From Actinomycetota bacterium (lineage in GTDB: Bacteria; Actinomycetota; Acidimicrobiia; IMCC26256; VFJJ01), in assembly GCA_009886115.1 (NCBI GenBank), contig VFJJ01000042.1:1-60288 (forward strand): 60,288 nucleotides of DNA, given 5' to 3'. This document shows, one piece after another, positions 1 through 60,288 of this stretch. Each line of letters begins with the position of its first letter. Within the stretch, counting starts at the first letter, position 1. Below the pieces are notes generated by a model, which ran no database searches, had not been told where the DNA came from, and worked only from the letters and a program-made list of their open reading frames with translations. The position numbers and the translations under genes were made by a program.

Positions 1-111
1 ATGAATGTGACGTTGATCAACCCGATCGCGATGGAGGATGGTCTCCGGTTCGCGATTCGTGAGGGTGGTCGTACCGTGGGCGCTGGGCGAGTCATCAAGA
101 TCCTCAAGTAA
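1..111 (+). CDS. tuf: Elongation factor Tu, C-terminal fragment
   Basis: Only the last 36 codons are inside the window; the gene is cut by the left edge. The reading frame ends in the domain III signature of EF-Tu, with [12 protein letters not shown] followed by a short ILK tail and TAA. EF-Tu delivers aminoacyl-tRNA to the ribosome as a GTP complex. Its place directly upstream of rpsJ is the usual actinobacterial arrangement (rpsL-rpsG-fusA-tuf-rpsJ), so the str operon probably lies just to the left. Confidence 0.95.
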
Positions 112-148
112 TCCACGGACCAACGAGCAGAGAGCGAGCGCGACGACC

Positions 149-475
149 ATGGCCGAAGCGGCCAAGCAGAAGATCCGGATCCGCCTGAAGGCGTACGACC
201 ACGAGATCATCGACCAGTCCACGAAGAAGATCGTGGAGACCGTGGTGCGGACCCAGGCGGTGGTTCGAGGTCCCGTGCCCCTGCCGACAGAGATCCACCG
301 GTACTGCGTGATCCGGTCGCCGCACAAGGACAAGGACTCACGCGAGCACTTCGAGATGCGGATCCACAAGCGGCTGCTCGACATCCTCGACCCGTCGCCC
401 AAGACCGTCGACTCGTTGCAGCGCCTCGACCTTCCGGCGGGCGTCGACATCGAGATCAAGATCCAGCAAGCCTGA
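149..475 (+). CDS. rpsJ: 30S ribosomal protein S10
   Basis: A 108-residue protein with the S10 core ([16 protein letters not shown] near the N terminus, then [19 protein letters not shown] and the [11 protein letters not shown] segment). S10 sits in the 30S head and, as NusE, also takes part in antitermination complexes. A seven-residue MAEAAKQ leader precedes the conserved start, slightly longer than usual. The ATG follows tuf by 37 bases; in-frame codons further upstream overlap tuf and have no homology. The next gene, rplC, is unusually far away for this operon. Confidence 0.97.
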
Positions 476-804
476 GGCGACTCGCTCGGGCGAAGCCTTC
501 GGGCTCCAGTTCGACCAAGACGGCCCAGGCATGCGAAGCTGCCGGTTCCACGCCGTGAGGTGTGGCACAACGACTCATGCAACTCGCCCGCCCGAGCACC
601 ACGGTGCCGGGCACCCGAGCGAGGCCCGACCTCGTGCGGGAAGGCAACAGGACGCGCTGCGTTCTTCCACGCATGGCTTCCCACGCACACACGTGCAGGG
701 GTGAGCTGGAACGAGCGCAGTGCACGCGTCCACGATCCGGGAGAGCCCGCTCCCCCCGATCCAGTGATCGGACAACCGTCCGGTCCGTGGAGACCACCTG
801 AGAG
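476..804 (+). other. Unusually long gap between rpsJ and rplC
   Basis: In most bacteria these two genes are nearly contiguous, but here about 330 bases separate them. I see no convincing gene: the short open frames on both strands resemble no known protein and lack ribosome binding sites. Only weak local hairpins are visible, for example GGGAG/CTCCC around 739-755. The stretch could hold a promoter or an RNA leader acting on rplC, but no clear -35/-10 pair or terminator was found. Confidence 0.5.
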
Positions 805-810
805 ATGGCG

Positions 811-1452
811 ATGGCAAGCAAGGGAATTCTCGGTAAGAAGCTCGGCATGACCCAGGTCTGGGATGCCAACAACCGTGTCGTGCCGGTGACGGTCATCCAG
901 GCCGGGCCCTGTCGCGTCGTGCAGGTCAAGACCCCAGAGAAGGACGGCTACTCGGCCGTCCAGCTCTCCTTCGGCGAGGTCAAGGCCCAGCGGCTCATCA
1001 AACCGGCTCTGGGGCACTTCGCTGCAGCCGGTGTCGAGCCAGCGAAGCACCTCGCCGAGCTGCGGGTCGACGACTCGAGTCAGTTCGCCGTGGGACAGGT
1101 CATCGAGGCCAGTCTCTTCGCAGCCGGCGACTCGGTCGACGTGACCGGCATCTCCAAGGGCAAGGGCTTCACCGGCGGCATGGCCCGACACAACTTCAAG
1201 GGCCAGGGCGCCAGCCACGGTAACCACAAGAAGCACCGGGCACCAGGCTCGATCGGCGCATGCGCCACGCCTGCCCGGGTGTTCAAGGGCACCCGCATGG
1301 CCGGCCAGCACGGCCACCAGCGGGTGACGACCCTGAACCTCGAGGTCGTCGAAGGTGACGCCGAGCGGGGCCTGCTGCTGATCAAGGGCTCGGTCCCCGG
1401 GCCGGCCGGGAGCCTCGTGTTCGTGCGCTCCGCCGTCAAGGGAGGCCGATGA
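811..1452 (+). CDS. rplC: 50S ribosomal protein L3
   Basis: L3 binds 23S rRNA and reaches toward the peptidyl transferase centre. The 213-residue product has the family start [14 protein letters not shown], the central [18 protein letters not shown] loop and the GHQRVTT segment that follows the conserved GTRMAGQHG. Two ATG codons lie six bases apart (805 and 811); the second is better spaced from the upstream GAGAG and matches family starts, so it is preferred. The stop overlaps the possible early start of rplD. Confidence 0.97.
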
Positions 1453-1454
1453 CG

Positions 1455-2156
1455 ATGGTCGATGTCGACGTTCGTACCAAGACCGGCGCCGCGTCCGGAA
1501 CTGTGTCGCTGCACGACCGGGTCTTCGGGATCACCCCGAACGTCCCGGTGATGCACCAGGTCGTCACGGCGCAGCTCGCCGGGATCAGGGCCGGGACCCA
1601 CAGCACCAAGACCCGTGGCGAGGTGTCTGGCGGCGGCGCCAAGCCGTGGCGTCAGAAGGGAACCGGGCGGGCCCGTCAGGGCTCGACCAGGGCGCCGCAC
1701 TGGGCCGGGGGTGGCGTCGCCCACGGACCCAAGCCGCGCGATTACTCGCAGCGAACACCCAAGAAGATGGTGGCCCTCGCGCTGCGCTCGGCCCTCTCCG
1801 ACCGGGCCGCTGAAGGCAAGCTGGCCGTCGTCGACGAGCTCGGCTTCGAGACCCCGAGCACCAAGGCCGCGCTGGCCATGCTCGCTGCGCTCGGCGTGAC
1901 CAACGGTCGCGTGCTCGTCGTGCTCGGACGCGACGACGACGTAGCTTGGAAGTCGCTCCGCAACCTCTCCCGCGTCGACGTGTGCCTCCCCGAGGAGCTC
2001 AACACCTACGACGTGCTGTGCAACGACTGGATCGTCTTCACCTCGGCGGCACTCGCCACTGCGACCGACCGCTTGTCCCGTGATCCCAAGCGGGGCGATC
2101 TGGGCGCTGCAGCGGTCGAAGTGTCGGCCTCGGCCCCGAACCTGGGCAAGGAGTGA
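1455..2156 (+). CDS. rplD: 50S ribosomal protein L4
   Basis: L4 lines the peptide exit tunnel and in some bacteria represses its own operon. The protein (233 residues) shows the conserved basic loop with [20 protein letters not shown] and the [13 protein letters not shown] helix. A GGAGG lies inside the end of rplC, 9 bases before ATG 1455; an earlier ATG at 1449 overlaps the rplC stop as ATGA but would leave only 3 bases of spacing. Length is slightly above the family norm because of a 15-residue acidic and Ala/Ser tail. Confidence 0.96.
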
Positions 2157-2160
2157 CCCG

Positions 2161-2454
2161 ATGAGCCGCGACCCCCGCGACATCATCTTGCGACCGGTGA
2201 TCTCCGAGAAGAGCTACGCGCTCCTCGAGACCAACGTGTACACGTTCGTCGTCGCCCACGACGCCAACAAGATCGAGATCCGTCACGCTGTCGAGTCGAT
2301 CTTCGGCGTTCGGGTGCTCAACGTGAACACGCTCAACCGCAAGGGCAAGCGCAAGAAGAACCGCAAGAACGGTAAGTGGGGCAAGCGCTCCGACCAGAAG
2401 CGTGCCATCGTCGCCCTCGCCGAGGGCGACCGTATCGAGATCTTCCAGGGCTGA
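2161..2454 (+). CDS. rplW: 50S ribosomal protein L23
   Basis: L23 sits at the tunnel exit and is the docking site for trigger factor and SRP. The 97-residue product begins [19 protein letters not shown], the standard L23 N terminus, and contains the [17 protein letters not shown] core followed by the basic [18 protein letters not shown] loop. It starts four bases after the rplD stop, so translation is probably coupled. In-frame upstream codons overlap rplD and are not needed. Confidence 0.97.
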
Positions 2455-2467
2455 GGTAGGACAGGTC

Positions 2468-3304
2468 ATGCCCCTCCGCAAACGCAAGCCGACCAGCCCC
2501 GGCCGTCGGTTCCAGTCGGTCTCCGATTTCTCGGAGATCACCAAGACGACACCCGAGAAGTCACTCGTCCGGCCCAAGCCGTCGACGGGTGGCCGCAACG
2601 CCCACGGGCACATCACGTCCCGGCACCGGGGTGGTGGACACAAGCAGAAGTACCGCGTGGTCGACTTCCGTCGCGACAAGGACGGCATCCCGGCCAAGGT
2701 CGCGGCCATCGAGTACGACCCCAACCGCAACGCCCGTATCGCCCTCCTGCACTACCTCGACGGCGAGAAGCGTTACATCATCCACCCCATCGGTGTATCC
2801 GTCGGCGACATGCTGCGCAGCGGTCAGGGTTCCGAGATCCGTCCGGGCAACGCCCTGCCGATGCGCTACATCCCGGTGGGAACGACCGTCCACAACGTCG
2901 AGATGAAGCCCGGCGCCGGCGCGAAGATGGGCCGCAGCGCCGGCACACAGATCCAGCTGATCGCCAAGGAGGGTGACTACGCGACGCTGCGTCTGCCCTC
3001 CAGCGAGATGAGGCGCGTACCCATCGACTGTCGCGCCACGGTCGGACAGGTCGGCAACCCCGAGGCGTCACTCGTCTCGGTCGGTAAGGCCGGTCGATCC
3101 CGCTGGAAGGGCATCCGTCCACAGACCCGCGGTGTCGCCATGAACCCGGTCGACCATCCGCTCGGTGGTGGCGAGGGCAAGACCTCAGGTGGCCGGCATC
3201 CGGTTTCGCCGTGGGGCAAGCCCGAAGGCCGCACCCGCAAGCGTAAGAAGGCGTCTGACGCCATGATCGTCCGTCGCCGCCGCTCGCGCGGCAACCGGAG
3301 GTAA
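2468..3304 (+). CDS. rplB: 50S ribosomal protein L2
   Basis: L2 is required for subunit association and peptidyl transferase activity. The 278-residue protein has the family length and the C-terminal signature [20 protein letters not shown], including the conserved histidine, plus the [14 protein letters not shown] segment that contacts the catalytic rRNA. The ATG is preceded by a purine-rich GAGGTAGGA. It lies 13 bases after rplW and 3 bases before rpsS. Confidence 0.98.
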
Positions 3305-3307
3305 CTG

Positions 3308-3592
3308 ATGCCCCGCAGCCTGAAGAAGGGCCCTTTCGTCGACGACCACCTCCGGGTCAAGGTCGAGCGCATGAACGAGGCCGGAGACAAGCGAGTGATC
3401 AAGACGTGGTCGCGTCGCTCGACGATCACGCCCGACATGGTGGGTCACACCATGGCCGTGCACGACGGGCGCAAGCACGTGCCCGTGTACGTGACCGAAG
3501 CCATGGTGGGTCACAAGTTGGGCGAGTTCTCGCCGACGCGCACGTTCCGATACCACGCCGGACAGGAGAAGGCCGCGCGCAAGCGCAGGTGA
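3308..3592 (+). CDS. rpsS: 30S ribosomal protein S19
   Basis: S19 partners S13 in the 30S head. The 94-residue product opens with [14 protein letters not shown] and contains the [15 protein letters not shown] and [15 protein letters not shown] blocks typical of the family. A GGAGG located in the end of rplB is six bases from the ATG. The stop codon overlaps an in-frame GTG of rplV (GTGA). Confidence 0.98.
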
Positions 3593-3597
3593 TCCCC

Positions 3598-4353
3598 ATG
3601 CCGATCCCCACCGCAGTCACCAGCACACCCCAGGCCCGGGCCATCCTCCGGCATCACCGCCAGGCGGCGTTCAAGGTCCGTGAGGTCCTCGAGCTCATCC
3701 GGGGCAAGTCCGTCGAAGAGTCGCGGGGCATCCTGCGCTTTTGCGAGCGCGGCTCGGCCGACATCGTCCTCAAGCTCGTGAACTCGGCTGCAGCCAACGC
3801 CGAGAACAACCTCGGCATCCCCGACGACGAGCTGTTCGTCGCGGCCTGCTACGCCGACGAGGGCCCCACCATCAAGCGGTGGCGCCCACGAGCCCGAGGC
3901 CGCGCCACCCGGATCCGTAAGCGCACCTGCCACGTGACCTTGATCGTGGCGCGCTACACCGAGATCGAGCTCGGACGCCTGCGGCGCAGCGAGACCACCA
4001 CCCAAGCTGACCGTCGTCGTCGCCTGCGTCGTCGCCGGGAGCAGGACGCGGCCGAGAAGCACGAGCGCAAGGTCGCCGCTCGCGACGAGGCTCTGGCCGA
4101 GGACCACGACCACGACCACGAGGGCGCCGAGCCCGTCTCGCTCGGCAAGGCCTCGGACGTCGCCACCGAGGACGACGGCGGTCCCGCCGAGGTCATCGAG
4201 GACTCGATCATCGACGCTGACGACACGCCATCCGAGGCGAGCGCGGCTGCCGAGACGGACACGGCTGCCGAGACGGACACGGGTGCCGACACGGATGCGG
4301 ATGCGGACACCAGTCCCCCCGGGACCGGCGGCGACGCCGATGAGGAGAACTGA
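3598..4353 (+). CDS. rplV: 50S ribosomal protein L22 with long acidic tail
   Basis: L22 lines the exit tunnel opposite L4. The first ~115 residues are a normal L22 (KVREVLELIRGKSVEES, the NSAAANAENNLG helix, and the KRWRPRARGRATRIRKRTCH hook). The family usually ends near 110-150 residues, but this product has 251. The extra part is first very basic (RRRRLRRRREQDAAEKHERK), then His/Asp rich, then a Thr/Asp/Glu/Ala repeat such as AAETDTAAETDTGADTDADAD. The reading frame stays open to the base before rpsC, so the tail is real coding sequence, though its role is unknown. A GTG at 3589 is an alternative start. Confidence 0.96.
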   Translation: MPIPTAVTSTPQARAILRHHRQAAFKVREVLELIRGKSVEESRGILRFCERGSADIVLKLVNSAAANAENNLGIPDDELFVAACYADEGPTIKRWRPRARGRATRIRKRTCHVTLIVARYTEIELGRLRRSETTTQADRRRRLRRRREQDAAEKHERKVAARDEALAEDHDHDHEGAEPVSLGKASDVATEDDGGPAEVIEDSIIDADDTPSEASAAAETDTAAETDTGADTDADADTSPPGTGGDADEEN

Positions 4354-4356
4354 ACC

Positions 4357-5274
<918 letters not shown>

Positions 5275-5287
5275 GGGCCAGAGAACC

Positions 5288-5701
5288 ATGTTGATGCCGC
5301 GACGGGTCCGGCACCGCAAGGTGCAGCGGGGCCGAATGACAGGAGTCGCCAAGGGCGGCTCGAAGGTGCAGTTCGGCGACTACGGGCTCCAAGCCCTCGA
5401 GCCGGCCTGGATCACCAACCGCCAGATCGAGGCCGCTCGTATCGCCATGACGCGCCACATCCGTCGTGGCGGCAAGGTCTGGATCAACATCTTCCCCGAC
5501 AAGCCGGTCACCCAGAAGCCGGCCGAGACCCGCATGGGCTCGGGCAAGGGCAACCCCGAGTACTGGGTGGCCGTCGTCAAGCCGGGCCGCGTCATGTTCG
5601 AGCTCGCCGGTGTTCCCGAGGCCACTGCTCGGGAGGCCATCCGGCTGGCGATGCACAAGCTGCCGATCAAGTGCCGATTCATCGCTCGTGAGGAGGGCTG
5701 A
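5288..5701 (+). CDS. rplP: 50S ribosomal protein L16
   Basis: L16 shapes the A-site of the large subunit and contacts tRNA. The 137-residue product starts [17 protein letters not shown] and has [19 protein letters not shown], the [20 protein letters not shown] loop and a C terminus of standard length. A second ATG two codons in is possible, but MLMPRR is the usual family start. It overlaps nothing and is followed one base later by rpmC. Confidence 0.97.
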
Positions 5702-5702
5702 G

Positions 5703-5915
5703 ATGGCAACCGCCTCCGAGCTCCGTGAGCTGTCCGACGCCGAGCTGCAAGACCGGCTCAACGAGAGCAAGGAAGAGCTGTTCAACCTGCGCTTCCAACT
5801 CGTGACCGGCCAGCTCGACAATGCATCGAGGATCGGGCACATCAAGCGCGACATCGCCCGGCTCCACACGATCGTCCGTCAGCGTGAGATCGCTGCCGCC
5901 GAGCAGAGCGCCTGA
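5703..5915 (+). CDS. rpmC: 50S ribosomal protein L29
   Basis: A 70-residue two-helix protein near the tunnel exit. Visible family features are [27 protein letters not shown] followed by the [18 protein letters not shown] helix. The ATG is the first in-frame codon after the rplP stop; GAGGAGGG upstream lies in the end of rplP. Confidence 0.95.
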
Positions 5916-5929
5916 GAGGAGCGTCCACC

Positions 5930-6337
5930 ATGTCCGACCAGGCCCCGTCTGATAGCACCACGCCCGACGAGCCCTCCGCAGTGGCTGTCGCCGAGGAAGC
6001 CGTGAGCGCTGCACCCGCAGCGGTCACGGCGCCGACTGCCCCTGCGCCGTCAGCAGAAGCTCCGGCCACCGAGGCATCCGACGCCCGCCCGAACCGTCGC
6101 AAGGTTCGGGAAGGGGTCGTCGTCTCGGCGAAGATGCAGGAGACGGTGATCGTCTCGGTGATCGACAAGGTCCGTCACCCGCGTTACGGCAAGACGATGC
6201 AGCGCACCAAGCGTCTGTACGCGCACAACATCGGCAACGACGCCCGTGAAGGCGACCGGGTACGGGTCCAAGAGACCCGCCCGATGTCGAAGCTCAAGCG
6301 CTGGCGCGTTGTTGAAGTGCTCGAGCGGGCTCGCTGA
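5930..6337 (+). CDS. rpsQ: 30S ribosomal protein S17 with N-terminal Ala/Pro extension
   Basis: S17 binds 16S rRNA early in assembly. The OB-fold core starts near residue 52 with [21 protein letters not shown] and continues with [18 protein letters not shown] and [20 protein letters not shown]. The preceding ~50 residues are low-complexity Ala, Pro, Ser and Glu and resemble no folded domain. A good GAGAGGAG lies upstream of the ATG, which supports the long form. A start near the core would have no comparable binding site. Confidence 0.95.
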
Positions 6338-6386
6338 GCCTCATTGTGCACATGAGCACGCCGCACACCAGTCGAGGGAACCTCCC

Positions 6387-6755
6387 ATGATCCAGCAGGA
6401 ATCGCGACTCAAGGTCGCCGACAACTCGGGCGCCAAAGAAGTGCTGTGCATCCGCGTGCTCGGTGGCACCAAGCGTCGCTACGCCAGCATCGGCGACATC
6501 TTCGTGGCGACCGTCAAGGACGCCATCCCGGGTGCGGCGGTGAAGAAGGGTGACGTCGTCAAGTGCGTCGTCGTCCGAACCAAGAAAGAGAAGCGTCGGC
6601 CCGACGGGAGCTACATCCGCTTCGACGAGAACGCGGCGGTGCTCATCCGTGACGACATGCAGCCGCGAGGGACCCGCATCTTCGGCCCGGTTGGCCGGGA
6701 GCTGCGTGACCGGCGCTTCATGCGGATCGTCTCCCTCGCTCCGGAGGTGTTGTGA
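6387..6755 (+). CDS. rplN: 50S ribosomal protein L14
   Basis: L14 forms the bridge to 16S rRNA and is the site where RsfS acts. The 122-residue length is exact for the family; it begins [18 protein letters not shown] and contains [20 protein letters not shown] and the [20 protein letters not shown] block. A purine-rich GAGGGAAC precedes the ATG. There are 49 bases between rpsQ and this gene. Confidence 0.98.
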
Positions 6756-6757
6756 CC

Positions 6758-7093
6758 ATGCCCAAGATGGAACTCCGTACGAAGATGAAGCTGCGCAAGG
6801 GCGACCGCGTGCGAGTGATCGCCGGTAAGGACCTGGGCAAGGAGGGCGACATCATGACCGTCCTCCCCAAGGCCAACAAGGTGATCGTCGACGGCGTGAA
6901 CATGGCCAAGAAGCACCAGCGCGCCACCAAGGCCACCCAGCAGGGCGGGATCATCGACAAGGACATGCCGATTCACGTCTCGAACGTGCAGATCATGTGC
7001 TCGAGCTGCGACAAGCCGGTTCGGATCGGATATCGACTCGAGCCCGGCGGCGCCAAGTTCCGGGTCTGCAAGTCGTGCGGCAAAGGCCTGTGA
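6758..7093 (+). CDS. rplX: 50S ribosomal protein L24, four-cysteine form
   Basis: L24 starts large-subunit assembly. The KOW motif is visible in [19 protein letters not shown], followed by [11 protein letters not shown]. The C terminus carries a CSSC and a CKSC pair about 20 residues apart, a likely zinc site found in some L24 proteins. GGAGG lies 10 bases before ATG 6758; a GTG at 6752 overlapping the rplN stop (GTGA) is an alternative that adds two residues. Confidence 0.96.
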
Positions 7094-7106
7094 GGAAGGG
7101 ACGACG

Positions 7107-7682
7107 ATGACCGTCGCAGAGCGGGTGAAGCCCCGCCTCAAGCAACGCTATGACGAACAGCTCAAGAGCGCCCTCCAAGAGGAGCTCGGGTTGCCCAACG
7201 TCATGCAGGTGCCGAGCCTGGCCAAGATCGTGGTCAACTGCGGCGTCGGCGAGGCCGTCAAGCAGTCGAACCTGATCGACGGGGCCGTCACCGACGTCAC
7301 CATCATCACCGGTCAAAAACCGGTGGTGACCAAGGCCCGCAAGTCGATCGCCGGGTTCAAGATCCGCGAGGGTCAGGCGATCGGCGTCAAGGTCACCCTC
7401 CGGGGCGATCGCATGTGGGAGTTCTACGACCGGCTCGTCACGTTGGCGATTCCCCGGATCCGAGACTTCCGAGGCCTCGATCCCGATGGGTTCGACGGGA
7501 TGGGCAACTACTCCTTCGGGATCACCGAGCAGTTGATCTTTCCCGAGATCGACTACGACAAGATCGACACGGTACGAGGTATGGGATTCGTGATCGTCAC
7601 GACCGCCCGCACGAACGACGAGGGTCGGGCGCTGTTGCGGGCCCTCGGGTTCCCGTTCCGCCGCACCGGACAGCAGGGGTGA
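7107..7682 (+). CDS. rplE: 50S ribosomal protein L5
   Basis: L5 binds 5S rRNA and contacts S13 and the P-site tRNA. The 191-residue protein has the signature [37 protein letters not shown], and [30 protein letters not shown] precedes the ATG with suitable spacing. It is followed four bases later by the S14 gene. Confidence 0.97.
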
Positions 7683-7686
7683 GGGT

Positions 7687-7872
7687 ATGGCCAAGAAGGC
7701 TCTGATCGAGAAGCAGCAGCGCACACCGAAGTTCAAGGTGCGCGGGTACACGCGATGCCGTCGGTGCGGTCGACCCCGGGCGGTCTACCAGGACTTCGGA
7801 CTCTGCCGAATCTGTCTCCGGGTGATGGTGCACGCGGGCGAAGTGCCCGGCGTGCGCAAGGCGTCGTGGTGA
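7687..7872 (+). CDS. rpsN: 30S ribosomal protein S14, zinc type
   Basis: A 61-residue S14 of the short zinc-binding type (also called rpsZ). The four cysteines at residues 24, 27, 40 and 43 form two CxxC knuckles (CRRC, CRIC). The rest, including [10 protein letters not shown] and VPGVRKASW at the end, matches the family throughout. The protein sits in the 30S head near S3 and S10. It lies directly between rplE and rpsH as in other spc operons. Confidence 0.98.
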
Positions 7873-7888
7873 GGGGGGTGGCCGTCCG

Positions 7889-8290
7889 ATGATGACCGAC
7901 CCGATCGCCGACCTGCTCACGCGGATCCGCAACGCCAACATGGCCTTCCACGACGCGACGACGATGCCCACGTCGAAGCTGAAGGAAGCCCTGGCTGCGA
8001 TCATGCTGAGCGAGGGCTTCATCGAGGGTTTCGAGCTGAGCGACAACGACCCGCGTCCTGGGCGCACGCTCACGATCCGACTCAAGTACACCCACGACCG
8101 CAAGCGCACGATCACCGGCCTCAAGCGGGTGTCGAAGCCGGGGCTGCGGGTGTACTCGAAGGCCGACGCTGTTCCTCGGGTTCTCGGAGGCCTCGGCATC
8201 TCGATCCTGTCGACCAACCAGGGTCTGCTCACCGACCGTGAAGCGCGTCGGCGCAAGGTCGGTGGCGAGATCCTGTGCCAAGTCTGGTGA
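7889..8290 (+). CDS. rpsH: 30S ribosomal protein S8
   Basis: S8 binds the central domain of 16S rRNA, and in E. coli represses the spc operon. The product (133 residues) starts [17 protein letters not shown] and ends with the conserved [31 protein letters not shown]. Two consecutive ATG codons could both start it; a GGGGGG stretch 10 bases before the first favours that one. Spacing and order are normal. Confidence 0.97.
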
Positions 8291-8339
8291 CCCGGACCCT
8301 GAACTCCACCAGGGCTTCTCGAGGCAAGAGGTAGACAGC

Positions 8340-8879
8340 ATGTCCCGAATCGGTCGTACTCCCATTGCAGTTCCCGCGGGGGTCGACGTCGTGATCGATG
8401 GCGCGAGCATCACCGTGAAGGGCCCGAAGGGGACCCTGCAGCGGGAGCTCCCGGCCGACATCGACGTCGCTCTCGACGGCGGGCAGCTGGTCGTGACCCG
8501 TCCGAGCGACGAGCGTCGGCATCGCTCGTTGCACGGCCTCACCCGCACGTTGGTCTCGAACATGGTCGTCGGCGTCTCCGACGGCTATGCCAAGGACCTG
8601 GAGATCGTCGGCGTCGGCTACCGTGCCGCAGCGCCATCGCCCACTCGGCTCGAGATGGCGTTGGGCTTTTCCCATCCGGTGAACCTCGATGCACCTGACG
8701 GCATCACGTTCGAGACGCCGGCAGCGACGCGCATCACCGTGCGCGGCATCGACAAGCAGCTCGTCGGCCAAGTGGCCGCCAACATCCGCAAGATCCGCAA
8801 GCCGGAGCCGTACAAGGGCAAGGGCATCCGCTACGCGGGCGAGATCGTCCGTCGCAAGGCCGGCAAGGCCGCGAAATAA
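8340..8879 (+). CDS. rplF: 50S ribosomal protein L6
   Basis: L6 lies near the factor-binding site of the large subunit. The 179-residue protein shows two similar domains and the signature [12 protein letters not shown] at the start, [12 protein letters not shown] in the middle, and the C-terminal [22 protein letters not shown]. The ATG is preceded by GAGGCAAGAGG. In-frame codons further upstream overlap rpsH and are excluded by family length. Confidence 0.97.
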
Positions 8880-8893
8880 GGGGACGTCCCACG

Positions 8894-9256
8894 ATGAGCC
8901 TCACCAAGCGAGAGGCCCTGACCCGGCGGCATCGTCGGGTGCGCAAGAAGGTCACCGGCACGGCCCAACGGCCGCGCCTTGCCGTCTTCCGCAGCAACAA
9001 GCACATCTACGCCCAGGTGGTCGACGACGTCTCCGGACGTACGATCGTCTCCGCTTCGACCGTGGAGGCCGCGCTCCGCGTGTCCGACTCGGGGACGGGT
9101 AACGTCACGGCCGCTAAGTCGGTCGGGCAACTCGTCGGCGAACGGGCCAAGGCCGCAGGCATCGAGCACGTCGTGTTCGACCGCGGAGGTTTTCAGTACC
9201 ACGGGCGCGTCGCTGCCGTGGCCGATGGGGCCCGCGAGGCCGGGCTCGTGTTCTAG
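8894..9256 (+). CDS. rplR: 50S ribosomal protein L18
   Basis: L18 carries 5S rRNA into the large subunit with L5. The 120-residue product has [35 protein letters not shown] and ends in [27 protein letters not shown], both diagnostic. A GGGGAC precedes the ATG. It is 10 bases upstream of rpsE. Confidence 0.97.
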
Positions 9257-9266
9257 GGAGTTGGCC

Positions 9267-9815
9267 ATGGCTGACGGGCAGTTCGAAGAGCGGGTCATCA
9301 GCATCAATCGGGTCGCCAAGGTCGTCAAGGGCGGCCGGCGGTTCTCGTTCACGGCGCTTGTCGTCGTGGGTGACGGCGAGGGGCGTGTCGGCCTGGGCTA
9401 CGGCAAGGCCAAGGAAGTCCCGGCTGCGATCCAAAAGGGCATGGAGGAGGCCAAGAAGAACGTCTTCTCCGTACCCATGGCCGGCTCGACGGTGGTGCAC
9501 ACGATCCTGGGTCGCCACGACGCCGCTCGGGTGCTCATCAAGCCCGCTGCTCCCGGTACCGGGGTCATCGCAGGCGGCGCCGTGCGCTCGATCCTCGAAG
9601 CCGCCGGGATCCACGACGTGCTGGCCAAGTCGCTGGGCTCGTCGAACTCGATCAACGTCGCCCGGGCCGCCATCGATGCGCTGCGCAAGTTGAAGCGCCC
9701 CGACTACATGGCGCGCATCCGCGGGCTCGACGCCGAGGAGTTCGTGCCGGCCGGCCTGCTGAAGGCCTACCGCGAGTCGCAGGCCCCCAAGCGTGAGATC
9801 GTGGAGGTCAGGTAA
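9267..9815 (+). CDS. rpsE: 30S ribosomal protein S5
   Basis: S5 works in decoding accuracy and the mRNA entry helicase. Its 182 residues include the N-terminal dsRNA-binding-like domain ([36 protein letters not shown]) and the C-terminal block [24 protein letters not shown] lies just before the ATG. The stop is two bases before the rpmD GTG. Confidence 0.97.
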
Positions 9816-9817
9816 CC

Positions 9818-10003
9818 GTGGGCGTGCTTCGTGTGACGCAGTTGAAGTCGACGATCGGGACCAAGCCCAAGCACCGGGGGACCATCCGGGCCTTGGGGCT
9901 CAAGCGCATCAACCACACGGTGGAGCTGCCCGACCGTCCTGAGATCCGCGGGATGCTCGCTCGGGTTCCGCACCTGGTGAAGTTCGAAGAGGTGAACCAA
10001 TGA
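9818..10003 (+). CDS. rpmD: 50S ribosomal protein L30
   Basis: A 61-residue L30 with the typical VTQLKSTIGTKPKHRGTIRALGL motif and GMLARVPHLVKFEEV end. It starts with GTG two bases after rpsE, with GGAGG about 10 bases upstream in the end of rpsE. Its stop overlaps the rplO start as ATGA, so the two are probably translationally coupled. Confidence 0.96.
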   Translation: MGVLRVTQLKSTIGTKPKHRGTIRALGLKRINHTVELPDRPEIRGMLARVPHLVKFEEVNQ

Positions 10004-10485
10004 AGGTGCACGATCTCAAGCCGGCCGAGGGCTCGACGCACAAGCCCCGGCGTGTCGGGCGAGGCATCGCGGGCAGGGGCGGGAAGACCGCGGGTCGCGG
10101 TGGCAAGGGCCAGCACGCCCGCAACACCGTCAAGCCGGGCTTCGAGGGTGGCCAGACGCCGTTGAACCGGCGCATGCCCAAGGGCAAGGGGTTCAAGAAC
10201 CCCTTCCGCGTCGAGTACCAGGGCATCAACCTCGACACGCTCGAGGAGTTCGAGGGCTCGGTCATCTCGCCCGAGACCCTGCGGGCCCGCGGGCTCGTCC
10301 ACAAGCACGCCTACGTGAAGATCCTCGGGCGGGGAACCGTGACCCGGGCGCTCACGGTGAAGGTCCACGCCTGCTCGAAGTCGGCCGAGGCCGCCATCGT
10401 CGCGGCCGGCGGAACCATCGAGACCATCCCGATGCCCTTCTCCGTGCGTCCCGCGGCCAAGGGCAACGCGTTGCAGGGTCGTTGA
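10000..10485 (+). CDS. rplO: 50S ribosomal protein L15
   Basis: L15 stabilises the late large-subunit assembly. The 161-residue protein has the glycine- and arginine-rich N-terminal arm (KPRRVGRGIAGRGGKTAGRGGKG), the FEGGQTPLNRRMPKGKGFKN segment and the C-terminal domain ending in FSVRPAAKG. It starts inside the rpmD stop. A 79-base gap separates it from secY. Confidence 0.97.
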   Translation: MKVHDLKPAEGSTHKPRRVGRGIAGRGGKTAGRGGKGQHARNTVKPGFEGGQTPLNRRMPKGKGFKNPFRVEYQGINLDTLEEFEGSVISPETLRARGLVHKHAYVKILGRGTVTRALTVKVHACSKSAEAAIVAAGGTIETIPMPFSVRPAAKGNALQGR

Positions 10486-10564
10486 GCGTGGTGGTCAGCC
10501 GCCTGTGCCGGGCCGATAGCCTCAGCGCACGTTCGGCAGCAACCACGACCAACGAGGGCCGTCG

Positions 10565-11869
10565 ATGATCTCCCGCTTGCAGAACATCTTCCGGGTCGCC
10601 GACCTGCGCAACAAGGTTCTGTTCACGATCCTCATCGTCGCGGTCTACCGCCTGGGATCGCACGTCCCGGCTCCCTACGTCGCGTTCGACCAGATCCAGG
10701 CGCTCAAGGAGTCGGCCGAGGACGGTGGCGGCGTCGCCCTTTTGAACCTGTTCTCGGGCGGGGCGCTCACCAACGTGGCCATCTTCGCTCTCGGGATCAT
10801 GCCGTACATCACGTCGTCGATCATCATGCAGTTGCTGTCGGTGGTGATCCCCAAGATCGAGCAGTGGCAGAGCGAGGGCCAGCCCGGTCAGAAGAAGATC
10901 ACGCAGGCGACGCGATACATGACCGTTTCGCTGGCGCTACTCCAATCGACGGGCATCGTGTTCGCGCTGCACAACGGCTCGGGCGGCTTCTTCTTCAACA
11001 ACAACCGGGGCCTCGACCTCATCCCGAACTTCAACACCTGGCGCGTGATGCTCATCGTGATCACGCTCACAGCCGGGACCGCGTTCATCATGTGGCTGGG
11101 CGAGCTCATCAGCCAGCGGGGCATCGGCAACGGCATGTCGATCCTGATCTTCGCCTCGGTGGTCTCGCGTCTGCCCGCTGACGGCTCGGCGATCTGGTCG
11201 GAGAAGAGCATCTTCACGTTCTTCGTGGTCATCGCCATGGCCATCGCCATGATCGTCGGGATCGTCTTCGTCGAGTCGGGCCAACGTCGGATCCCTGTCC
11301 AGTTCGCCAAGCGGGTCGTCGGGCGCCGGATGTACGGGGGCCAGAGCACCTACATCCCGCTCAAGGTGAACCAGTCGGGCGTGATCCCCATCATCTTCGC
11401 CAGCTCGGTGCTGTACTTCCCGACGCTCATCTCGAGCTCGCTGCCCTGGGACTGGCTCGGCAACAACATCGACAAATACTTCGTGGGTCAGGGCCAGACG
11501 AGCTGGATCTACATCGTCTTCTACACGGCGCTCATCATCTTCTTCGCCTACTTCTACACGGCGATCAGCTTCAACCCGGCGCAACAGGCCGACATCATCC
11601 GACGTCAGGGTGGGTTCATCCCCGGAATCCGTCCGGGCCCGCCGACCGAGGCCTACCTGGGCAAGACGCTGAACCGCATCACCCTGCCCGGCTCGGCGTT
11701 CCTCGCCGCGATCGCCCTGGTCCCGTTGCTCGTCTTCAAGTTCTGGGACATCAGCCAGTTCCCGTTCGGGGGCACGTCGATCCTCATCACCGTCGGCGTG
11801 GCGCTCGAGACGATGAAGCAGATCGACAGTCAGCTGATGATGCGCAACTACGAGGGGTTCCTGGCCTAG
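10565..11869 (+). CDS. secY: Preprotein translocase subunit SecY
   Basis: The 434-residue membrane protein forms the Sec channel with SecE and SecG. Clear family blocks are VYRLGSHVPAP in the first segment, NLFSGGALTNVAIFALGIMPYI around residue 65-85, WLGELISQRGIGNGMSILIF, and the C-terminal FIPGIRPGPPTEAYL cytoplasmic loop that contacts SecA and ribosomes. Ten hydrophobic segments can be followed. GAGGGC precedes the ATG. Its place after rplO and before adk is standard. Confidence 0.98.
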   Translation: MISRLQNIFRVADLRNKVLFTILIVAVYRLGSHVPAPYVAFDQIQALKESAEDGGGVALLNLFSGGALTNVAIFALGIMPYITSSIIMQLLSVVIPKIEQWQSEGQPGQKKITQATRYMTVSLALLQSTGIVFALHNGSGGFFFNNNRGLDLIPNFNTWRVMLIVITLTAGTAFIMWLGELISQRGIGNGMSILIFASVVSRLPADGSAIWSEKSIFTFFVVIAMAIAMIVGIVFVESGQRRIPVQFAKRVVGRRMYGGQSTYIPLKVNQSGVIPIIFASSVLYFPTLISSSLPWDWLGNNIDKYFVGQGQTSWIYIVFYTALIIFFAYFYTAISFNPAQQADIIRRQGGFIPGIRPGPPTEAYLGKTLNRITLPGSAFLAAIALVPLLVFKFWDISQFPFGGTSILITVGVALETMKQIDSQLMMRNYEGFLA

Positions 11870-11899
11870 CGGCCAGGAACGCGCCCACGGCCGTCACGG

Positions 11900-12553
11900 A
11901 TGCGATTGCTCATATTCGGCAAGCAGGGGGCCGGCAAGGGCACCCAGGCCGTCCGGCTGGCCGAGCACTTCTCGATCCCGCACATCTCCACGGGCGACAT
12001 GTTCCGCTCCGCTGTCCGCGAAGGCACCGAGTTCGGCCGCAGGGCCAAGGAGTTCATGGACGCCGGAGAGCTCGTACCCGACTCGGTGGTGCTGGGCATG
12101 GTGCGCGAGCGCTTGGCCCGTCCCGATGCCGAGCACGGGTTCCTGCTCGACGGCTTTCCTCGGACGTTGCCCCAGGCGCACGGGCTGCGTGAGGTCGTGG
12201 GCGAGGACGGACTCGATCGCGTCATCGAGCTCGCGGTACCGACCGAGGCGGTGGTCGAGCGCATCAGCGGCCGCCGGGTCTGCGCCGACTGCGGCGCCAC
12301 GTACCACGTCACCGCACCGCCGCGCCAGGGCTGGGGCCATTGCGACCAGTGCGGTGGATCGCAGGTCGTCCAGCGAGACGACGACAACGAGCTCGCCGTG
12401 CGCCGCCGGCTGGCAATCTACGAGCGCGAGACCGCTCCGCTCGCCGACTACTACGCCGACGGGAACCTGCTGGCCCGAGTCGACGGGGTGGGCGATCCCG
12501 ACGAGGTCTTCGTACGAATCCTGACGGCGGTCGGCGGTCGAACATCGTCGTGA
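11900..12553 (+). CDS. adk: Adenylate kinase
   Basis: Interconverts ATP, AMP and ADP. The 217-residue enzyme has the P-loop GKQGAGKGTQ, the AMP-binding ISTGDMFRSAV, and DGFPRT. The LID domain (about residues 120-160) carries CADC and CDQC pairs, the zinc-binding long form. The ATG is 30 bases after secY and has no convincing ribosome binding site, so expression may rely on coupling. The methionine aminopeptidase gene that usually follows is not present here. Confidence 0.97.
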   Translation: MRLLIFGKQGAGKGTQAVRLAEHFSIPHISTGDMFRSAVREGTEFGRRAKEFMDAGELVPDSVVLGMVRERLARPDAEHGFLLDGFPRTLPQAHGLREVVGEDGLDRVIELAVPTEAVVERISGRRVCADCGATYHVTAPPRQGWGHCDQCGGSQVVQRDDDNELAVRRRLAIYERETAPLADYYADGNLLARVDGVGDPDEVFVRILTAVGGRTSS

Positions 12554-12582
12554 CCGAGTCGAGCCATCGCGCCGCGATGGTC

Positions 12583-12588
12583 TAGTAT
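12583..12588 (+). promoter_or_regulatory. Possible -10 element before infA
   Basis: TAGTAT, about 60 bases upstream of the infA start, is the only AT-rich hexamer in the 95-base gap after adk and resembles a sigma-A -10. No good -35 lies at 16-18 bases. It could drive the infA-rpmJ-rpsM-rpsK-rpsD-rpoA part of the locus separately from the upstream genes. Confidence 0.3.
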
Positions 12589-12648
12589 CACCAGTCGGCT
12601 CGGGCGCGTTCTACGCGCTTGGGGCCCAAACGTTTCCGGAGGCTCCCC

Positions 12649-12876
12649 CTGGCAAAGCAGAAAAACGACGCCATCCTGGTCGAGGGCACGGTGATCGAGT
12701 CACTCCCCAACGCCATGTTCCGCGTCGAGCTCGACAACAACAAGCATGAGGTCTTGGCGCACATCTCGGGGAAGATGCGGATGCACTACATCCGGATCTT
12801 GCCGGGCGATCGTGTCCAGGTGGAGCTCACCCCCTACGACCTGGCCCGAGGTCGTATCACGTATCGCTACAAGTAA
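12649..12876 (+). CDS. infA: Translation initiation factor IF-1, apparent CTG start
   Basis: IF-1 binds the ribosomal A site during initiation. The 75-residue OB-fold protein has [42 protein letters not shown] and [18 protein letters not shown], so identity is certain. No ATG, GTG or TTG lies at the expected N terminus. A CTG at 12649 gives the canonical (M)AKQKNDAI start and has a perfect GGAGG six bases upstream. The nearest other option, TTG at 12619, would add [10 protein letters not shown] and has no binding site. CTG initiation is therefore the best reading, though proof needs protein data. Confidence 0.93.
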
Positions 12877-12894
12877 TCAGACACGGGGACTTCA

Positions 12895-13008
12895 ATGAAG
12901 GTTCGGCCCAGCGTCAAGCCGATCTGTGAGAAATGCAAGGTGATCCGCCGTCACGGCCGGGTCATGGTCATCTGCGCTGACCCGCGCCACAAGCAGCGTC
13001 AAGGCTGA
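12895..13008 (+). CDS. rpmJ: 50S ribosomal protein L36
   Basis: A 37-residue protein, [19 protein letters not shown] at the start and [11 protein letters not shown] at the end. Cysteines 11, 14 and 27 with histidine 32 form the zinc ribbon of the C+ form. It lies 18 bases after infA and 12 bases before rpsM, the standard position. Confidence 0.97.
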
Positions 13009-13020
13009 GGAAACCGCCCC

Positions 13021-13398
13021 ATGGCACGAATCTCCGGAGTCGACATCCCCCGCGAGAAGCGGTTGGAGATCGCACTCACCTACATCTTCGGCATCGGCAG
13101 GTCGACCGCACGTCAGGTGTGCGAGGGGACCGGTATCTCGGTCGACACCCGGGTGCGCAACCTGACCGAGGACGAGGTCTCCCGTCTCCGTACGTTCATC
13201 GACGCCAACGTCAAGGTCGAGGGTGACCTGAGGCGCGAGGTCGCTCAGGACATCAAGCGGAAGATGGAGATCGGCTGCTACCAGGGTCTGCGCCATCGGC
13301 GTGGCCTGCCGGTCCGGGGTCAACGAACGCGAACCAACGCCCGGACCCGCAAGGGCCCGAAGAAGACGGTCGCGGGCAAGAAGAAGGTCCGCAAGTAG
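13021..13398 (+). CDS. rpsM: 30S ribosomal protein S13
   Basis: S13 forms the subunit bridge with L5 and contacts P-site tRNA. The 125-residue protein starts [21 protein letters not shown], has the helix-hairpin [15 protein letters not shown], and ends in [36 protein letters not shown] lies 8-10 bases before the ATG. A 153-base gap follows, longer than usual before rpsK. Confidence 0.98.
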
Positions 13399-13551
13399 TC
13401 CACGCCGTCACTGTCATCAGCGTGTGGTCGCGCTCGTCTTCGAGAGTGACCACGACGCCGCACCGGGGCCGAGGGTGTACCCGATGTGGCGACATCCGGT
13501 CGGAAGCTCGACCGTGAACACACCCACAGAACACGAGTGAGGAAGTTTTCC

Positions 13552-13950
13552 GTGGCGAAACCCAAGCCCGGTGGTCGCCGTCCCCGTCGTCGCGAACGAA
13601 AGAACGTGGCGTACGGAGTGGCCCACATCAAGTCGTCGTTCAACAACACGATCATCTCGATCACCGATCACCAGGGCAACACGGTCTCGTGGGCCTCGGC
13701 TGGCAACGTCGGGTTCAAGGGATCCCGCAAGTCGACCCCGTTCGCCGCGCAGCTCGCGGCCGAGGCGGCAGCCCGCCGGGCCATGGAGCACGGTGTGCGC
13801 AAGGTCGACGTCGTCGTGAAGGGCCCCGGTTCGGGCCGTGAGACCGCGATCCGATCCCTGCAGAACGTGGGCATCGAGGTCGCCGGGATCAAGGACGTGA
13901 CCCCGGTTCCGCACAACGGCTGCCGTCCGAAGAAGCGCCGTCGGGTCTGA
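13552..13950 (+). CDS. rpsK: 30S ribosomal protein S11
   Basis: S11 lies on the platform next to the mRNA exit. The 132-residue product contains [21 protein letters not shown], the [26 protein letters not shown] block and the C-terminal [18 protein letters not shown]. The GTG at 13552 has AGGAA seven bases upstream and gives the family N terminus ([17 protein letters not shown]). A longer ATG start at 13486 would add 22 residues without family support. Confidence 0.96.
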
Positions 13951-14007
13951 CGACCCCCCGCTTCGACGACCCCAGCCCGCCACCTCTGGTTCGGAGGAAC
14001 ATTCATC

Positions 14008-14631
14008 ATGGCTCGTTACACGGGTCCCGTCTGCCGCTTGTGTCGACGGGAACGCATGAAGCTCTATCTCAAGGGCCCCAAGTGCGATACCAGCAAGTGC
14101 CCCATCGAGCGCCGGCCCTACCCGCCGGGTCAGCACGGTCGGGGTCGGCTGCGCGAGACCGAGTATCTGCTCCAGCTCCGTGAGAAGCAGAAGGCCCGTC
14201 GCATCTACGGGGTGCTCGAGCGCCAGTTCCGCACGATGTACCAGGAAGCGGCCAGGCAGCAGGGGATCACGGGTGAGAACCTGTTGCGTCTCCTCGAGAC
14301 CCGCCTCGACAACGTCGTGTACCGCGCGACGTTCGCGTCGAGCCGCAACCAGGCGCGACAGTTCGTCCGGCATGGTCACGTCAACGTGAACGGCAAGCGG
14401 GTGACGATCCCGTCGTACCACCTGCGCAAGGGCGACGTGGTCTCGGTCCGGTCGAAGTCACGCGAGATGATCGTGCTGCGGCACAACCTCGACACGATCT
14501 CCCGAGCCGTGCCTCACTGGCTGGAGTTCGACGCGACAGACTTCAAGATCACGGTCCGCGAGATGCCGATTCGCGAGCAGATCGACATCCCGGTGCGCGA
14601 GCAGCTCATCGTCGAGCTCTACTCGAAGTGA
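14008..14631 (+). CDS. rpsD: 30S ribosomal protein S4, cysteine form
   Basis: S4 nucleates 30S assembly and helps decoding fidelity. The 207-residue protein has four cysteines at 9, 12, 26 and 31 (CRLC, CDTSKC), a zinc site in this subtype. Other signatures are PYPPGQHG, the S4 RNA-binding domain LETRLDNVVYRATFASSRNQARQFV and VNVNGKRVTIPSY. A strong GGAGGAAC lies upstream of the ATG. S4 often represses the alpha operon, but no known binding fold was identified here. Confidence 0.98.
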   Translation: MARYTGPVCRLCRRERMKLYLKGPKCDTSKCPIERRPYPPGQHGRGRLRETEYLLQLREKQKARRIYGVLERQFRTMYQEAARQQGITGENLLRLLETRLDNVVYRATFASSRNQARQFVRHGHVNVNGKRVTIPSYHLRKGDVVSVRSKSREMIVLRHNLDTISRAVPHWLEFDATDFKITVREMPIREQIDIPVREQLIVELYSK

Positions 14632-14773
14632 CGCTCTCGAAGTCGATGCGTCTCTCCGGCTGCCGCAGCCACGTCGCACCAGCCGTCATCCAGGTCCCAC
14701 GGCGGACATCGATCGCCTTCACCATCACCATCGCGACCCGAGTTTCATCGGGGTCGACACACGAGGGAGCGCC

Positions 14774-15712
14774 ATGCTGATCATCCAGCGCCCGACCGTC
14801 GAGGCTCTCGGCGAGGCCGAGGGCAATCGCCAGAGGTTCGCGATCTCACCGCTCGAGCCGGGATTCGGGGCCACATTGGGAAACAGCCTGCGGCGGACGC
14901 TGCTGTCGTCCATCCCGGGTGCCGCCATCACGCAGATCCGATTCGACGAGGCATTGCACGAGTTCGACACCATCCCCGGTGTCAAGGAAGACGCGACCGA
15001 CATCATCTTGAACCTCAAGGATGTGGTGTTGCGCTCGGAGGCCGAGGACGCCGTCACCCTGCGTCTCGACAAGCGCGGTCCCGGCGAGATCACCGCCGGC
15101 GACATCCAGACGACGTCCGACGTGGAGATCCTCAACCCGGGTCTGCACATCGCGACGCTCAACGGCAAGGGCCGCCTCGCCGCCGACATCACCGTGGAGC
15201 AGGGCCGGGGCTACCTCTCCGCTGAGCGCGGCCGGCGTTCGTCGACCATCGGGCTCATCCCGGTCGACGCCATCTACTCGCCGGTGCGACGGGTGGCGTT
15301 CACGATCGAGCCGACCCGGGTCGAGCAGGCCACGAACTACGACCGTCTGATCCTCGACATCGAGACCGACGGATCGGTCACGCCGAGCGACGCCTTGTCG
15401 TCGGCCGGCAAGACGCTCCGCTCGCTCATCGATCTCGTGGCCGAGATGTCGGCCGAGGCTCGCGGCCTCGAGCTCGGTGACACGGCGGTGTCGTCGAACT
15501 CGCCGCCCGAGCTCGACCTGGCGATCGAGGAGCTCGATCTGTCGGAGCGTCCTCGGAACTGTCTCAAGCGGGCTCAGGTCGATACGATCGGCCAGCTCAT
15601 CGAGAAGAGCGAGGAGGATCTCCTGGCGATCACCAACTTTGGCCAGAAGTCCCTCGAAGAGGTCATCCAGAAGCTCGACGAGCGCGGCCTCTCGCTGCGC
15701 GTGAAGGACTGA
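14774..15712 (+). CDS. rpoA: RNA polymerase alpha subunit
   Basis: The 312-residue subunit has the N-terminal dimerisation domain (EPGFGATLGNSLRRTLLSSIPGAA at residues ~30-55) and the C-terminal DNA- and activator-binding domain from about residue 245 (LSERPRNCLKRAQVDTIGQLIEKSEEDLLAITNFGQKSLEEV). The ATG is preceded by GAGGGAG. The 142-base gap after rpsD contains a GACCCGA/TCGGGGTC hairpin with one bulged base around 14736-14757. Gene order rpsD-rpoA-rplQ is standard. Confidence 0.98.
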   Translation: MLIIQRPTVEALGEAEGNRQRFAISPLEPGFGATLGNSLRRTLLSSIPGAAITQIRFDEALHEFDTIPGVKEDATDIILNLKDVVLRSEAEDAVTLRLDKRGPGEITAGDIQTTSDVEILNPGLHIATLNGKGRLAADITVEQGRGYLSAERGRRSSTIGLIPVDAIYSPVRRVAFTIEPTRVEQATNYDRLILDIETDGSVTPSDALSSAGKTLRSLIDLVAEMSAEARGLELGDTAVSSNSPPELDLAIEELDLSERPRNCLKRAQVDTIGQLIEKSEEDLLAITNFGQKSLEEVIQKLDERGLSLRVKD

Positions 15713-15718
15713 TCGACG

Positions 15719-16069
15719 ATGCCGCGTCCGAAGAAGGGCCCGCGCTTTGGGCACAGCCCGGCGCACCACAAGCTCATGTTGGCCAACCTGGCGGCGCACT
15801 TCTTCGCCGCTGAGGGAATCGTGACGACCGAGGCCAAGGCCAAGGTCCTACGCCCCTACGTCGAGAAGCTCATCACCAAGGCCAAGAAGGGCGGCGTGCA
15901 CCAGCAGCGTCTCGTCGTGGCCACCATCCACGACAAGGACATCGCGCACAAGCTCTTCGCCGAGATCGGGCCCCGCTACGAGGACCGCAACGGCGGGTAC
16001 ACGCGGATCTTGAAGCTGGGGCCCCGTGCCGGTGACAACGCGCCCATGGCGCGCCTCGAGCTGGTCTGA
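15719..16069 (+). CDS. rplQ: 50S ribosomal protein L17
   Basis: A 116-residue L17, which binds near the tunnel exit. It begins with [27 protein letters not shown] and contains [22 protein letters not shown] and the [26 protein letters not shown] block, all diagnostic. It ends the ribosomal part of the locus and is followed by a GC-rich hairpin. Confidence 0.98.
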
Positions 16070-16077
16070 TCGACGTC

Positions 16078-16108
16078 GCCGGCCCAGACCCCTCGGGGGC
16101 GGGCCGGC
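16078..16108 (+). terminator. GC-rich hairpin after rplQ
   Basis: GCCGGCCC pairs perfectly with GGGCCGGC across 15 bases, and the loop itself can pair ACCCC with GGGG. There is no T run, as in many actinobacterial terminators. It begins nine bases after the rplQ stop and ends 29 bases before the truA start, so it may attenuate readthrough into truA. Confidence 0.5.
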
Positions 16109-16137
16109 TCGGGTTCGACCGGGAAGGGACCGAGCGG

Positions 16138-16905
16138 GTGACCCTGTTCGACGCTGGAGGCCGCTCGAAGCTGAAGCTCGTCGTCGCCTACGACGGCACC
16201 GACTTCCACGGCTTCGCGGCCCAGCCCGATCAACGGACGGTGGCCGGCGTCATGGCCCGGGCGCTCGAGAAGGTCTTGCGTCATCCGATCGAGCTCACGT
16301 GCTCGGGGCGCACCGATGCCGGGGTGCACGCCTGGGGTCAGATCGTCTCGCTCGAAGCCGATCCCGGTGTCGATCCCTGGCGGCTCCGGTCGTCTCTCAA
16401 CGGGATCCTCGGCCCCGAGGTGGTCGTGCGGTCCTGCGAGCTCGTGACGCCCGATTTCGACGCGCGCTTCTCGGCTGTCTCGCGTTCGTACCGGTACACG
16501 ATCGTGAACCGTCCCGAACCCGATCCCTTCCTGGCACGGTTCGCGTGGTGGGTCCCCGATCCGCTCGACCTCGCCGCGCTCCGTCTGGCGGCCGATCCCT
16601 TCCTGGGCGAGCACGACTTCTCGGCGTTTTGCCGCAGGGGCCCCGAGGGCTCGACGAACGTCCGTCGGGTCCTCCGCTCGCAGTGGGTCGTCGAGCCCCA
16701 CGCGCCGGGGGTGTTGCGCTACGAGATCATGGCCAAGGCGTTCTGCTGGCAGATGGTGCGTTCGATCGTGGGCACCCTGATTGAGGTCGGTCGGGGCAAG
16801 CGGCGGCCGGGCGATCTCCGGGCGATCATGCTCTCGGGTGACCGGAACCAGTCGGGGCAGATGGCCCCGGCGCAGGGACTGTGCCTGTGGGACGTGGGTT
16901 TCTGA
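16138..16905 (+). CDS. truA: tRNA pseudouridine synthase TruA
   Basis: Makes pseudouridine at positions 38-40 of tRNA anticodon arms. The 255-residue protein has VAYDGTDFHGFAAQPDQRTV near the N terminus, the catalytic-aspartate motif CSGRTDAGVHAWGQ around residues 54-67, and the RSYRYTIVNR and CWQMVRSIVGTLIEVG blocks. It starts at GTG with GAAGGGA upstream. Position after rplQ is common in Gram-positive bacteria. Confidence 0.96.
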   Translation: MTLFDAGGRSKLKLVVAYDGTDFHGFAAQPDQRTVAGVMARALEKVLRHPIELTCSGRTDAGVHAWGQIVSLEADPGVDPWRLRSSLNGILGPEVVVRSCELVTPDFDARFSAVSRSYRYTIVNRPEPDPFLARFAWWVPDPLDLAALRLAADPFLGEHDFSAFCRRGPEGSTNVRRVLRSQWVVEPHAPGVLRYEIMAKAFCWQMVRSIVGTLIEVGRGKRRPGDLRAIMLSGDRNQSGQMAPAQGLCLWDVGF

Positions 16906-16942
16906 GGGCCCAGACCCGGTGCTCCCGGTAGCCTCCGGGGTG

Positions 16943-18064
16943 ATGAGTCGCAAGCTCGACGATCCGACGTTGCAGCGCTACTACGACCTCTGGGCCGACG
17001 AGGTGGCCGGGGTCGCGCTGTACCGCGACCTCGCGGAGGTGACCGAGGGCGAGCGGAGTGAGATCTTCCTCGGCCTCGCCGAGTCGGAGGAGCGCCACGT
17101 CAACCACTGGCGACGGATGCTCGAGCGGGCGGGGGTCACCGACCTGACTCCGCCGAAAGCGCCGGTGCGCAATCGCGTCCTGCGCCGGATGGCTCGACGA
17201 TTCGGCGCTGACGCGGTGGTACCGATCATCTTGCGGCAGGAGGCGTCGAACGCGGCCCGATACCGGAGCTTCGCCGCCGCGCCAAACATCTTCGCCGATC
17301 AGGAAGCAGCCAACTCCAAGGCCCTGGCGGCCATGTCGGGAGAGGCCGAAGGCGGCCAGATTCGCAGCTCGGAAGGTCGTCACCGTGGCGGCGGGGCCGG
17401 AGGATGGTTGCGGGCCACGGTGTTCGGGTTCAATGACGGCTTGGTGTCGAACCTGGGTCTGGTGATGGGCGCCGCGGGCGGGTCCGACAGTCGCCGGCTC
17501 GTTCTCTTGGTGGGGCTGGTGGGGCTGGTGGCCGGGGCGTTCTCGATGGCGAGTGGCGAATGGTTGTCGGTCTCGTCGCAGCGGGAGCTGTACGAGCGCG
17601 AAATCGCCATCGAGCGCGAGGAGCTGCTGCACGATCCGGCCGAGGAGGCCCGCGAGCTGGCGCTCATCTATCGGGCCAAGGGCATCCCCAAGGCGCAAGC
17701 CGACGCCCTGGTCGAGCAGATCATGTCCGATCCCGAAACGGCACTCGACACGCTCGCCCGGGAAGAGCTCGGGATCTCGCCGGGGGAGCTGGGCTCGCCC
17801 TGGGTGGCCGCGGGTTCGTCGATCCTGGCGTTCGGGTTGGGTGCGGTGATCCCGCTCGTGCCCTTCCTCTTCGGCTCGGGCCCGGCGATGCTGGCCGTCG
17901 CCGGGGCCGTCTCGGCGCTGGCGTTGTTCGGCGTGGGCATCGCGACCTCGGTGTTCACTGCTCGGGGCGCGGTGCGCACGGGGCTTCGGATGGTCCTCGT
18001 CGGCGCCTTGATCTCCGCGCTGACCTACGGCCTGGGCAGCCTCGTCGGCGCCTCCGTGGCGTGA
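16943..18064 (+). CDS. Ferritin-like domain fused to VIT1/CCC1-type iron/manganese transporter
   Basis: A two-part protein of 373 residues. The first ~135 residues are a rubrerythrin-like helical bundle with E20, the EERH motif at 49-52 and further glutamates in RQEASNAARY and DQEAANSKAL. From about residue 150 the VIT1 part begins with RATVFGFNDGLVSNLGLVMG, then membrane helices, the ASGEWLSVSSQRELYEREI cytoplasmic helices and three further membrane segments at the end. Such fusions (MbfA-type) export iron, using the ferritin-like part as sensor or oxidase; the substrate here is inferred. A GTG directly before the ATG is an alternative start. The stop overlaps the GTG of the next gene. Confidence 0.9.
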   Translation: MSRKLDDPTLQRYYDLWADEVAGVALYRDLAEVTEGERSEIFLGLAESEERHVNHWRRMLERAGVTDLTPPKAPVRNRVLRRMARRFGADAVVPIILRQEASNAARYRSFAAAPNIFADQEAANSKALAAMSGEAEGGQIRSSEGRHRGGGAGGWLRATVFGFNDGLVSNLGLVMGAAGGSDSRRLVLLVGLVGLVAGAFSMASGEWLSVSSQRELYEREIAIEREELLHDPAEEARELALIYRAKGIPKAQADALVEQIMSDPETALDTLAREELGISPGELGSPWVAAGSSILAFGLGAVIPLVPFLFGSGPAMLAVAGAVSALALFGVGIATSVFTARGAVRTGLRMVLVGALISALTYGLGSLVGASVA

Positions 18065-19308
18065 CCTTGCCGATCGGCCGCGGGGGTCGCCGACAGGAAC
18101 GGCGCGTCGACCCTGCCCTGCTGGCTGGGCAGCTCGTTCTGAACCTGGGCCTGGCGGCAGTGTTCTCGCTCCTCGCCGAGCTCCAGAACGAGTCGGGCTT
18201 CGCCGATTGGGGCCTGGGTCTCATCACCGGATCGGCCTTCCTCACCTCGTTGGTCACCCAGCTCAGCCTGGCCCGCTTCGCCGACCGCGGGCATGCTCGC
18301 CGTCTCCTCGTCGTCGGGCTGGTCGTCGGCGCGTTGAGCATGATCTGGTTCGCGTTCGGAACGACACTCTGGCAGCTCGTCGTGGCCCGAGCGCTCTACG
18401 GGGCCGCTGCCGGCCTGTTCGGACCGGCCAGCCGCCGGATCGCCGTCTCGGCCCGACCGGACAAGACCGGCGAGGTCCTCGGCCTGCTCGGCTCGGCGGC
18501 GGTGGCCGGCTTCCTGGTCGGACCCCCGGCCGCGGCGGGGCTGTTCGAGGCCTTCGGCGTGGAAGCGGCGTTCGTGATCCCCGCGCTGGCGATGCTCGTG
18601 TGCCTGCCGTTCGTCGCCCGTCTGGCCGAGCCGGCCCCGCATCCGCTCAGCGCCACCTCGGTGGGCGCCGTCGGCCGTCTGATACGCCAGCGGGGCGTGA
18701 TCGCCGCCGTGCTGGCCGGGGGCTCGTTCTTCCTCGCGTTCGGCATCTACGACTCGCTGTGGGCCCGCTTCATGGACGATCAGGGCGCCAGCACCGTGTT
18801 CATCGGGCTCTCGTTCACGGCGTACGCGTTCCCGGCGCTGTGTCTGGGAGCGTGGGGTGGACGAATCTCCGATCGATTCGGGGCCTGGCCGTCGACCCTG
18901 CTCGCCGTGGCGGCGACCGTCCCGTTCATCTTCGCCTACGGGTTCATCGGTGACATCTGGCTCCTCGCGGGCTTGGGAGTCGTGCAGTCGGCCGTCGACG
19001 TGATCGGCACGCCCGGGTCGCAGGCGGCGTTGGCCGAGCGGACACCACCGGAGGACCTGGCCGCCGGGCAGGGCCTCGGCGGGGCCTTCGGCACGCTGTG
19101 CGCGGCGATCGCCGGGTTCGCGTCGGGTCCGCTCTACGGCGCGGGCGGCCAGGAGCTGGCCTTTCCCATCGGCGCGGGGTTCATGGCCGCCGTCGCCCTG
19201 GCTGCCTGGCTCATCGGTCGGACCGCTCCGGTGATCGTGCGCCCGGGAGGGACGGGAGCCCCGGGAGGGACGGGCACCGGAGAGGCCTACTCGACCACGA
19301 CGGCGTAG
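18061..19308 (+). CDS. Major facilitator superfamily transporter
   Basis: A 415-residue protein with about 12 hydrophobic segments and the MFS loop 2-3 motif as LARFADRGHARRLL, repeated in weaker form as GAWGGRISDRFGAW in the second half. It starts at GTG overlapping the preceding stop (GTGA), so it is probably cotranslated with the VIT1 fusion. The substrate cannot be told. Its last 22 bases overlap the 3' end of ilvA, which comes from the other strand. The C-terminal tail is Gly/Thr rich, encoded by a short GGGAGGGACGGG duplication. Confidence 0.85.
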   Translation: MTLPIGRGGRRQERRVDPALLAGQLVLNLGLAAVFSLLAELQNESGFADWGLGLITGSAFLTSLVTQLSLARFADRGHARRLLVVGLVVGALSMIWFAFGTTLWQLVVARALYGAAAGLFGPASRRIAVSARPDKTGEVLGLLGSAAVAGFLVGPPAAAGLFEAFGVEAAFVIPALAMLVCLPFVARLAEPAPHPLSATSVGAVGRLIRQRGVIAAVLAGGSFFLAFGIYDSLWARFMDDQGASTVFIGLSFTAYAFPALCLGAWGGRISDRFGAWPSTLLAVAATVPFIFAYGFIGDIWLLAGLGVVQSAVDVIGTPGSQAALAERTPPEDLAAGQGLGGAFGTLCAAIAGFASGPLYGAGGQELAFPIGAGFMAAVALAAWLIGRTAPVIVRPGGTGAPGGTGTGEAYSTTTA

Positions 19309-20534
19309 CCCTCGGACGCGAGTCGGTCGACCATGTGCTGACGGTGACCGGGCCCCCGGGTCTCCAGCGTGAGCCGCACCGAGACCTGGTCGAGCTCGAT
19401 CCGGGAGCCTTCCCGGTGGTGCTCGACCTCCAGGACGTTGAGGCCGAGCGTGCCCACGGCCTGGAGGAATCGGGCCAGCGATCCGGGGACGTCGTCAATC
19501 GTGGCCCGGAGCACCACGAAGCGTCCGGCTGCGGTGAGCCCGTGACGGATGACGCGCCCGAGCAGGATGGCGTCGACGTTGCCGCCCGAGAGCACCACGC
19601 ACACCGGACCCGATGGCGAGTCGATCCGGCCGTCGAGCACGGCGGCGAGCGCGGCGGCCCCGGCGGGCTCCACGACGGCCTTGGCCCGTTCGAGGAGGAG
19701 GAGCAGCGCCCGCGCGATCGAGTCCTCCGAGACCGTCACGATGTCGTCGAGGAACGCGTCGGCGTGCGCCAGCGTGAGCTCCGACACCCGTCCGACACGG
19801 ATGCCGTCAGCCATGGTGTCGACCGAGGCGAGTTGGACGGGTGTCCCCGCATTCAGGGCGGCGATCATCGAGCCCGCACCCTCGGCTTCCACGCCGATGA
19901 TCCGACAGCCCGGCCGGCGGGCTCGGAGCGCGGCGGCCATCCCGCCGGCCAGGCCGCCGCCACCGATGGCGACGACGAACGTGGCGTCGAGCGGCGTCTG
20001 CTCGTCGAGCTCGAGCCCGATCGTGCCCTGGCCGGCCATCACGGCCCGGTCGTCGAACGGTGGCACGAAGTGGGCGCCGCGCTCGGCGACGAGCTGGTGG
20101 GCGCCGTCGATCGCCTCGTCGAGGGAGGCACCGTGGAACACGACCTCGGCGCCGTAGCCCCGCGTGGCTTCGACCTTGGGCAGCGATGCACCCTCGGGCA
20201 TGAACACGGTGCACGGGGTCGAGCAGAGGCTCGCGGCGAGTGCCACGCCCTGGGCGTGATTCCCCGCGCTGGCGGCGACGACGCCGTTGGCAAGGAGCGC
20301 GGGCGGCAGCGACGCGAGGTGGTGGTAGGCCCCGCGGATCTTGAACGAACCGGTGCGCTGGAGGTGCTCGCACTTGAGGAGCGTGCGATGACCGAGGGTC
20401 CGTGACAGACCGGGTGATTCGTGGATCGGCGTGACCCGGGCGACACCGGCAATGGTCGTTCGCGCCTGTTCGATCTCGGCGATGCGGAGGAGCTGCGACG
20501 CCGGCGCGTCGGGGATGGGCGGGTGGTTGGCCAC
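19287..20534 (-). CDS. ilvA: Threonine ammonia-lyase with ACT domain
   Basis: Converts L-threonine to 2-oxobutanoate with PLP. The 415-residue protein has the cofactor lysine in RTGSFKIRGAY (K65), SAGNHAQGVALAA, and the phosphate-binding GGGGLAGGMAAA loop. The C-terminal ~80 residues form one ACT domain (LRATIDDVPGSLARFLQAVGTLGLNVLEVEHHR), the TdcB-like short form. GTG 20534 is chosen because the conserved region starts soon after; a codon 93 bases upstream overlaps the preceding gene. It lies ten bases after that phosphodiesterase gene on the same strand. Confidence 0.93.
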   Translation of the reverse strand: MANHPPIPDAPASQLLRIAEIEQARTTIAGVARVTPIHESPGLSRTLGHRTLLKCEHLQRTGSFKIRGAYHHLASLPPALLANGVVAASAGNHAQGVALAASLCSTPCTVFMPEGASLPKVEATRGYGAEVVFHGASLDEAIDGAHQLVAERGAHFVPPFDDRAVMAGQGTIGLELDEQTPLDATFVVAIGGGGLAGGMAAALRARRPGCRIIGVEAEGAGSMIAALNAGTPVQLASVDTMADGIRVGRVSELTLAHADAFLDDIVTVSEDSIARALLLLLERAKAVVEPAGAAALAAVLDGRIDSPSGPVCVVLSGGNVDAILLGRVIRHGLTAAGRFVVLRATIDDVPGSLARFLQAVGTLGLNVLEVEHHREGSRIELDQVSVRLTLETRGPGHRQHMVDRLASEGYAVVVE

Positions 20535-20544
20535 GGTGCGCCGT

Positions 20545-22113
20545 TCAGCCGACGGTCTCGGGCACGCCCAGGTACACGAACCCGTAGCCCTCGTCGCGGA
20601 ACTGCAACCCGGCGTCTCGCAGCGCATGGTCCCAGTCGCCGGTGACGTCGGGGTTCGACTGCTCCATCCCGTGATCGGACACGACGGCGAAGGCGGTGTC
20701 GTCGAAGGCTCCAGCCCCCTCGATGGCCTCGAGGATGGCGCCGATGCGGGCGTCGGTGTCGTGGATCGATGCCGCGGCGATCTCCGAGTACGGCCCGCCC
20801 TCGTGGAACGCGGCGTCGGTCAACGAGAAGTTCACGAAGCAAAAGCGAGGACGCGGTGGCGTGACGCCCCGGTACCCGTCGCCCTTCCAGAGCGCGACCG
20901 CCTGCTCGACGGCCAACCCGTCGACCATCGTCGACCAGGCGTAGTCCTTCGACGGTCGTGCGAACCGCTCGGTCGCGTGGGCGACGTCGGTGGCCCGGGC
21001 CGGGAACGGGATGCCCTCGCCGTCGCGCAGCCAGGCGAACGACGAGTACGTGGCGCCGACGTCGCAGGGCTCGTTCACGGCGAACGTGACCCCTCCCTCG
21101 CCCGTCCAGGTACGGCTGACGGCCTGGTAGAGCGTCTCGACACCCGGTGTGAGCCATTGCATGGCCGTGGGCCAGGTGGCCATGGAGTTCGTGACGACCT
21201 GCTGCTCTCGCGCCCGGTCCCACCAGGCGTTGTGGAGGATTCCGTGGGTGCCCGGGAAGGCGCCGGTGACGGCCGAGGTGTGGTTGGCCAGGGTGATCGT
21301 GGGGAGACACGACAGGGCACCGTGGCCGAACGTGGTGCCGATCGCAGCGAGTCGGGCGATGTTCGGCGCCTCGCCGCGGTCGATGAGGTCGTAGAGCACG
21401 TTGGCGTTGGTACCGTCGAGCAGGAAGACCACGGCGTGGCGGGGCCGGGCCGTGCCGGTGGTCGCGGCGCCGCCGGTGTCGATGATCGTGTCGAGCACCC
21501 GACCGTCCTGCGCTGCGAGGTAGCGGGGACGGTCGTCGTCGAGCGGTGCGACTCCGAGCAGCGCGGCCAACGTCGGGGCGAGGTCGACGATGCGCGCCGC
21601 CTCGGCGACGCGCCCGCGCTCTCGCACCCCGGCCCCGGCGACGATCAGCGGTCCCCGGGCCTGCACCACGCCGAGCGAACCGTGCTCGCCTTGGTGCCCG
21701 CCCCGTTCGGCCCAGTGATGCGCCGCCGTGTGCTGCACGCAGAGGTCGGGCGCGTTGGGAGACCGGAAGAGCTGCTCGACCTGCTCGTAGGCCTGCGGGT
21801 AGCTGTTGGCGCTGCGGTGCGGATGGGGTTCGGCCCGCTCGTCGGCCAGGGGTGCGAAGACCCCGGGGTCCTGGCGGGCGAGCGGGTTGCGGCCCGTCTC
21901 GGCCACCACGTGGCCACCGGGCTCGAAGACCACGGAGCCGTCGACGGCGTGGGCCTCGCACCGACCCTCGCGCTTCAGGAACACCATGTCGACGATGGGC
22001 TCGAGCGCCGGATCGACCAGGACGTCGAGCGCCCGCTGGAGGTCGTGGTGTTCGTGGTGTTCGTGGTGCTCGTCGCGCGACACGTTGACCAGGTTAGGGC
22101 CCGCCCGCCGCAT
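20545..22113 (-). CDS. Alkaline phosphatase/nucleotide pyrophosphatase superfamily enzyme with permuted motif order
   Basis: A 522-residue enzyme of the type I phosphodiesterase fold. From about residue 226 it reads as a normal NPP core: VVFLLDG (D233), the nucleophile region PTITLANHTSAVTG (T274), the LTDAAFHEGG pair (D433, H437) and VVSDHGM (D480, H481). It stops soon after. The part that normally follows, with a GxHG ligand and a DLAPTLAALLG segment, is instead found at residues 142-187 (GEHG, VDLAPTLAALLG). This looks like a circular permutation, or a second truncated domain in front. Near the N terminus HEHHEHHEHH is encoded by a 9-bp repeat. The start is uncertain: ATG 22113 or GTG 22083. 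Confidence 0.8.
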   Translation of the reverse strand: MRRAGPNLVNVSRDEHHEHHEHHDLQRALDVLVDPALEPIVDMVFLKREGRCEAHAVDGSVVFEPGGHVVAETGRNPLARQDPGVFAPLADERAEPHPHRSANSYPQAYEQVEQLFRSPNAPDLCVQHTAAHHWAERGGHQGEHGSLGVVQARGPLIVAGAGVRERGRVAEAARIVDLAPTLAALLGVAPLDDDRPRYLAAQDGRVLDTIIDTGGAATTGTARPRHAVVFLLDGTNANVLYDLIDRGEAPNIARLAAIGTTFGHGALSCLPTITLANHTSAVTGAFPGTHGILHNAWWDRAREQQVVTNSMATWPTAMQWLTPGVETLYQAVSRTWTGEGGVTFAVNEPCDVGATYSSFAWLRDGEGIPFPARATDVAHATERFARPSKDYAWSTMVDGLAVEQAVALWKGDGYRGVTPPRPRFCFVNFSLTDAAFHEGGPYSEIAAASIHDTDARIGAILEAIEGAGAFDDTAFAVVSDHGMEQSNPDVTGDWDHALRDAGLQFRDEGYGFVYLGVPETVG

Positions 22114-22236
22114 CCCGAGCGCCGGGGGGTGCAGTTTTCGTGACCTGACGTGGTTGGATCCACCCGTCGTCGGCTCCACGGCGGCTATCCCTCGGCTCTA
22201 CGTTGGCTCCGGTTCGGCGCCGGCGTCGGCTCCGGA

Positions 22237-22265
22237 TTGGCCTGGGAGCGCAGATCGGGTAGTGT
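22237..22265 (+). promoter_or_regulatory. Putative promoter for rplM-rpsI
   Basis: TTGGCC and TAGTGT are separated by exactly 17 bases in the 295-base region between the divergent phosphodiesterase gene and rplM. A start of transcription near 22272 would give a leader of about 135 bases. The rest of the region shows no gene; an 11-base CCGTCTCGAGC occurs twice, 60 bases apart, in the leader. Confidence 0.5.
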
Positions 22266-22408
22266 GACCGAGCCTGTTGCAGGGTCGTGCCGCGCGAACG
22301 AGTCGTTGATCGACCGTCCGTCTCGAGCGGCTCAGCGGCCCGGTACTCGCTTTTGTCATGTCGTACGTCACCGAGATCCGTCTCGAGCCAGAAACAAGGG
22401 GTTCCCGC

Positions 22409-22855
22409 GTGCGGACCTTCACGCCCAAGCCCGCCGACATCACCCGGCAGTGGCACGTTGTCGACGCCGACGGAGCCATCCTCGGCCGTCTGGCCAGTGA
22501 GATCTCCGGCGTGCTGCGCGGCAAGCACAAGCCGATCTACGCGCCGCACGTCGACACCGGCGACTTCGTGGTCGTCATCAACGCCGACAAGATCGTCGTG
22601 ACCGCCTCCAAGGACGAGAAGAAGGAGTACATCCGCCACACCGGGTATCCCGGTGGGATCAAGCGGGTGTCGTACCGCGACCAGATGAGCACGCACCCCG
22701 ACCGCATCATCAAGGCCGCCGTCAAGGGCATGCTCCCCAAGGGGCGCCTGGGCCGGCAGATCATCGCCAAGCTCAAGATCTACCCGGGCCCCACGCACCC
22801 CCACGCCGCACAGCAGCCCCGGTCGCTCGACCTGCCGACCGCCCGCCGGGCTTAG
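22409..22855 (+). CDS. rplM: 50S ribosomal protein L13
   Basis: An early-assembling large-subunit protein of 148 residues. It has [22 protein letters not shown], the [19 protein letters not shown] block and [31 protein letters not shown] 22409 gives the family N terminus ([10 protein letters not shown]); a codon 51 bases upstream would add an unconserved leader. AACAAGGGG precedes it. rpsI follows 23 bases later. Confidence 0.96.
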
Positions 22856-22878
22856 CCCTTCTCGACTCGGAGCAACTC

Positions 22879-23271
22879 GTGTCCAAGCCTCTCATCCAGT
22901 CGACCGGGCGCCGCAAGGAAGCCGTCGCACGCGTTCGTCTGCGTCCCGGCACCGGCATCGTCACGTGCAACAAGCGCACGTTCGAGGAGTACTTCCCGAA
23001 CGAGACGTTCCGCATGGTGGCCACCGAGCCGCTGCGCCTCACCCAGCTGGCCGAGGTCTACGACATCGACGTCACCCTCGACGGCGGCGGTGTGAGCGGG
23101 CAGTCGGGCGCGTTGCGCCTGGGTATCGCCCGGGCCTTGGTGTCGCTCGACGAAGAGCTTCGTCCGGTGCTGAAGAAGGCCGGGCTCCTCACTCGTGACG
23201 CCCGCGAGAAGGAGCGCCGCAAGTACGGCCTCAAGAAGGCCCGTAAGGCGCCCCAGTACTCGAAGCGGTAG
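22879..23271 (+). CDS. rpsI: 30S ribosomal protein S9
   Basis: S9 reaches into the 30S P site with its C-terminal tail. The 130-residue protein has [19 protein letters not shown] at the start, [19 protein letters not shown] in the middle and the tail [20 protein letters not shown] ending in the conserved SKR. The start is GTG with CGGAG upstream. It forms the usual pair with rplM; glmM follows 35 bases later. Confidence 0.97.
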
Positions 23272-23306
23272 GTCGTCATTTCGTCGATACCGGGCCGGGT
23301 CCGTTC

Positions 23307-24659
23307 GTGAGCGTCACCTTCGGGACCGACGGCGTACGCGGCATCGCCAACGACGAGCTGTCGGTCGAGCTGACGCTGGCGTTGGGCCGGGCGGGAGCGC
23401 GCGTCCTGGGAGCCGGACCGGGCTCGCCGTTCCTGGTGGGACGCGACACGCGCCGGTCGGGCCAGCTCCTCGAAGCGGCCCTCTCAGCCGGGCTCGCCGC
23501 CGAGGGGTGCAACGTCGAGAGCCTGGGCGTGGTGCCGACGCCGGCCATGGCCTACATGTCGCAGGATGCCGGCGCGCCGGCCGCCATGATCTCGGCCAGC
23601 CACAATCCCTTCGGCGACAACGGGATCAAGTTCTTCGCCGCAGGGGGCCGCAAGCTGGCCGACTCGGTTGAAGCCGAGCTCGAGTTGGCGCTGCACGAAT
23701 TCCTGCACACGCCGACGATCGCCGGTCCGACTGGCGCGGACGTGGGGACCGTCAGGCGTCGGCGGATGGGCGACGCCAACGAGCCCTACGTGTGGCACCT
23801 GGTGAGCACGCTCGAAGACCGGACGCTGATCGGTCTCAAGGTCGTCCTCGACTGCGCCAACGGCGCCGCCAGCACGGTCGCGCCCGAGGTGCTGCGAGCG
23901 CTCGGCGCCGACGTCACGGTCATCCACGCCCGACCCGACGGGGTGAACATCAACGACCACTGTGGCTCGACGTATCCCGCCGACCTGGCCGCGACCGTGG
24001 TGCGATTGGGCGCCGACGCCGGGCTGGCCTTCGATGGCGACGCCGACCGGGTGATGGCCGTGGATGCCTCGGGGACCGTCGTCGACGGTGACGAGATCCT
24101 CGTGGTGTGCGGGATCGACATGGCCGCACGTGGGCTGCTGCCGGGCAACCGTCTGGCTGCCACGGTCATGTCGAACCTGGGAATGCGCCGGGCGCTGGCC
24201 GACGCCGGCATCTCGATCGTCGAGACCAAGGTCGGCGACCGCTACGTGCTCGAGGCCATCGAGGAGCACGGCCTGGCCCTCGGGGGCGAGCAGTCGGGTC
24301 ACGTGATCTTCTCCCGGCACGCCACGACGGGCGACGGGATCCTCACGGGAATCCAGTTGCTCGACTGCGTTGTTCGCTCGGGGAGATCGTTGGCGGTTCT
24401 GGCGGCGACGATGACGCGCTATCCCCAGGTGTTGCTGAACGTGCGCGTGCGCGACCGTCTGGCGCTGGCCGAGGCCGGCGGGTTCTGGGACGCGGTGCTC
24501 TCGATCGAGGCCGAGTTGGGCGAGAGCGGCCGGGTGCTGGTGCGACCGTCAGGTACCGAGCCCGTCGTGCGGGTCATGGTGGAGGCCGCCTCCGAAGCCG
24601 CCGCCGGGCAGGCGGCCGCGCGGCTCGCCGACCGTCTCAAGGCCGACCTCGGCGAGTAG
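23307..24659 (+). CDS. glmM: Phosphoglucosamine mutase
   Basis: Converts glucosamine-6-phosphate to the 1-phosphate for UDP-GlcNAc. The 450-residue protein starts VTFGTDGVRGIAN, has the phosphoserine loop ISASHNPFGDNGIKFF (about residues 95-110), the metal loop DGDADRV and the C-terminal VRPSGTEPVVRVMVEA phosphate-binding site. It begins at GTG. The rpsI-glmM-glmS order is common in actinobacteria; here a toxin-antitoxin pair and a DUF808 gene separate glmM from glmS. Confidence 0.97.
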   Translation: MSVTFGTDGVRGIANDELSVELTLALGRAGARVLGAGPGSPFLVGRDTRRSGQLLEAALSAGLAAEGCNVESLGVVPTPAMAYMSQDAGAPAAMISASHNPFGDNGIKFFAAGGRKLADSVEAELELALHEFLHTPTIAGPTGADVGTVRRRRMGDANEPYVWHLVSTLEDRTLIGLKVVLDCANGAASTVAPEVLRALGADVTVIHARPDGVNINDHCGSTYPADLAATVVRLGADAGLAFDGDADRVMAVDASGTVVDGDEILVVCGIDMAARGLLPGNRLAATVMSNLGMRRALADAGISIVETKVGDRYVLEAIEEHGLALGGEQSGHVIFSRHATTGDGILTGIQLLDCVVRSGRSLAVLAATMTRYPQVLLNVRVRDRLALAEAGGFWDAVLSIEAELGESGRVLVRPSGTEPVVRVMVEAASEAAAGQAAARLADRLKADLGE

Positions 24660-24661
24660 CG

Positions 24662-24682
24662 CAGCCCGTCCCTCCCGGGCTG
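24662..24682 (+). terminator. Hairpin after glmM
   Basis: CAGCCCG pairs with CGGGCTG across seven bases, starting two bases after the glmM stop. There is no T tract. It would separate glmM from the toxin-antitoxin promoter that follows. Confidence 0.45.
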
Positions 24683-24730
24683 TGGGCTTGACGACGGGCT
24701 GGGTGTCGCCCTCCGGTCGCTTGTACTGGT

Positions 24731-24754
24731 CGCGTATACTGAATGTATGACGCG
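24731..24754 (+). promoter_or_regulatory. Promoter and operator of the antitoxin gene, leaderless
   Basis: TATACT at 24735-24740 is a near-consensus -10. Its expected transcription start falls on the ATG of the antitoxin (24747), so the mRNA probably has no leader. CGCGTATAC and GTATGACGCG form an imperfect inverted repeat across the -10 and the start codon, a likely site for repression by the antitoxin itself. No matching -35 was found at normal spacing. Confidence 0.5.
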
Positions 24755-25001
24755 AGTGCCGATCCCGACCCGCTTCAGCGACGAAGAACTGGCGGTGATC
24801 GACCGCCTGGTCGCCGAGGGCGTCGGCGAGAGCCGTTCCGACCTCATTCGACGGGCCGTCGATCACCTCGACCGCGCCGTCCGTCGGGCTCGGGTCGGGG
24901 AGGCGATCGCCGCGTCGTACCTCCTCTGTCCGCAGTCGGATCACGATGACGTCCAGGCCATGGCCAGCGCCATGGCGATGACCGAGGCCGAGCCGTGGTA
25001 G
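24747..25001 (+). CDS. Ribbon-helix-helix antitoxin
   Basis: An 84-residue protein with an RHH DNA-binding N terminus: PTRFSDEELAVIDRLVAEGVGESRSDLIRRAVDHL, where the short strand is followed by two helices around ESRSDLIRRA. The C-terminal ~35 residues are the likely toxin-binding part. It lies seven bases before a MazF-like gene, so the pair forms a type II toxin-antitoxin module. There is no ribosome binding site because the message appears leaderless. Confidence 0.85.
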   Translation: MTRVPIPTRFSDEELAVIDRLVAEGVGESRSDLIRRAVDHLDRAVRRARVGEAIAASYLLCPQSDHDDVQAMASAMAMTEAEPW

Positions 25002-25008
25002 CGCCCCG

Positions 25009-25335
25009 GTGGCAGCCGCAGTCGTGGTAGCGCAGGGCGAGCTCTGGCTCATGGAGCCCCCGAACGGCAAACGCCGACCCGTGCTCGTCGTATCGCGCGA
25101 CGAGGCGATCCCGGTGCTCAACAACGTCGTCGTCGCCCCGGTGACCAGCACGATCCGATCGATCCCGACATGCGTTCCGGTGGGTCCCGAGGAAGGCATC
25201 GAACACGACAGCGTCGCGACGTTCGACAACATCGCTGCGGTCCCCAAGTCGGTGCTGACGATCCGGCTCGGATCTCTCGGTGTGGTTGGTCGCCAGCGCC
25301 TGTGCGCGGCGCTCCGCGCGCTCGCCGACTGCTGA
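25009..25335 (+). CDS. MazF/PemK-family endoribonuclease toxin
   Basis: A 108-residue MazF-like protein: QGELWLMEPPNGKRRPVLVVSRDEAI, then NNVVVAPVTSTIRSIPTCV and SVATFDNIAAVPKSVLT, the usual order of strands with the conserved arginine of KRRPVLVVS and the TS pair. These toxins cut mRNA at short motifs. Start choice lies between GTG 25009 and GTG 25024, which would give a more typical N terminus (VAQGELW). The partner antitoxin is directly upstream. Confidence 0.85.
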   Translation: MAAAVVVAQGELWLMEPPNGKRRPVLVVSRDEAIPVLNNVVVAPVTSTIRSIPTCVPVGPEEGIEHDSVATFDNIAAVPKSVLTIRLGSLGVVGRQRLCAALRALADC

Positions 25336-25497
25336 GGCGCCTGAGGGCTCCCGGCGTGGCGTGTATGACGGGTCTGCTCGACTCGACGACATCTCAGCCG
25401 ATGGAGCGCAGCGATCGATCGCGCCGACCAGGTACAGCGGCTTCTGACCGGGGCCGGCCTGAAGGGTGGGAAGCTGCCGACCTGCGTGACCGCGCGA

Positions 25498-26457
25498 TCA
25501 CGAGGTCGGGGCGGGCTCGGCATCGTGCTTGCGATGCCGGAGGAGCGACACGACCGCGACGACGGCGAATCCGACGATGAGCCCCACCACCGCGGAGGCC
25601 GCGGTGTTGACCAGCCATGCCAGTACTCCGCCGATGCCGGCGAGATCGTGCACGGGCTCTTCCAGGGCGTGGACGAGGTCGTAGGGGCCATGCCAGCCGA
25701 GCTCGTCGGCGCCCACGATCAGGATGTGGCCCCCGACCCACACCATCGCAGCCGTGCCAACGGTGGAGAGCAGGGCAAGCACCGCCGGCATGCCGGTGAC
25801 CATCCCCCGGCCGATCCGCTGGGCCCGCGGCCGGCCCGACTCCACCATGCGGAGGCCGACGTCGTCCATCTTCACGATCAGCGCGACCACGCCGTAGACG
25901 ACGGCCGTGATCACGACGGCAACGACCAACAAGATGGCGGCTCGCGAGACGAAGCCTTCGTCGATCACCTCCTTCAGGGAGATCACCATGATCTCGCCCG
26001 ACAGGATGAAGTCGGTCCGGATGGCCCCGGCGATCGTCTTCTCCTCGTGGTCGACGTCGATCGCCACGGCCGGGAGGTCGTGCTCCTCCTCCTCGCCGTG
26101 GTGGGCGAAGCGGTGATGGATCTTCTCCGCGCCCTCGAAGCAGAGGTACGTACCACCGAGCATCAGGATGATCTCGACGAGCTTCGGCACGAACTCGCTG
26201 AGCACCAGCGCCGCCGGCAGGATGAACAGGATCTTGTTCCTGAGCGATCCGATGGCGATCCGCTTGATGATCGGCAGCTCGCGTTCCGCGGCGAGACCGT
26301 GCACGTACGCCGGGGTGACGGCGGTGTCGTCGACGACGACCCCGGCAGCCTTGGCGCTGGCTCGACCGGCGGCGGCCCCGACGTCGTCGATCGAGGCCGC
26401 AGCCAACTTCGCCAATGCCGCGACATCATCCAACAGCCCGACGAGACCACCAGCCAT
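25498..26457 (-). CDS. DUF808 family membrane protein
   Basis: A 319-residue protein matching the DUF808 (YedI-like) family: MAGGLVGLLDDVAALAKLAAASIDDVGAAA at the start, DDTAVTPAYVHGLAAERELPII, GGTYLCFEGAEKI and HHRF, followed by several hydrophobic segments. Members are inner-membrane proteins of unknown function. GGAGGA lies six bases before ATG 26457. It stands alone between two + strand genes, with 162 empty bases after its stop. Confidence 0.88.
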   Translation of the reverse strand: MAGGLVGLLDDVAALAKLAAASIDDVGAAAGRASAKAAGVVVDDTAVTPAYVHGLAAERELPIIKRIAIGSLRNKILFILPAALVLSEFVPKLVEIILMLGGTYLCFEGAEKIHHRFAHHGEEEEHDLPAVAIDVDHEEKTIAGAIRTDFILSGEIMVISLKEVIDEGFVSRAAILLVVAVVITAVVYGVVALIVKMDDVGLRMVESGRPRAQRIGRGMVTGMPAVLALLSTVGTAAMVWVGGHILIVGADELGWHGPYDLVHALEEPVHDLAGIGGVLAWLVNTAASAVVGLIVGFAVVAVVSLLRHRKHDAEPAPTS

Positions 26458-26827
26458 CCGTCCTCCTCGACACGGCAACGCGATCTGCAGGCTACCCACG
26501 AACGAGCGGGTACCTCGTCGTTGCGTCCTCGATTCGCTCGAGCGCGCACGGCGGCGCGATTCGGGCGCAGGTCACGGGTTCGAGCTCCGAACGATCGGGA
26601 CGCGGAGGCTGCTGCGGTCGAGGATGCGATGGCGGCGATGCCTGCTGCGTCGGCGTTCGCGAAGACCACGAGGTCGACGACGTCGTGCGACTGGACCTCG
26701 GAGCCATGGGGGCGGTCAGAGCCGTCCTCGTGAGGCCGTACGATGGGGCCCGCAAGACGGCGGCTCACTCGCGAGCGCGATGCGTCCCATTCGAGAGGTC
26801 GCCTCCGGCAGGAAGGTCTGAGTTCAC
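26458..26827 (+). other. Intergenic region before glmS
   Basis: This 370-base stretch lies between the divergent DUF808 gene and glmS. Open frames here are short, lack binding sites and resemble nothing known. No glmS-type ribozyme could be recognised. It must hold promoters for both neighbours, but I could not place a -10/-35 pair with confidence. A GGTTCGAGC that recalls a tRNA T loop does not fold into a tRNA. Confidence 0.4.
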
Positions 26828-28690
26828 ATGTGTGGAATCGTCGGATACACCGGGCCCGATGAGGTCCTGCCCATCCTGATCGAGGGGCTGTCGCGGCTCG
26901 AGTACCGGGGCTACGACTCCTCGGGCGTCGCCCTGCTCGATCCTGACGCGAGCGGCGACTCGTCTGACGGCGGGCTGTGGATCCGGCGCCGTCCGGGCAA
27001 GCTCAGCGAGCTCAAGCGGGTCATCGACGACGTGCCGGCCCATGCCCGGCTGGGTATCGGCCACACGCGCTGGGCGACGCACGGCGGGCCCACCGAAGCC
27101 AATGCCCATCCCCACACCGACGAGACGGGCCGACTGGCGCTGGTGCACAACGGGATCGTGGAGACGTTCGCCGAGATCCGCCGCGAGCTCATCGGCGCCG
27201 GCGTCACGTTGAAGTCCGAGACCGACACCGAGCTGGTGGCCCATCTCATCGGCCGCCACCTCGTGGCGCACGGCGGCAGCCTCGTGGAGGCCGTCCGGAT
27301 CGTCATGAAGGACATCGAAGGCGCGCTGGCGATCGTCGTGATGCACGCCGACTTTCCCGACTCGATCGTGGCCGCCCGCAAGGGCCCACCGCTCGTCGCC
27401 GGTCTCACCGCCGACGCCGGGTTGGTGGGCTCCGACATCCCGGCGCTGTTGGCGCACACCCGCGACATCTACGTGGTCGAGGACGAGCGCGTCGTCGAGA
27501 TCAGGCCGGGCCGCATCACGGCGTGGGACCTCGAAGGCAACGAGGTGGTGCTGACGCCCAAGACGATCACGTGGTCGCTCGAGGCTGCGCAGAAGGATGG
27601 CTACGAAGACTTCATGCTCAAGGAGATCCACGAGCAGCCGGCGACGATCCGCGACACCCTCGTCGGGCGCACCGAACCCGGCAGCCACCGGCTCCACCTC
27701 GACGACATGCGCCTGTCGGAGGACGCGCTCCGCAACGTCGACCGGGTCTCGATCCTCGGCTGCGGCACGTCGTTCCACTCGGGGATGGTCGCCAAGTACG
27801 CCATCGAGCACTGGACCCGTCTGCCGTGCGAGGTCGACCTCTCGTCGGAGTACCGCTACCGCGACCCCGTCCTCGACGCCCGCACCCTCGTGATCGGCGT
27901 GAGCCAGAGTGGCGAGACGGCCGACACCATCGAGGCCTGCAAGCACGCAGGCCACTGGGACGCCAAGGTCGTGGCCGTCACCAACGTGGTCGACTCGTCG
28001 CTGGCCCGAGATGCCGACGCCGTGCTCTACACCCATGCCGGGCCCGAGATCGGCGTCGCGGCCACCAAGACCTTCCTGGCCCAGGTCGTGGCTCTCGAGA
28101 CCCTGGCCCTGTACCTGGCCCAGGTACGGGGGACCATGAAGCCCGAGGTCACCGGCGAGCTGCTCGCCGAGCTGCACCTGCTCCCCGACAAGATCCAGCA
28201 GGTCGTCGACCAGTCCGACGAGATCAGGAAGATCGCCGAGCGTTTCGCCGACCGCCGCGACTTCTTCTTCATCGGCCGGGGTGTCGGGTACCCGACGGCG
28301 CTCGAAGGTGCGCTCAAGCTCAAGGAGATCAGCTACGTGCGGGCCGAGGGCTTCGCGGCCGGCGAGCTCAAGCACGGGCCCATCGCGCTCATCGAGCCCG
28401 GAGTCGTGGCCGTCGGCGTGTGCACCAAGTCGTTCGTACGTCTCAAGACGCTCTCGAACGTGCAGGAGGTGAAGGCCCGGGGCGCGACCACGATCCTCAT
28501 CGCCAACGAGGGAGATCGCGAGGCGGCCGAGGCCGCCGACGTGCTCATCACGGTGCCGACGACCGAGGAGCTGTTCGCTCCGGCGATCGATGTCGTCGCG
28601 CTCCAGCTCTTCAGCTACTGGCTGGCCAAGGCCCGCGGGACCGACGTCGACATGCCCCGGAACCTGGCCAAGACCGTCACCGTCGAGTAG
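26828..28690 (+). CDS. glmS: Glutamine-fructose-6-phosphate aminotransferase
   Basis: Makes glucosamine-6-phosphate from fructose-6-phosphate and glutamine. The 620-residue protein starts MCGIVGYTGPDE with the catalytic Cys2, has LEYRGYDSSGVALL and HTRWATHGGPTEANAHPH in the glutaminase domain, and two SIS domains (ILGCGTSFHSG; FIGRGVGYPTALEGALKLKEISYVRAEGF). It ends in the family sequence NLAKTVTVE. GGAAGG lies upstream of the ATG. With glmM it supplies UDP-GlcNAc for the cell wall. Confidence 0.98.
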   Translation: MCGIVGYTGPDEVLPILIEGLSRLEYRGYDSSGVALLDPDASGDSSDGGLWIRRRPGKLSELKRVIDDVPAHARLGIGHTRWATHGGPTEANAHPHTDETGRLALVHNGIVETFAEIRRELIGAGVTLKSETDTELVAHLIGRHLVAHGGSLVEAVRIVMKDIEGALAIVVMHADFPDSIVAARKGPPLVAGLTADAGLVGSDIPALLAHTRDIYVVEDERVVEIRPGRITAWDLEGNEVVLTPKTITWSLEAAQKDGYEDFMLKEIHEQPATIRDTLVGRTEPGSHRLHLDDMRLSEDALRNVDRVSILGCGTSFHSGMVAKYAIEHWTRLPCEVDLSSEYRYRDPVLDARTLVIGVSQSGETADTIEACKHAGHWDAKVVAVTNVVDSSLARDADAVLYTHAGPEIGVAATKTFLAQVVALETLALYLAQVRGTMKPEVTGELLAELHLLPDKIQQVVDQSDEIRKIAERFADRRDFFFIGRGVGYPTALEGALKLKEISYVRAEGFAAGELKHGPIALIEPGVVAVGVCTKSFVRLKTLSNVQEVKARGATTILIANEGDREAAEAADVLITVPTTEELFAPAIDVVALQLFSYWLAKARGTDVDMPRNLAKTVTVE

Positions 28691-28769
28691 CACCTCCTCC
28701 GTGGAGCCGAGGGAGCCGAGGGAGCCAGAGCCGCCGCCGATCGTCCTCGATGACACCGATCTGGCCCGG

Positions 28770-29180
28770 ATGGTCGGTCTGGTGCACGGCGATGGCGCGG
28801 GCGACAACCGGGTGCTCGGGATCGGGGTCGACGTGTGCTCGATCGAGCGCATGCGCACGGCGTTGACCCGGACCCCCCGTTTTTCGACCCGGATCTTCAC
28901 CGAGGCCGAGCGGACCTACGCCGACGGGTTCGCCGACCCGGCCGGGGTCTACGCAGCTCGCTTCGCGGCGAAGGAAGCGGCCATGAAGGCGATGGGCGTC
29001 GGGATCGAGCACGTGCCCTTCAACGCCATCGAGCTGGTCCGGGCCGCCTCGGGGGCTCCCTCGCTCGTTCTGCACGGTCGGGCCGGGGCCCTGGCCGTCG
29101 AACGCGGGATCGCCGTCATCCACATCTCGGTTTCGCACGACGCCGGGGTCGCGGTCGCGTTCGCCCTTGCCGTCGGCTAG
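28770..29180 (+). CDS. acpS: Holo-[acyl-carrier-protein] synthase
   Basis: Transfers phosphopantetheine from CoA to acyl carrier protein. Motifs are LGIGVDVCSIERM (metal-binding Asp), FTEAERTYADGF, YAARFAAKEAAMKAMGVG and HISVSHDAGVAVAFA. ATG 28770 gives 136 residues, close to the usual ~125-130. A GTG at 28701, ten bases after glmS, would add 23 residues rich in Glu/Pro (EPREPREPEPPP) encoded by a 9-bp repeat; neither start has a clear binding site. Confidence 0.93.
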   Translation: MVGLVHGDGAGDNRVLGIGVDVCSIERMRTALTRTPRFSTRIFTEAERTYADGFADPAGVYAARFAAKEAAMKAMGVGIEHVPFNAIELVRAASGAPSLVLHGRAGALAVERGIAVIHISVSHDAGVAVAFALAVG

Positions 29181-29189
29181 ACCTTCCCC

Positions 29190-30650
29190 ATGCTGGCCTT
29201 GGTGAGTCCCGACGACATGGCCGCGGCCGACCGTGCCGCGGTCGCATCGGGGACGCCGATCGACGTGCTCGTCGACCGTGCCGCCCGGGCCGTCGCCCGT
29301 CTCGCCCTGCGGATGCTCGGCGGCGGCTACGGACGCCGGGTCGTGGTGGTTGCCGGCAAGGGCCACAACGGCGCCGACGGGATCGTGGCCGCGGCCCATC
29401 TGGCGCGCCGGGGCGTGGCGACCGAGGTCTTCCGCCTCGGCGATGGCAACGGCGATGGCGACACCGCGTTCGACCGGACCGGGCTCGTGCGGGCGCTCGA
29501 TCGCGCCCACCTCGTCGTCGATGCCATGTACGGCACGGGTTTTCGCGGTGAGCTCCAGGGTGACGCCGTGTTCGCGGCCACCCAGATCGCGTCTCGGACG
29601 GTGCCGGTGCTCGCCGTCGACATCCCCAGCGGCGTCGACGGCGCAACCGGTCTCGTCGCGGGCGTCGCCGTGCGGGCCAGCGCCACCATCTGTTTCGCGG
29701 CGCTCAAGCCGGGATTGGTGTTCGAGCCCGGACGGTCGCATGCGGGCTCGGTCGAGATCGTCGACATCGGCATCGACGTTGGCTCCCCGCTCGTCGGCGT
29801 CACCACCGCCGCCGACGTGACGGCATGGCTTCCGGCCCGATCGTCTGTCGACCACAAGTGGGCGGCGGGGCTCATGATCGTCGCCGGCTCGCGCGGGATG
29901 ACCGGCGCCGCGCTCATGGTCGGCAACGCCGCCCTCCGGGCCGGTTCGGGCATGGTGGTGCTGGGCCTTCCGGGGAAGGGCGCCGCCGCGGCAGCCTCCG
30001 GGAGCGAGCTCGTCGTGAAGGCGCTCACGGCCACCCCCGACGGTGGGCTCGACGTCCACGGCGCCGCCGACGCCCTCGAAGACCTCGGTCGCTTCCGAGC
30101 GCTGGCCGTGGGACCGGGACTCGGGCGCGAGCCGGCGACCCGGATCGCCGTGTGCACGTTGGTCGCCGAGGCGGCCATCCCGCTCGTCCTCGACGCCGAC
30201 GGGATCAACGCCCTCGGCGGCGACTTCTCGTTGCTGCGCCAGCGAGTGGTGCCGGCGGTGCTCACCCCGCACGAGGGCGAGTACGGGCGGATGGCTGGGC
30301 GCGGCGTGGGCGCCGACCGCATCGAGGCCGCCTGCTGGCTGGCCTACGAAACCCGTTCGATCGTCCTGCTGAAGGGCCCGGGTACCGTCGTCGCTGCGCC
30401 CGACGGTCGGGTGGCCGTGAATCCCACGGGCGGCCCGTGGCTGGCGACGGCCGGGACGGGCGACGTGCTGACCGGGATCATCGGGGCGTTCCTGGCCCGC
30501 GGAGTCGAGCCGTTCCAGGCGGCGGCGGCGGCCGCGTTCGTCCACGGGCGGGCTGCCCGCGAGGCCCCGTCGCTCGTTGGGCTGGTCGCGGGTGATCTCG
30601 TGGCTGCCCTACCCCGTACGCTGGCAGCGTTGGGTCCGATCAGGCCATAG
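29190..30650 (+). CDS. nnrED: Bifunctional NAD(P)H-hydrate epimerase/dehydratase
   Basis: Repairs damaged NADH and NADPH hydrates. The 486 residues comprise an N-terminal epimerase domain (GKGHNGADGIVAAAHL near residue 55; VDAMYGTGFRGEL; VDIPSGVDGATG) and a C-terminal ADP-dependent dehydratase domain (VAGSRGMTGAALM, LDADGINAL, LTPHEGEYGRM, TAGTGDVLTGIIGAFLARG). The fusion is the usual bacterial form. It starts nine bases after acpS, and the acpS-nnr pairing is widely seen. Confidence 0.95.
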   Translation: MLALVSPDDMAAADRAAVASGTPIDVLVDRAARAVARLALRMLGGGYGRRVVVVAGKGHNGADGIVAAAHLARRGVATEVFRLGDGNGDGDTAFDRTGLVRALDRAHLVVDAMYGTGFRGELQGDAVFAATQIASRTVPVLAVDIPSGVDGATGLVAGVAVRASATICFAALKPGLVFEPGRSHAGSVEIVDIGIDVGSPLVGVTTAADVTAWLPARSSVDHKWAAGLMIVAGSRGMTGAALMVGNAALRAGSGMVVLGLPGKGAAAAASGSELVVKALTATPDGGLDVHGAADALEDLGRFRALAVGPGLGREPATRIAVCTLVAEAAIPLVLDADGINALGGDFSLLRQRVVPAVLTPHEGEYGRMAGRGVGADRIEAACWLAYETRSIVLLKGPGTVVAAPDGRVAVNPTGGPWLATAGTGDVLTGIIGAFLARGVEPFQAAAAAAFVHGRAAREAPSLVGLVAGDLVAALPRTLAALGPIRP

Positions 30651-30667
30651 CCGTCAAGGAGCTCCCG

Positions 30668-31135
30668 ATGCCCCGCTCGATCCTCGCCCGCGACGTGATG
30701 ACCGCAGACCCGGTCACGGTCTCGCCCGATACGTCGGTCGACGACGCGGCCACGTTGCTGGCCGAGCACCGATTCGGCGCCCTCCCCGTGGTCGACGGTG
30801 CCGGGCTGCTCGTGGGGATGCTGCGCGACGACGACCTCATCGTGTCGGAAGCGCGTCTGCACATCCCCACCGTGTTCGAGCTGTTCGGGGGCATGTTCGT
30901 ACTGCCCGGCCAGAAGCACCGGTTCGAGGAGGAGCTGCACAAGATCGGAGGATCGACCGTCGCCGAGGTGATGGACGCCGATCCGCCCACGCTCGCGCCC
31001 GACGACACGGTCGAGACGGTCGCCACGGTGATGCACGACCAGGCGGCCACGCACCTCCCCGTGGTCGTCGACGGGCGCTGCGTGGGGATCGTGGCCCGGG
31101 GCGATCTCGTGCGCCTGCTCGCGGCCGAGCGCTGA
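30668..31135 (+). CDS. CBS-domain protein
   Basis: A 155-residue protein consisting of two CBS domains: ILARDVMTADPVTVSPDTSVDDAATLLAEHRFGALPVVD at the N terminus and TVAEVMDADPPTLAPDDTVETVATVMHDQAATHLPVVVD at the C terminus. Such pairs bind adenosine nucleotides and act as energy sensors. No partner domain is attached. A 30-residue insert between the domains (HIPTVFELFGGMFVLPGQKHRFEEEL) is typical of this stand-alone group. AAGGAG precedes the ATG. Confidence 0.9.
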   Translation: MPRSILARDVMTADPVTVSPDTSVDDAATLLAEHRFGALPVVDGAGLLVGMLRDDDLIVSEARLHIPTVFELFGGMFVLPGQKHRFEEELHKIGGSTVAEVMDADPPTLAPDDTVETVATVMHDQAATHLPVVVDGRCVGIVARGDLVRLLAAER

Positions 31136-31218
31136 GCCGGCGTCGCGGCGATCACGGCGACCCCGGCGATCACGTCGAGCACGGCCCCGACCCCCAGCGC
31201 GAGGACGACAGGCCCGCC

Positions 31219-32427
31219 ATGGTCAGCCCGGCCGCGCTGAGCCGGCCCGTGTGGGCCGAGATCGATGTCGACGCCATCGCCCACAACACCCGGGTGATGG
31301 CGGGCGTGGCCGCACCGGCGAGCGTCTGCGCCGTCGTCAAGGCCGACGGATACGGCCACGGGGCGGTCGCTGCCGCTCGGGCCGCGCTCGCCGGCGGCGC
31401 GTCGATGCTCGCCGTCGCCGTGCTCGAGGAAGCGGCCGAGCTGCGCGCCGCGGCGATCACCGCACCGATCCTCCTGCTCGCCGAGCCGCCGCCGTCGACC
31501 GTCGACATGGTCGTTGCCCTCGCGGTCACACCGGTCGTGTACTCCCATGCGTTCGTCGATGCCCTCGAAGCGGAGCTGGACCGGCCCCGGTGGCCTTCGG
31601 GGAGCTCGCCCACCTCGCCGAGCTCGCCGGGCCCAGACCACACCCAACGTTGGCCGGTGCACCTCAAGGTCGACACCGGGATGCACCGGGTCGGGTGCCA
31701 CCCAGCCGACGCTGCGGGGCTGGCTCAGAAGATCGCGACGTCGGCTGCGCTGCGCCTCGACGGTCTCATGACCCACGTCGCCACCGGTGACGTCGCGGGT
31801 CACCCGCTCCTCGACGCCCAGCTCGCCCGCTTCGCGGCGACGTACGAAACGTTGCGCGCGCTGGGCGTTTCGCCGGCGATGGTGCACGCGGCCAACTCGG
31901 CCACGGCGATCCTGGTGCCCGAGGCCCGGTTCTCGATGGTGCGCTGCGGCATCTCGCTCTACGGGATCGAGCCCGCACCCGGGATCGGCGCCGATCTCGG
32001 CCTGCGCCCGGCCCTGCGGCTGGCCGGGCGCATCAGCCGGCTGCACGAGCTCGAGACGGGCGAGTCGGTCTCGTACGGCGCCCGGCACGTCTGCGAGCGC
32101 CCGTCGATCGTGGCGACCGTCCCCATCGGGTACGCCGACGGGATCCCACGGGCGCTGGGCCTCGTGGGCGGCCCGGTGCTCGTGGGCGGGCGACGGTGCC
32201 CCATCGTCGGGGTGGTCACCATGGACCAGCTGATGATCGACCTGGGTCGACCGGGCGAGGTCGATCGCTCGACCGCTGTCGGCAGTGAGGTCGTGTTCCT
32301 CGGACGCCAGGGCGGCGACGAGATCACCGCCAACGAGTGGGCGAGGCTGCTCGACACCATCGGCTACGAGATCACGACCCGGATCGGCCCCCGCGTGCCG
32401 CGGATCGTCGTGGGCGGGACCCGATGA
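31219..32427 (+). CDS. alr: Alanine racemase
   Basis: Provides D-alanine for peptidoglycan. The 402-residue PLP enzyme has the cofactor lysine in VVKADGYGHGAVAAARAAL (K41), KVDTGMHRVG, the FSMVRCGISLYGIEP segment and the catalytic tyrosine in ESVSYGARH. A Ser/Pro-rich insert ([18 protein letters not shown]) lies around residues 122-140, just before the KVDTG strand. The stop overlaps the next ATG (ATGA). Confidence 0.96.
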   Translation: MVSPAALSRPVWAEIDVDAIAHNTRVMAGVAAPASVCAVVKADGYGHGAVAAARAALAGGASMLAVAVLEEAAELRAAAITAPILLLAEPPPSTVDMVVALAVTPVVYSHAFVDALEAELDRPRWPSGSSPTSPSSPGPDHTQRWPVHLKVDTGMHRVGCHPADAAGLAQKIATSAALRLDGLMTHVATGDVAGHPLLDAQLARFAATYETLRALGVSPAMVHAANSATAILVPEARFSMVRCGISLYGIEPAPGIGADLGLRPALRLAGRISRLHELETGESVSYGARHVCERPSIVATVPIGYADGIPRALGLVGGPVLVGGRRCPIVGVVTMDQLMIDLGRPGEVDRSTAVGSEVVFLGRQGGDEITANEWARLLDTIGYEITTRIGPRVPRIVVGGTR

Positions 32428-33491
32428 GCGAGCGCACCGGGATGCGGCGGATGCTCGTGGGCGCCGGGCTCGCCGGGGCCGGCATCGCCACCGCGCTCGC
32501 CGCGGCCTACGGCGTCGAGCGCCTGGTCGTGCGGCGTCTCCGCAGAGGAACTGGAGACGCCAGCCCCGCGGGGAGCCGGGCGGAGCTCGTCCCCCCGGTC
32601 GATCGCGCGCAGTTCATCGACACCGCCGACGGCGCTCGGCTCCATGTGCTCGAGCGAGGTTCCGGTCGGCCGGTCGTGCTCGTGCACGGATACACGCTCT
32701 CGATCGCCGTGTGGACCCTCCAGCTCGAGCGCTGGCCCGGCGCCGTCGGAGGGCTGCAGGTGATCGCGTACGACCAGCGGGGCCACGGGGCGTCCGACGT
32801 CGGGGCCGACGGGCTGACGGTCGACGCCCTGGTCGACGATCTCGTCGCCGTGCTGGAGCGGCTCGATCTCCACGACGCGGTGCTCGTCGGCCACTCGCTC
32901 GGCGGCATGGTCGTGCAGGCGCTCGCCGCCCGTCGGCCCGAGGTGGTGGCCCGTCGGGTGGCCGGGGCCGTGCTGATGTCGAGTGCTCCCAAGGGATTGT
33001 CGATCACCGGATCGCCCGTGGCCGCGATCGTCGAACGGCTGGGCTCGGCGTTCGGACGGGTCGCGCCGTCGGTCATGGGCAACGACGACATCGGGTTCCT
33101 CATGGCCGCCATGGGCGTCGGCGAACGTCCTCCGGCCTGGGTGATCGAGCGGAGCCAGGAGTTGATCGGCGCAACGTCGCCCGAGACCGTGATGGCCGGC
33201 GCCCGGGCGCTGCTGCGCTTCGACATCGTCGACGAGTTGGGAGCGATCGACCTGCCGGTGCTGATCGTCTGCGGCACCCGCGATCGGCTCACACCGATGA
33301 AGCAGTCGGAGCTCATGGCCGAGCGCATCCCGGGGGCCCGACTGGCGCGGATCGAACGGGCGGGTCATGTCATCATGCTCGAACGGCCCGATGAGCTCGA
33401 CACGCTCGTGCTCGACTTCGTGCGATCGTTGCCCGCCGTCGCGGCGTCGGCCGCGGCTGGCGGTACGGCACCTCCGGGGAGCGCGCGATGA
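32424..33491 (+). CDS. Alpha/beta hydrolase
   Basis: A 355-residue protein with the oxyanion motif VVLVHGY (about residue 84-90), the nucleophile elbow VGHSLGG (S158), the acid in CGTRDRLTP and the histidine in ERAGHVIMLERPDEL. The N-terminal ~30 residues are hydrophobic (MLVGAGLAGAGIATALAAAYG), a probable membrane anchor. The substrate cannot be inferred. In many actinobacteria an alpha/beta hydrolase lies between alr and tsaE, as here. It overlaps alr and the following gene by four bases each. Confidence 0.9.
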   Translation: MSERTGMRRMLVGAGLAGAGIATALAAAYGVERLVVRRLRRGTGDASPAGSRAELVPPVDRAQFIDTADGARLHVLERGSGRPVVLVHGYTLSIAVWTLQLERWPGAVGGLQVIAYDQRGHGASDVGADGLTVDALVDDLVAVLERLDLHDAVLVGHSLGGMVVQALAARRPEVVARRVAGAVLMSSAPKGLSITGSPVAAIVERLGSAFGRVAPSVMGNDDIGFLMAAMGVGERPPAWVIERSQELIGATSPETVMAGARALLRFDIVDELGAIDLPVLIVCGTRDRLTPMKQSELMAERIPGARLARIERAGHVIMLERPDELDTLVLDFVRSLPAVAASAAAGGTAPPGSAR

Positions 33492-34423
33492 CGGTCGAGG
33501 TCGGGTCAGGTCGATCGATCACCGACGTGCCCGGGATTCGCGTCGGCCATTGGACGGGCGCCGGCACCGGGGTGACGGCCGTGCTCGCCCCGAGCGGCAC
33601 CATCGGCTCCGGGGAGGTGCGCGGCGGCGCGCCCGCCTCTCGCGAGACCGCGCTGCTCGAGCCCAGCCGGCTCGTCGAGCGGGTCGACGCGGTGATCCTC
33701 GCTGGCGGTTCGGCGTTCGGGCTCGCCGCAGCCGACGGGGCCATGCGCTTCCTCGCCGAGCGGGGCCAGGGCTTTCCGACCGCAGGCGGACCGGTCCCCA
33801 TCGTCGTCAGCGCGTGCATCTTCGACCTGGTCAGCTCGGGTGGCGAGCTTCCCGCGCCCGAGCACGGCTATGCCGCCTGCGTCGATGCCGAGCAGGGACG
33901 CCGCGCTGACAACAGAATCGACAACCGAATCGGGGGCCGAATCGGTGCGGGTCGGGGCGCCACGGTCGGGAAGTGGCGCGGTGGCGAGTTCTCGGTGCCC
34001 GGCGGTGTGGGCTCGGCGTCGATCCGTCACGGCGATCTCGTCGTCGGGGCCCTGGCCGTCGTCAACGCCGCAGGCGACGTGATCGGCGCCGACGGGACGA
34101 TCGTCGCCGGATCGCGGGCGGCCTCGGATGTCGGGCCGTTCCTCACCTCGGCCGCCTCCGAGAACACCACCCTGATCGTCGTCGCCACCAACGCCACCCT
34201 CACCCGCTCCGAGGCTTTCCTCCTGGCCCAGAGCGCCCATCACGGGCTCGCCGTCGCGGTGCGACCGTCGCACACCCGCTTCGACGGTGACATCGCGTTC
34301 ACGCTGGCGACGGGCGAGCTGGGGAGGGGCGATCCGCCGAACCCCGGAGCGGGGGTCGACCTCGCTCGCCTGCTCGCCGTCGATGCCGTGGCCGCAGCGG
34401 TGAGATCGGCCGTGATGCCCTGA
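33488..34423 (+). CDS. P1/S58-family peptidase
   Basis: A 311-residue member of the DmpA/aminopeptidase P1 family, N-terminal nucleophile enzymes that self-process. Visible blocks are ITDVPGIRVGHWTGAGTGVTAVLAP, the VILAGGSAFGLAAADG loop, GRGATVGKW, a GGVGSASI stretch that probably holds the nucleophile serine, and NTTLIVVATNATLTRSEA. An internal NRIDNRIGGRIG repeat lies before GRGATVG. It overlaps the hydrolase gene by ATGA. Confidence 0.9.
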   Translation: MTVEVGSGRSITDVPGIRVGHWTGAGTGVTAVLAPSGTIGSGEVRGGAPASRETALLEPSRLVERVDAVILAGGSAFGLAAADGAMRFLAERGQGFPTAGGPVPIVVSACIFDLVSSGGELPAPEHGYAACVDAEQGRRADNRIDNRIGGRIGAGRGATVGKWRGGEFSVPGGVGSASIRHGDLVVGALAVVNAAGDVIGADGTIVAGSRAASDVGPFLTSAASENTTLIVVATNATLTRSEAFLLAQSAHHGLAVAVRPSHTRFDGDIAFTLATGELGRGDPPNPGAGVDLARLLAVDAVAAAVRSAVMP

Positions 34424-34466
34424 GGCATCCGATTCGTGCCGTTGACCGGGCACCTCTCGAACGGGT

Positions 34467-35501
34467 GTGATCTCCTCGATGCCCCGACCACGTCGCCTTC
34501 GTACGCCGCACCAGCGCTCGCAGCCCGCGACGCGGCGTGGGTTCGGACGTGGGTTCGGACGTGGGTTCGGACGTGGGATCGGGCGGCGGAGCACCTGCGC
34601 GTTGCAGGCGATCCCGGTGGCGATCCTGCAGGCGATCCTGGTGGCGAGCCTTGTGATCCTGTGCGCCGCCACGCTCCCGGTGGTCCCCGCTGGAGCCCAG
34701 ACCGCGCCGGGATCGGGCGGGTTCTGCTCGGACCCCGTCGCGGCCTGCACCCGCAGCGTGCACGTCCCCGGGACGTCGTCGACCCCGGGAACCGGTCCCC
34801 GCAGCACATACTGGATCATCGAGCTGGAAGTGAACCCGCTGCTGTGTCGCAACCCTGACGCCCTGGCCCGACGCTTCGAGCTTCGCCGGATCGGTACCGA
34901 CGAGCTGATCTACCAGCGGACGGAGTGTCTCGGGCCGGCGACCGAGGGAACGGCCCAGCCTCTCCCCACCCCGGAGGAGGTGTGGGACGTGGCCCCGCTC
35001 GCCTCCCCCGACCTCTTCACCGACCCCGGCTGCCGGGGCTTGGTGGGCATCGAGAACCACCTCTGGGCCGTGGCGAGCCAGCCGGTCGTCGCTGCGGTCG
35101 ACCTCGCGGGATGGACGCTGGCCGTCGACGCCGAGCCCATCGCCTGGCGCTGGCAGATCGAGCCCCGCGAGGTCGACGTGCCTGACGGGTCGAACGCCGT
35201 GCCGGGCGCCGAGTACTCGAGCCTCCGGCCGGGTTCGGTCGAGGCCCCGGTTGCCGCGCACGTCTTCGAGTCGGCCGGACGCTACGGCTTCTCGGTGGTC
35301 GAGACCTGGACGGGCAGCTTCACGGCCACTGCTGGAGGCGTCACGCTCGGGCCCATCCCGATCGGCCTCGTGGAGCTCACCACGACCGCGCCGTACCGGG
35401 TCGTGGAGGTGCAGGCGGTGCTCCTCGGCCCCGGTGGCCCCGGTGGCCCCGCCGGCGCAGCGCCCGTCGATCCCACGGCTGGTCTCGCCTGCGCAGCCTG
35501 A
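34467..35501 (+). CDS. Secreted protein of unknown function
   Basis: A 344-residue product I do not recognise. After an Arg/Gly-rich start built on a 12-bp repeat (GFGRGFGRG) comes a hydrophobic stretch (about residues 45-75) ending in VPAGAQ, a likely signal peptide cleaved after AGA. The exported part has six cysteines and mixed beta-like sequence with SAGRYGFSVVETWTG near the end, recalling PKD-like domains but not enough to name one. GTG 34467 or ATG 34479 may start it. It lies 43 bases after the peptidase and could be cotranscribed. Confidence 0.7.
   Translation: MISSMPRPRRLRTPHQRSQPATRRGFGRGFGRGFGRGIGRRSTCALQAIPVAILQAILVASLVILCAATLPVVPAGAQTAPGSGGFCSDPVAACTRSVHVPGTSSTPGTGPRSTYWIIELEVNPLLCRNPDALARRFELRRIGTDELIYQRTECLGPATEGTAQPLPTPEEVWDVAPLASPDLFTDPGCRGLVGIENHLWAVASQPVVAAVDLAGWTLAVDAEPIAWRWQIEPREVDVPDGSNAVPGAEYSSLRPGSVEAPVAAHVFESAGRYGFSVVETWTGSFTATAGGVTLGPIPIGLVELTTTAPYRVVEVQAVLLGPGGPGGPAGAAPVDPTAGLACAA
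34537..34584 (+). repeat. 12-bp tandem repeat, four copies
   Basis: The unit GTGGGTTCGGAC occurs three times exactly and once more with changes. It encodes the GFGRGFGRGFGRGIGR segment before the signal peptide of the secreted protein. The 12-bp unit keeps the frame. Confidence 0.9.
34603..34650 (+). repeat. 24-bp tandem duplication in signal peptide
   Basis: TGCAGGCGATCC followed by C/TGGTGGCGA and T/GCC is present twice in direct succession, with two base changes. It encodes LQAIPVAI then LQAILVAS, so the hydrophobic core of the signal peptide arose by duplication. Confidence 0.85.
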
Positions 35502-35622
35502 ACAGCGCGGCCCGTCGGCGCTACCGCGACGATCCCGCCGACGTGGGCCCCCTGGGGGGTTACGATCCCGGGATGCCGGCCCGGTTCCCCTGCTCCTCCC
35601 CTCGAGCGATCGGCTCCCGACG

Positions 35623-36123
35623 ATGAACGTCAACCCCGCGGGCGCCGGCTCGCTCGTCGTGGTGTCGCACTCGGTGGCCGACACGCACCGCCTGGCGTCG
35701 CAGCTCTGCGACGTCCTGCGACCCGGGGATCTGGTGTTGCTCTGCGGCGATCTCGGGACCGGCAAGACGGCGTTCACGAAGGGTCTCGCCGCCAGCCTCG
35801 GTATCGACGATCAGGTCACGAGCCCCACGTTCGTGCTCGTGCAGACCTACGACGGCCCGGTGCCGATCGTGCACGTCGACGTGTACCGCCTCGAGCATGC
35901 CGGCGAGCTCGAGGCCTTGGCGCTCGAGGAGCTCCTCGACGAGACGGCGATCGGTGTCATCGAGTGGGGTGACCGGTTCGCCGCGCACCTCCCACCCGAC
36001 CGTCTCGAGATCATGTTCTCGCCCGGGGCCGGCATCGACGACCGGACCGTGGTGCTGGTGCCCCAGGGTCCGTCGTGGCACGCCCGGCGCCGCCTGCTGG
36101 CCGAGCTCGTCGAGGGCTTCTGA
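35623..36123 (+). CDS. tsaE: tRNA t6A biosynthesis ATPase TsaE
   Basis: The 166-residue P-loop ATPase of the t6A complex. It has the Walker A GDLGTGKTAFTKGLA (about residues 46-60), SPTFVLVQTYDGPVPIVHVDVYRLEHAGEL and the Walker B-like IGVIEWGDRF. ATG 35623 gives the normal family length. It starts a tightly packed set tsaE-tsaB-rimI-tsaD whose products make N6-threonylcarbamoyladenosine in ANN-decoding tRNAs. Confidence 0.96.
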   Translation: MNVNPAGAGSLVVVSHSVADTHRLASQLCDVLRPGDLVLLCGDLGTGKTAFTKGLAASLGIDDQVTSPTFVLVQTYDGPVPIVHVDVYRLEHAGELEALALEELLDETAIGVIEWGDRFAAHLPPDRLEIMFSPGAGIDDRTVVLVPQGPSWHARRRLLAELVEGF

Positions 36124-36126
36124 CCC

Positions 36127-36822
36127 ATGGCTCATCTCCTGTGCATCGACACGTCCACCGCGCAGGTGGGTGTCGCTGTCGTCAGCGAGGCCGGCATCCT
36201 GGGCGAGGTCCGACTGGCTCGGGGCCGCCTCCACGCCGAGCAGTTGGCGCCGGCGGTGAGCTACCTGCTCGCCGAGCTCGACCTGAGCCCCTCGGGGCTC
36301 GCCGCCATCGCCGTGGGCAACGGACCGGGGTTGTTCACCGGCCTCCGGGTGGGCGTCACCACCGCCAAGGTGATGGCCCAGGCGTTGCGCATCCCGGTGA
36401 TCCCCGTGTCGTCGCTCGATCTCCTCGCGTACCCGCTGCGTCACACCCGGCGCCTCATCGTTGCCGCGATCGATGCGCGTCGGGGCGAGATCTTCCACGC
36501 GTCGTACCGGCGGGTGCCCGGAGGCATCCAGCGCCTCGGTGCGTACCAGGTGGGCCGGTCGTCGGCGTTGGCAGCCGAGCTCCAAGCCGGTGCCCAGGAG
36601 GTGTTGCTCGTCGGTGACGGGGCCGTGCGCTATGCCGACGAGTTCAACGGATCGGCCCTGATCGAGACGGCGTCGGCCATTCACTCCCACCCGAGCCCCG
36701 GCGCGCTGGCCGAGCTGGCCCTGGCGCGCTACCAACGCGAGGAATTCTCCCAACCCTGGGCGATCGAGATCCTCTATCTGCGCAAGGCCGACGCCGAGGC
36801 CAACTGGGAGGTCGGACGGTGA
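36127..36822 (+). CDS. tsaB: tRNA t6A biosynthesis protein TsaB
   Basis: A 231-residue ASKHA-fold partner of TsaD. Motifs are LLCIDTSTAQVGVAVV at the N terminus, GRLHAEQLAPAV and AIAVGNGPGLFTGLRVGVTTAKVMAQ, which replaces the metal-binding histidines of TsaD. It starts three bases after tsaE, and its stop overlaps the rimI GTG by four bases. Confidence 0.95.
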   Translation: MAHLLCIDTSTAQVGVAVVSEAGILGEVRLARGRLHAEQLAPAVSYLLAELDLSPSGLAAIAVGNGPGLFTGLRVGVTTAKVMAQALRIPVIPVSSLDLLAYPLRHTRRLIVAAIDARRGEIFHASYRRVPGGIQRLGAYQVGRSSALAAELQAGAQEVLLVGDGAVRYADEFNGSALIETASAIHSHPSPGALAELALARYQREEFSQPWAIEILYLRKADAEANWEVGR

Positions 36823-37406
36823 GCGTCGCGGGCGAGGTCTCGGGAGCGGGCACGAGCGCGCTCACGGCCATCGTGCCCATGCGCAAGCGTCACGTCCGGG
36901 CCGTCCTGCGCATCGAGTCGCTCGTGTACCCCAGGCCTTGGACGGCCTCATTGTTCATGTCCGAGCTGGCGTTGCGCTCGAGCCGGTCGTACTTCGTCGC
37001 CCTCGCCGGGCGTGAGGTCGTCGGCTACGCCGGGTTGATGGCTGCGCCCGACGAGGGTCACGTCACGACCATCGCCGTCGACCCGGCGGCGCAGGGTCGA
37101 CAGATCGGCACGCATCTGATGCTCACCCTCACCCGGGCCGCGCTCTCCCGGGGGCTGTGCGCCATGACCCTCGAGGTTCGGATGGGCAACCTCTCGGCAC
37201 AGGCCCTGTACCGGAAGTTCGGGTACGTGCCCGTCGGCGTGCGACCGAAGTACTACCCCGAGACCAACGAGGACGCGCTCATCATGTGGGCTCACGACGT
37301 GCACCTCGCCGACTATCAGGCCCGGTTGAGCGCCATCGAGCATGCGCTCGACGGCGGGCTCGTCGAGGTCTCACCTATCGGTCCTCTGGGGGTCGCCACA
37401 TGGTGA
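36819..37406 (+). CDS. rimI: Ribosomal-protein-alanine N-acetyltransferase RimI
   Basis: A GNAT acetyltransferase of 195 residues, longer than E. coli RimI (148) because of both an N-terminal leader and a ~35-residue tail. The core shows VLRIESLVYPRPWTASLF, the acetyl-CoA loop DPAAQGRQIGTHLMLTL and VRMGNLSAQALYRKFGYVPVGVRPKYYPETNEDALIM, the diagnostic RimI end. It starts at GTG overlapping tsaB and overlaps the tsaD start by seven bases. Confidence 0.93.
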   Translation: MSVAGEVSGAGTSALTAIVPMRKRHVRAVLRIESLVYPRPWTASLFMSELALRSSRSYFVALAGREVVGYAGLMAAPDEGHVTTIAVDPAAQGRQIGTHLMLTLTRAALSRGLCAMTLEVRMGNLSAQALYRKFGYVPVGVRPKYYPETNEDALIMWAHDVHLADYQARLSAIEHALDGGLVEVSPIGPLGVATW

Positions 37407-38416
37407 TCTTGCGATCGTTGCGCATCCTCGGGATCGAGACCTCGTGCGACGAGACGGCGGCGGCGGTCGTCGAGGGCGGGTCGATGGTCTGCTCGTCGGT
37501 CGTCGCCAGCCAGGCCGAGCGGCACGCCCGTTTCGGCGGGGTCGTGCCCGAGATCGCGAGCCGGCTGCACGTCGACGTCATCACCGACGTGATCGCCCGA
37601 GCCCTGGTCGAGGCCGGGCTCGACTTCCCCGAGCTCGACGCGGTGGCGGCCACCCACGGCCCGGGCCTGGCCGGCGCGCTCCTCGTAGGAGTGAGCGCGG
37701 CCAAGGCCATCGCCCTCGCCCATGGCATCCCCTACATCGGGGTCAATCACCTCGAGGCCCATCTGTACGCGGCGTTCCTCGAGGAGCCCGATCTGGTGTT
37801 GCCCATGGTGGTGCTGCTCGCCTCCGGCGGCCACACGATGATCGTCCACATGATCGACCACGGCAGGTACGTCGTGCTCGGCCGGACCGTCGACGACGCG
37901 GCCGGCGAGTGCTTCGACAAGGTCGCCCGATTCGCCGGCCTGGGCTACCCCGGTGGCCCGGCGATCGACCGTCTGGCCATCGACGGTGACCCGACCTCCA
38001 TCCGGTTCCCGCGCCCGATGCTCGACGAGGGCTACGACTTCTCGTTCTCGGGGCTCAAGACCGCGGTCATCAACCACGTGAGGAACCATCCCGACGACGA
38101 TCTTCCCGACCTGTGCGCGTCGGTGCAGGAGGCGATCGTCGACACCCTGGTGATCAAGCTCATGCGGGCGGCACGTGAGGTCGACGCCAAGGCCGTCGTG
38201 ATCGGTGGCGGGGTCGCGGCGAACACCGCGCTCCGCACCCGGGTGCTCGACGAGGCCGCACGGGCCGGGATCAGGGCGTTCGTCCCGGCCCGCTGGCTGT
38301 GCACCGACAACGCGGCCATGATCGCCTCGGTGGCCTGGTGGCGGCTCCACAGCGACGGGCCCACCTCGCTGGCTTCGGGCGCGTACCCGAACCTGCGCCT
38401 CCCCGTGGTGGGATGA
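37400..38416 (+). CDS. tsaD: tRNA t6A transferase subunit TsaD
   Basis: Catalytic subunit that moves the threonylcarbamoyl group to A37. The 338-residue protein has ILGIETSCDETAAAVV, FGGVVPEIASRLH, the metal-binding GVNHLEAHLYA, LASGGHTMIVH and GGGVAANTALR, all in family order. It ends the tsa set and lies 34 bases before the groES operator. Confidence 0.97.
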   Translation: MVILRSLRILGIETSCDETAAAVVEGGSMVCSSVVASQAERHARFGGVVPEIASRLHVDVITDVIARALVEAGLDFPELDAVAATHGPGLAGALLVGVSAAKAIALAHGIPYIGVNHLEAHLYAAFLEEPDLVLPMVVLLASGGHTMIVHMIDHGRYVVLGRTVDDAAGECFDKVARFAGLGYPGGPAIDRLAIDGDPTSIRFPRPMLDEGYDFSFSGLKTAVINHVRNHPDDDLPDLCASVQEAIVDTLVIKLMRAAREVDAKAVVIGGGVAANTALRTRVLDEAARAGIRAFVPARWLCTDNAAMIASVAWWRLHSDGPTSLASGAYPNLRLPVVG

Positions 38417-38450
38417 GCTGTCGATCGCCTCGATCAGCGTCGTTCCCGAG

Positions 38451-38477
38451 TTAGCACTCGCCACGTTGGAGTGCTAA
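38451..38477 (+). promoter_or_regulatory. CIRCE operator for HrcA
   Basis: TTAGCACTC, nine spacer bases, then GAGTGCTAA: a perfect match to the CIRCE inverted repeat bound by the heat-shock repressor HrcA. It may overlap the promoter, since TTAGCA and TAATCT inside and beside it are 18 bases apart. It lies 177 bases upstream of the groES start, so the mRNA has a long leader. Confidence 0.97.
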
Positions 38478-38654
38478 TCTTCCGTCACCGGGGCGGTGCG
38501 AGCCAGGGACCCACAAGTTCCCACTCCAGCCTCCGATTCCGAGCGTGAGCTCGCAGTCGGGCCCCGTCCGTCGACCCGGTCGGGTCGCGGCTCGTTCCAT
38601 AACCAACCGAGCTTTCCAGCACCCGCAGGTGAAGCGTCGAGGAGGCGTCATCCC

Positions 38655-38945
38655 ATGAAGCTGCAGCCGCTCGAGGACCGTATCGTTGTCAGGTCCATCG
38701 ACAAGGAGTCGACGACGGCCAGTGGTCTGGTCATCCCCGACACCGCGAAAGAAAAGCCCCAGCAGGGCGAAGTGCTCGCCGTCGGCCCGGGCCGTCGTGC
38801 CGAGCAGTCGGGCGAGCTCGTCCCGCTCGACATCAAGGTGGGCGACACCGTCGTCTTCTCGAAGTACGGCGGCACCGAGTTCACCATCGACGGCGAGGAC
38901 CTCTTGATCCTCAACAGCCGTGACGTGCTCGCCAAGGTCGGCTGA
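38655..38945 (+). CDS. groS: Co-chaperonin GroES
   Basis: The 96-residue lid of the GroEL chamber. It has [44 protein letters not shown], including the mobile loop, and ends [14 protein letters not shown] lies about 10 bases before the ATG. No groEL follows; the next gene is a Nudix hydrolase after a strong hairpin, so groEL is elsewhere, as in many actinobacteria. Confidence 0.98.
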
Positions 38946-38975
38946 CCGACCTCATCGCCGCACAGATCTGAACCA

Positions 38976-39009
38976 TCGAAGCGGCGCCGTGCAAGCGGCG
39001 CCGCTTCGA
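38976..39009 (+). terminator. Strong hairpin after groES
   Basis: TCGAAGCGGCGCCG pairs perfectly (14 bp) with CGGCGCCGCTTCGA across a six-base loop. It begins 30 bases after the groES stop. No T run follows, but the stem is the longest perfect one noticed in the window and would act in both directions. Confidence 0.65.
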
Positions 39010-39047
39010 CGCGTCCGATCTCGGCGGGGGCCCGGTAGCCTCGGCCG

Positions 39048-39770
39048 ATGCAACAGGGCTCGGCACCGCAGGCTCGGCGAGGCGGGAATCAACGGATCCC
39101 GCGCCCGAGTGACTTCGAGCTCGGCCGTCCCGCTCCCTGGATGTCGCTGACGCGCGAGTCGAGGGCCATCTCCCTGCGCGATGTCATCGAGTTCTGCAAG
39201 AAGCCTCGGGAGCTCGCGATCGATCCCGAGTTCAGCGCGGTGGCATCCGATCCCCCGCCGCGCATGGCTGCGGTCCTGGTCGCCTTGTTCACCGAGACCG
39301 GCGACGCCGACGACCACGCGCGGCTCATCCTCACCCGGCGGCCCGAGACGATGCCGTCGCACCAGGGCGAGGTGGCGTTCCCGGGGGGCGGGCATCAGCT
39401 CGGCGACGACTCCCTGGCAGCCACGGCGCTGCGCGAGGCGCACGAGGAGATCGGGCTCGATCCGGCGGCCGTCGAGCTGATCGGTGAGCTCGACGTGCTC
39501 GGGCCGACCCGGACGGGATTCCTGATCCATCCCTTCGTCGGCGTGCTCGGGGGTCGGCCCTCGTTGGTTGCGCACCCGCGGGAGGTCTCGCGGGTCTTCG
39601 ACGTCTCGCTCTCCGAGCTCCTCGACGACGGTGTGCACCACGAAGAACGCTGGAGCTACCCGCAGCTGAACGGCGCGGTCTCGTTCTTCACCCTCTCCGA
39701 CGAGACGGTCTGGGGTGCCACGGCGCGCATCCTCACACGCTTCCTGACCGACCTCGTGGGGCGTCGTTGA
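39048..39770 (+). CDS. Nudix hydrolase, CoA pyrophosphatase type
   Basis: A 240-residue protein with the Nudix box GGGHQLGDDSLAATALREAHEEIGLD (about residues 113-138) and, just before it, the RPETMPSHQGEVAFPGG sequence typical of the NudL/CoAse subgroup that cleaves coenzyme A and related pyrophosphates. The N-terminal ~60 residues are not conserved. The start is uncertain because no strong binding site precedes the ATG. Confidence 0.9.
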   Translation: MQQGSAPQARRGGNQRIPRPSDFELGRPAPWMSLTRESRAISLRDVIEFCKKPRELAIDPEFSAVASDPPPRMAAVLVALFTETGDADDHARLILTRRPETMPSHQGEVAFPGGGHQLGDDSLAATALREAHEEIGLDPAAVELIGELDVLGPTRTGFLIHPFVGVLGGRPSLVAHPREVSRVFDVSLSELLDDGVHHEERWSYPQLNGAVSFFTLSDETVWGATARILTRFLTDLVGRR

Positions 39771-39893
39771 ACGCCCGCGCCGGCTCGTCGTCCCGTTGGC
39801 GCACACGGTCTCACTGACGGGACACGGCACACCCCCCGGGTATCGTTGGTTCGGGCGTGACGGGGGATGTGCGACGGGCGACGGGGAGACGGC

Positions 39894-41054
39894 ATGGAGA
39901 TCGAGATCGGCATCGGGAAGTCCGGTCGGAGGGCCTACGGCTTCGACGACATCGCCATCGTGCCGTCACGGAGGACCCGCGATCCCGAGGACGTCGACAT
40001 CTCGTTCGAGCTCGAGGGATATCACTTCGAGCTGCCCCTGCTGGCCTCGGCCATGGACGGTGTGGTCTCACCGGCGACCGCCATCGAGATCGGCCGCCTC
40101 GGTGGGCTGGGCGTGCTCAACCTCGAGGGATTGTGGTCGCGCTTCGAAGATCCCCAGCCGGTGCTCGAGGAGATCGCCAGCCTGGCGCCCGAGAAGGCCA
40201 CCGCTCGGATGCAGGAGCTCTACGCCGAGCCCATCAAGGACGAGCTGATCGGCCAGCGCATCCGCGAGATCAAGGCGTCCGGCGCGGTGGCGTCGGGCTC
40301 CCTCACGCCGCAGCGGGTATCGCGCCACATCAAGACCGTCCTCGAAGCCGAGCTCGACGTGCTGGTGATCCAGGGCACGGTCGTCTCGGCCGAGCACGTC
40401 TCGCGCACCACCGAGCCGCTCAACCTCAAGCAATTCATCCGTGAGATCGACATCCCGGTGGTCGTCGGAGGCGTGGCGTCGTACCAGATGGCCCTGCACC
40501 TCATGCGCACCGGCGCCATCGCGATCCTGGTGGGCGTGGGCCCGGGCCATGCGTGCACGTCGCGGGGCGTGCTCGGCATCGGGGTTCCGCAGGCCACGGC
40601 CATCGCCGATGCCGCCGGGGCCCGGCTGCGCCATCTCGTCGAGACCGGCGTGTACGTGAACGTGATCGCCGACGGGGGGATGCGCACCGGGGGCGACATC
40701 GCCAAGGCCATCGCGTGCGGCGCCGACGCCGTGATGCTCGGCTCGCCGCTGGCCGCCGCCTACGAGGCTCCCGGCCAGGGTCATCACTGGGGCATGGCCA
40801 CGTTCCATCCCACGCTCCCGCGAGGGGCTCGCGTGTACAGCGGGCAGAAGGGCACGCTCGAGGAGATCCTGGTCGGGCCGGCCCACGAGAACGATGGAAC
40901 GCTCAACCTCTTCGGCGGGCTGCGGACGTCGATGGCGACGTGCGGGTACTCGTCGGTGCGCGAGTTCCAAAAGGCCGAGGTGATGGTGGCGCCGGCGCTC
41001 ATGACCGAGGGCAAGGCGCTCCAGCGCTCGCAGGGCGTGGGCATGGGTCGCTGA
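39894..41054 (+). CDS. guaB3: GuaB3 family IMP dehydrogenase-related protein
   Basis: A 386-residue TIM-barrel protein of the GuaB3 group, related to IMP dehydrogenase but without CBS domains. It starts MEIEIGIGKSGRRAYGFDDIAIVPSRR and carries a cysteine in GHACTSRGVLGIGVPQ, which corresponds to the IMPDH active-site loop. The group is characteristic of actinobacteria and cyanobacteria. Closeness to guaA fits a role in purine metabolism. GGGGAGA lies before the ATG. Confidence 0.93.
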   Translation: MEIEIGIGKSGRRAYGFDDIAIVPSRRTRDPEDVDISFELEGYHFELPLLASAMDGVVSPATAIEIGRLGGLGVLNLEGLWSRFEDPQPVLEEIASLAPEKATARMQELYAEPIKDELIGQRIREIKASGAVASGSLTPQRVSRHIKTVLEAELDVLVIQGTVVSAEHVSRTTEPLNLKQFIREIDIPVVVGGVASYQMALHLMRTGAIAILVGVGPGHACTSRGVLGIGVPQATAIADAAGARLRHLVETGVYVNVIADGGMRTGGDIAKAIACGADAVMLGSPLAAAYEAPGQGHHWGMATFHPTLPRGARVYSGQKGTLEEILVGPAHENDGTLNLFGGLRTSMATCGYSSVREFQKAEVMVAPALMTEGKALQRSQGVGMGR

Positions 41055-41060
41055 GGTCCC

Positions 41061-41100
41061 GACCCCTCGACCCCTCGACCCCTCGACCCCTCGACCCCTC
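41061..41100 (+). repeat. 8-bp tandem repeat, five copies
   Basis: The unit GACCCCTC is repeated five times without error, starting six bases after the guaB3 stop. It abuts the 50-bp palindromic element that follows. An 8-bp unit in non-coding DNA can change copy number by slippage. Confidence 0.95.
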
Positions 41101-41150
41101 GACCAGGGGTGAGAAGAACCCCCCTGAGCCGGGTCAACTCACTCTTGGTC
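41101..41150. repeat. 50-bp palindromic dispersed element, copy 1
   Basis: The arms GACCAGGGGTGAG and CTCACTCTTGGTC pair over 13 positions, with two G-U pairs in RNA read from the + strand. The loop has 24 bases with a run of six Cs. A second copy of the same length lies at 57145-57194 with about 76% identity, and there the sequences of the two arms are exchanged. It sits between the convergent 3' ends of guaB3 and the LldD2-like gene, ten bases from the latter's stop. Confidence 0.75.
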
Positions 41151-41159
41151 GGCTTGGCG

Positions 41160-42401
41160 TCAGCGGGGACGGATGCTCACGTGCGAGCGGTCGAGCTCGG
41201 AGACCGACGGGCGACCGAGCAGGGCCAGGGTCCTGCGGATGTCGGTGGTGAGCAGGTCGATGGCATGGACGACCCCCGCCTCGCCTCCCGCGGCCAGCCC
41301 GTAGACCCACGCCCGGCCGAACATGCACGCTCGAGCGCCGAGCGCCAGGGCCTTGACGACGTCGCTGCCCCGCCGTACGCCGCCGTCGCAGATGATCTCC
41401 ACCCGGTCGCCGACGGCATCGGCCACCGGCGCGACCAGCTCGATCGGCGGGGGAGCACCATCGAGCTGGCGGCCGCCGTGGTTCGAGAGCGCCACGGCCT
41501 CGACGCCGATGTCGGCGGCGATCACGGCGTCCTCGACGCGCTGGATGCCCTTGATCACGATCGGCCCGTCCCACTGCGAGCGCATCCACTCGATGTCGGG
41601 CCACGACAGCGTCTGGTCGAACTGCGAGCTGGCGAACGCGGCCAGGTTCACGGCCGACGACGCCCCGGCCCGTCCGGGATCGGTGAGGTTGGCGAAGGTG
41701 ATCGGCTCGGCCCGGATGAAGTCGTACACCCACCGTGGATGGAGGATGCCATCGACGATCGTGTCGGGTCCGAGGGTGGGCGGCATCGAGAACCCGCGAC
41801 GGACATCGCGATCGCGCCGGCCGAGCACGGCGGTATCGACGGTGAGCGCCAGCGCCTGGTATCCGCTGGCCTTGGCCCGAGCGATCATCTCGGCCACGAG
41901 GCCCCGGTCCTTCCACACGTAGACCTGGAACCACAAGGCCCCGGCGCTCACCGCTCGGACGTCCTCGATCGAACGGGTGCCCAGCGTCGAGAGCGTGTAC
42001 GGGATCCCGGCCCGGGCTGCGGCCCGGGCGCCGGCGAGCTCGCCCTGGGAGTGCGCGACGCGGGTGAAGCCGATGGGCGCCATCACCAGCGGCACCGGCA
42101 GAGGATGGCCGAGGAGCGTGGTCGTGGTGTCGATCTGCGACACGTCGTGCAGCACTCGGGGCACGAACTCGATGCGGCCGTAGGCGCTGGAGTTCTCGCG
42201 CATCGTGCGCTCGTCCTCGGCGCCGCCGTCGATGTAGTCGAAGACGCCCCGGGGGAGCTGACGCCGGGCCATCAGCCGGAGATCGGCCACCGAGGCCGCC
42301 CGGGCCAGACGCCGCTTGACCCCGTCGCGTTCGAAACGACGAAAGCGAACGACCGACGAAACCGTTCGTGAGGCCTCGGCGATCTGGCGCAACGGGTTCA
42401 G
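41160..42401 (-). CDS. FMN-dependent alpha-hydroxy-acid dehydrogenase, LldD2-like
   Basis: An L-lactate dehydrogenase/glycolate oxidase family flavoenzyme. Motifs are [42 protein letters not shown], the FMN-binding VVIKGIQ lysine, the catalytic [14 protein letters not shown], and [20 protein letters not shown]. It resembles mycobacterial LldD2 over its whole length. CTG 42401 gives 413 residues, close to that protein, and has GGAGG five bases upstream. The alternatives are a TTG nine bases downstream with poor spacing, or a GTG at 42491 inside the divergent region. It diverges from guaA. Confidence 0.9.
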
Positions 42402-42420
42402 GGCGACCTCCGGTCTCGAT

Positions 42421-42449
42421 CGGTTGGCCGAGGTCGCCAACCGTACAAT
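42421..42449 (+). promoter_or_regulatory. Dyad and -10 between guaA and the LldD2-like gene
   Basis: CGGTTGGC and GCCAACCG form a perfect 8-bp inverted repeat with a seven-base centre, and are followed immediately by TACAAT, a good -10 for guaA. The dyad occupies the -35 region. It would be either a regulator's operator or a hairpin in the leader of the opposite gene. Confidence 0.55.
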
Positions 42450-42549
42450 GATGCGGGTGGAGCATCCCCTCGAGTCCCCCGCCGTCGCCACTCGCCATAC
42501 CGGTGCCGGGTCGGCCCCAAGCGAGTCGCATCCGCTGCACCTGCACCCG

Positions 42550-44115
42550 ATGCATGTTCACCCGGTGCAGCATGAGACCGTGCTGGTGGTCGATTTCGGC
42601 GCGCAGTACGCACAGCTGATCGCCCGTCGGGTCCGCGAGGCCCACGTGTTCAGCGAGATCGTGCCGCACACGATCACCGCGGCCGCCGTGAAGGCCAAGA
42701 ACCCCATGGCGATCGTGCTCTCGGGCGGACCGAAGTCGGTCAACGTCGACGGTGCGCCGCTGCTCGATCCCGGGATCTACGCCCTCGGGGTTCCGATCCT
42801 CGGGATCTGCTACGGGGCGCAGCTCATCGCCAAGCAGCTCGGTGGTGAGGTCGGCCGGCACGAGGCCGGCGAGTACGGCCGCACCGAGATGACCACGCTC
42901 GACGGTGCCGCTCGAACCTCGGTGCTGCTCAAGGACCTGCCCGAGAGCCAGACCGTGTGGATGAGTCACTTCGACGCCATCACCAAGGCGCCACAGGGAT
43001 TTCGGGTCACGGCGAGCACGCCGTCGGCGCCGGTGGCTGCGCTCGAAGACCGCGAGCGCGCCATCTACGGCGTGCAGTTCCACCCCGAGGTCGGCCACAC
43101 CGACCGCGGCCAGGACGTGCTCAAGGCCTTCTTGTACGACGGCGCCCACTGCCGGCCGACGTGGACGAGGGTCTCGATCATCGAGGAGGCCGTCGAGAAG
43201 ATCCGGGCCCAGGTCGGGACGGGACGGGTGCTGTGCGGGCTCTCGGGCGGGGTCGACTCCGCTGTCGCCGCGGCTTTGGTGCACAAGGCGATCGGCGATC
43301 AGCTCACCTGCGTGTTCGTCGACATCGGGATGATGCGCGAGGGCGAGGCCGAGCAGGTGGAAGAGACCTTCCGCCGGCAGTTCCAGATCGACCTGGTGCA
43401 CGTGAAGGCGGCCGACCGCTTCCTCGAGAAGCTCGACGACGTGAGCGACCCTGAGCGCAAGCGCAAGATCATCGGCGAGACGTTCATCCGCATCTTCGAG
43501 GAGGTCGCTCGGGAGCTAGGCGACGCCAAGTTCCTCGTCCAGGGAACGCTCTACCCCGATGTCGTCGAATCCGGTGGTACCACTGGCGATTCGGCCGTCA
43601 TCAAGACCCATCACAATGTCGGCGGCCTCCCCGACGACATGGAGATGGAGCTCGTCGAGCCGCTGCGTGAACTGTTCAAGGACGAGGTCCGAGCCGTCGG
43701 CGAGGAGCTGGGCCTGCCCGAGGAGATCGTGTGGCGTCAGCCGTTCCCCGGGCCGGGGCTGGCGGTGCGAATCATCGGGACGATCACCCCGGAGCGCCTC
43801 GAGATCCTGCGCCGGGCCGACGCCATCGTGCTCGAGGAGATCAAGCGGGCCGGGTTGTATCGCGAGCTGTGGCAGAGCTTCGCCGTGCTGCCAGCGGTCC
43901 GTTCGGTCGGGGTGATGGGCGACGAGCGCACCTACGCCTACCCGATCATCATCCGGGCCGTCACGAGCGAGGACGCCATGACCGCCGACTGGGCCCGCCT
44001 GCCCTACGAGCTCCTCGACCGGATGTCGAGCCGGCTCATCAACGAGGTGCCGGGCGTGAACCGGGTGGCTTACGACGTCACGTCGAAGCCGCCGGGAACG
44101 ATCGAGTGGGAGTAG
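42550..44115 (+). CDS. guaA: GMP synthase (glutamine-hydrolysing)
   Basis: Converts XMP to GMP. From ATG 42550 the 521-residue length fits the family. The amidotransferase domain has [20 protein letters not shown] and the nucleophile in GICYGAQL (C87); the ATP-pyrophosphatase domain has [17 protein letters not shown] around residue 230; the C terminus ends with [11 protein letters not shown]. The frame remains open upstream to ATG 42451 and GTG 42457, which lie just downstream of the -10. A leaderless, 33-residue longer form with a His-rich [10 protein letters not shown] stretch is therefore possible. Confidence 0.96.
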
Positions 44116-44774
44116 GGCCGGCCGGGGCCTCGTCTGGGGCCGCGTCCGCGCGGCCCGCCGCACCAACGGCCGTGGTGTTCGACCTGGGGCGGGTGCTCGT
44201 GGAATGGGACCCGCGCCACCTCTACCGGATGTTCATCCCCCACGTTCTGGCCGACGAGGATGCCATGGAGCGGTTCCTCGCCGAGGTCTGCCCGCCGGAG
44301 TGGAACGAGGCCCAGGACCGGGGCCGGCCGTTCGCTGACGGGATCGCCGAGGCGCTCGGCCGTCATCCCGAGCACGAGGGGTTGATACGTGCCTTCTACG
44401 ACCGGTGGGGCGAGATGGTTCCGTACCAGATCGACGGAACGGTCGAGATTCTCGGTTTGTTACGTGACGCCGGTGTTCCCGTGTATGCGCTCAGCAACTG
44501 GTCGATGGAGACGTTCCCGATCGCTCAGGCCCGCTTCGGCTTCCTCGACTGGTTTGACGGCATGGTGATCTCCGGCGAGGTCGGCTTCGTGAAGCCCGAG
44601 CCTGAGATCTACGAGCTCCTGTGCGTGCGCTTCGACCTCGATCCGGCGGCGACCGTCTTCATCGACGACGCCCCTCGCAACGTCGCCGCGGCTGAGGTGT
44701 TGGGGTTTCACGCTCTGCTGTTCACCGACGCTCCCTCGATCCGCCTCGATCTCGAGGCCCTCGGCCTGCTCTGA
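44106..44774 (+). CDS. HAD-family hydrolase
   Basis: A 222-residue haloacid dehalogenase-type protein: [14 protein letters not shown] (the second Asp of DxD is replaced by Gly), the [11 protein letters not shown] motif [12 protein letters not shown] motif III and [16 protein letters not shown] motif IV. The DxG form suggests a dehalogenase-like or epoxide hydrolase N-domain subgroup. It may start at GTG 44106, overlapping guaA by ten bases, or at GTG 44172. The activity is unknown. Confidence 0.88.
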
Positions 44775-44862
44775 GCATCGGGAACGGTCGCGACATCGTC
44801 CCCGGGGCGCGGCCCGACGTCTCGACCCGCTGACCGCCATGTTCGGTCTATCCTCAAGCGAC

Positions 44863-45159
44863 ATGGCTGCCCCGACGTTGACCGAACTCCGGCGCCGACG
44901 CAGCGAGATCCTCGAAGTTGCCCGCGCTCGCGGCGTGTCGCGGGTCCGGGTCTTCGGCTCCGTCGCACGAGGTGACGCCACCGAGGCGAGCGACATCGAC
45001 TTCCTGGTCGAGCTGGACTCAGATCGGGGGCTTCTCGATCTCGGAGGCCTCCTGATGGATCTGCGCGCGCTGCTCGGCCGCGATGTCGATGTCACGACGG
45101 AAACGGGGCTGCGCCCGCGTGTCGCTCAAAGGGTGCTCGCCGACGCGATCGACCTATGA
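44863..45159 (+). CDS. mntA: MntA-type nucleotidyltransferase antitoxin
   Basis: A 98-residue minimal nucleotidyltransferase with VFGSVARGDATEASDIDFLVEL, an exact GSX10DXD active site. MntA enzymes silence HepT toxins by AMPylation. A TATCCT at 44849 lies eight bases upstream of ATG 44863, so the message may be nearly leaderless; an ATG at 44839 is an alternative. It overlaps the HepT gene as ATGA. Confidence 0.9.
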   Translation: MAAPTLTELRRRRSEILEVARARGVSRVRVFGSVARGDATEASDIDFLVELDSDRGLLDLGGLLMDLRALLGRDVDVTTETGLRPRVAQRVLADAIDL

Positions 45160-45497
45160 GGAACGACCGTGAACGGCTTCTCGACATGATCGAGATGTGC
45201 GATCTGCTGATGCGTCACGCCTCGAATCCTGATGCTCTTGCGACAGATCCCGTCATCCAGGCCGCTGCGCAGCGCTGGATCGAGGTCCTCGGCGAAGCCG
45301 CATCCCATGTATCGGATGCGACCACAGCAGCACACCCAGAGGTCCCGTGGCGTGAGATGGTCGGAACGCGGATCATTCTCGCGCACGCGTACTTCCACAT
45401 CGATCAGGACATCATCGGGCAGGTTGTCAGCCGCGACGTTCCCGCTATCAGAGACATGCTCAACGCGATTGCTGAGCTGCTCGAAGAACCAGCCTGA
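45156..45497 (+). CDS. hepT: HepT-like HEPN ribonuclease toxin
   Basis: A 113-residue all-helical HEPN protein with the RX4HXY motif as RIILAHAY (about residues 68-75), the ribonuclease site and AMPylation target in known HepT proteins. Together with the upstream nucleotidyltransferase it forms a type VII toxin-antitoxin pair. Conserved IQAAAQRWIEVLGEAASHVS precedes the motif. Translation is coupled by the overlapping start. Confidence 0.9.
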   Translation: MRNDRERLLDMIEMCDLLMRHASNPDALATDPVIQAAAQRWIEVLGEAASHVSDATTAAHPEVPWREMVGTRIILAHAYFHIDQDIIGQVVSRDVPAIRDMLNAIAELLEEPA

Positions 45498-45530
45498 GAA
45501 TCCCCACCAGGTGCCGCTACGGTCGGGCCC

Positions 45531-45984
45531 ATGCGGGGACTGGTGCAACGGGTGAGCCGGGCAGCGGTGACGGTCGACGGTGACACGGTCGGCGCAATCG
45601 GGAGCGGCCTCTGCCTGTTCGTCGGCGTCACCCACGACGACACGCCGGCGCGTGCGGCCAGGCTGGCCGAGAAGGTCTGGCAGCTCAGGGTCCTCAAGCG
45701 ACGACGCCGGGTTGATGAACCGTTCCCCGGCCGACGAGGCGGCTGCGGCACGGGTCGGCGCCGTGCTCGTGGTCTCCCAGTTCACCCTCTACGGCGACAC
45801 CCGCAAGGGCCGTCGTCCGTCGTGGGTCGACGCCGCCCGTCCCGAGTACGCCGAGCCCCTCGTCGCCGCCGTGTCTGATCGTCTCCGAGCCCTCGGCGCC
45901 CGGGTCGAGACCGGCCGCTTCCGAGCCGAGATGCACGTCGAGCTCGTCAACGACGGCCCCGTCACCCTCATGCTCGAGGTGTGA
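45531..45984 (+). pseudogene. dtd: D-aminoacyl-tRNA deacylase, frameshifted
   Basis: Dtd removes D-amino acids from tRNA. The N-terminal half ([24 protein letters not shown] to [11 protein letters not shown]) is in one frame, and the C-terminal half ([40 protein letters not shown]) is in the next. The break lies near 45697-45700, where one extra base shifts the expected E-D-D-A-G-L-M. Every catalytic motif is intact on either side, so this is a recent mutation or a sequencing error rather than an old ruin. No slippery sequence suggests programmed shifting. Confidence 0.85.
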
Positions 45985-46040
45985 CCCGCCCGGGAACCAC
46001 CCCGAGGCGTGTCGGACCTTCGGGGTAGGGTCGGGGGATC

Positions 46041-48689
46041 ATGCTCGACGCGCCCGTGTCTTCGACGTCGTCGCCATCCTCGGCGTCGCCCACGCCGTCC
46101 TGGTCCGACGATGGCGAGGCCAGGCCGGCTCGATCGCACAAGCGGCCGTCGCGCGACGACCTGCTCAGCGGGCTGAACCCCGTCCAGCAGGAGATCGTGA
46201 GCCACCCGGACGGGCCGATCCTGGTGGTGGCCGGGGCGGGCTCGGGCAAGACCCGGGTGCTCACGCACCGGGTGGCGTGGTTGATCACGGCCCATGACGT
46301 GTCGCCCTTCGGGATCCTGGCCATCACGTTCACGAACAAGGCCGCTGACGAGATGAAGCAGCGCACCGCGGCGCTCATCGGGCCCGTGGCGCAGAAGATG
46401 TGGGTGTCGACGTTCCACTCGGCCTGCGCCCGCATCCTCCGATACGAGGCGGCGGCGCTGGGCCTGCGTTCGTCGTTCACGATCTACGACCAGAGCGATG
46501 CCCAACGCTTGGTGTCGTATGTGATTCGCGACATGAACCTCGACGTGAAGCGCTTCGCTCCGCGCAAGGTGCTCGGGGCGATCAGCTCGGCCAAGAACGA
46601 GATGCTCTCCCCGGAGGCCTACGCGGCCGCGGCGTTCGGGCCCCTCGAGAAGAAGACGGCCCAGATCTACGCCGAGTACCAGAAGCGCCTGCAGGACGCC
46701 TCGGCGCTCGATTTCGACGACCTGCTCGTGCGGGCGGTCGAGCTGTTCCGCACGAACCCCGCGGTGCTGGCCCGATGGCGGGCGCGCTTCCTCCACGTGC
46801 TCATCGACGAGTTCCAGGACACCAACGCCGCGCAGTGGGAGCTGGTGCGACAGCTCACCGAGGAACGCCGCAACGTGATGGTCGTCGGCGACGCCGATCA
46901 GAGCGTGTACCGCTTCCGCGGGGCCGACTTCCGCAACCTGCTCAAGTTCGAGGACGCCTTCCCCGAGGCCTCGGTGATCGTGCTGGAGCAGAACTACCGG
47001 TCGAGCCAGGTGATCCTCGACGCGGCGAACTCGGTCATCTCGAACAACACCGCCCGTCGGGCGAAGAACCTCTGGACCGAGAAGATGGGCGGCGAGCTCG
47101 TCACCGTTTACCTGGGCGACGACGAGCTCGACGAGGCCCGTTTCGTCGTCGGCGAGCTGACCCGCCTCACCGACACCGAAGGTCACCGTTTCGGCGACGT
47201 CGCCATCTTCTACCGCACCAACGCCCAGAGCCGGGTGCTCGAGGAGCAGCTCGTGCGCTCGGGGATCCCGTACCGGGTGTACGGCGGGGTGAAGTTCTAC
47301 GACCGCCGCGAGGTGAAGGACGCCCTCGCCTACTTGCGGGTGCTCACCAACCCCGACGACGCCGTGAGCTTCAAGCGCATCGTCAACTCCCCCAAGCGCG
47401 GCGTGGGCGACACGTCGGTCGCCAAGCTCGAGGCCTACGCCCAGGGCTCGGGCCTGCCGATGGCCGAGTCGTGCCGCGACGCCCTGGCCGCGGGCATCAC
47501 CGGCAAGGCCGCGGGAGGGCTGCGCGAGCTCGCCGACGTGCTCGACTCGCTGCGGGCCCGGGCCCACGAAGGACGGGGCGTGGCCGCTGTGCTCGAGGCG
47601 ATGCTCGAACGCACGGGCTACATCGCCGAGCTCGAGGCCGAGCGCTCGGTCGAGGCCCAGGGCCGGATCGAGAACCTGCAGGAGCTCGTGGGCGTGGCCG
47701 CCGACTTCGACGATCGTCTCGACCGGGGTGACCTCACCGGCCCCGCAGCCGGTGCTGTGGCCGGAGCCGTTGGTGGCTCTCCTGCCCTCGGTGGCTCCCG
47801 GGGCGGCTCCCCCGGCGTCGACGACACCGGCGCCGATGATCCCGACGGGTCCGGTGCGGACATCGACGCCGCGACCGCGGCACCGCCCGAGGGCCTGGCC
47901 CGCATCCAGGCCTTCCTCGAGACGGTGTCGCTCGTCACCGACATGGACGAGTACGACCCCGAGCAGTCGAACGTGACGCTGATGACCCTGCACTCGGCCA
48001 AGGGTCTCGAGTACCCGGTCGTGTTCCTGACCGGGCTGGAGGAGGGGGTCTTCCCGCACCTGCGCTCGCTGGGCGAGCCCGACGAGCTCGAGGAGGAACG
48101 CCGCCTCGCCTACGTGGGCATCACCCGGGCCGAGGAGCGGCTCTACCTCACCCACACCTGGAGCCGCTCGCTGTTCGGGTCGACCCAGTACAACCCGCCG
48201 TCGCGGTTCCTCGACGAGATCCCGGCCGAGCTCCGGCGGGCCATCGGGGCGCCCCGGGTGATCGGCCGACGATCTTCGGGCGACGGTGACGGCGATGGCG
48301 GCGGCCGGAGGGGTTCGGGCCGCTGGGCCGAGCGCGACCACGACCCCGAGGCGCGCTGGAACCGGGGCGGGGCCTCGCCCGAGCACCGCGAGCGGGTCGT
48401 GGCCACGGCGATGCGCGATGCGCAGCGCTACCGCACGGGTGGTGCCCGCGAAGATGGCGCCGGTGCCGGTCGATCGGCGGCGTCGGCCGGGGGTCACGGG
48501 GGCCCGGGCGGCGAGGGCGCCGCTTCGGCCGGGTTGCGCGTCGGCGACGACGTACGTCACGACAAGTTCGGCGAGGGCGTCATCATCGACATCGTGGGCA
48601 GCGGCGACAAGGCCGAGGCCACGGTGAGGTTCCGCGGGCTGGGTGAGAAGCGGCTCCTCTTGTCGTGGGCGCCGCTCACCAAGGCCTGA
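46041..48689 (+). CDS. pcrA: UvrD/PcrA-family DNA helicase
   Basis: An 882-residue superfamily 1 helicase for repair and replication restart. It has LNPVQQEIV (Q motif), VVAGAGSGKTRVL, ITFTNKAADEMKQR, LIDEFQDTNAAQWEL, VVGDADQSVYRFRGAD, EQNYRSSQVIL, LMTLHSAKGLEYPVVFLTG and YVGITRAEERLYLT. A Gly/Ala/Asp-rich insert of about 60 residues lies near residue 560-620, and a Gly/Arg-rich linker precedes a C-terminal Tudor-like domain (VGDDVRHDKFGEGVIIDIVG). The first ~40 residues are low complexity. Confidence 0.96.
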   Translation: MLDAPVSSTSSPSSASPTPSWSDDGEARPARSHKRPSRDDLLSGLNPVQQEIVSHPDGPILVVAGAGSGKTRVLTHRVAWLITAHDVSPFGILAITFTNKAADEMKQRTAALIGPVAQKMWVSTFHSACARILRYEAAALGLRSSFTIYDQSDAQRLVSYVIRDMNLDVKRFAPRKVLGAISSAKNEMLSPEAYAAAAFGPLEKKTAQIYAEYQKRLQDASALDFDDLLVRAVELFRTNPAVLARWRARFLHVLIDEFQDTNAAQWELVRQLTEERRNVMVVGDADQSVYRFRGADFRNLLKFEDAFPEASVIVLEQNYRSSQVILDAANSVISNNTARRAKNLWTEKMGGELVTVYLGDDELDEARFVVGELTRLTDTEGHRFGDVAIFYRTNAQSRVLEEQLVRSGIPYRVYGGVKFYDRREVKDALAYLRVLTNPDDAVSFKRIVNSPKRGVGDTSVAKLEAYAQGSGLPMAESCRDALAAGITGKAAGGLRELADVLDSLRARAHEGRGVAAVLEAMLERTGYIAELEAERSVEAQGRIENLQELVGVAADFDDRLDRGDLTGPAAGAVAGAVGGSPALGGSRGGSPGVDDTGADDPDGSGADIDAATAAPPEGLARIQAFLETVSLVTDMDEYDPEQSNVTLMTLHSAKGLEYPVVFLTGLEEGVFPHLRSLGEPDELEEERRLAYVGITRAEERLYLTHTWSRSLFGSTQYNPPSRFLDEIPAELRRAIGAPRVIGRRSSGDGDGDGGGRRGSGRWAERDHDPEARWNRGGASPEHRERVVATAMRDAQRYRTGGAREDGAGAGRSAASAGGHGGPGGEGAASAGLRVGDDVRHDKFGEGVIIDIVGSGDKAEATVRFRGLGEKRLLLSWAPLTKA

Positions 48690-48714
48690 GCGATCGACGA
48701 GCGACGGCCCACCG

Positions 48715-50136
48715 GTGCCATCCCGACTGCGTGAGATCGCCATCGACCTGAGCCCCTTGCGGGTTCGGGAGTTCCGTCTGCTGTGGACGGGCTCCACGAT
48801 CTCGGCGATCGGCACGATGATCACACGCATCGCGGTCCCCTTCCAGGTGTACCGCCTCACCGGCTCCACGCTCTGGGTGGGCATCCTCGGCGGGATGGCC
48901 CTGGTGCCCTACATGGTGGGCGGCATCGTCGGCGGTGCCATCGCCGACGCTCACAACCGCCGCAACGTCGCTCGGGTGGTCTCGCTGGTCTGTGCCGTCT
49001 GCTCGGCCGGTCTGGCCCTCAACGCGGCGTCGATCAAGGCCGTGTGGCTGATCTTCGTGCTGTCGATCCTGCAGACCGGCTCACAGGCCATCGGCGCGCC
49101 CTCGGGCCGATCGGCCGTCCCCCTGCTCGTGCCGCCCGAGATGCTGCCGTCGGCCGCGGCGGTGCAGTCGGTGAGCTACACCTCGGCGTTCGTGATCGGC
49201 CCGGCGATCGGCGGGGTGCTGCTGGCGGTGGTGGGGCCCACGGGGGCCTATCTCGTCGACCTGGCGACCTTCGTGGCCCCCCTCATCACGTGGACCATGA
49301 TGAAGCCGATCGCGTCGGTGAGCAACGCCGGGCCGCCGTCGCGGGCCACCATCGTCGACGGGCTCCGGGTGCTCAAGGGCCGACCCGTGCTCCTGGCCAG
49401 CCTCCTCGCCGATCTCAACGCCATGATCTTCGGCATGCCCACGGCCCTGTTCCCCGCCGTGGTCGACCAACGCTTCGGCGGCAACGAGAACTACCTGGGC
49501 CTCATCGCCGCCGCGCCCTTCGCCGGGGCGTTCGTGGCCAGCATGACCAGCGGTTGGTGCAAGCGCATCCACCGCCAGGGGCTGGCGGTCATCGTCTCGG
49601 TCGTCTTCTGGGGACTGGGGATCGTCGCCTTCGGGCTCGTCGACGGCGCGGCGGCGAGCTTCGGCGCCTTGGCGGTGGCCGGCGCGGCCGACATGATCAG
49701 CGGGGTCTACCGACAGTCGATCATGCAGACCGCCGCGCCCCGCGACATGCTCGGCCGAATGGAGGGGGTCGGGATGGCCGTGTGGACCTCGGGCCCGGCC
49801 CTGGGCGATCTGGAAGCTGGCGCCGTGGCCGCGGCGACGAGCGTCGACGTCTCGATCGTGAGCGGCGGGGTGGCCTGCATCGCCGGCATCGCGGTCATGG
49901 CCGCCGCCATGCCGGGCTTTCGCACCTACGACGCCCGCGTCGGGATGGGCCTGGCGCTCGGCGTCGCGGCCTCCGAGCCGGCCCCCGAATCGACGGCGCC
50001 CGAGCCCGCTGTCCCCCGACCCGCGGCCTCCGAATCGACGACGGCCCCCGAGCCGGCGCCCGCCCAGCACGCGACTGGAGTCTCGACTCTGGCTCACGCC
50101 GTCGAGGTCGTCTCCGACGCCGGTTCCGGCTCCTGA
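48715..50136 (+). CDS. MFS exporter, EntS-like
   Basis: A 473-residue transporter of the group containing enterobactin exporter EntS: PLRVREFRLLWTGSTISAIGTMITRIAVPFQVYRLTGS at the N terminus, the GAIADAHNRRNVARVVS loop 2-3 and GAPSGRSAVPLLVPPEMLPSA. About 12 membrane segments are followed by a ~60-residue tail rich in Ala, Pro, Glu and Ser. The start is GTG, with no clear binding site. Its last 43 bases overlap the 3' end of the gene on the other strand. Confidence 0.87.
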   Translation: MPSRLREIAIDLSPLRVREFRLLWTGSTISAIGTMITRIAVPFQVYRLTGSTLWVGILGGMALVPYMVGGIVGGAIADAHNRRNVARVVSLVCAVCSAGLALNAASIKAVWLIFVLSILQTGSQAIGAPSGRSAVPLLVPPEMLPSAAAVQSVSYTSAFVIGPAIGGVLLAVVGPTGAYLVDLATFVAPLITWTMMKPIASVSNAGPPSRATIVDGLRVLKGRPVLLASLLADLNAMIFGMPTALFPAVVDQRFGGNENYLGLIAAAPFAGAFVASMTSGWCKRIHRQGLAVIVSVVFWGLGIVAFGLVDGAAASFGALAVAGAADMISGVYRQSIMQTAAPRDMLGRMEGVGMAVWTSGPALGDLEAGAVAAATSVDVSIVSGGVACIAGIAVMAAAMPGFRTYDARVGMGLALGVAASEPAPESTAPEPAVPRPAASESTTAPEPAPAQHATGVSTLAHAVEVVSDAGSGS

Positions 50137-50663
50137 AGCGGGGCGCCCGCGGTGCCCGGTGGGAGCAACTCACGGAGGTCGACCGAGAGGATCTGATCGT
50201 CGCCGCTCGACAACAGCACCCGGAACTGCTGGAGATCGTGGGGATCGACGGGTCGTCCCTCGCAGTCGACGAGCGAGCGGGTCTCGCGTTCGGGTGACAC
50301 GGCACAGGGCGTGTCCGTCCCGATGCTCGCGACCGTGAGGGCGCGCAAGGCGGTGAGGTGCCCGTCGACCAGGTCGAGACAGAACGGCCGGGTGCCGTCG
50401 TCGGTGGGGTCGGCGTAGCAGACCGGACCCGAGCGCACGATGGTGTCGCCGACGTCGAGAGCGTTGTCGATCCGGAAGGGCTCGTAACCGGTGGGCCGGC
50501 TCTGGCCGCCGCTCGCCGCGTAGTACACGAGCACGGCGGCGACGAAGGCCAGGCACGCCACGGTGAAGCCGACGACCAGCGTCATGATCTGCCGCTGCTC
50601 GGGTGCCAAGCGGCGCCGGTGCCGCGGGGGTCGACCGTCGGTGCTGCGGCTCATCGGCTGCAC
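50094..50663 (-). CDS. Membrane-anchored protein of unknown function
   Basis: A 189-residue product with a basic N terminus (RPPRHRRRLAPEQR), one membrane helix at about residues 27-50 (IMTLVVGFTVACLAFVAAVLVYYAA) and an outside part with four cysteines (VCYADPTDD, PFCLDL, PCAVSP, DCEG). The topology suggests a single-pass exported protein. I do not recognise the family. ATG 50663 or 50654 may start it. It faces sucC head to head and may share a promoter region with it. Confidence 0.7.
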   Translation of the reverse strand: MQPMSRSTDGRPPRHRRRLAPEQRQIMTLVVGFTVACLAFVAAVLVYYAASGGQSRPTGYEPFRIDNALDVGDTIVRSGPVCYADPTDDGTRPFCLDLVDGHLTALRALTVASIGTDTPCAVSPERETRSLVDCEGRPVDPHDLQQFRVLLSSGDDQILSVDLRELLPPGTAGAPLQEPEPASETTSTA

Positions 50664-50832
50664 CGTAGATGCCGGGAACTCCTCGGCGGGATACGTCGGA
50701 GCGGGTCCGCATCACGACGCCTGCTCGCGTCAGACCACCGGGTTCGGTTCGGTCCGGGGCGTCGCAACTAGTGTTCGGCCAGCTCAGGGCTGGCTGACGG
50801 CCGGCGCAAAGGCAACGACCCCGGGGGCGGCA

Positions 50833-51978
50833 GTGGATCTCTTCGAGTACCAGGGCAAGCAGCTCTTCGCCCGCTACGGCATCCCCGTCTCGGCTGGCAA
50901 CGTTGCCGTCACGGTCGACGAGGCCGTGGCCGCGGCCGACGCCGCGGGCTACCCCGTCGTGGTCAAGGCACAGGTGCAGGTGGGCGGTCGCGGCAAGGCC
51001 GGCGGGATCAAGCTCGCCAACGACGCCGCCGAGGTCCGCCTCCATGCCGGCAACATCCTGGGCATGGACATCAAGGGCCATCTGGTGAAGCGGGTGTGGG
51101 TCGAGAACGCCTCCGACATCAGCGAGGAGTACTACGCCTCGTTCACGCTCGACCGGGGCGCCAAGAAGTACCTCGGGATGCTCTCGGCCCAGGGTGGCGT
51201 CGAGATCGAGCAGGTCGGTGAGGAGAAACCCGAGGCCATCGCCCGCATCCACATCGACCCGGCCGAGGGTCTGAGCGACGCCCAGGTGCGGGGCTGGGTG
51301 GCCGCGGCGAAGCTCAACCCGATTGCCACCGAGGGCGCGGTCGACATCCTCAAGAAGCTCTTCACGGCCTACACCGAGGGCGACACCGACCTGGCCGAGA
51401 TCAACCCGCTGATCCTCACGCCCGACAACCGGGTGCACGCCCTCGACGCCAAGGTCACCCTCGACGAGAACGCCGAGTTCCGCCATCCCGAGTGGGCGGA
51501 GTACGCCGCGACCCAGGAGATGGACGAGCGCGAGCGGGCGGCCAAGGAGAAGGGGCTGAACTACATCGGCCTCGACGGCACGGTCGGCATCATCGGCAAC
51601 GGCGCCGGGTTGGTGATGAGCACGCTCGACATCGTCACCCAGGTGGGCGGCACCGCGGCGAACTTCCTCGACGTCGGCGGCGGCGCCGGGGCCACGTTGC
51701 TCGCCAACGCCATCGAGGTCATCAACAACGACCCCAACGTGCGGGCGATCTTCATCAACATCTTCGGCGGCATCACCAAGTGCGACGAGGTCGCCAACGG
51801 CATCGTCGAGGCCATGGGCCGGGTCGAGCTGCGCTCGCCGATGGTCGTGCGCCTCGACGGAACGAACGCGGTCGAGGGCCGGGCCATCCTGGCCGGGCAC
51901 GTCTCGGACACGCTGATCCCGGCGGCCACGATGCTCGAGGCCGCCCAGAGGGTTGTCGCCATCGCTGGCGGCATGTGA
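50833..51978 (+). CDS. sucC: Succinyl-CoA synthetase beta subunit
   Basis: The nucleotide-binding subunit of succinyl-CoA ligase in the citric acid cycle. The 381-residue ATP-grasp protein starts VDLFEYQGKQLFARYGIPVS, has VVKAQVQVGGRGKAGGIKLA, AEINPLILTPDNRVHALDAK and the DVGGGA..FINIFGGITKCDEVA segment. It starts at GTG. It is separated from sucD by 117 bases, more than usual. Confidence 0.97.
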   Translation: MDLFEYQGKQLFARYGIPVSAGNVAVTVDEAVAAADAAGYPVVVKAQVQVGGRGKAGGIKLANDAAEVRLHAGNILGMDIKGHLVKRVWVENASDISEEYYASFTLDRGAKKYLGMLSAQGGVEIEQVGEEKPEAIARIHIDPAEGLSDAQVRGWVAAAKLNPIATEGAVDILKKLFTAYTEGDTDLAEINPLILTPDNRVHALDAKVTLDENAEFRHPEWAEYAATQEMDERERAAKEKGLNYIGLDGTVGIIGNGAGLVMSTLDIVTQVGGTAANFLDVGGGAGATLLANAIEVINNDPNVRAIFINIFGGITKCDEVANGIVEAMGRVELRSPMVVRLDGTNAVEGRAILAGHVSDTLIPAATMLEAAQRVVAIAGGM

Positions 51979-52037
51979 CGACCGGGGAGACACGGAGCTC
52001 ATGAGCGAGCCGAAGGCGACCGAATCAGTGGACAGAG

Positions 52038-52078
52038 TGCATCAGTCGCCACGAAGTGGCGATCTGCTCGCTGGTGCA
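52038..52078 (+). other. Hairpin structure between sucC and sucD
   Basis: TGCATCAG pairs with CTGGTGCA (8 bp with one G-U) and directly inside it TCGCCA pairs with TGGCGA around a CGAAG loop; an eight-base bulge lies on the 3' side. The structure ends 17 bases before the sucD GTG, just upstream of its GGGGG binding site. It could tune sucD translation or processing of the message. Confidence 0.45.
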
Positions 52079-52095
52079 TCCCGAAGGGGGCACCA

Positions 52096-52980
52096 GTGAG
52101 CATCTTCGTCGACAAGAGCACCCGGGTCGTCTACCAGGGCCTCACCGGTAGCCAGGGCAGCTTCCACGGGCTGCGCAACCGGGCTTACGGCACCCAGGTG
52201 GTCGCAGGCACGAACCCCAAGAAGGCCGGAACCGACGTCGAGGGCGTGCCGATCTTCGCCACGGTCGCCGATGCGGTGAGAGAGACCGGCGCCAACGCGT
52301 CGTGCATCTTCATCCCCGCTCCCGGTGTGGCCTCCGCCGTGATGGAGGCGGCTCAGGGTGGGGTCGAGTTCATCGTGGTCATCACCGAGGGTGTGCCGGC
52401 CCACGACGAGGCGCGTTTCTTCAACGTGCTCAAGCGCGACTACCCGCACGTTCAGCTGCTCGGACCCAACTGCCCCGGCGTCATCACCCCGGGCGAGTGC
52501 AACATCGGCATCACGCCGGGCGAGATCGCGCTGGCCGGCGGCTCGGTCGGGATCGTCTCACGGTCGGGAACGCTCACCTACCAGGCCCTGCACGAGCTCA
52601 CCCAGCTCGGGATCGGCCAGAGCACCTGCGTCGGCATCGGCGGCGATCCCGTTCCCGGCACGTCGTTCATCGACTGCCTGTCGCGCTTCCAGGCCGATCC
52701 GGCCACCGAGGCCGTGATCATGATCGGCGAGATCGGCGGCTCGGCCGAAGAAGAGGCGGCGGAGTACATCAAGACCAAGATGACCAAGCCCGTGGTCACC
52801 TACATCGCCGGTCAGACGGCTCCTCCGGGCAAGAAGATGGGCCACGCCGGAGCGATCATCAGCGGGGGCAAGGGCACGGCCGAGGCCAAGATCTCAGCGC
52901 TGCGCGACGCCGGCTGCGATGTGGCCCGCAACCCCACCGAGATCGGTGGCCTCATGGCCGAGCGGCTCCGCAAGGGGTAA
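52096..52980 (+). CDS. sucD: Succinyl-CoA synthetase alpha subunit
   Basis: Holds CoA and the phosphohistidine. The 294-residue protein has [64 protein letters not shown] and the active histidine in [17 protein letters not shown]. It starts at GTG. Its last 87 bases are overlapped by the DUF2752 gene from the opposite strand. Confidence 0.97.
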
Positions 52981-53310
52981 CGACCTGCGGCGGTCGCGGC
53001 GTGGCCAGGCTGCGCCGATCAACGTCGTCAGCTTGACGACGAGCGCGATGGCCGCGATCACGAACACCAATGGCGCCAAGGGATGCGCGTCGAGCGCGCC
53101 CCCGAGGTCGCCGTGGGCGAAGCGCACGAAGCCCCGGGTCATCCCGCAGGTGAGACAGCTGTGGCCGGTGACGAGCCGGAACGGGCACAGCACCGGTCCC
53201 GCGTCGACACGCGCCGGGTCGAGCACGAAGCTGGCAGCGAGTGCCGCAGCCGTGCCCGACCAGCCCACGGCTGCCGCGAGCCGGTCGCCGGTACGCTCGA
53301 TCGCGGTCAT
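52894..53310 (-). CDS. DUF2752 membrane protein
   Basis: A 138-residue protein of the DUF2752 family, recognised by [27 protein letters not shown] with its conserved cysteines, followed by a membrane helix ([21 protein letters not shown]). The function is unknown. The last ~29 residues run antisense through the end of sucD and are not part of the domain. A TM2/GYF gene lies directly upstream on the same strand, a pairing seen in other bacteria. Confidence 0.85.
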
Positions 53311-53330
53311 CGCAGCGCCTTGGCGTCCCT

Positions 53331-53354
53331 GCGTCTCAGCGTCTCAGCGTCTCA
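53331..53354 (+). repeat. 8-bp tandem repeat, three copies
   Basis: GCGTCTCA is repeated three times at the 3' end of the TM2 gene. On the - strand each unit reads TGAGACGC, so the array puts a TGA in all three frames; the TM2 stop codon is one of these. Confidence 0.85.
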
Positions 53355-53877
53355 GCGGTCGTCCATCGGGTCCGGTGAGTGACCCGGTGGCGATCAGGAT
53401 GATGTCGATGATGGCCCAGATGCCCAGTCCGCCACAGGTCAGAAGCTTGAGCACCCCGAGGCCGGTGTGGCCCAGGTAGAACCGGTCGACGCCCAAGCCG
53501 CCGAGGAACACCGACAGCAGCAACGCGGTCAGCCACTCCTTGTCGGAGAACAGCCCCGGAACGTCGCGCGCCTGGAACCAGCCCGTTCCGTCGGCGCGGA
53601 CGTTGGTCTCGGACAGCACGTTCTTCGAGCGCACCAGGTTCTGCAGATCTGTGTAGGTGTACGGGCCCTGCTCGGACCCGAAGATCGCGACGAAGAAGCG
53701 CGAGTTGGGCCCGGGCCCGATCGACAGGCCTGGTGCGCCGTACCCGGGAGGCGGTCCCGGCGCATAGCCCGGCGGGGGAGCACCGAAGCCCCCTGGTTGG
53801 GGCTGGCTTCCGGGCCCCGGCGGCGGTGGCGGGAAGCCTCCGCCTGCACCAGGATCCTGCGGCGGTGTGAAGCTCAC
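53344..53877 (-). CDS. TM2-domain protein with GYF-like domain
   Basis: A 177-residue protein. A Pro/Gly-rich cytoplasmic stretch (about residues 1-55) is followed by a GYF_2-like domain ([43 protein letters not shown]) and a TM2 domain at the C terminus ([47 protein letters not shown]) with the DRFYLG turn. GTG 53877 has GGAGG five bases upstream; a longer reading to 54180 is not supported. The role is unknown, though GYF-like domains usually bind proline-rich peptides. Confidence 0.88.
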
Positions 53878-54196
53878 GGTGACCTCCCTGATCGAGTTCC
53901 GAGATGGTACAGGTCGACGGTCGGCGCGGTGGCGGACGTCCCGCCTGCCCTCGCCCGTCAGTCCGTCGCCCCGACCACCTCGGGTTCCGGCGCCTTCTCG
54001 GTAGCTTCCCGGGGGGTTCGCTCGACGATGAACGAGAATCCGCAACGCGACGCGACGGCCGTGAGCGAACGCACAGCACCGGCTCGGCTGTCCGAATGCG
54101 CTTCCGCGGAACGGACATCGGGCATTTCGCCCCGATCTCGCGGCTGCTTCGAGCCGATCGGTAACACCGTCGGCTGACACTCACATCATTGGGCAC
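53878..54196. other. Intergenic region between TM2 and DUF1214 genes
   Basis: This 319-base stretch has no supported gene. Frames on both strands are short and have no binding site. A TACCAT read on the - strand (53904-53909) could be a -10 for the TM2 gene with a leader of about 20 bases, but no -35 fits. Nothing else was recognised. Confidence 0.35.
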
Positions 54197-55294
54197 TCAG
54201 CCGAGCGAGCTCAGCTTCACGACCCGGGTGGACGGCAGGACGTCGATCACGTCGAGGCCCACCCAGCGCACGCCGATCGTGCCGCGCTGGTGGCCGGCGG
54301 TGTCGAGCCAGTTCGCCACGCCGGGATCGCGCTGCGCCACCACGAACCGGACGCTCCCGTCAGCCTCGAGTGTGGCGGTGTGGCAGTTCAGGCTGGACTG
54401 GTGGTGGACGTAGTCGAGCGTCTCCATCCAGTGGTTGTGGAGGGCGATCATCCAGTAATCGCACCCCGGCGGCATGACCTCGACCACGAGGGCCTCGTCG
54501 GCAGCCAGCTCGAAGTACGCCTGGTGCCAGGTGATCTGCGGGTCCTTGAACTTGAAGGTGTCGTCGTCCTGCGCCTCGTCGCGGAACTCGTTGGGCCACT
54601 GGGACTGGCGCAGGGCCCACTGGGCGCCGATGCCGGCGACGGCCTTCACGTAGTGGCGGGCGGTGAGCAGCGATCGGTAGAGGTGGTGTGGCGACAGGGG
54701 ATCGGGCGTCGAGTCGTCACCGCCGATGCGCTCGATGTGGAGCTCGGCGTGTTCCTGATGGCGCTTGTCGAGGAAGGTCTGGCGGATCGCCAACGACCTC
54801 GTGTCGGCCTCGGAGCGCAACCAGTTCCCAGGGTGGCGGTCTTGGGAGATGATCACCTCGAAGGTGCCGTCGGGCTCGATGTGCATCTGCTCCTCGTGCA
54901 TGGTGGCGCCGGTACCGGGGCCACCGCCGCCGAAGCCGGCGCCGGAGAACAGGTTGAAGCTGATCCACTTCGCCGCGCCTCGCGTCCCCCAGATCCGGTA
55001 GTCGTAGCGACCGTCGAGCGAGGCGCCGAGGTAGTGGTTGTCGGGGTTCTCGCCGACGATCTTGATGGTCTCGTGGCACGTGCAGATGAGCTGGGGATGG
55101 CTCGGCTGGCCGTGCTCGAGGTGGGTCTCCAACGCCCCCCGCAGCAACCGGGTGAGCAGTCGGAACCCCTCGGCGCGGTCGAGCGGATCGTCGGGATGGC
55201 CATCCGCCAGCACGACGGCACCGGCGTCGGCGAGCAGGTCGCAGAACTCCCGCCAGGCGGTTCCGTCGACCACCTTGGCCGTGACCTCGTCCAT
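54197..55294 (-). CDS. DUF1214-domain protein
   Basis: A 365-residue protein resembling the DUF1214 family, common in actinobacteria next to lipid and steroid degradation genes. Recognisable parts are HYLGASLDGRYDYRIWGTRGAAKWISFNLF near residue 90, IIISQ-like HPGNWL (…SQDRHPGNWLRSE) and the C-terminal VAQRDPGVANWLDTAGHQRGTIGVRWVG block, where the WLDT sequence is the family mark. There is no signal peptide. The function is unknown. GAGGAAC lies before the ATG. It belongs with the genes that follow it in the cluster to 59877. Confidence 0.82.
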   Translation of the reverse strand: MDEVTAKVVDGTAWREFCDLLADAGAVVLADGHPDDPLDRAEGFRLLTRLLRGALETHLEHGQPSHPQLICTCHETIKIVGENPDNHYLGASLDGRYDYRIWGTRGAAKWISFNLFSGAGFGGGGPGTGATMHEEQMHIEPDGTFEVIISQDRHPGNWLRSEADTRSLAIRQTFLDKRHQEHAELHIERIGGDDSTPDPLSPHHLYRSLLTARHYVKAVAGIGAQWALRQSQWPNEFRDEAQDDDTFKFKDPQITWHQAYFELAADEALVVEVMPPGCDYWMIALHNHWMETLDYVHHQSSLNCHTATLEADGSVRFVVAQRDPGVANWLDTAGHQRGTIGVRWVGLDVIDVLPSTRVVKLSSLG

Positions 55295-55330
55295 CAGGTT
55301 CCTCCTCGGTCGCTTGGTAGGGAGGCCAGC

Positions 55331-56206
55331 TCAGCCGGGGCGGCTCACCCGGTTCCGGAGCGTGCAGACGCCCTCGACGGTGACCTCGACGGAGTCGCCG
55401 TCTCCGAGGAAGACGGGCGGGGTGCGGGCGTTGCCGACGCCGGCGGGCGTGCCCGTGAGGATCACGTCGCCCGGTTCGAGTGTCACCCCGGCCGAGAGCA
55501 TGCACACCAGCTCGGGGATCGAGAAGATGAGGTCGCGGGTGTTCCCTCGCTGCATCACGACGCCGTTCACCCGGGTGGTGAGGTCGAGGTTGCCCACGTC
55601 GACCTCGTCGAGGGTGACGAGCACGGGACCCAAGGGGCAGAAGGTGTCGATCGACTTCGACCAGGTGAACTGCGTGGTCGTGAACTGGTGGTCTCGGGCG
55701 CTCACGTCGTTGGCCGCCGTCACGCCGGCGACGTACGACAGGGCGTCGGACTGGCTCACGTCGCGCGCCCGGCGCCCGATCACCACGGCCACCTCGCCCT
55801 CCCAGTCGGGCTTGGTCACGTTGGGGGGCACGACGATGGTGCCGTCGTGGGCGAGGAGCGCCCCGGGCGACTTGGCGAACACCGTGGGCTCTGCCGGTCG
55901 TTCGGTGGAACGCCCGGTCTCGGCGGCGTGATCGCGATAGTTGATCCCGATGCACCAGATCATGCGGGGCTTGGGGATGGGAGCCTGCAGCTTGGCCTGG
56001 AGCATGTCGACGCCGATGGGCACCGTGGCGTCGGCGGCGAGCCGTTCCTCGGCCTCGGCGATGATGTCGGAGACCCGGTCGAGCCCGCCGGCGGCCAGGA
56101 ACTGGCACGGCCCCGTCGGAAGGCTCGCGGCGCCCCCGAGGTCGATGGCTCGAGCGCCCTGGGCGACGAGAGCGTGGAGCCGGCCTTCGATCGAGACGAG
56201 ACGCAC
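55331..56206 (-). CDS. Fumarylacetoacetate hydrolase family protein
   Basis: A 291-residue FAH-fold enzyme: MIWCIGINYRDHAAETGRS, PTVFAKSPGALL, WEGEVAVVIGRRARDVS, VTAANDVSARDHQ, the SKSIDTFCPLGPVLVT block and GDVILTGTPAGVGNAR. Members hydrolyse or decarboxylate 2-oxo acids and acylpyruvates in aromatic and steroid breakdown. GTG 56206 has GGAGG upstream in good position. It lies 36 bases before the DUF1214 gene on the same strand and is probably cotranscribed. Confidence 0.92.
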   Translation of the reverse strand: MRLVSIEGRLHALVAQGARAIDLGGAASLPTGPCQFLAAGGLDRVSDIIAEAEERLAADATVPIGVDMLQAKLQAPIPKPRMIWCIGINYRDHAAETGRSTERPAEPTVFAKSPGALLAHDGTIVVPPNVTKPDWEGEVAVVIGRRARDVSQSDALSYVAGVTAANDVSARDHQFTTTQFTWSKSIDTFCPLGPVLVTLDEVDVGNLDLTTRVNGVVMQRGNTRDLIFSIPELVCMLSAGVTLEPGDVILTGTPAGVGNARTPPVFLGDGDSVEVTVEGVCTLRNRVSRPG

Positions 56207-56328
56207 GGTGGCCTCCTGCGATGGCTGAGTGGCGGGTGGGTGTGGTTGGGCGACGGGTGACGGGTGCCCGTGATCGTCGCGCGCTCGCTGGTGGGCGCGT
56301 GGCATTTGCCGGCGGGCATGATGACGGC

Positions 56329-57123
56329 GTGCCGAACCCGTCCCGTCAACAGCCCATCATGGACCACGTGTCGCTCGCCGCCGAGTCGACCATCCCGCTG
56401 CTCGACCGGTACCGCGGCGACCTCGGCGGTGTCTGGATCGACGATGCGATCGCCCCGGGCATGCACTGGCTGCAGGTGCGCTACGCCAACGGCATGAAGG
56501 TCGAGATGCTCGAACCGGCCCGGGTCGACGCCTTCCCGTTCCTGCGGCGCTACCTCGACCAGCTCGGTGCCGGCCCGCACCACTACACGTTCAAGGTCGC
56601 CGACCTCACCGCGATGATCGAGGCGCTCGAGACCAACGGCTACACGGTCACCGGGGTCAATCGCGACGACCCCAACTGGCAGGAGGGCTTCGTGCGCCCC
56701 AAGGAGGCGCTGGGAATCGTCGTCCAGGTAGCCGCTGGCCCCGACGAGACCGAGCATGTCCCGCCAGCGGGAACCGTGGAGCCCCGGTGCGAGCGGCCAG
56801 CCCAGCTCGCCCGGATCGTGCATCTCGTTCGATCGATCGCCGAGGCCCGGCGGCTCTTCGTGGGCGTGCTCGGCGGCCAGGTCATCGACCGTTCGGCGGG
56901 TTGGCTCGAGTTGGCCTGGCCTGGGCCCGGGCGCATCGGCTTCATGGAACCGGAGCCCGGAAGCCGTTGGGACGCTTGGTTGGGCGCTCGCCCCGGCCGG
57001 CTGGGGTGGCTCGACTTCAGCCTGGTCGATCCCGACCCGATCGGCGACGTCGAGCACGACAAGCTGGGCCAGGCCTGGATCCCCGCCGAGCACAACCACG
57101 GCGTCTGGTTGCGTCTGCGCTGA
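56329..57123 (+). CDS. VOC-superfamily protein with two glyoxalase-like domains
   Basis: A 264-residue protein. The first domain starts MDHVSLAAESTIPLLDRYRGDLGGVWI and has KVEMLEP and HHYTFKVADLTAMIEALETNGYTVTG, resembling methylmalonyl-CoA epimerase or dioxygenase-like VOC domains with His and Glu ligands in place. The second, from about residue 165 (RIVHLVRSIAEARRLFVGVLGG), is more degenerate. The activity is unknown. It is divergent from the FAH gene. The start may be GTG 56329 or ATG 56359. Confidence 0.82.
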   Translation: MPNPSRQQPIMDHVSLAAESTIPLLDRYRGDLGGVWIDDAIAPGMHWLQVRYANGMKVEMLEPARVDAFPFLRRYLDQLGAGPHHYTFKVADLTAMIEALETNGYTVTGVNRDDPNWQEGFVRPKEALGIVVQVAAGPDETEHVPPAGTVEPRCERPAQLARIVHLVRSIAEARRLFVGVLGGQVIDRSAGWLELAWPGPGRIGFMEPEPGSRWDAWLGARPGRLGWLDFSLVDPDPIGDVEHDKLGQAWIPAEHNHGVWLRLR

Positions 57124-57144
57124 CGGCTGACGGCCTCCACCCTC

Positions 57145-57194
57145 GACCAAGAGTGAGAAGCGCCCCCCATACCCAGGACAACTCACCCCTGATC
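57145..57194. repeat. 50-bp palindromic dispersed element, copy 2
   Basis: Arms GACCAAGAGTGAG and CTCACCCCTGATC face each other across 24 bases that include a run of six Cs. Compared with the copy at 41101-41150, the length is identical, and the left arm here equals the reverse complement of the right arm there. It begins 21 bases after the VOC gene stop, upstream of the SDR gene. Confidence 0.75.
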
Positions 57195-57313
57195 CGGTAC
57201 GGGCTGGGAACCGGCCAGCGGTCGGTGTGCATCGGGCGTTCGGGATCTGGGAGCCTCGCGGCACTCAGGCTGAGCTACAGCGTTGCAGCGCCGACGACAC
57301 CGGGGGCACACCG

Positions 57314-58231
57314 ATGGGATTGATGGACGGCAAGGTCGCGATCGTCACGGGCGCAGGACGGGGGATCGGACGCCAGGAAGCGTTGCTGCTCGCCCGGGAG
57401 GGGGCCAAGGTCGTCGTCAACGACCTCGGGGGCAGCACCGGCGGCGACGGAGCCGACACCACGCCGGCGCAGCAGGTCGTGGACGAGATCACCTTGGCCG
57501 GTGGTGAGGCCGTCGCCAACTACGCGAACGTGGCGACGTTCGACGGGGGCCGCGACCTCGTGGCCCAAGCCGTCAGCACGTTCGGCGGGCTCGACATCCT
57601 CGTGAACAACGCCGGCATCCTCCGTGATCGCATGAGCTTCTCGATGAGCGAGGAGGAGTGGGACGCCGTCATCGCCGTCCATCTCAAGGGGCATTTCTGC
57701 CCGACCCGCTTCGCCGTCGAGCACTGGCGGAACCGGTTCAAGGAGACCGACGTACCGGTCAACGCCAAGATCGTGAACACGTCCTCGGAGGCCGGGCTCT
57801 ACGGCAACGCCGGGCAGCTCAACTACGCAGCCGCCAAGGCCGGCATCGCAGCCATGACCCTCGTCGAGGCTCGTGAGATGGGTCGCTACGGCGTGCGGGC
57901 CAACGCCATCGCCCCGGTCGCCCGCACTCGGCTGCTCGGCACCGTCGGCATGGGCGAGAGTGGCAGCGACGAGATGGAAGAGCCTCTCGACCGGCTCGCG
58001 CCGCAGAACGTCGCCGCGTGCGTCGCGTGGCTGTGCTCCGACCTGTCTGATCCGATCACCGGCCAGGTGTTCAAGATCGCCGGTGGGCTCGTGCAGGTGC
58101 TCGGGGGCTGGCGCGCCTGGCGCACCGTCCGCAGTGCCGAGAACTGGACGATCGAGACCATCGACAAGGCCAAGGGCACCCTGTTCAACGATCGCTCGAC
58201 GGGTGTTCCGCCGTTCTACACCGAGATGTAG
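57314..58231 (+). CDS. Short-chain dehydrogenase/reductase
   Basis: A 305-residue SDR with the cofactor loop TGAGRGIGRQEA, VVVNDLGG, LVNNAGILRDRMSFSMSEEEWDAVIAVHLKGHF, the catalytic serine in NTSSEAG and the LNYAAAKAG tyrosine and lysine. NDLGG is typical of the MaoC/HSD17B4-like hydroxyacyl-CoA dehydrogenase group. The C-terminal extension ends PPFYTEM. This suggests a role in beta-oxidation of a fatty or steroid side chain. The start ATG has no strong binding site. Confidence 0.92.
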   Translation: MGLMDGKVAIVTGAGRGIGRQEALLLAREGAKVVVNDLGGSTGGDGADTTPAQQVVDEITLAGGEAVANYANVATFDGGRDLVAQAVSTFGGLDILVNNAGILRDRMSFSMSEEEWDAVIAVHLKGHFCPTRFAVEHWRNRFKETDVPVNAKIVNTSSEAGLYGNAGQLNYAAAKAGIAAMTLVEAREMGRYGVRANAIAPVARTRLLGTVGMGESGSDEMEEPLDRLAPQNVAACVAWLCSDLSDPITGQVFKIAGGLVQVLGGWRAWRTVRSAENWTIETIDKAKGTLFNDRSTGVPPFYTEM

Positions 58232-58258
58232 GCGGCGTCGACGGTGGAATGGGGCCCG

Positions 58259-58293
58259 GCGGGTCAGCGGGTCAGCGGGGCCGATCGATCGGC
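58259..58293 (+). repeat. Short tandem repeat and 14-bp palindrome between convergent genes
   Basis: GCGGGTCA is repeated twice, followed by GCCGATCGATCGGC, a perfect 14-bp palindrome whose last base is next to the acyl-CoA synthetase stop codon. The 62-base gap lies between the 3' ends of the SDR and synthetase genes. Confidence 0.6.
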
Positions 58294-59877
58294 TCACACC
58301 GCCTGGTCGCGGCCTTCCCAGTGCTGTTCGCGCAACCGGCGCTTGAGCACCTTGCCGTTGGGATCGCGGGGGAGCGTCTCGACCAGGTCCCAGACCTCGG
58401 GGCACTTGTACGACGCGAGATGCTCGCGGCAGAACGCGGCGAGCGCCCCGGCGTCGACGTCGACGCCCGGACCGGCGGGGGCCGACGCCGAGGGGCGTAC
58501 CTCGACGACGGCCTTGAGATGCTCGCCGTCACGCTCGTCGGGGATGCCGAAGACAGCGCAGTCGACCACGGCGGGATGGCGGTGCAGCACGTCCTCGATC
58601 TCGCGGGGGTAGACGTTGGCGCCGGCCCTGATCACCATGTCGCTGGCCCGATCGGTGATGAAGAGGTAGCCGTCGGCGTCGAGATGGCCGATGTCTCCGA
58701 CGGAGAACGCGTCGCCCTGGGCCCAGGCCGCCGCGGTCTTGGCGGTGTCGTTGTGGTAGCGGAACCGGGTCGTCGCCGGTGGTGCGATCCAGATGGCGCC
58801 GGTCATGTCGGGACCGAGGGGCTCGCCCGTGTCGAGGTCGAGGATCCGTATCGTCGTCCCCGGCCAGGGACGGCCGACCGAGCCGGGGTGCTCGAGCCAT
58901 TCGTCGGGGCCGATCCGGGTGGCGCCGCCCTCGGACGCGCCGTACAGCTCCCAGATCTCGGTGTTCGGTAGCGCCTCCATGATGCGTCGCTTCACCGTCG
59001 CCGGGCACGGCGCGCCGGCGTGGATGACATGGCGCAGCGACGACAGGTCGGCGCGCGGGCCGTCGTCGACGCGTTCGAGCACCTCGAGCAGCCTGATGAA
59101 GTGGGCCGGAGCGACGAACGTGGTGCTCACCCGGTGGCGCTCGACGAGGCGCATCCACTCCCGGGCCTCGAACCAGGGGAGGCACACCACGGTGCCCCCG
59201 GCGAACAGGGTCGTCGTGGCGTAGCCCGCCGGGCCGGTGTGGTACAGCGGACCCGAGGTGATGTGCACGTCGCTCGAGCGGTAGCCCCAGAGCCCCACGA
59301 GCATCTGTTGGCTCGCGGCGACGTTGGCGCCAGCCGGGCTGTCGTGGACCACGCCCTTGGGCCGACCGGTCGTGCCCGAGGTGTAGATCACCCAGCGGTG
59401 CGTGGGCGCCTGGTCGGGGAACGGAGCGGGTACGTCACCCGATGCGGCCAACGCTTCGTCATAGCCGTCGCCCACGAGCAGGAGGCGACACCCCGAGATC
59501 CCCGACAGAGCAGCCTCGGCCACGGCACGGAACTCGACGTGGGCGACGAGCACGGCAACGCCGGAGTCGGCCAGGATCCAGTGCAGCTCCTCGGCCTTCA
59601 GGTGCCAGTTGACGGGGAGGTAGGACCCGGCGAGCTTGGCCGCGGCCACCATGCACTCGAAGGTCTCGATCGAGTTCTCGAGCATCACGGCGATCGGCCC
59701 GCCGGGAGCTCCTCCGAGCGCGAGGTAGGCCCGAGCCAGGCGGACGGCCCGATCGTCGAGCTCGGCGAAGGTTCGGGTTCGGGCCCCGTCGATGACGGCG
59801 ACCGTGTCGGGCGCGTCACGGGCGAATGCCCCGACACCGGCGAGCGTCGGGGCGTGGTCGTTGGAGGGCTCAGCCAT
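58294..59877 (-). CDS. Acyl-CoA synthetase (AMP-forming)
   Basis: A 527-residue adenylate-forming enzyme: the P-loop-like YTSGTTGRPKGVVHDSP (about residues 170-186), ELYGASEGGATRIG, VGDIGHLDADGYLFITDR and the catalytic lysine in RDPNGKVLKRRL near the C terminus. It activates a carboxylic acid to its CoA ester; the substrate is unknown but fits the breakdown cluster around it. It is convergent with the SDR gene. About 300 bases separate its start from the flagellin gene. Confidence 0.94.
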   Translation of the reverse strand: MAEPSNDHAPTLAGVGAFARDAPDTVAVIDGARTRTFAELDDRAVRLARAYLALGGAPGGPIAVMLENSIETFECMVAAAKLAGSYLPVNWHLKAEELHWILADSGVAVLVAHVEFRAVAEAALSGISGCRLLLVGDGYDEALAASGDVPAPFPDQAPTHRWVIYTSGTTGRPKGVVHDSPAGANVAASQQMLVGLWGYRSSDVHITSGPLYHTGPAGYATTTLFAGGTVVCLPWFEAREWMRLVERHRVSTTFVAPAHFIRLLEVLERVDDGPRADLSSLRHVIHAGAPCPATVKRRIMEALPNTEIWELYGASEGGATRIGPDEWLEHPGSVGRPWPGTTIRILDLDTGEPLGPDMTGAIWIAPPATTRFRYHNDTAKTAAAWAQGDAFSVGDIGHLDADGYLFITDRASDMVIRAGANVYPREIEDVLHRHPAVVDCAVFGIPDERDGEHLKAVVEVRPSASAPAGPGVDVDAGALAAFCREHLASYKCPEVWDLVETLPRDPNGKVLKRRLREQHWEGRDQAV

Positions 59878-60183
59878 CTCGCAACGCTACCGAGCCGTCA
59901 CGGCCGCGTGCCCACCCCCGATCACGGCGCAGTCAGCAGCACGGAACGTGAGATGGGGCGCCGCTGGTCGGCGGGACGTTCTCGCACCCGAACCCCTCCG
60001 AATACCGCGACTTGACCCAAGCAGCCTGGGTCGGGGGTCTCAAAGATGTCACTCCCCGTGAAAATCCCTTCACCACGAACACCACCCGGCCGATGGACGG
60101 TTGACGCCCCGACCGGCCCAGGGATTGGGCCATTCGAGACGTCGAAAACCCATCCCGCACCTGCCAAACATGGAGGTTGGACA
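59878..60183 (+). other. Leader region of the flagellin gene
   Basis: This 306-base stretch lies between the divergent synthetase and flagellin genes. Two short hairpins are visible: GACCCA/TGGGTC at 60014-60032 and GGCCCA/TGGGCC at 60115-60131. No motility sigma factor promoter (TAAA then GCCGATAA) and no c-di-GMP riboswitch was recognised. Otherwise I see no gene. Confidence 0.4.
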
Positions 60184-60288
60184 GTGCGCATCAATCAGAA
60201 CATCGGGGCGATCAACGCCTACAGGAACCTGACCAGTACCGGGATCGAGTTCAACAAGTCGTTGGAGAAGTTGAGCTCGGGTTTCCGG
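60184..60288 (+). CDS. Flagellin, N-terminal fragment
   Basis: The first 35 codons of a flagellin, cut by the right edge. The product starts MRINQNIGAINAYRNLTSTG and continues EFNKSLEKLSSGFR, the conserved N-terminal D0/D1 helix with the SLEKLSSG signature. It begins with GTG, with GGAGG seven bases upstream. The organism therefore probably has a flagellum; more motility genes should lie to the right. Confidence 0.93.
   Translation, partial: MRINQNIGAINAYRNLTSTGIEFNKSLEKLSSGFR

Follow-up and report, generated by a model that had tools for sequence, protein, structure and literature searches.

The 60,288-nucleotide stretch of an Acidimicrobiia genome analysed here (contig VFJJ01000042.1; hereafter the window) contains a gene whose product carries the catalytic motifs of NPP-type phosphodiesterases in an order foreign to those enzymes, and the question is whether this order reflects an assembly error, an added domain or a natural circular permutation. 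We read the protein as a natural circular permutant within the alkaline-phosphatase superfamily, nearest to the NPP-type phosphodiesterases, with a probability of roughly 0.92 for the permuted fold; the predicted hydrolase step is held a little less firmly, and the suggested substrate class (phosphodiesterase/nucleotide pyrophosphatase) at no better than even odds.

The gene lies in an open frame at 20545-22179 on the minus strand, encoding 544 residues counted from a GTG at 22179, and residues are numbered in this frame throughout. Within it, the ATG at 22113 is residue 23 and the GTG at 22083 is residue 33; because the matches of most relatives start at about residue 35-55, GTG 22083 is provisionally the likelier start codon. 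In canonical NPPs the nucleophile is followed by the DxxxH, DHG and GxHG motifs, whereas in this protein GxHG stands ahead of the nucleophile. The initial annotation, made from the sequence alone, had placed GxHG and a DIAPTLAALLG-type segment before the nucleophile core, and this is what the frame contains: the N-half carries the metal-binding GEHG at residues 164-167 (including His166) and DLAPTLAALLG within a longer segment that begins with VDLAPT at residue 198 (VDLAPTLAALLG), and these precede VFLLDGT (residue 251, including Asp255), PTITLANH (residue 293, including Thr296), HGILHN (with Asn317), DAAFHEGG (residue 455, including Asp455 and His459) and VSDHGM (residue 500, including Asp502 and His503). 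The same annotation had the chain stopping soon past SDHGM, and only 39 residues do follow that motif. Residues 250-539 align with positions 2-255 of the 342 in the Pfam profile PF01663 (Phosphodiest; E 3.9e-36), and profile positions 256-342 find no match downstream of the core. Since GxHG precedes the nucleophile and PF01663 extends only to position 255, the protein is classified as a permuted variant and not as an ordinary NPP. Feature coordinates are given in Table 1.

Table 1. Coordinates, in the window, of the gene, its two halves and the residues discussed in the text.
Feature	Position	Strand	Remark
Gene for the predicted permuted alkaline-phosphatase-superfamily enzyme	20545..22113	-	from ATG 22113
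N-half (residues 33-245)	21445..22083	-	corresponds to C-terminal part of canonical enzymes by profile match
C-half (residues 246-544), nucleophile core to DHG motif	20548..21444	-	corresponds to N-terminal part of canonical enzymes
His166 of GEHG, in the N-half, in the place of the canonical last metal ligand	21682..21684	-	invariant, 56/56
Linker joining the old C- and N-termini (residues 237-240)	21460..21471	-	pLDDT <50
Asp255, DG-motif metal ligand	21415..21417	-	invariant, 56/56
Thr296 in PTITLANH, predicted nucleophile	21292..21294	-	invariant, 56/56; aligns with Xac NPP PSLTFPNH
Asn317 of HGILHN	21229..21231	-	Asn in 54/56; aligns with Xac NPP HGIVHN
Asp455 and His459, DxxxH metal ligands	20803..20817	-	each invariant, 56/56
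Asp502 and His503, SDHGM metal ligands	20671..20676	-	each invariant, 56/56

Two proteins are described as related by circular permutation when the first part of each is related to the last part of its partner (accessible text of PMC3320104), and the two halves of the window protein relate to canonical enzymes in this way. Alignments of the N-half (A2) and of the C-half (A3), with 25 diverse members each, were compared using hhalign with an alignment of seven canonical proteins (A4). A2 columns 128-216 matched A4 columns 344-414 of 416 (E 2.3e-15, the sole match) and A3 matched A4 columns 20-246 (E 4.7e-21). These E-values are for one pair compared at a time, and they are not blind, as the seven canonical proteins had been picked for matching both profiles in canonical order. 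Both halves are therefore homologous to the superfamily by profile comparison, each to the opposite end of the canonical chain. The whole family alignment (A1), set against A4, aligned through the C-half only. The N-half residues ahead of profile column 128 (about 95) had no hhalign match in the seven canonical proteins, and only single canonical proteins reach beyond this column (e.g. L117, from profile position 61); from their position, these residues probably correspond to the stretch that links DHG to GxHG in canonical enzymes.

A search of the phylum with the A2 profile gave matches in 46 of 396 genomes; the loci of the best 30 of these genomes comprise 12 permuted proteins (that of the window's own genome included, and one split), three of a longer form with four halves and 15 of canonical order, some of the last group having weak core-profile matches. 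Against solved structures, A2 gave weak matches to downstream parts of ENPP4 (313-374 of 401), LtaS (289-327 of 436), PafA (481-522 of 549), iPGM (470-510 of 538) and sulfatases, with a best E of 0.0019 and similar scores for designed beta-trefoils on another part of the profile. A phmmer comparison with solved structures aligned residues 247-335 and then 442-510 collinearly with Xac NPP; a third stretch placed residues 159-213 out of order on Xac NPP 318-371, at -3.1 bits and so too weak to count alone.

AlphaFold2 was run on A1, and its model, derived from the family's own alignment, predicts that both halves pack into one compact fold (mean pLDDT 95.0, pTM 0.94), with pLDDT below 50 only at model residues 1-3 and at linker residues 205-208 of the model (residues 237-240 of the frame). 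Foldseek and VIA-align found NPPs, PafA, SPAP and sulfatases over approximately model residues 200-512, which is the C-half only. The VIA alignments cover residues 44-295 of Xac NPP (2gsn; Z 18.3, rmsd 2.7, 242 residues), 24-411 of PafA (Z 18.3, rmsd 3.8, 286 residues) and 32-405 of SPAP (Z 19.1, rmsd 3.3, 281 residues), and the best Foldseek hit has an E of 1.3e-9 and a TM of 0.37 by query length. These aligners follow chain order, and with such methods a permuted protein would be expected to align over the C-half only. The structure prediction and NPP comparison proposed at the outset thus returned the single confident fold, with the comparison itself reaching the C-half. We infer that the N-half packs in the NPP manner, on the basis of that fold and the sequence profiles and not of a superposition.

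The initial annotation had named a separate or unrelated domain at residues 1-220 as the outcome that would contradict a permutation. Such a protein would have arisen by addition of an unrelated N-terminal domain to a truncated phosphodiesterase without its last metal ligand, a history consistent with the near absence of canonical matches over the first 95 or so N-half residues and with a Pfam scan in which the 25 N-half sequences yielded nothing better than E 0.0026 (Sulfatase, five members). We nevertheless judge it highly improbable, as the N-half has a GxHG ligand and a VDVAPT...LLG segment, it matches the canonical C-terminal end as given above, its His is invariant in the family and the model forms one fold; a separate N-terminal domain was rejected on the profile match and the pTM. 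A domain-swapped dimer, in which a permuted chain would lend its N-half to the active site of a second subunit instead of its own, is also improbable, though somewhat less so: the short linker could in principle permit a swap, but the single chain is already predicted with confidence.

To what extent the order recurs was determined in 395 genomes of the class (E up to 1e-10), 68 of which, the window's own included, contain a match. In 60 of the 68 (own included) there is one match in permuted order that begins no later than query residue 53 and ends at residue 536 or beyond. Six of these 60 genomes were flagged with one internal stop; their frames are uninterrupted from query residue 23-60 through 539, which places the flagged stops in the aligned upstream part. 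The matches in the other eight genomes (G178, G218, G212, G158, G139, G355, G298 and G016) are partial: some are pieces on different contigs or in different frames, one is a split frame, and others are diverged proteins. A scan of named genomes, which reaches close relatives only, confirmed 11 loci, collinear throughout, seven of them records already in the class search. Among the loci of the best 30 of the 46 genomes matched in the phylum search, the permuted order is found in other classes too (L077-L083, with L081 split); genome profile searches were confined to the phylum. Plasmids gave one weak match, to a phosphonoacetate hydrolase that spans 27% of the query, and a search of phages for relatives gave no match.

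The genes beside the permuted gene recur as well. In the window, rplM, rpsI and a phosphoglucomutase-family (glmM-like) gene adjoin it divergently at 22358-24659 on the plus strand. Of the 29 loci from the window's taxonomic order (L003-L031), 26 have rplM-rpsI in divergent orientation beside the gene, and in 23 of these glmM is present too; in other orders of the class, L050 and L052 keep rplM-rpsI-glmM and the remaining fetched loci show none of these genes. A sequencing or assembly join error that swapped the parts of an ordinary gene, which had been named early on as a possible refutation, found no support beyond the general point that the assembly consists of 224 contigs, of which the window is one. 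The end-to-end recurrence of this order in a further 59 genomes of the class, its presence elsewhere in the phylum and the conserved rplM-rpsI neighbours reduce the chance of such an error to almost nothing, and it was rejected because the order recurs across genomes. The search for homologs suggested by the initial annotation accordingly produced dozens of independent assemblies with the same order. The swapped order is not an artefact and is conserved across many actinobacterial genomes.

Several members of the family depart from the usual single frame. The permuted genes L062 and L081 are each in two open frames (209 + 405 aa and 289 + 152 aa, respectively) with breaks at different places, which may represent sequencing errors or decaying genes. 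Locus L064 has an 875-aa frame (1850-4474, plus strand) in which the final 200 or so residues resemble the last part of the permuted family (34% identity) behind unrelated sequence, and this could be a chimeric contig or a gene remnant. Locus L063 (3806-5752, plus strand) encodes a diverged permuted protein with 31% identity and about 120 extra C-terminal residues.

Conservation was assessed in A1, which consists of the window protein and 55 relatives. Left out were repeat loci (L003, L004, L007, L011, L024, L039 and L055), L001 as the window's own copy, the split frame L062, L065 because a contig end truncates it, and L064, of which only the C-terminal part is alike. A further 13 of the 68 genomes matched in the class search lay outside the set of loci fetched, and some rows miss their first residues because starts were chosen by script. 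Asp255, Thr296, Asp455, His459, Asp502, His503 and His166 are invariant in all 56 proteins, Asn317 is Asn in 54, and a QDG motif ahead of the linker is conserved (Gln 53/56, Asp 56/56, Gly 56/56). The full ligand set that had been read from the single sequence is thereby present across the family, with the Thr/Ser nucleophile and six Asp/His ligands of two metals typical of the superfamily; we take the metal-ligand and nucleophile roles of these residues from work on NPPs and alkaline phosphatase. The site of Asn317 is the phosphate-binding Asn position of NPPs (Asn111 in Xac NPP).

Judged from these invariant catalytic residues, the enzyme is probably active. That the permutation is real and the protein a non-hydrolase, such as a protein of binding or regulatory function in which the metal site is conserved, is unlikely: no substrate can be named from the neighbouring genes, as Pfam applied to 20 neighbouring ORFs (a rough script pick from 12 loci) gave no common functional clue, but Thr296 and the six ligands vary in none of the 56 proteins and Asn317 in only two. 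For the permuted hydrolase, the likeliest activity would be that of a phosphodiesterase or nucleotide pyrophosphatase acting in the cytosol, suggested because Asn317 occupies the NPP Asn position and the window protein has no signal peptide evident by eye.

In the mechanism we propose, the old C- and N-termini would be fused through a short flexible linker at about residues 237-245, and the new termini would open past the DHG motif. By eye, the break falls between the short strand EGYGFVYLG, which comes after the DHG motif and would now lie close to the C-terminus, and the helix DLQRALDVL, which succeeds that strand in canonical enzymes and would now lie close to the N-terminus; the canonical protein L119 is continuous across the break point (GGSAAILVNPPGDTETAAAAEKAL), as are the inner domains of the four-half proteins described below. 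Asp255, Asp502 and His503 would hold one of two divalent metals, and Asp455, His459 and His166 the other, with His166 supplied by the N-half. Thr296 would then attack the phosphorus to form a phospho-threonine intermediate, as in NPPs.

The window protein shares its nucleophile core, metal ligands and NPP-position Asn with the NPP family (PF01663; Xanthomonas Xac NPP, ENPP1-7), and differs in that the part bearing the last His precedes the core instead of following it. PafA and SPAP/PhoK are the top structural matches of its C-half (Z 17.1-19.1), although their order is canonical and the NCBIfam match to PafA is weak (E 7.8e-13, 47.7 bits against a cut-off of 650). The core also resembles that of PhnA (1ei6, TIGR02335; E 4.1e-12, and Z 16.1 for 3szy), at 45.9 bits against a cut-off of 407.55, and PhnA has the canonical motif order; PhoY scores 27.1 bits against a cut-off of 1000, so that the protein falls below the equivalog cut-offs of all three.

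Natural permutation of catalytic motif order is described in the SGNH hydrolases AlgX and PatB1, which belong to a different superfamily (accessible text of PMC9487903). The available part of a survey of SCOP superfamily outliers lists circular permutation for two of 41, neither of them alkaline-phosphatase-like, and gives the PhnA/alkaline-phosphatase-like entry an inserted subdomain near the C-terminus, not a permutation (PMC3779223). Among the open-access matches listed, no circular permutation is reported for the alkaline-phosphatase superfamily, and with an earlier report elsewhere possible, the permuted order appears to be new within the known fold, going by sequence and model. Members of the superfamily are recognised by their fixed motif order, which a conserved natural permutant shows to be unnecessary; the permutation also explains the partial profile annotation of these proteins, and the permutant is a ready system for studies of folding and permutation.

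Four genomes of the 396-genome phylum sample have open frames of 1181-1389 residues with matches in the order N-half, core, N-half-like, core (L102-L105). The outer pair is strong (first A2 match 1e-26 to 1.6e-38, last A3 match 3.4e-48 to 9e-58) and agrees with the permuted family in profile and order. The inner core matches at 1e-7 to 1e-23 and the inner N-half-like A2 match is weak to absent (0.003 to 27). In the two of the four that were scanned, PF01663 covers the inner domain almost completely (L103 residues 283-668 to profile positions 2-340 of 342; L105 residues 293-688 to positions 3-341). An alignment of all four inner domains (A6) is collinear with canonical A4 over columns 22-411 (E 2.1e-27), and A2 matches the inner domain's end (E 2.5e-5). 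Each four-half protein thus appears to be a permuted domain whose linker harbours a canonical one, and this complete nested domain distinguishes them from the window protein. AlphaFold2 on a four-half protein, with only four sequences, gave a model too poor for use (pLDDT 33.9, pTM 0.27). Proteins of this form are rare: beyond the four in the phylum sample, none turned up among 16 genomes from the order to which G395 belongs, 24 and 66 genomes from the classes of G395 and G658, respectively, or five from the class of G404.

A tree of core segments was built from 29 permuted, 4 outer, 4 inner and 4 canonical rows, 41 in all. The outer cores group with the permuted family, where they join L063 (99/93), and the inner cores group with the canonical proteins (99/99). 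Recent tandem duplication of a permuted unit as the source of the four-half proteins was rejected (p-AU 0.008 for a clade of inner and outer cores), in a test whose group was named after the tree had been viewed and in a tree with only four canonical rows, three of them mutually close, with long branches for C_L119 and P_L063, and with L077, L080, L082 and L083 cut at an approximate start. The four-half outer cores, with L063, may be the first branch among permuted proteins (support 51/86.8).

Permutation by duplication predicts functional duplicated intermediates, according to the accessible text of PMC3320104. The permuted family might stem from a multi-domain ancestor, a stage of which survives as the four-half proteins: a two-domain chain would have been opened within one domain and the inner domain later lost, giving the 500-residue Acidimicrobiia enzyme. 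We regard this history as possible and rather doubtful; the nested proteins fit it without proving it, and later insertion of a canonical domain into a permutant fits as well. The nested relatives may make the evolutionary route to the permutation testable. By eye, L102-L105 start with signal-peptide-like stretches and L102 and L104 end in an LPxTG-like sorting tail, and unlike the window protein these relatives may be secreted and wall-anchored.

On the same strand, the next gene in the window (19287-20627, minus strand) is of the PALP family and threonine-dehydratase-like by eye, and a match to it adjoins the permuted gene in several relatives. The window's genome encodes two further PF01663 proteins, L069 and L070, both of canonical order by eye, with GDHRPSG...VDLAPTIAARLG and GHGSL, respectively, near the chain end.
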